A stretch of 24,019 nucleotides of DNA from a virus. The notes below the pieces were generated by a model. It worked only from the letters and a program-made list of their open reading frames with translations, was not told the DNA's origin and did no database searches. Each line of letters starts with the position of its first letter. Within the stretch, counting starts at the first letter, position 1. Made by a program: the position numbers and the translations under genes. Shown here piece by piece: positions 1-24,019 of this stretch. Where the stretch lies: positions 1 to 24,019 of IMG/VR virus record IMGVR_UViG_3300021373_001605. One strand, 5' to 3'.

Positions 1-897
1 TTTTTCTTGACCTTTTAATCCAGCCGCAGTACTAACTCTATCACCTATTTTATAAAAAGCATCTAATAAAACTTTTTGAACACCAGTAGAAGTTTCTTTT
101 AAAGATTCTTTAGCTGTCTTAGTAGTCTTACCATCAGGTAGAAGTTGATAAAGCATTTCAGCATTGTTCACTATATATTGCTGAGCAGAAATCACTTCTT
201 TCTGAGACAACCTAGTTGATGTCTTACCTTTAAAAGTTCCATCTTCATTATTAACTTTACCATCTTTAACTCCAAAGTCTTTACTTATGTTAGATAAGTC
301 AGGCGTTGTTTTGTAACTTTCTATAATTAAATTTGAATTTTGTATTCTATTATCTAAAAGCCTAATACTTACTTCTGGTTCTTGTAATACTGTAGTAACA
401 TCAAGTTTTCTTGTGGCTGGATCAATGTTTAATTCTGGTATAGAACTAGCATCTCCGCCAGTACTAAAATCTAAATTTTTCTCAAAAAACTCTTCAATAT
501 TCTCTATTTCTGCTTTTGGATCAAAAGCTCCTATTTTTTTAAGAATGTTAGGACCTTGTAGTGTAAATCCTAGGTTTAAATAAGCACCAACATCGTTTTT
601 GTTAGCGTCATATCTACCAGCGTATTCGTAAAGTTTTAATTGTAATTCAAAGGCAGCTTCTTTTTTTACATCTTTTGACAATTTAAATCCAGTAGTTGCT
701 TCATACTTATTTAACACGTAATGTATTAAATTTTTGTTATTGTCAACTATTTGATCTCTTTGTTTTCTATTTGGTTTACCATCTGGATTTTTAAGTATTT
801 CAGCTCTTAATTTCCTATTGTCTTCAACTATTTCTTTTGTAGTTTTCTTAACTACTGTGCCCTCTAAATCTAAAGAAGATCTAATTTCTTTTTCATG
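1..897 (-). CDS. Partial open frame continuing the 1228-residue virion protein in the -1 frame
   Basis: This frame opens just after a TAA at 898-900 and stays open to the window edge (299 codons, no stop), so the gene continues beyond the window. It has no ATG until 154-156 and no GTG until 715-717, yet the sequence from 897 onward looks like real protein, rich in K, E, N and hydrophobic residues like its neighbour. It overlaps the end of the preceding ORF by 25 bases (873-897), with a run of five A (minus strand, 889-893) inside the overlap. One extra A there would join the two frames as ...NMKKEIRSSLDLEG... I therefore read it as the rest of the upstream gene, reached by a -1 frameshift or hidden by an indel. 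A separate gene with a non-canonical start is less likely. No function is recognised, apart from a weak sigma-region-2-like stretch encoded at 529-741. Confidence 0.7.
870..897 (-). other. Candidate -1 frameshift or indel site
   Basis: The zero frame reads AAC ATG AAA AAG AAA TTA GAT CTT CTT TAG. The -1 frame is open from 897 leftward. Any switch must fall between the -1 stop at 898-900 and the TAG at 870-872. The AAA AAG pair is slippery-like, although the base before it is G, so it is not a full X XXY YYZ heptamer. A weak hairpin is possible just downstream (TAGATC with GATTTA, including one G-U pair). A lost A in the A5 run, by mutation or sequencing, would explain the break equally well. 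Confidence 0.6.
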
Positions 898-3800
898 TTA
901 GCTCTATCAGCTTTTTTATTAGCTTCTACAATTGACAAGTTATCTATGTCTATATCTGGAGTATCTCTTTTGTCAGTAAAACCCATAAGCTCAGATACTA
1001 GACTTTCAGCTCCTCCTTGTCCTCTAATTCCTTTCTTAGCTAATATACCTATATTTTCAACTACATCTTTAGCTGTTTTAGGTAATGGACTTTTTACTCC
1101 AGTTTGAATTAATATGTCTTTAATTTCTAACTTTATTTCATTTAAAATACTAGAAGCTAAAGCAGGATTTGTATAATAAGCTTCTGGACTACTTAAATAC
1201 TCACCCATAAAAGACAAATACTCTTCTGCTAGTAGTTTTCTACCTTCTGGAGTGTTTGTATTTATATTATATTTATCTATAATTCTTTGTTCTAATTCTT
1301 TACCATTAAACTCTCCAAACTGGTAATCATAAAATTGAGACATACCATCTTTTGCTAAATTTTCAAGCGCTGCTGGATTTTTCTTATAGTACTCTTTTTG
1401 AAGTAAATGAGTTAACTCATGTATTTCTTTTCCTGGCGTATAAAGATCCATGTCTATAGTTATGGTATTTGTGTTAGGATCAAACTCTGCAGTAGAATTG
1501 TTGTTTCTAAAATTGTTTTTTCTAAATCTAGCTCCTCTACCAACAACAAGATTTACACCTTTAAAATCTGGACTAAACTTCTGTATACCTTTTACCCAAG
1601 GATCTATATATCTTTTTGTAATATTGCTTTTAAAAACCTCAACTTCTTTATTGTATTCTTTTATAACTTCAGAATCTGTACTTTCAAATTTAGACTTAGA
1701 TGGAGGGGTTAACTCTTTATACGCTATTTCGTAGTTTATTAAATTCTGCAACTCATTAACGCCAGAAGTTAGGCTTTCTACTTTTTGTTTTTCCTTAAGG
1801 CTAAGATCACTTAAATTTCTTAACACTCCTGGAAGTTCTTTTTCATTTACTATTCTAGTCGGTCCTCTTCTAATATCTTCTATTCTTTTATTAAGCTTAT
1901 CTCTTAATTTTATTTTTCTATTTGTAGAAATAACATCGTTACCTTTTAACCCCATCATTCCAAAGCTAGAGAACGTACCTGTATTGACTAATATTCTTTC
2001 TTCAACAGCGTCTAAGTCTCCGTAAAGCTCTTTCATTGAAATAGAAAAATTCTTTTCACCTATTACACTTTTTGCTATAGCATCAACAAAACCAGCTGTT
2101 TCTGAAGATACAGCACCTAGTGGCCCAGCTGCTATTACTTTTTGAAATATAGGCTGAGCAGCTCTGAATTTTTTACCCCACTTTATATTTGCTCTTCCCA
2201 AAGCTCCAATACCATAAAAAGAAGCACCAGTACCAACATCAGCATCTAAAGCTATTTGCATTTGAACTTCTTCAACAACAGCTCCCATTACAAACTTTTT
2301 AATACCTTTAAGTCCGTTGTAGTATTTTTTCCAACCTAAAGCATTTAAAGCTTGGCCTCCACCAATTAGTAAAGGCATTTCTGGAATAAAACTCCCAATA
2401 CCTTGAGCTATCTGATTACTTACAGAGACTTTAACAGCTTCTTTTTGTTCTGGTGTTAGTTCTATTTCAACACCTGATAATGATTTTACCTCATAAGCAC
2501 TTGTTACTATAGCTGAGTTTATAGCAGCTATTCTGTCTTGGGGTGACATTCCTTTTGAATATACAATATTTTTAGCTTCTTTGTCATTATAGCCAAACTT
2601 TTCTAAAGTACTTACAAATGTAGAAGTTGCAAGAGTCTTTAAAAAACCATCTTTTTCTATAGCTGATATATCTACATTCCCAGCATACATACTCCAATAA
2701 GCATTGGCTAGAGTTTCTACTTCATCATATTCTTCGTTATATATTTTAATAGCTTCAACATCTTGCTTGCTAGCCATACCTAAAGCTTCGTCTATAAATC
2801 CTTCAAAATCTCTTTGATCTATTCCTAATTGTCTTAATTTTAGTAAAGATATTTCTACTTCACCATTTTTATCAATATTAATACCAGCAGTTCTAAGATT
2901 GTTTTTTAAAGTAGTAAAACCACCTTTAAAGCCTAAAGGAATTTTTAATTTTATTTTAGACTCACTTCCTTGCTTACGTAATGTCTGTAAATTTATTATT
3001 TCTTTATTGAATATATTGCCAATAGCTTCTCTTTGAGTGAGTAAAGGATTAGACTCTTGTTCTGATTTTATTGAATCTTCAATTCCAGATTGTGCGTCAT
3101 CAGCTATGTTGATCAACTTATCTATACTTGCTTCAGAAAAACCTCTATCGTTAAAAAAGTTTTTAGTTAATTCTCCGGCTGTAGTTTTAACTTCTACTGA
3201 ACCAAAGTCCTCACCAAACCTACCTGGTATAGTAGTTGTTGTTGTAGCATTCTCTTCTCTTTGAAGCTGTAATACTTGATAATTACTTTGCTTATTAAAC
3301 AACTGTAAATCTAAAGCTTTTAATTCATTCTTTTTAGCTTCTTCATCGTATTCAATTGTTAACTCTTTCTTATTAACTTGATCAATTTTATTTTGTAATA
3401 TGTTTATATCTTTTGATATATCACCTTGCTTAATACTTAGCTCTTGGTTTTTTAATTCTTGCTGTGTTAATTTAGAATTAAAATTACTTATTGTTTTACT
3501 TTTAAAATCTTCATCAACTTCTATACTTGAAAGACTTATGGATCTATTTTCGTCATACTCTTGCTCTATAAAAACTTTATTTTCTGCCATTAAGTTATTA
3601 TATATGTTGTCAAAAGAGCTTTTATATATACCTATCTCGGTATTAGTTCTTAACTCATCAATTAATTTTGCTTTAATTTGATCATGGTTTTCTGCGGTTA
3701 AAGTAAACTTTTCTTTGCCTGGTGTATTTTCATTACCAATACCATATTTCCAAGGGTTTCTAAAGGCATCTTTTTGTAATATATCTAACTCTGTTATTAA

Positions 3801-4556
3801 ACTAACAGCTTGTTCTTTGCTAGGATTTACAGCATCACCCGCGCCTTCAAAATCACCTTTTGGCTTCTCGCCAACTGGTCTTATTTTTGGTTGATCATAG
3901 TATGTGCCAATTTTTATTGAACTAACGCCATCTAGTCCAACCTCGCCAGTTGCTTTATATATTAAGTTAGACTCCTCGCTAGACTCAGGATTGTCGTTTA
4001 TAAAGTTAATAAAATTATTATATGCTTTTTTACTTTCACTTAGTGCGTCTTCATATATTAACCCTTCTTGACCAGTAGGTATACTAACATCTCCACTGCT
4101 TCTTCTGTTCTTAGTGTTATATATAGTTCCTAGCTTTATAGTTTTATTTGTTCCAGTCTCTTTATTTATAACAGTAAAACTATCACTACCTGGTTGAACT
4201 TGTTTAAAAACAAAATTAGGATACAGAGAATTTAGTTCAGGTACTATTTTCTCTTCTTCCTTTAACTTGAAGTCTTCAAAAGATATTTTAACGTCAACGT
4301 CTTCTATAGGTAATATTTTAATAATATCCTTGTGTCTTTTTAAATAATCATCTACACTTAAATTATCTACACCTGCAGCTTGCTGTATTTGATCAGCTGT
4401 AAAAGAAGCACCTTTGTATTTATATTTTACAGGTTCTTTTTCAATAATATCTTCTTCTGTCTCAACTTCAATATTGTTTTGTTCTTCTGAGTTAACAGAA
4501 ATATCTTCAACAACTTCTTCAGTTGGTGTATTTTCACTAAATACTTCGTCAATCAT
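870..4556 (-). CDS. Large internal/ejected virion protein with zinc-peptidase HExxH motif
   Basis: This 1228-residue ORF is the third of three probable cargo or ejection proteins after the tail genes. The N-terminal 50 residues are very acidic, followed by a long charged, helical region. Around residues 700-840 lies a Gly/Ala-rich hydrophobic stretch (e.g. GIGSFIPEMPLLIGGG) that could interact with membranes, as in ejected phage channel proteins. Near the C-terminus, residues 1046-1050 are HELTH, a zincin-type HExxH motif. A candidate third ligand, of the gluzincin type, is in AEEYLS (E1111/E1112). The ATG start follows an A/T-rich leader, 9 bases from the previous stop. The stop is TAG, unlike the TAA of all other long ORFs here, and an overlapping -1 frame continues to the window edge, so the C-terminus may not be the true one. 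The virion role is inferred from position; the peptidase motif is seen directly, but activity is unproven. Confidence 0.75.
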   Translation of the reverse strand: MIDEVFSENTPTEEVVEDISVNSEEQNNIEVETEEDIIEKEPVKYKYKGASFTADQIQQAAGVDNLSVDDYLKRHKDIIKILPIEDVDVKISFEDFKLKEEEKIVPELNSLYPNFVFKQVQPGSDSFTVINKETGTNKTIKLGTIYNTKNRRSSGDVSIPTGQEGLIYEDALSESKKAYNNFINFINDNPESSEESNLIYKATGEVGLDGVSSIKIGTYYDQPKIRPVGEKPKGDFEGAGDAVNPSKEQAVSLITELDILQKDAFRNPWKYGIGNENTPGKEKFTLTAENHDQIKAKLIDELRTNTEIGIYKSSFDNIYNNLMAENKVFIEQEYDENRSISLSSIEVDEDFKSKTISNFNSKLTQQELKNQELSIKQGDISKDINILQNKIDQVNKKELTIEYDEEAKKNELKALDLQLFNKQSNYQVLQLQREENATTTTTIPGRFGEDFGSVEVKTTAGELTKNFFNDRGFSEASIDKLINIADDAQSGIEDSIKSEQESNPLLTQREAIGNIFNKEIINLQTLRKQGSESKIKLKIPLGFKGGFTTLKNNLRTAGINIDKNGEVEISLLKLRQLGIDQRDFEGFIDEALGMASKQDVEAIKIYNEEYDEVETLANAYWSMYAGNVDISAIEKDGFLKTLATSTFVSTLEKFGYNDKEAKNIVYSKGMSPQDRIAAINSAIVTSAYEVKSLSGVEIELTPEQKEAVKVSVSNQIAQGIGSFIPEMPLLIGGGQALNALGWKKYYNGLKGIKKFVMGAVVEEVQMQIALDADVGTGASFYGIGALGRANIKWGKKFRAAQPIFQKVIAAGPLGAVSSETAGFVDAIAKSVIGEKNFSISMKELYGDLDAVEERILVNTGTFSSFGMMGLKGNDVISTNRKIKLRDKLNKRIEDIRRGPTRIVNEKELPGVLRNLSDLSLKEKQKVESLTSGVNELQNLINYEIAYKELTPPSKSKFESTDSEVIKEYNKEVEVFKSNITKRYIDPWVKGIQKFSPDFKGVNLVVGRGARFRKNNFRNNNSTAEFDPNTNTITIDMDLYTPGKEIHELTHLLQKEYYKKNPAALENLAKDGMSQFYDYQFGEFNGKELEQRIIDKYNINTNTPEGRKLLAEEYLSFMGEYLSSPEAYYTNPALASSILNEIKLEIKDILIQTGVKSPLPKTAKDVVENIGILAKKGIRGQGGAESLVSELMGFTDKRDTPDIDIDNLSIVEANKKADRANMKKKLDLL

Positions 4557-4565
4557 ATTAAATAT

Positions 4566-6500
4566 TTATGGTCCAGTTGGTAGTTGTACTGCTGTTTGAT
4601 TATTAGATGAAACTGGTGTATTACCACTAACAGATGGTGTTATTAAAGGGTTTGGATCTACATTTGTAGCAGTTCCCGACTGATTGCCTTTATAAAGTTT
4701 CATTGATTCTTTTAAAACTGTAGGGGTTGCCATTCCGCTAACTTTTCTAAGTTCTTTTATAAAGTTATCTTTAGCCTCTAAATCTTTTCTTTGAACATAA
4801 GTGTTTCCACTTCTGATATATAAAGAAGATTTATTAAGCATTATTGGATTACCATTTACATCAACTATTTCTTGATTAGAACTTAAATCTGCTCCACTCA
4901 TATACTTATCATTACCATACATGTTTAACAACTCTAATTGACCTTTAAAATTATCTTTTTTCAACTTAGGATAATTTGTTAAAATAGATTCTAAACCTAT
5001 ATCAATGTCACCTTCTTGAGTTTGACCAATTGGAGTTCCAAAATAAGTGTTAGCAAAATTTCTTTGTGAAGCTGGGATAGATATAGCTGAAGTAAGAAGA
5101 TTTTCTGCATCTTGCTTCAGGATTGTATTATTCAACGGCGTTTCAAATTCTGAGAAAGATATATTTTCATCAGCCATGTACTTGGCATACATGTCATTAT
5201 AAAGTTTTTCTTTAGCTATTTCTCTTTGTGCATATGATTTTCTATTCCACTGGTAGGAGTTCTTTATATCTTCTAAAGTGTAAACTCCACCACTAGGCTT
5301 AGGATCACCTGGTTTAGCTTCTATAGGTCCACCCATTAATTGCCAATTGTTTTGAACGATATTTCCAGTATAAGAAGTTGTACCTAACCCGTTTACTTCT
5401 ATTTGCTCATCTACAAACTTTCTTAAATCTTTTTTAGCTTTATTTAAGTTTCTAATTTTTCTAGTTGCGGTTACTTTATTATCTTCTCCTTCGCTTGCTT
5501 TTTTATAAGTTTCAGCAACTCCTTTAAAGTTTATAGAAGCTATTGACTTTAGACCATCTAAATACTTATTGTAGTTTTCAACACTTGTAGTACCTATAAA
5601 CGCTCCACCTGTTCTCTCTATTGATCTAGAAAGCTCTTCTTGAGTCATTTTAAAAGTTGAACCATCACTCTTAGTGTATCTAATAAAAGGATCACTACCA
5701 TCACCTGGATTAACATATTTGTAAGCGCCTTTGTTTACGCCAAAACTTAAGTCTTTAGCTATATTTAACTTTAAATCAAACTGATCTTCATTTGTAAAGT
5801 ATAATGGAACTCCATCTTTACCTTTTTTAGGTGGTAGTGGTAAACCATCTTCAGTCCAAGGGCCACCTGGGCTGTTAGGGTTTGTATGTTCTCCAATCTT
5901 ATATAATGTAGCTATTAAAGGTATACCTTTAGTTCTGTCAATATTTATTATTTCTTTTACTTGTGCATATTCTTCTTTTTTATAATCAAGACCTTTTAAA
6001 CTAGAGAAATTAGCTATCATTTGATTAGATAATTGGTCATCGATAGCTTCTCCAGATTCATTTCCTAAAGCATTGTAAACTTCTTGGTCTAGTCCAGCTG
6101 CGGTTAATTCTGCTTGAAGTTCTAAAGGTTGAAGATTTTTATTTCTTATTTCTTTATATTTTTCACTCTGTTCAATTGTTAAATTAGCTACACTACCTTC
6201 TTCTCCAAAACCATCATTACCAAACCTTAACTCGCCGGTTTTAACTTTTTTAGTAAGTAAAATATTTTTATCAGCTTCTTTTTGAATTTCTTTTTGCTCT
6301 TTGGTTAATAATAAATCTCGCTGTCTTTTATCTTTTTCTTCTTTTTCTTTTTTCTTCTGATCACTTATAGCTTTTTGTTGCTCTTTGTTTTTCTGAGCTT
6401 GAACAGCTGCTATAGCTTTAGAGGTAGAATCACTTATGGCTTTCGATGCTTTAGAAAAACTAGTATCTAAAACTAAACTTGGTTGACTATATGTTCCCAT
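4566..6500 (-). CDS. Probable internal virion (cargo) protein, coiled-coil
   Basis: This 644-residue protein is unrecognised by family. Residues 1-25 are Ser/Ala-rich, residues about 30-85 are dense in K, E and Q and predicted to form a coiled coil, and the rest is a mixed, hydrophilic region without signal peptide or clear membrane segments. The C-terminus is rich in Pro, Thr and Asn (QLPTGP at the very end). It lies between an Ala/Gln-rich ejection-type protein and the large zincin-motif protein, matching the internal-protein cluster of T7-like and crAss-like phages (ejected proteins after the nozzle gene). The ATG has an A-rich leader with no Shine-Dalgarno, starting 22 bases after the previous stop. 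The virion-internal role is inferred from position and composition; a tail-associated structural role is the alternative. Confidence 0.65.
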   Translation of the reverse strand: MGTYSQPSLVLDTSFSKASKAISDSTSKAIAAVQAQKNKEQQKAISDQKKKEKEEKDKRQRDLLLTKEQKEIQKEADKNILLTKKVKTGELRFGNDGFGEEGSVANLTIEQSEKYKEIRNKNLQPLELQAELTAAGLDQEVYNALGNESGEAIDDQLSNQMIANFSSLKGLDYKKEEYAQVKEIINIDRTKGIPLIATLYKIGEHTNPNSPGGPWTEDGLPLPPKKGKDGVPLYFTNEDQFDLKLNIAKDLSFGVNKGAYKYVNPGDGSDPFIRYTKSDGSTFKMTQEELSRSIERTGGAFIGTTSVENYNKYLDGLKSIASINFKGVAETYKKASEGEDNKVTATRKIRNLNKAKKDLRKFVDEQIEVNGLGTTSYTGNIVQNNWQLMGGPIEAKPGDPKPSGGVYTLEDIKNSYQWNRKSYAQREIAKEKLYNDMYAKYMADENISFSEFETPLNNTILKQDAENLLTSAISIPASQRNFANTYFGTPIGQTQEGDIDIGLESILTNYPKLKKDNFKGQLELLNMYGNDKYMSGADLSSNQEIVDVNGNPIMLNKSSLYIRSGNTYVQRKDLEAKDNFIKELRKVSGMATPTVLKESMKLYKGNQSGTATNVDPNPLITPSVSGNTPVSSNNQTAVQLPTGP

Positions 6501-6522
6501 TTAATTTATTTTTATTATTATT

Positions 6523-7218
6523 TTAATCACCTAACGTTGCACCTAGCTCTACCATACTTCCAGTAAATGCTCCCATAGATTGTAAACCAGCGCTCTTGTA
6601 TTCCATTTGCTGAGCTAAAGCATTGTCATGTAGCGCTTGAGCTCTGTCTAGATCTGTTTTCTCTCTTTCTTCAATAGCATTAAAAGCAAATTGATCTGCG
6701 GCTAATTGACCTTGTTGTACCCTTATTTTTTCAGCCATAATTTGCTGCTGTAGTTGTTGCTCTCCTTGAGCTCTTAATTTTTCATTAGAAGCCTCCTGCT
6801 GTTCTATATTAGCTGCTACGTTTTGCTTACTTCTAGAAGCGGCTTGTGCTAAAGCAGTTGCACCACCAGCACCCATACCTCCAGCTCGCATAGCATCTAA
6901 TGTACTTGCTAAAGCTATATCTGTTTGCTCCATTTGTATTTTAGCAGCTCCTGTAGCAACGCTTAAACTAGCATATGGATTTTTTAATCCTCCTGATAAA
7001 TCTTTAATATTTTCACCAAAATCTGGTATTTCTTGTCTAGCATTAGCTAAGTTTGTTATATCGTCATTTAATGATTCTATATTTGAATTCATAGCATTTG
7101 CAGATCCCATAGCAAAAGCAGCATTGACACCCTGCATTGCTACACCAGCAACCATTAGAGCAGGTATAACACCTTGAGCAGGTTCTATTATAATTGTTTG
7201 AAATATTTCTAATAACAT
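6523..7218 (-). CDS. Ejection/internal virion protein, Ala/Gln-rich (T7 gp14-like in style)
   Basis: With the ATG at 7216-7218 the product is 231 residues. A TTG at 7245 would add nine residues, but it overlaps the previous gene, whereas the ATG sits behind an A-rich leader (TTAAAAATAAAAAT) 10 bases after the previous stop. The N-terminus (residues 1-38) is hydrophobic and Ala-rich (EPAQGVIPALMVAGVAMQG) and could be membrane-active. The middle has the pattern QTDIALASTLDAMRAGG followed by GAGGATALAQAA and SKQNVAANIEQQEASNEKL. I know this pattern from many marine podovirus and myovirus structural modules as an internal or ejected virion protein. The C-terminal half is a Gln-rich helix. T7 gp14 is a functional parallel; homology to it is not shown. 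Confidence 0.75.
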   Translation of the reverse strand: MLLEIFQTIIIEPAQGVIPALMVAGVAMQGVNAAFAMGSANAMNSNIESLNDDITNLANARQEIPDFGENIKDLSGGLKNPYASLSVATGAAKIQMEQTDIALASTLDAMRAGGMGAGGATALAQAASRSKQNVAANIEQQEASNEKLRAQGEQQLQQQIMAEKIRVQQGQLAADQFAFNAIEEREKTDLDRAQALHDNALAQQMEYKSAGLQSMGAFTGSMVELGATLGD

Positions 7219-7228
7219 ATTTTTATTT

Positions 7229-8962
7229 TTAAGATGATTGAACAAATTTACTACCTACAGACCATAATTCTTTTAAACCACCTACATCAGTATAATTATC
7301 TGTTGATATTTTTACAGTAGCAAAATACCCTTTTATTCCACTCATAGAAGCGCCGAATATAACTTCATTAGGTCTTGTTACGCTATTGTTTATTAAATTT
7401 GCTACGTATAAATTTTCTTTTCTATTAAAACCAGCTCTTTGTGGTTGTCCAGTTACGGTGTCAGTATATAAACCTTGATCGTAACTATATACAGTTGGAG
7501 TCGCATCTTGATATTGGTTACCATAAGTTACTGGGCTTGAACCAGGATTAGAATCTACTCTTTGAAAGTCAGATCTAAAAAAGTTTATTTGAAAACCATT
7601 ATCTCCTTCGTAGTTTACTGTTTGAAAAACCTTTTTTACTGATGGATTTGTATTTACAACAAAGATTATACTTGACGAGTTGTGGGAGTTATAGAAAACC
7701 CCTCTATTATTAATCACACTTTCATCGTGATGTTTCCATATTTTACTACTTTTAAAAGAGTAAAAAGTGTTTTTAGAGCTAAAAATCATATTTGGTCTAT
7801 AAGTATAGTAACTAGTCCAACCGTTTATAGATTCATCAAAAGACAAAGTAGAAGTGTTTTTTATTTGTAAAGGTTCTTCTAGAAAAGTAAAAGATTCATT
7901 AAAACTTGTGTCTGTCTTGGATTTTTGAAATGAAACAACATATTGCTTGTTTCTAGCGTCCCAAGCGCCTTCAATTTTATCCTTAACAAACCTGTAAAAA
8001 ACTATCTCTGTTTTTTGTGGATTTGAAACTGGAATTGTAATATTTTGAGACAGTGTAACTATATTAGTAGCTGTGTTTAAATCTATTATGTAAGACTGAG
8101 TTGTTAAACCTGATACTATAGCAGTCATACCTAATTCTAAATTAGACATATCTACTGATGTTACAGTTATAGTCGCTGTTGATCCAGGTGCTGTACTACT
8201 AGAAGTAACAATATTTAATCTTTTAAAACCTTCATCTATTAGTTCAGTTTGATCTCTAAAAAAGTCGTTCATTCCATATTGAGAAATTTCACTTAAACCA
8301 TCTCTTGATAATCTCATTACTTTACCTCTATATTTATCTACAAAATACCTTCTAAATCCAAACGTGGCAAAACTTTCTGGGTTTTTACTAATACCATAGC
8401 TACCTAGGTAAGGAACATTTTGACCTATAACTAAAGTGCTTGAACTTACAGGAGTACCAGTTCCTTCTGCTGAATAAATAGCATCTTTATCTATCAATGA
8501 TTTACTAACTTTACTTTCTTGAAATATAGTTAAATCATTATTTAAAGCAAACATTTTTTGTATTGACCCATTAGAAGGGTCTACAGAAACGCTTATATTT
8601 TCACCAACTGAAAAAACATTAGTTTCATTAAAACCTGTTTTAGAATTAAAAACACCAGAGTATATTATAGAGTTAGATCTATTTAATTGAACAGGATTAT
8701 CTTCGTTTATATAAGCTTTTACCCCAAAATCAACTGTAGTGTTATTGTATCCTCCTTTTATTCTAGCTTCTTCAACAAACCAATTTCTACCACCTGTTTC
8801 AGTTGAGTTTATATTAGCATTTATTGGAAAAGTGCCATTCTTGTATGGTGAATAAAAAATACCTGGCCAAACAGGATAAGCCACTTCGCCTGATCCAACT
8901 AATGATATAGTTTTTTTAGCTAAAAAAGAATTGTAATAACTTATAGGTATTGTTGCTGCCAT
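7229..8962 (-). CDS. Beta-rich tail nozzle/muzzle-type protein
   Basis: This 577-residue protein is rich in beta-strand-forming, Ser/Thr/Asn-rich sequence. Residues about 150-250 contain NDLTIFQESKVSKSLIDKDA, then ISKNPESFATFGFRRYFVDK and RGKVMRLSRDGLSEIS, a propeller-like signature I associate with the large tail nozzle/muzzle proteins of crAss-like and related marine phages. Residues about 252-324 form a separate beta-sandwich-like insertion (LELGMTAIVSG ... NIVTLSQNITI). Its ATG lies one base after the stop of the 1475-residue gene (TAA A ATG), so the two are probably translationally coupled and may be halves of what is one muzzle protein in relatives. No catalytic motif is seen. A tail-spike or receptor-binding role cannot be excluded. 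Confidence 0.7.
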   Translation of the reverse strand: MAATIPISYYNSFLAKKTISLVGSGEVAYPVWPGIFYSPYKNGTFPINANINSTETGGRNWFVEEARIKGGYNNTTVDFGVKAYINEDNPVQLNRSNSIIYSGVFNSKTGFNETNVFSVGENISVSVDPSNGSIQKMFALNNDLTIFQESKVSKSLIDKDAIYSAEGTGTPVSSSTLVIGQNVPYLGSYGISKNPESFATFGFRRYFVDKYRGKVMRLSRDGLSEISQYGMNDFFRDQTELIDEGFKRLNIVTSSSTAPGSTATITVTSVDMSNLELGMTAIVSGLTTQSYIIDLNTATNIVTLSQNITIPVSNPQKTEIVFYRFVKDKIEGAWDARNKQYVVSFQKSKTDTSFNESFTFLEEPLQIKNTSTLSFDESINGWTSYYTYRPNMIFSSKNTFYSFKSSKIWKHHDESVINNRGVFYNSHNSSSIIFVVNTNPSVKKVFQTVNYEGDNGFQINFFRSDFQRVDSNPGSSPVTYGNQYQDATPTVYSYDQGLYTDTVTGQPQRAGFNRKENLYVANLINNSVTRPNEVIFGASMSGIKGYFATVKISTDNYTDVGGLKELWSVGSKFVQSS

Positions 8963-8963
8963 T

Positions 8964-11900
8964 TTATGATATTATTAACAAATTAATAGGTACTTCTGTT
9001 GTAGCGTTACCAGCATCTGATATGTTTAATGTAAAGCCAATCCAAAACATACCGTAACTACCAGTATTAGCAACGTAAGACACTGGCTGGCCAGTGCTTG
9101 AATCATTTTCGGTAGTTTCTATTCTAAACAGTTTACCATGGCCTAATCTATCATTTAATATGATACCACAGTTTGACCAACCGGTAGAGTCTGGAATTAA
9201 GTTAATTTTAGTGCCATTTATACCGAATAAATCGTGGATATAGTTATCTATTATTTTTATTTTACCAGAATTATCTATTGAAACACAAGAACCAAGCAGA
9301 GTTGCTATTTCTCCTGTGGTATCCGTGAATCTACCTGTAGGATTAAATGGATCTGCTAGTATGTCACCTGTTGGAAAGTGCAAATCAGTTATGCTATAAC
9401 TCAAATCAAGTGACCATTTGTTAGTGTCTAATGTTCCGTTTAAAAACCCTGTATCACCATTTGCCGTTGCAAATATTGATAAGTTTTGGTTCTGTTCAAT
9501 AACATTCCAAGGTCCTGGTTCACCTGATATAGAATTGTAACCTATTAAACTATAGAATTTACTTTCTTCATACATTTGAATGCCAGGAGTAAGAAGCCTT
9601 GTTTTCAAAGGTAAATTACTAGTAGCGGCATTCCCAGTCGCAGCTGTACCCCTAAATTCAGTAGGGTAATTACTAAAAGATGTTGTATTTCCATTTCCAT
9701 ACAGTAAATTTCTCCACCAAAAAGTAGCGCTATACTTGTTTGTGTATCTAACGTTTCCTACGCCATCTACTGGGTAAGGTATTGGTGGGTTAGGCCCTGG
9801 GTTAGGATTTTCTTGTATTAACCAGTCGTTTAAGCCTCCAGAATACCAATAAGGAGAGTAAGAGGTTGTATCATATATATTAGGTAAACTTGTTGAGCCG
9901 GCTCTAATATTATTAGCTCTTAACTCCCAATTACTATTCTTATTATAAGGAACAACACCAGTAGACATAAAATTTGTGTAAGCATCGTTAACATAGTAGC
10001 TATTAGGAATATTAAAAGAGCTTCCCAGTGGAGGATTTATGATTATAGCATCGCTTTTAAGAAAATATAAAAAAGGCATAGAACCACCAATAAAACCACT
10101 AGCTTGTGTAACGTTTTGAATAGCTGATAAACCTTGCTTAGCGTTATTATCACCTTGATTAAGCCCTGTATAATCGTTTGGCTTTAGAGATAATCCAGTG
10201 CTTGTTTCTCTTGTATAATTTTTATAAGGTTCTATCGATACAGGTATAAAACTGTTTCCTAATTGAGAATCATTAATATTACCTTGTTGATTATATTGAG
10301 GTTGAATATTACTCATAGCGCCAGAAAAACTCAAAGTATTGTTAGTTATACCATTAGCTGTTGCTGATATATTGAAGTTCCAGTTTTGACCACTTTCAAA
10401 ATACACATATTCATTTGCATATATATTAAATCTACCAGTTTCTAAAGCTGGAGTTCCAGATACTTGAGGTACTAACGTAAATAAAGCTGATCTATCTACA
10501 TTACCAGTAAACGAAGAAGTGACTGAGGATATAGAGCATGTATTTGAAGAAGATAAAATAGCAATTCCGTTGGAATCCTTCAACTCTATAGTATATACTA
10601 CAGTGCCTCTTTCAGGTTGACTATCAGTTCCTGATCCTTTAAAATAAGGTTCTGTGTTTTCATATAACTCAAGATTGTCTTTAGTTATAGAAACCGGCCC
10701 TATAGTACCTGTTTCTATAGAGTTGTTTAGCTCAGAGATAAATCCAGACGTAGATGATTCATAATAAATATCTAAATTAGAAACAAAAGGATTTGTTTCG
10801 TAAACTCCTAAATTGCCAAAAGAATCATCAGTGGTATCAGTGTCTTTGGTTCCAATAAGCTTGTTGTTAACGACGTTAGCTATTGTTGCAGATTTTCCTT
10901 TGTATATTTTGTCAACGTTTACTTCTACGCCTTTTGTAGATAAAGATCCATTAGCTATATTTATATTACTAACAGCGTTATATATTATAGAACTAACTTC
11001 ATCATTTTTTCTCAACGGAGCTATAAAAAAGCTGGTTAATTCAGTATCAGCATCTACAGTTTTTTCAGTTGGATTAACTCTTGGAAATAAATTAACAGAA
11101 GATCTAAACTCTTTTTCTTCAGGACCAACATTACTTAGGTCTTTAGGAACTTTATTTATATTATCGTTTATTAATGGAAAATAACTATTAATAAAGTCAT
11201 AATTAGGAGAATCACTTCTATAAATACTAGGAGTATAAACATTGTAATACTCTTGTTCTTGTTGTTGAACTACTATTTTATAAGTATACCAACCTAAAGG
11301 ATTTGAAGAGGAGTACAGTCCCGGGTATCCACCTTGAGGTATTGTCTGTGGTATAGCCGTTTCTAAATATAAAAGCAATTGTTTTCCAGTGAAATCCAAA
11401 AGCCCATAACCAGCAGAAAAACTATTAGAATCAGAAAAGTTATTATATATAGTGGAAGATCCATAAAGCGCTCCTGAAACATCTTGAGCATCCTGAATAC
11501 TAGATAATATAACATCAGACTGCCTACCATATCTATCAGATAATACTATGCCAACTTGATACGTTCTGTTTTCTTTTAAAGAATGAGTTGGAAAAATTCT
11601 TTTATCTTGAGAAAGTGGAATATCTAGTTTTTTTGCAATTGCTAATTTATAGTCTAAACTTAATGGCGATGTGTGTTTGTCTATATAGTTACCATACATA
11701 ATTCTATTTCCAGAAACCTCTTGAGCCAAAGCTTTTATTGGTGCTTTATCATATACTCTTGTAATGTCTTTTTCAGGTAGTACTCTAATTGGTTTAGTAG
11801 ACTTATAGGAGTACTTTATGTAATCACTATTTCCATTTTCAGATAAACTATTTATAAAATTAATATCTAAAACGTCTATAACTTTAACTGATGTTTCGTT

Positions 11901-13391
11901 TGAAAATTTACAAAGTACTTCTACTTCTTTAATATTTAAAGATTTTAAAGTAAAATTCCAACTATCATAAGCATTTGTAGAAATATCTATAGACTCGAAA
12001 GGTGTTCTAATATACAAGTCTATACAATCTATGTTATTTTCAAAAAAATCAAGTACTGAACTTTTAGCTGCTGACTCTTCATTATTTAAAATGACACTAC
12101 CAAACTGTTTTGGTGTAAAAGCTATTTGAGTAAACGGAGCCATTAAAGAATATTCATTATCATCAAACTTGTACCTGTAGGAAAATCTAACAAATTTATC
12201 TTTTAAAAACTCTGAATCACCAGCAAAATTTATATCATAATCAGGGTTTGCTCTATATATTTTTATTCTACCATTAGCGTCTATATCGTCTGCAACAGGG
12301 AAACTGCCGGAAGCTGTTTGAATTTTTATAAATGCAGTTCCTGAAGTATCGTATTGCACTATCTTGTACCCTTGATCAACCACCATGACAGGTTCATTAG
12401 AACCCGAAGACGCTATATGTAATTCAGAATTAACATATAAAGAATCTACACCTTCTAAAACTGGATTAACTAAAGAAGAGTTTAATGTTACTTGTTCTAT
12501 TAAGAAAAGACCATCATTAACACCTGTGTTTTTAGCAGTTAAAACACCTTCGTATATTGTTGGTAAATAAGGATCACTACAGTTTTTCAAACCATATTCA
12601 GAAAAAGAAACAGATTGATTACTTGACCAAGATGCTGGTGAGCTTAAAGTAACTGAACCATCTATTGAGCTTACAGTGGTTAAGTATATATCTAAACCTA
12701 AACCTGTAGAAGATGTTAAACCAACAGGCATACCTACAAACAATCCTTCTGCAGCAGCGCTAGATCTAACATTTAGTACTAAAGATGTTGAATTGACACC
12801 AGATCCATCAGTTTTTATTTTAATTTCTTTGTAAAACTGAAGCGGAACTGAAGGGTAGAATTTAGCTACAGATATTTTATCTTCAGAGTCATAATACAAA
12901 ACATTTGAAGATGCTAAATTTATATTTATTTTTCTTGGTTGATTTCTATTATCTGTCCAAAATAAAAGATTTTCTATAATATTAACACCGTATACCCTAT
13001 GTGTTTTTGAAAAATTTAAAAAACTTCCTTGAACCAGTATAGTAGAAGAATTAGTATTAAAATCATATCTCACTATATAGTTAGAAGCAGCTGCTGGAGC
13101 TGGATTTGATACTTGGTCTAGGGATGAATCGTTGTAATTTGTAACGAATATAAACAATCTATCATTTACTTCCTCTACAAAATAGCCAATAATTTCTAAA
13201 CCTTGATCTGTTAATCCAAAATCTGATAACTGATTATTACCTAATATGTTTTGAAAAGTACCAACGCCATCACCTTCTGATCTACTTATAGTAACGTTTT
13301 GACCTACTCTATATTCACCTTGAGGAACCAACCTATCATCTAGGTCTTGATTCATTTTAGCTTTTATAAAATTATTTTTACTTTCTGCCAT
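8964..13391 (-). CDS. Giant tail protein, probable muzzle/nozzle (1475 residues)
   Basis: The largest complete gene in the window. The N-terminus carries KAKMNQDLDDRLVPQGEYR followed by VGQNVTISRSEGDGVGTFQN, a motif I recognise from large structural proteins of marine phages, then propeller-like blades (IGYFVEEVNDRLFIFVTNYN; FSKTHRVYGVNIIENLLFWT). Residues about 200-265 hold a GM-x-V ... VTLS beta-sandwich insertion like that in the next gene. Residues about 930-1030 look Ig-like (VYTIELKDSNGIAILSSSN), and residues about 1190-1206 are a Pro-rich linker (QENPNPGPNPPIPYP). The size and the position after ring and adaptor genes match the muzzle that closes the crAss-like tail. No enzyme motif is seen. 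The ATG is two bases after the previous stop. Confidence 0.75.
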   Translation of the reverse strand: MAESKNNFIKAKMNQDLDDRLVPQGEYRVGQNVTISRSEGDGVGTFQNILGNNQLSDFGLTDQGLEIIGYFVEEVNDRLFIFVTNYNDSSLDQVSNPAPAAASNYIVRYDFNTNSSTILVQGSFLNFSKTHRVYGVNIIENLLFWTDNRNQPRKININLASSNVLYYDSEDKISVAKFYPSVPLQFYKEIKIKTDGSGVNSTSLVLNVRSSAAAEGLFVGMPVGLTSSTGLGLDIYLTTVSSIDGSVTLSSPASWSSNQSVSFSEYGLKNCSDPYLPTIYEGVLTAKNTGVNDGLFLIEQVTLNSSLVNPVLEGVDSLYVNSELHIASSGSNEPVMVVDQGYKIVQYDTSGTAFIKIQTASGSFPVADDIDANGRIKIYRANPDYDINFAGDSEFLKDKFVRFSYRYKFDDNEYSLMAPFTQIAFTPKQFGSVILNNEESAAKSSVLDFFENNIDCIDLYIRTPFESIDISTNAYDSWNFTLKSLNIKEVEVLCKFSNETSVKVIDVLDINFINSLSENGNSDYIKYSYKSTKPIRVLPEKDITRVYDKAPIKALAQEVSGNRIMYGNYIDKHTSPLSLDYKLAIAKKLDIPLSQDKRIFPTHSLKENRTYQVGIVLSDRYGRQSDVILSSIQDAQDVSGALYGSSTIYNNFSDSNSFSAGYGLLDFTGKQLLLYLETAIPQTIPQGGYPGLYSSSNPLGWYTYKIVVQQQEQEYYNVYTPSIYRSDSPNYDFINSYFPLINDNINKVPKDLSNVGPEEKEFRSSVNLFPRVNPTEKTVDADTELTSFFIAPLRKNDEVSSIIYNAVSNINIANGSLSTKGVEVNVDKIYKGKSATIANVVNNKLIGTKDTDTTDDSFGNLGVYETNPFVSNLDIYYESSTSGFISELNNSIETGTIGPVSITKDNLELYENTEPYFKGSGTDSQPERGTVVYTIELKDSNGIAILSSSNTCSISSVTSSFTGNVDRSALFTLVPQVSGTPALETGRFNIYANEYVYFESGQNWNFNISATANGITNNTLSFSGAMSNIQPQYNQQGNINDSQLGNSFIPVSIEPYKNYTRETSTGLSLKPNDYTGLNQGDNNAKQGLSAIQNVTQASGFIGGSMPFLYFLKSDAIIINPPLGSSFNIPNSYYVNDAYTNFMSTGVVPYNKNSNWELRANNIRAGSTSLPNIYDTTSYSPYWYSGGLNDWLIQENPNPGPNPPIPYPVDGVGNVRYTNKYSATFWWRNLLYGNGNTTSFSNYPTEFRGTAATGNAATSNLPLKTRLLTPGIQMYEESKFYSLIGYNSISGEPGPWNVIEQNQNLSIFATANGDTGFLNGTLDTNKWSLDLSYSITDLHFPTGDILADPFNPTGRFTDTTGEIATLLGSCVSIDNSGKIKIIDNYIHDLFGINGTKINLIPDSTGWSNCGIILNDRLGHGKLFRIETTENDSSTGQPVSYVANTGSYGMFWIGFTLNISDAGNATTEVPINLLIIS

Positions 13392-13393
13392 CT

Positions 13394-14518
13394 TTAATGT
13401 TTAATCCATTTAGATTTACCACGCATTACTTGAGCAAACTCTTCAAGTTTAATATTACTTAATCTTATTTTGGCATTTCTTAATTTAGCTGATCTCTCTC
13501 TTTTGTATCTTTGAACTATATATTCAGGAAAATTAGCTCTAGAAGCTACCATAGAATGCATTATATGAGCGTATAACGCTTCTTCTGCCATCTTAGGTAT
13601 TTTCGTGTTAGAATCATATGCTAAGCCATCAGAGATGTATTCTAATATAATCAACTGATTTGCTAAGCCACTAGAAAAACTAAACTTACCTTCTCTTTCG
13701 TTTATAGTAAACCAACCATTTTTCTGAGATACTTGAGGTTCTAGGCCATATCTTTCGCCATAAGCCATTTTCCACCAAGACCAATCATATACATTAGCTT
13801 GATCAAATATTTCATCTGTTAACTGCCCTGTAATGTTTAGATTATTGTTACTAGCCCATCTAGCATCTGTCTTAGCTTGTTGTGACTCTAAATTTTCACC
13901 AGTATTATCTTGCTCAGGTATTCCATCTGTATTCTGCAATAATGGCTGTGTAGGATTACTAGTTAAAGTAGTTGGATATATAATATGTTTAACACCAGAT
14001 GAATCTACCCAAGATAATTGAACATAATTAACGTAGTCTTGAGGTATTGCTAAAGATAAACTTGGTGGTATTGTAAGTTCTTGTGAGTTAACAGATTTTA
14101 AAGTATCATAACTAAATTCTTGTAAACCTCTTTTAGCATGAAATATAACATCTGATCTTTTAGCTCTTGGTATGATTTTATCTAAACCAACATAGGCAAC
14201 CATAAAGTTATTTACGATGTCTATTAAACTAGTGTAAGCATAGCTACCGTAATTATCCCATATAGACTCCTCTAGCAGTTGTATTACTATAATATCGGTT
14301 AAAATAGGTGCAACTACTAATGTGATTGAATTACCATCAACGGTGTAGTCAATAGTTGATGTTAGCTCTGTACCATTTTTTAATACTTTGAAATTAGGCT
14401 TTGGTAAAGTAGCTAATAATGTGTCACCAGTCCAAGTATAAGGACCAAGACTTGTGGAATTAGTAAAAGCTTGTTGACCAGCATAATATTGAGCATTAGT
14501 TTCGTTTATTAATCCCAT
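13394..14518 (-). CDS. Probable head-tail adaptor / ring protein with N-terminal fibre-type domain
   Basis: This 374-residue protein has two parts. Residues about 43-80 (FKVLKNGTELTSTIDYTV ... NSITLVVAPILTDIIVIQL) match the NG-L-DY-V-ITL-P-D-I pattern of small beta domains common in phage tail fibres and collars. The rest (from about residue 90) is helical and ends in a strongly basic tail (RYKRERSAKLRNAKIRL ... GKSKWIKH). It contains KRSDVIFHAKRGLQEFSYDT and IPQDYVNYVQLSWVDSSG, a signature I associate with T7-gp11-like adaptors and crAss-like ring proteins, which form a ring between portal and nozzle. It sits 2 bases before the muzzle-type gene and 6 bases after the ring-type gene. The exact ring position is not decidable from sequence. 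Confidence 0.7.
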   Translation of the reverse strand: MGLINETNAQYYAGQQAFTNSTSLGPYTWTGDTLLATLPKPNFKVLKNGTELTSTIDYTVDGNSITLVVAPILTDIIVIQLLEESIWDNYGSYAYTSLIDIVNNFMVAYVGLDKIIPRAKRSDVIFHAKRGLQEFSYDTLKSVNSQELTIPPSLSLAIPQDYVNYVQLSWVDSSGVKHIIYPTTLTSNPTQPLLQNTDGIPEQDNTGENLESQQAKTDARWASNNNLNITGQLTDEIFDQANVYDWSWWKMAYGERYGLEPQVSQKNGWFTINEREGKFSFSSGLANQLIILEYISDGLAYDSNTKIPKMAEEALYAHIMHSMVASRANFPEYIVQRYKRERSAKLRNAKIRLSNIKLEEFAQVMRGKSKWIKH

Positions 14519-14524
14519 GTTTTA

Positions 14525-15265
14525 TTATCTTTTAGAATTTATTTCTTCTTGCTGTAGTTCTTGAGCAGCTGCTTGAATTATTTGTGGATCTCTTATAACG
14601 ATACCAGAATATTTTAATATAGATAAAATAACTTCAGTTTGTTGACTTTCGCTTATTTCAAAATTAACAGATCCAGTAGTTGGAATAATGCCAGTACCAG
14701 TATTAGTAGGTTCGTATACATATTGTCCTAATGATCCTGAACTATAAGCCCAAACAACATCTAAAGGTTTTCTAATATAGTTAAAACCAATATCTGAAAC
14801 CAATGGCGTAGTTGCAATTGGGTAAACTGTTAATTTATCTTCTTGATATATTGCTACTGGAAAGTTAGTAGTTGGTTGGGTAAGTGGAGATAATCGTTGC
14901 TGATGATAATCTCTTTTGCTTACTATTTCTAATTCTGGAGAATTTGTACCTATTTCATAAAAAGCAGATCCAAATCTATGTAAGTCTGTAGGCTGTGTAT
15001 AAACATTATTAGTTACAGCAGAAGCACTTGAGTTCTTTTCAAATACTTGAAACTCTTCTCTTATGTGGTCCATTCTAGATGCAAACTCCACATTTGTTTT
15101 TGGCATACGTATGTACTGGTTGTAATCTTCAAAAAAGCTTTCAAATATTTCTAACTGAACTTGAGTAGCTATTTTGTTGAACTCATCAGGTGTTAAGTAT
15201 CCTCTTTGTTCTTTATTAAGTATACTTAAAACTGTGGTATATACCGTGTTTACGTTTATTGCCAT
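14525..15265 (-). CDS. Probable tail ring / connector protein
   Basis: With the ATG at 15263-15265 the product is 246 residues. A longer reading to 15304 would start inside the terminator hairpin and is rejected. The N-terminus TVYTTVLSILNKEQRGYLTP followed by DEFNKIATQVQLEIFESFFE is a helical signature I know from structural modules of marine and crAss-like phages, where these proteins are conserved ring or connector components. The middle has a short beta-rich part (FPVAIYQEDKLTVYPIAT), followed by FNYIRKPLDVVWAY. The C-terminal helix is Gln/Glu-rich. The gene is the first after an intrinsic terminator, so it either needs a promoter near 15266-15277 or is read through. Function is inferred from pattern and position. 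Confidence 0.65.
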   Translation of the reverse strand: MAINVNTVYTTVLSILNKEQRGYLTPDEFNKIATQVQLEIFESFFEDYNQYIRMPKTNVEFASRMDHIREEFQVFEKNSSASAVTNNVYTQPTDLHRFGSAFYEIGTNSPELEIVSKRDYHQQRLSPLTQPTTNFPVAIYQEDKLTVYPIATTPLVSDIGFNYIRKPLDVVWAYSSGSLGQYVYEPTNTGTGIIPTTGSVNFEISESQQTEVILSILKYSGIVIRDPQIIQAAAQELQQEEINSKR

Positions 15266-15277
15266 TTTAATATTTTT

Positions 15278-15306
15278 AAAAAAAAAGGGTGGCGATAAAA
15301 CCACCC
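15278..15306 (-). terminator. Intrinsic terminator after the 265-residue gene
   Basis: On the minus strand a perfect 6-bp stem (GGGTGG at 15301-15306 with CCACCC at 15287-15292, loop of 8 bases) is followed directly by nine T (15278-15286). The plus strand has only two T after the stem, so it works in the direction of the genes. It lies 18 bases after the stop of the 265-residue gene. Confidence 0.88.
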
Positions 15307-15323
15307 TTAATTATAATCACTTG

Positions 15324-16121
15324 TTATTTAAGCTTTTTATCTATTGATTTGTAAACTTCAAGTCCTTCATCTGTCTTAAACCACGCAGCCATAGCTGAGT
15401 AAGGATTTTCATCAAAAGGCACTGTCATTAGTTTACGACCATTAGCAGCCCATTTAAATGTTCTTTGATCATCATCAAGTCTAACAATATTAGCTTCAAC
15501 AGATCTAATTGCAAAATTTCTCAACTCTACATTTTCATCTTGAGCTAAATCTAATAATAAAGCAGGTTGTTGCCTTGCAAAGAGTAATAAATCTCTTTTT
15601 AATTCTTTAGAGCTTAATTCAGTTACAGAAGAACCTTTTTCAACTCTTAAAATAGCTTCAGCTTTATCTATATCCATTTCATAAGCCATATTCATAGCTG
15701 CTATTTCCATTTCAAGATAATCAAATTGATCAACTGCTTCTTCTACCTTATCATGCTCTTGAAACAAAACGCCTTTATGAGGGTGTTTAGCTAAGAACTC
15801 TTGTAAATTTCTTTTTTCTTTAGGAACCATTAAATGACCAGAGTCAAAAACAATATGCTTTAAAGTAGCTGAACCTTTTTGTTCATCTACAAATATACTT
15901 TTTTGATTAGTAGCATATCTTAATTCTCTTTCATAGCCTTTATCTTCGTCAAACCAAACACAAGGATATCTTCGTGAATGTCTAGATGTTATTGTGAAAG
16001 TTAATGGAGTTTTATTTCCTAATAAGTAATAGTTTCTATCTTTATATTCCCAAGTATCTTTTTGAACTTTAGGAGTTGCTGGAGCTTTAGCTACAGGCTT
16101 TTTATTTTCTTTTGTTTCCAT
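15324..16121 (-). CDS. Conserved structural-module protein of unknown function
   Basis: This 265-residue protein starts with a Lys/Pro/Ala-rich tail (residues 1-20). A compact domain follows with FTITSRHSRRYPCVWFDEDK, then GYERELRYATNQKSIFVDEQ and VFDSGHLMVPKEKRNLQEFL. I recall this order of motifs in hypothetical proteins of marine phage structural regions, without known function. The middle is acidic and helical (YLEMEIAAMNMAYEMDIDKA), and the end contains WAANGRKLMTVPFDENPYSA. The gene is flanked by terminators on both sides, so it is a single-gene unit unless read through. Its start is preceded by an AT repeat shared with the scaffold-like gene. It could be a head or connector component or an assembly factor. 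Confidence 0.6.
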   Translation of the reverse strand: METKENKKPVAKAPATPKVQKDTWEYKDRNYYLLGNKTPLTFTITSRHSRRYPCVWFDEDKGYERELRYATNQKSIFVDEQKGSATLKHIVFDSGHLMVPKEKRNLQEFLAKHPHKGVLFQEHDKVEEAVDQFDYLEMEIAAMNMAYEMDIDKAEAILRVEKGSSVTELSSKELKRDLLLFARQQPALLLDLAQDENVELRNFAIRSVEANIVRLDDDQRTFKWAANGRKLMTVPFDENPYSAMAAWFKTDEGLEVYKSIDKKLK

Positions 16122-16135
16122 AATATAATATAATA
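16119..16135 (-). repeat. AT-rich leader repeat, copy 1 (possible promoter or translation element)
   Basis: The plus-strand string CATAATATAATATAATA here is identical over 17 bases to 19167-19183. Both copies end in the start codon of a gene (minus strand TATTATATTATATTATG). The period-5 AATAT unit recurs once more in this copy. It follows a terminator, so a promoter role is plausible but not shown. Confidence 0.6.
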
Positions 16136-16143
16136 TAATAATT

Positions 16144-16169
16144 AAAAAAGACCCCGCCGTAGCGGGATC
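16144..16169 (-). terminator. Intrinsic terminator with UACG tetraloop after the capsid unit
   Basis: On the minus strand an 8-bp stem (GATCCCGC at 16162-16169 with GCGGGGTC at 16150-16157, one T-G pair) closes a TACG loop by a C-G pair, the extra-stable UNCG tetraloop class, and is followed by six T (16144-16149). It lies 13 bases after the stop of the 94-residue gene and ends the capsid transcription unit. Confidence 0.92.
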
Positions 16170-16182
16170 TTAAATTTATAAC

Positions 16183-16467
16183 TTACGAAACAACTGTCAT
16201 AGTAGCACTATCAACAACAATTGATAATGAAACTAATGAAGCAGGTCCTGAATTACCAGCACCTTTTTGTATCGCGTCAATTACTAATTCAACGTCAGCT
16301 TGAGTAAAGTCATTACCAGTACCACCGTCAAGAGTTACTTTATATCCAGATAGATATTGAATAACTACATCTTCGTCAGTGTTAGTAACTTTTTTTACAT
16401 CACCTACGTTTTCGCATGATACTAAATCAAATTTACCATCTGCTTTTGCAACTTTAATATATCCCAT
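16183..16467 (-). CDS. Small protein of unknown function following the capsid gene
   Basis: This 94-residue, acidic protein starts MGYIKVAKADGKFDLVSCEN. It has alternating beta-like segments (VVIQYLSGYKVTLDGG), a helix with FTQADVELVIDAIQKGAG, and a hydrophobic beta-rich end (SLVSLSIVVDSATMTVVS). There is no signal peptide or membrane segment. It follows the major capsid gene by 31 bases and is the last gene before a strong terminator, so it is probably made at capsid-like levels. This suggests an abundant virion part such as a decoration or minor head protein, but no family is recognised. The ATG has an A-rich leader (TTTAAAAATATAGAAATT). Confidence 0.65.
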   Translation of the reverse strand: MGYIKVAKADGKFDLVSCENVGDVKKVTNTDEDVVIQYLSGYKVTLDGGTGNDFTQADVELVIDAIQKGAGNSGPASLVSLSIVVDSATMTVVS

Positions 16468-16498
16468 AATTTCTATATTTTTAAATGTTAATAATTAA

Positions 16499-17974
16499 TT
16501 AAGCTCCTTTGAATAACACGAAGTTATTAGCAGCTTGAGTTACTAAACATCTTTCAGATAAGAAATTAACTCTCATAACATCAAGATCAGAAGTATAAGC
16601 TCCACCTACAGATCCAGTGATCCAAGACTTCATCTTTCTATCTTCAGACTCAGAAGCTCTATATCTTACATGTAAGAAAGGACGTCTGATGTTTGATCCT
16701 AACATTTGATCGTAAACTGTAGTTGTTCCAGCAGGAACCATTACACCATCAATCTCATTAGATAAACCTCTAGTTGTAGCATCGTTTAGATATTTCCAAT
16801 CAGTTTTGTAGAAATCATAAGAACCTCTTCTAAAACCTGAAAATCCAAAGTTTAATGCCATATCACCATCATTCTCGAATAATCCGAAAGAAGCAGCTTG
16901 AGTAGAAGCAAATCCACCATTAACAGCAGCAATCATATCGTCAAAATCAAGAGCAGTAGCTCTAGATAAGAATAACATATTTTCTTCAATAGCACCTTGC
17001 TTGTCTAAGTTTTTAAGGATTTCATCAAAATCACCTAAAGCACCAGCACCAGGAGCAGCAGCTCCAGCAAAACCAGAGTATACGTTACCTCTTGCTTCGA
17101 TAGCAGCAAATAAACCTTCAGTACCTTTAATATCTGTAGCAGAAGCATCTCCAAATCCAGCTCCAAAAGTAACTGTTCCAGTCATTTTTTCACCTTCAAC
17201 CATTGACATTTCAACGTAGTCTTCGAATCTTAATCTAGTTTCAGATTCAGCTTTTAAATACCATAAGTATCCAGACTGACCATCTTCAGTAGCAACTTCG
17301 ATCCAACCTATTTGAGCAACGTCAGAACCACTTAATTCATAGTTGTCTTTAAGTATAATTGGAGAGTTTTTGTAAGTAGTTACACCTGGCTCAATAGCTC
17401 CAGACATTCCTAAACTTCCTTTTGGAAACTCAGAACCATATACAAACAAGCTGTTAGAACCAGCACCTGTAACAATACCAGCAGGTATGTTAGCGAAAGT
17501 ACTCTCATAAAGCTCACAATCTAGTACATATCCATTAGCGTTGTTAAGTGCAGTAACTAAAGCTTTTACAGTTACTAATCCTGTAGCTTTATCAGCAATT
17601 AAAATTGTGTTACCAACTCTAACACCTGAAGTTGCAGGATTACCAGCTCCTGGAGTAATAGTAACAAGAATCTTGTTTCCACCACCATTAGCAGCTACTT
17701 CAACAGTATCATAAGCTACGTGTAATCTATTTTGTTCAGACCAAATAACTTGATCAGATGTCATTGGCATTTCAGCGCCAACCATTCTCAAGAAACCACC
17801 AATAGTTCGGTTTCCGTATCTTTCTACTTCTGCTTCGTAAAGCTCAGGTAGATATTGTTGTGTCCATTGCGAAAAACCAGCAGCTTGAAAATCGATATAA
17901 TTATCTTGTACAGCTACTTGATTTGGCATTGGAACTATAGAAGCAGGAAAAGACCCGCTAGTTGCAAAACTCAT
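16499..17974 (-). CDS. Major capsid protein
   Basis: This 491-residue protein is the size of crAss-like major capsid proteins (about 490 residues). Residues 51-80 read ERYGNRTIGGFLRMVGAEMP then MTSDQVIWSE, a segment I associate with the N-terminal arm region of this capsid family. A Gly/Ala-rich loop lies near residue 305 (GAAAPGAGALGDFDE), and the C-terminal part contains RRPFLHVRYRASESEDRK and ends NNFVLFKGA. The HK97-like fold is expected from the family rather than visible. Gene order terminase, portal, scaffold-like, capsid supports the call. The leader (AACTAAAAACAAAATAAA) is A-rich with no Shine-Dalgarno, like efficient starts in Bacteroidota. The product probably assembles the icosahedral shell on the preceding scaffold-like protein. 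Confidence 0.9.
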   Translation of the reverse strand: MSFATSGSFPASIVPMPNQVAVQDNYIDFQAAGFSQWTQQYLPELYEAEVERYGNRTIGGFLRMVGAEMPMTSDQVIWSEQNRLHVAYDTVEVAANGGGNKILVTITPGAGNPATSGVRVGNTILIADKATGLVTVKALVTALNNANGYVLDCELYESTFANIPAGIVTGAGSNSLFVYGSEFPKGSLGMSGAIEPGVTTYKNSPIILKDNYELSGSDVAQIGWIEVATEDGQSGYLWYLKAESETRLRFEDYVEMSMVEGEKMTGTVTFGAGFGDASATDIKGTEGLFAAIEARGNVYSGFAGAAAPGAGALGDFDEILKNLDKQGAIEENMLFLSRATALDFDDMIAAVNGGFASTQAASFGLFENDGDMALNFGFSGFRRGSYDFYKTDWKYLNDATTRGLSNEIDGVMVPAGTTTVYDQMLGSNIRRPFLHVRYRASESEDRKMKSWITGSVGGAYTSDLDVMRVNFLSERCLVTQAANNFVLFKGA

Positions 17975-17996
17975 TTTATTTTGTTTTTAGTTGTTG

Positions 17997-19169
17997 TTAT
18001 TTTTTTATTTTAAATTTCAACTTAGAACTATCTGCGCCAGTGACAGCTTTCACTTTTAACCCATTAATAAACATATCACCATTGGCTTGTGGCCTTACTT
18101 GACCTGTTATATTCTTAGACTTAGCCATCATATCTTTTACAGCGTCGGCTTTACCTTGCTCATAGAAATGATTAGCGATAGTGTCTGCATTTTCAGCAGC
18201 GTAAATAGCTTTGTGATAACCTACAGTATCAACAACTTCACCCTCATTGTTTAAGAACTTCTTAACAAACGTGTTTAAGTTTGATTGTTTTTCTGCAACA
18301 TCATTAGCATTTCCAACGTTGTATCTAAATTTTTTTTCACCTACGTTAAACTCGAAACCTTCGAAATTATTATTGAAAAACTCATTAGTTTTTGATTGAA
18401 ACGTTTTATGACGTTGATCAGCTATTTGTTGTTCTTTGTTGTATCTATTGAAAAAGTCTAATGCTTTTTGTTGGTCCTGAGTTACGCCGGGTCTCAACTT
18501 GATTTCGTCGTAGTACTTACTCTTGGTTTCTTCCAAAAAGTTTTTGGCTTTAGCAATTTCTTCTTTAAAGGCGAGTTTCTTTTTCTTTATATCTCGCTCT
18601 TCATCCATATCTTCGTCAAAAGAGAAATTATCTTCTATTATGAAGTTTATTTCTTCTTGATCTAAATGTGGTTTAGTATTTTTGTAATATTCTTTAAGTA
18701 AAGAAGTATCGTCTATATTAGAATAATCTATATTTAATCTAGCATAATCTTCGATAGTTCCACCTGTTTCTTCCATAAATGAAACTAGTTTTTCGATGTT
18801 TTCAGGTAGTGGTTTTCCAGTAACCTTTTCATCTCTTATAGCTTCTTTATATTCTTTCTTAACTTCTTCTACTTCTTTAGCAGCTTCTTCAGTTATTTCA
18901 GATATTGGAGATATTACTTCTTTTTCTTCTTTAGCTTCAGTGGCAACGACTTTTTCTTCGTGTGTTTCTCCCACTTTTTTGCCATCTCCGGATGGTTCTT
19001 GTACATCCACTTTCTCTGCGCTTGGCTCTTGAATGGCATCTTCTTTTATTTCTTCTTTTACTTCTTCTTTTTTACTTAAATCAACTTTATGTACTTTGTT
19101 TGATTTAGTTTTTAATGAAGGTTTCTTAACCTTAACTTTCAAAGGTTTTACTTCTTCTTTTTCTGACAT
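17997..19169 (-). CDS. Probable head scaffolding / assembly protein
   Basis: This 390-residue, highly charged protein lies between portal and capsid genes, the usual place for a scaffold. Residues 1-35 are basic (KPLKVKVKKPSLKTK), residues about 35-115 are a Glu/Lys-rich, low-complexity stretch with two QEPS units, and residues about 150-280 are helical with coiled-coil character. The C-terminus is basic and compact (FINGLKVKAVTG ... SSKLKFKIKK). No protease catalytic motif is seen. The basic ends and acidic centre suit a protein that binds capsid subunits and leaves or is cut later. The start is preceded by the AT repeat shared with the 265-residue gene. The scaffold role is inferred from position and composition. 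Confidence 0.65.
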   Translation of the reverse strand: MSEKEEVKPLKVKVKKPSLKTKSNKVHKVDLSKKEEVKEEIKEDAIQEPSAEKVDVQEPSGDGKKVGETHEEKVVATEAKEEKEVISPISEITEEAAKEVEEVKKEYKEAIRDEKVTGKPLPENIEKLVSFMEETGGTIEDYARLNIDYSNIDDTSLLKEYYKNTKPHLDQEEINFIIEDNFSFDEDMDEERDIKKKKLAFKEEIAKAKNFLEETKSKYYDEIKLRPGVTQDQQKALDFFNRYNKEQQIADQRHKTFQSKTNEFFNNNFEGFEFNVGEKKFRYNVGNANDVAEKQSNLNTFVKKFLNNEGEVVDTVGYHKAIYAAENADTIANHFYEQGKADAVKDMMAKSKNITGQVRPQANGDMFINGLKVKAVTGADSSKLKFKIKK

Positions 19170-19183
19170 AATATAATATAATA
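19167..19183 (-). repeat. AT-rich leader repeat, copy 2 (possible promoter or translation element)
   Basis: Identical over 17 bases to the element at 16119-16135, and likewise ending in the start codon of the gene it precedes. It lies in the 25-base gap between portal and scaffold-like genes. No clear terminator precedes it here, so it may act at translation rather than transcription. Confidence 0.6.
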
Positions 19184-19194
19184 GTTAATGAAAT

Positions 19195-21615
19195 TTACTC
19201 AGGCATTAATTCTCCTGGGTTTTGTAAGCTACCTATATCATTATTAGTTAGATCTTGTTTTGCTTCAAAATCTATAGGTAGTAAATCGTTTTTTCTTTGA
19301 GAAATCATCTCGCTTTGTTGAGTTGCTTGTATTTTGGTTCTTTTATCTTTTCTATCTTCAATCTCTTGCTCTTTGCTTTTCTGAACTTGAATCTCCATTT
19401 GTTTAAGCTGCATGTCAAATTGAAACTTCATCTGAAGAATTTGCTTATCAAGTTCTCCTTTTTGCTGCATCTTGTTTATATCAAACTGAGATTTAGCTTG
19501 TTCTATTTGCATTTCAGACTCTGTTAAAGCTTGTTGTTTTTGCATTTCAGCTTGAGCTGTTCTTTCAGCTAACTCAGCGTTAGCATTAGTCTGCTGTTGT
19601 ACTTGAGCAGCTTGTTGCTGTTGTTTTATTTTAAGTCTTTTGGCTTTTCTTTGTTTTAGCATTTGATTAGCCAACTTAAGATTATTTATACCTCTTAAGT
19701 CTATAGCGTCATCTAAGTCTATTTGACCTGATTTTAAAGCTATTTGAATATTTTGTTCTAAAACTTGTTTTTCTTCTTCGTCTGGTTCTAAATTTAAAAA
19801 TATTCCAAACTCATACATATTTAAATCTGCAAGCTCTTCTAAAGTGCCTACATTAAATCTAGATATACTGTTTTCTAAAGTTTGTTTAGTTAATGGAAAC
19901 TCTAAAGAGTCAGCTACTCTTAAACTTATATTCTCACACGTTTTAACAGTTATATACATCATAGCTTGAAGTAAATGTCTTGTAGCAGTGTTTGAGTTAG
20001 CCGCGGCTAACTTCTGTAAACCTACTAGAGAGTTTTTATCAGGTGTTGATCCATCTCTAGCCTCATTCAGGCCGGTAACATCTCGTATCATTTGTAAGTA
20101 ATACTGATAAGTTTGTATTAAGCTTTGTATTTTGGCTCCACCTGAACCTGTTTGTAATTCCTGTATAGGAACTTTACCTCTATTAATGTCACCATCTTGT
20201 GTTAACGATCTACCTACGATAGAACCAGTTTGAAAATACATATTTAAAGCTTCAGCTGGATTGTAGCTAGTTCCATTACCTAAGTCAACCTCTGCTAAAC
20301 CATCCATATCTAAATAAACACCATCTGGCACAACTCTAGATAATACTTGTTGCAATTTAAGATGTGTTAACTGAATCATATCAGCAAAACCTGTTATTTT
20401 ACTAACGGTAGATTCAATACGACCTTTGTACATTCTAGGAGCACATATGTTGTAGTTCATTCTAACTTTATTTATGTTAGAATTAGGCCTCGTCATGTTT
20501 TCTGCTAATTCCCATTTTAACATCATAGGATGTCCTAATATTTTTGCTCCACTATATAATGTTTCGATAGTTCTAGAAACTCTATTAAACTTATCACTTT
20601 CAGGCGGATTAAAAGTGTCAGGCTTTTGCAATGCTTTTTCTAAACCAGTGGGTGTTTGTTTTATTTTAAAAACTTGATCAGAGTAAGTCTTATATTCAAA
20701 ATATAATACTTGCACGGTTAAATCATCTTGTCTACCACTCCAATTTCTTAAATATTCTTGATTACCAGGGTATTCCTGTATAGTTTGAAGTTCTTGATCT
20801 GTTAAGTATGGAAATTCCATTTTTAAATCTGATATATAAACAGACTTCACTTCACCAACGTAATATATGTCTTCAAAGTTAGGATCTTCCGTGTAAGAAT
20901 AAACTAAAGAAGCTGGGTCTACGTAATCTACAACAACCCCTTCAGCTTTATTCCAAGTTGTTTTAACTGCTGATATACCAAGCGTTACTAAGTCTTGACA
21001 AAACCTCTTTTTTATAGAGTCGTATTTGTTTTTATTTAATATATCTTTTATAACTTCTTCTTCTGCTATTTCTATTGACTGTTTATAGTCTAACTGTAAA
21101 TGTAATTTTACTTCATCTTCGTTTTCTAAACCTAATTCTCTAACTTCTTTAGATAATATTTCAATTCCTAACTCTTTCTCCATTTGTTGAATTAGTTCTA
21201 ACTCTCTAACATCTCTTAACAACGTAGATGCATAATCAGTTCTTGATTTTAAAGAAAATGGATCAACACTAAAAGCACTTATTTCATAATTTCTTTGAGT
21301 CATTCCATTAACGACAATATCTACAAACTTAGATATTATTGGAACAGGTTTCCAGTCTAAGTTTAAATATGATAAATCACCATTAATAGCTAGTTCATCT
21401 TTATACTTTTGAACAGGCTGTTCACCTCTTGCGTACAACCTTAAACTATGGTAGTTATTATAATTAGTCGCATATCCATTGTTACCACGACCATTATTTC
21501 TAAACCATTCACCCTCAATCGCTCTACCGACAGCAAGCCCATAATCTAAAGTAGCTTTCTCTGCATCAGGTACCACCTGATCCGGGAATGAACTATTATT
21601 AGTAGTATAAATCAT
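19195..21615 (-). CDS. Portal protein
   Basis: This 806-residue protein follows the large terminase by 4 bases. It forms the dodecameric ring through which DNA enters and leaves the head. Support includes LNLDWKPVPIISKFVDIVVN and GMTQRNYEISAFSVDPFSLK near residues 85-130, the central mixed alpha/beta region with VVDYVDPASLVYSYTEDP, and the later helical part with GLNEARDGSTPDKNSLVGLQ, a pattern common to podovirus portals. Residues about 653-775 are a Gln/Lys-rich coiled coil (e.g. IKQQQQAAQVQQQ), longer than in many portals, comparable to the barrel or crown helices that project into the head. The ATG is preceded by an A-rich leader (AATAAAATAAATAG) without Shine-Dalgarno. Confidence 0.9.
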   Translation of the reverse strand: MIYTTNNSSFPDQVVPDAEKATLDYGLAVGRAIEGEWFRNNGRGNNGYATNYNNYHSLRLYARGEQPVQKYKDELAINGDLSYLNLDWKPVPIISKFVDIVVNGMTQRNYEISAFSVDPFSLKSRTDYASTLLRDVRELELIQQMEKELGIEILSKEVRELGLENEDEVKLHLQLDYKQSIEIAEEEVIKDILNKNKYDSIKKRFCQDLVTLGISAVKTTWNKAEGVVVDYVDPASLVYSYTEDPNFEDIYYVGEVKSVYISDLKMEFPYLTDQELQTIQEYPGNQEYLRNWSGRQDDLTVQVLYFEYKTYSDQVFKIKQTPTGLEKALQKPDTFNPPESDKFNRVSRTIETLYSGAKILGHPMMLKWELAENMTRPNSNINKVRMNYNICAPRMYKGRIESTVSKITGFADMIQLTHLKLQQVLSRVVPDGVYLDMDGLAEVDLGNGTSYNPAEALNMYFQTGSIVGRSLTQDGDINRGKVPIQELQTGSGGAKIQSLIQTYQYYLQMIRDVTGLNEARDGSTPDKNSLVGLQKLAAANSNTATRHLLQAMMYITVKTCENISLRVADSLEFPLTKQTLENSISRFNVGTLEELADLNMYEFGIFLNLEPDEEEKQVLEQNIQIALKSGQIDLDDAIDLRGINNLKLANQMLKQRKAKRLKIKQQQQAAQVQQQTNANAELAERTAQAEMQKQQALTESEMQIEQAKSQFDINKMQQKGELDKQILQMKFQFDMQLKQMEIQVQKSKEQEIEDRKDKRTKIQATQQSEMISQRKNDLLPIDFEAKQDLTNNDIGSLQNPGELMPE

Positions 21616-21619
21616 CTAT

Positions 21620-23845
21620 TTATTTTATTATTTTTGAAGTTACTCCATCATTGTTATATCTTTTAATACCTAAACTAATAGGTTGATATTTTCTTTCAGG
21701 ATTAGGTCTGTATCTATTTTTGTTACAAGCCATTATAGCTAAACCAGAGCTTATAGTAGCATCGAACTTAGTTCTATTATTAATATTAAACCTACCCCAA
21801 TCTTCTAGGGTTTTTTGAAAGTACATATCTCCATAACCTTCTTGAAGTATACCTATGTATTGTTCTATATAAGATTCAATTGCAGCAGCATGCGCTTGCT
21901 TAATATCTTCACTTGAGTTAGGTATTCCACCTATTTCTTTTTCTGTTGTAGAAAGTTTATTCCAAATTTTATCAGGACGATTCATTGAAAAACCTCTATA
22001 ACCTCTACGTTTAAAGTAATATAATAATCTTGGTTTGTTATTTTCAGCAAGTATAGGCATACCGTAAAATACACAAGCCATTAATACATCTTCAAAGAAT
22101 ATTTCAGCAGTCTGTGGTCTTGATATATACTCTAAAAAGAAATGATTAGGCGGTGCATCTTCCATGCTAAACTTTGTTAATCCATGTAAAGCACCATTAG
22201 ATCCTTTTCCATCTACAGTACCTGATATATCATAACTATCACAACCAAAAGCTCCAATGTGTTCGTTTCCAGGACTCTTAAGCCCATTATTTACTATCAC
22301 TCGATTTTGTAAGTTTTTAGGTGGTACCCAAGATATTAAAAACCTACCATCTTTATTAGGCATAAAAGAAACTCTTGTATCTTTAATACCATTTTCCCAC
22401 ATAAAACTTCCTCTAGTTACAGAAGATACATTATTAACTTCAAGATTATAATCTATTTGTTGATATATCTTAGTTAAATTAAACAATGTATTTTTAGCCT
22501 CGTCTCTAAATGCATGAGCTTCAGTTCTTGGAAACTGTCTATAATATTCATTTAATCCATCAGGATCATCTTTTAATCCATCAACTTCGTTTTCCCAGTG
22601 TTCAATAACTCCGATTGTAATTGGTTCACCATCGACTCCTTTGACTGGACTCTTTTGTCCAATGAAGACAGGAAATCCAAAAGTATCCATGAATCCTTCG
22701 TAGTTCCACTCCATAGGGATGAAAAGAGAGTAGAGGCCAGAAGATGTTTGTCCGTTTCTATTTCTTTTAGTAACGTTTGAATTGTTGTATAGTTTTTTGA
22801 AGTTGTCTCCACCTTTATCTAAAGCATTTGAAGTAGAGCCCATCATACATTTACCAACAACCTTAGCCCCTAGTCTTAATGTAGTTTTTGTAACTCTCCA
22901 GTTATTTAATATATTATCAGGCCTTTCCCATTTACCACTTTCATCATGGGCTAATAGTTTTAGCTTTTCACCATCATAAGAGTTATCGCCTGTGTTTTTC
23001 CAGTCAATAGTTGTATCTAATCCTTCTAGTTCTCTGAGTTGTTCATTCGACTCAAGCTTTCTTCTAGTAAGCTTTGATGCCGGAACACGATATGCCAATT
23101 CAGTTTTTGGCCTGTCCATACCATCTTGAATGGGTTTGAAGAAGAACGGGTAGTTGACTGATATGGGCACAACTTTATCTGTAAACATTTTTTTGGCATC
23201 CGAACCAGACTTGGACAATATGCCGAATCTAGCGTCGGAAGATATTGTAGCTTGGTTAACAAGTTCCGCGCTTGACATAAAACTGAATCCAGATCGTCTG
23301 TTTTTAAGGTAGCACATTCCGTAACATCTTGTATCTGCTTTACATGCTTCCCAAAATATAAAGAAGAGTCTGTTTGCTTCTCTATAGTCTGGTGCTCCAA
23401 TATCGATCTTTGACCATTGGAGGTACATGTAATGAGTACCAGTAATGTAATTAGCCACGCCGTTATTGTAAAACCAATAACCATTTTCTCGCCTTTTGAA
23501 TTCTTCGTCGATGTAATCATACCACTTTTCTTTAAATTCAGCTGGATATTCTTCCCAGTCAAATCTACTTTTGATTTTACTTAATTCTTTTGGGTAGTCT
23601 TGTCTTTCCCAGTATTGCTCCGCTTTCTTTTCGCTTCGTTTAAACGGTTTATCTGCTGCTGGTAAAGCAATCCTGAGATCTTGTATTTCAATGATTTGTC
23701 CAATTTTTCCAGTTTTACTTATTACTATAAAATCATAATCAGAGTTATAACCATACTCCCATTTTTTAAATCTATTGTTTTTAGCTAATATCTTAGGATT
23801 TACAACGTCCTTAATTTCTTTCCAAAGTGTTTGTTCGTAACTCAC
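21620..23845 (-). CDS. terL: Terminase large subunit
   Basis: This 741-residue packaging motor and nuclease starts at GTG (23843-23845), overlapping the stop of the upstream gene by 4 bases (GTGA). ATPase domain: K181-NRRSGFSF is a deviant Walker A with lysine at the front and GFS in place of GKS/T, as in lambda gpA (KSARVGYSK). D301-E302 in LKLLAHDESGKW is the Walker B and catalytic acid. GSTSNALDKGGDN shortly after is a coupling-type motif. Nuclease domain: D536 in GAFGCDSYDISG is the first metal-binding acid, and later acidic residues (e.g. LAENN, FDATISSG) could complete the RNase H-type site. Codon use between about 22570 and 23690 is richer in G/C-ending codons than the rest of the window. 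Confidence 0.95.
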   Translation of the reverse strand: MSYEQTLWKEIKDVVNPKILAKNNRFKKWEYGYNSDYDFIVISKTGKIGQIIEIQDLRIALPAADKPFKRSEKKAEQYWERQDYPKELSKIKSRFDWEEYPAEFKEKWYDYIDEEFKRRENGYWFYNNGVANYITGTHYMYLQWSKIDIGAPDYREANRLFFIFWEACKADTRCYGMCYLKNRRSGFSFMSSAELVNQATISSDARFGILSKSGSDAKKMFTDKVVPISVNYPFFFKPIQDGMDRPKTELAYRVPASKLTRRKLESNEQLRELEGLDTTIDWKNTGDNSYDGEKLKLLAHDESGKWERPDNILNNWRVTKTTLRLGAKVVGKCMMGSTSNALDKGGDNFKKLYNNSNVTKRNRNGQTSSGLYSLFIPMEWNYEGFMDTFGFPVFIGQKSPVKGVDGEPITIGVIEHWENEVDGLKDDPDGLNEYYRQFPRTEAHAFRDEAKNTLFNLTKIYQQIDYNLEVNNVSSVTRGSFMWENGIKDTRVSFMPNKDGRFLISWVPPKNLQNRVIVNNGLKSPGNEHIGAFGCDSYDISGTVDGKGSNGALHGLTKFSMEDAPPNHFFLEYISRPQTAEIFFEDVLMACVFYGMPILAENNKPRLLYYFKRRGYRGFSMNRPDKIWNKLSTTEKEIGGIPNSSEDIKQAHAAAIESYIEQYIGILQEGYGDMYFQKTLEDWGRFNINNRTKFDATISSGLAIMACNKNRYRPNPERKYQPISLGIKRYNNDGVTSKIIK

Positions 23846-24019
23846 TTACTTCTCCCTTCTGCAAAACCTCTAAAAGACTTTTGTTCTTTAACATCCTTTG
23901 GCTTTTCATTTAGTATATCTTCTTCTTGTTGAATACGACTAAGTATTTCAAAAGCATCAAATATAGCTAGCTTTTTAGTAGCGGCAGCGTTCTTTAATCT
24001 ATCAGCGCTTACATCGTCG
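23842..24019 (-). CDS. C-terminal end of an unidentified gene upstream of terL (possible small terminase)
   Basis: The last 58 codons of a gene that continues past the window edge, ending in TGA at 23842-23844, which overlaps the terL GTG. The visible part reads RLKNAAATKKLAIFDAFEIL, then SRIQQEEDIL, a helical stretch, and ends basic and Gly-rich (FRGFAEGRSK). Position directly before the large terminase fits a small terminase subunit, but the DNA-binding part is outside the window and the family is not recognised. The GAAGGGAG string near its end may serve as the ribosome-binding site for terL, the only Shine-Dalgarno-like sequence I found before a gene here. Confidence 0.75.
   Translation of the reverse strand, partial: DDVSADRLKNAAATKKLAIFDAFEILSRIQQEEDILNEKPKDVKEQKSFRGFAEGRSK

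Follow-up and report, generated by a model that had tools for sequence, protein, structure and literature searches.

Two overlapping frames at the end of a probable flavobacterial podovirus record very probably form one giant gene that is one base short

Introduction

In phages, programmed -1 ribosomal frameshifting is a feature of genes of the tail-assembly type. Shift-prone sequences are also met outside such genes: the tetramer A_AAG is described as prone to -1 shifts in E. coli, and in one reported instance it offset a -1 frameshift mutation close by (PMC5009743). Polyvalent proteins with zincin-like peptidase (MPTase) domains, a group that includes the virion RNA polymerase of phage N4, are described in PMC5512222.

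In this study, we have analyzed two overlapping frames on the minus strand of a viral record of 24,019 bases, the whole of which is referred to here as the window; the end of the record cuts off the second frame. Comparison with relatives makes us nearly certain that the two frames belong to one giant gene that lacks a single base in this record, the copy being broken or mis-sequenced rather than decoded through a programmed shift.

Results

The minus-strand block of the window comprises genes for a terminase (phrog_6681, E 1.1e-166), a portal (phrog_6547), a structural protein (phrog_13704) that is taken, judged by its place, as the capsid protein, and further structural genes. The terminase matches 87 phage records (Flavobacterium 68, Cellulophaga 15, Tenacibaculum 2, Maribacter 1, and one "Caudoviricetes sp."), so that the record is probably a podovirus of flavobacteria, the host assignment resting on these matches. 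The giant gene stands at the end of this flavophage-like structural operon. Elsewhere in the block, the product of a 577-residue gene (7232-8962) matches the C-terminal domain of the crAss-type muzzle (PF25729, E 2.2e-7, 31.7 bits against a cutoff of 27). The virion-protein profile phrog_14478, of 1474 positions, matches two adjoining genes within 7229-13391, at profile positions 2-180 in a gene of 1475 residues and 920-1095 in that of 577 residues. Each of the two has its own ATG, and the gene is thus cleanly split; in the relatives L006 and L009 described below, the corresponding genes have 1199 and 562 residues.

The first of the two overlapping frames, annotated mechanically as a 1228-codon ORF (870..4556), ends at a TAG (872-870), and the second, lying in the -1 frame, runs without a stop for 299 codons, from 897 to 1, sharing 25 bases with the first frame ahead of its stop. 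The first possible starts of the second frame come late: GTG at 717 (180 bases in), TTG at 681, and ATG at 156 (741 bases in). This anatomy had been set out in an earlier sequence-only reading, and it proved accurate when checked on the minus strand, as did the remark that the TAG at 870-872 is the only one among the long genes (12 of the 13 listed minus-strand genes end in TAA). The giant gene of one relative ends in TAG (L006) and that of another in TAA (L005), and TAG is therefore not foreign to the family.

Viral contigs from IMG/VR (the viral_contigs set) were searched with the 299-residue and 1228-residue products, yielding four loci apiece, out of 19 and 50 stretches that matched, respectively, and five contigs altogether (L005 to L009). 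A profile search of the same set (125 stretches) returned only these five contigs, and no relative was found in cellular genomes among 135 pattern-matching stretches. As L006 and L008 are identical but for 3 of 19,678 positions, the five contigs represent four distinct relatives, on which the comparison rests. In all five, a continuous frame spans the junction: the gene has 2995 codons in L006 and L008 and 3067 in L005, and at least 2483 and 2348 codons in L007 and L009, where it is cut by the contig ends. The relatives align with the 1228-codon ORF along residues 1-1225 (1-1220 in the case of L009) and then go on in the other frame, and when the proteins of L005, L006, L007, and L009 were searched against the window, the frame change fell inside the overlap. 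The last eight codons of the ORF (MKKKLDLL) are thus out of frame with respect to the relatives, and its TAG is premature. The sequence-only reading had weighed an indel in a gene of more than 1500 codons, and this is borne out, with the genes that can be followed to their ends being 2995 and 3067 codons long in one frame.

The continuation of the gene in the -1 frame (1..897) aligns in one frame to all relatives by tblastn, at 36% identity to L009, which diverges right at the junction, and at 78-84% to the others. Residues 2-299 of this frame find the relatives at E 6e-161, a value relative to the candidate stretches, and long open off-frames are rare in the window, since among the 26 same-strand off-frames of the 13 genes a single one stays open for at least 90 codons on end (184 codons). 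For these two reasons, the second frame is beyond chance. The mechanical ORF list contains a second gene from the GTG at 717 (715..717), where a gene caller would begin a separate ORF (717-1). The 60 codons ahead of this GTG are nevertheless open and align with the protein of the relatives, in which the same point lies inside one continuous frame; we therefore reject a second gene of its own, a reading to which we assign next to no probability.

The place of the missing base can be given from the four contigs that align closely here (L005, L006, L007, and L008, that is, three distinct relatives). L009 is also in one frame but diverges at this point, and it has no bearing on the exact place. 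Against the four contigs, the window shows a one-base gap at about 895-896, 2-3 bases upstream of the A5 run at 889..893. The run itself, within a GAAAAAG stretch that is identical in all four and is read there as GAA AAA GAA, is equally long in the window and in these contigs. Its equal length rules out a miscall of the homopolymer, which had been suspected as the site of the indel, and searching reads for A6 would examine the wrong spot. A pattern scan of viral_contigs that allowed both lengths, and that excluded the window's own record, found five sites, all of the longer form; four are those of relatives and the fifth is L011, which shows no similarity by tblastn.

The break in the giant gene is the sole frame change among the genes compared between the window and the ORFs of the relatives. 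This comparison covered the C-terminal 497 codons of the terminase, the portal, a 390-residue gene, about the first 96 codons of the capsid-like gene, portions of the gene of 1475 residues, and those of 577 and 644 residues, with rows from shadow ORFs in other frames set aside; outside it lay a gene of 240 residues, the interval between 13394 and 16467 with its genes, and the remainder of the capsid-like gene.

A programmed -1 ribosomal frameshift, by which a virion protein would be made as two forms at a fixed ratio, had been the other proposal of the sequence-only reading. The direction needed is indeed -1, and the overlap holds the A5 run (893-889) and an AAA AAG pair (893-888) that offers an in-frame A_AAG. 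Both elements are common throughout the 1228-codon ORF (A5 runs in 693 of 3660 stretches of 27 bases, in-frame A_AAG in 96 of 1220 stretches of nine codons), so their presence in the overlap is unremarkable. None of the 14 frame-0 positions from 912 down to 873, a range that takes in the overlap together with the preceding 15 bases, fits the canonical heptamer X_XXY_YYZ, as against 15 heptamers elsewhere in the same frame, and the overlap contains in frame only the tetramer. The RNA fold of 900-800 is ordinary, with a z of -0.54, and 59 of 200 shuffled sequences equal or exceed it in stability (pseudoknots were not modeled). Overlapping frames are found in none of the five relative contigs, all of which read straight through. 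Taken together, the continuous frame of the relatives, the heptamer scan, and the fold lead us to reject programmed frameshifting, for which we see virtually no remaining chance.

The part of the gene beyond the break is under constraint similar to that on the part before it. Values of dN/dS before and after the break are 0.22 and 0.20 against L006, the nearest relative, 0.25 and 0.32 against L007, and 0.36 and 0.39 against L005; those against L009 are 0.23 and 0.53, the second being weak, as dS is about 1.0 at 44% identity. The similar values on both sides indicate that the second frame is a constrained part of the gene, and that the break is either recent or not real.

A mosaic boundary, seen in several pairs as a sharp change of identity, adjoins the break (891..934). 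It was placed by a two-rate fit over the columns at window positions 1600-400 in 7 of 10 pairs. Identity rises from 0.73 to 0.97 at 897 (interval 926-891; intervals are given likewise below) between L007 and L005, from 0.73 to 0.92 at 904 (928-877) between L006 and L005, and from 0.72 to 0.85 at 926 (934-900) between the window and L005, and it falls from 0.82 to 0.49 at 898 (1061-897) between the window and L009. The change points of L009 with L006 and L007 both lie at 1059 (1064-893 and 1067-897, respectively), and that of L009 with L005, at 1065 (1070-1028), stops short of the break. Since the range was picked around the break and the fit always yields one point, a boundary near the break is what these values describe, and a closeness beyond chance is not implied; further identity changes occur along the giant gene. 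The boundary may lie beside the break by coincidence, or it may be a scar of exchange or reflect faulty assembly where strains share a stretch. Over the window's part of the gene (1-4556) and L005, L006, L007, and L009, the giant gene is mosaic within one frame, some pairs swinging from about 50% to 97-100% identity.

As for what the gene encodes, a zinc-peptidase-like HExxH motif, HELTH, lies upstream of the break at residues 1046-1050 (1407..1421). The motif is present at a like place in all four distinct relatives, as HELTH in L006, L007, and L009 and as HELAH in L005, and on the strength of this motif the giant protein may have zincin activity. In the relatives, the polynucleotide kinase profile phrog_415 matches the giant gene at 2124-2326 in L006 (E 1.6e-6) and at 2175-2353 in L005 (E 3.2e-6). 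This polynucleotide-kinase-like or HAD-phosphatase-like stretch, at 14370-14978 of L006, lies past the window end; the strings FDFDDT, ILTAR, and FADD within it are suggestive of a putative HAD phosphatase. No Pfam profile matched the giant protein above cutoff, a phmmer search of the PDB with the L006 giant returned nothing at E up to 1, and the two structure predictions (mean pLDDT 45 and 37) were too poor for fold comparison. An N4-type virion RNA polymerase was considered and set aside, the few [DN]xxGR strings present including none convincing as the polymerase motif (DxxGR).

Six cultured or named kin among the 87 terminase matches were examined. Five of them, with a related terminase, have a similar annotated order, in which one large ORF follows terminase, portal, and other structural genes: elemoF_6-3D (gp18, 3694 aa), MW202828 (UOF82488, 3859 aa), phi13:2 (gp127, 1990 aa), phi38:1 (gp101, 1691 aa), and Panino (CDS0069, 1829 aa), where a small opposite-strand gene intervenes. 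Gundel, the sixth, has instead a structural gene of 2482 codons ahead of the terminase; the arrangement in phi13:2, Panino, and Gundel is taken from annotation alone. In the annotation, gp18, gp127, and gp101 are structural or virion structural proteins, and the other two are named otherwise. The gene order and this annotation of cultured kin suggest that the giant product is likely a virion protein, and they would be compatible with its being packaged in the virion and injected.

Homology between the giant gene and the giants of cultured kin was not detected by tblastn, phmmer, or hhalign, the latter two having been applied singly to the giants named below. The 1228-residue and 299-residue products gave no tblastn match in the "phages" set, where the C-terminal 1795 residues of the L006 protein gave one weak match, to the unannotated uncultured phage LR756500 (24.6%, E 3e-3). 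By phmmer, there was no match to the giants of elemoF or MW202828 at E up to 10, and hhalign to the phi38:1 giant and to parts of that of MW202828 gave E values of 0.18-0.35. In the portions available to us of the literature on elemo, Cellulophaga podoviruses, and flavophage proteomics, PMC8776804 included, we found nothing on the giant gene.

Discussion

All together, these results allow us to propose that the two frames are one gene. In the relatives, it is a single frame of about 3000 codons, placed after the structural genes of a podovirus-like flavophage. Its product is most likely a very large virion protein, polyvalent or of the ejection type, in which a zincin-like motif precedes the break and other modules follow it. 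The record is short of a single base at about 895-896, immediately ahead of the A5 run; as written, translation passes through eight wrong codons to the stop at 872-870, and the second frame lacks its own start.

As to the origin of the gap, we lean towards an error of sequencing or assembly confined to the record. A real mutant, perhaps carrying an exchange scar at the mosaic boundary, is a less favored possibility; PMC6487183, together with a sequencing method that the record does not state, leaves room for it.

If the deletion were real, unprogrammed -1 slippage at the A_AAG beside the break might restore part of the long protein. The direction of the slip fits, and the behavior of this tetramer in E. 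coli, with the reported case of compensation (PMC5009743), speaks for the idea. The relatives nevertheless read the stretch in another phase (GAA AAA GAA), the deletion alone being what puts A_AAG in frame, and the proposal is a conjecture that presumes the deletion in the phage itself; we consider it very unlikely. Just as doubtful, to our mind, is its extension, in which a real deletion through inexact exchange at the module boundary, followed by leaky slippage at A_AAG, would give a two-form virion protein in this lineage alone.

The reading of one giant gene that is one base short bears mainly on annotation. Both ORFs should be handled as a single broken gene, and the A5 run does not belong in catalogues of phage frameshift sites. 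The intact gene of about 3000 codons, with stretches exchanged in one frame between relatives, is a reasonable subject in its own right, although of a known kind.

With the programmed -1 frameshift genes of phages, those of the tail-assembly type, the present locus shares overlapping frames and the -1 direction; it differs from them in that the arrangement is not conserved in relatives and comes with neither a canonical heptamer nor a notable fold. The giants of the kin are single frames, whereas the copy in the window is broken, and those of elemoF and MW202828 also carry HExxH. In comparison with the polyvalent proteins (PMC5512222), the giant protein differs in having no Pfam profile above cutoff and no convincing polymerase motif. 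It has in common with them a very large size for a phage protein, the HExxH motif, and a mosaic build, and polyvalent proteins are the closest described kind to the giant protein.
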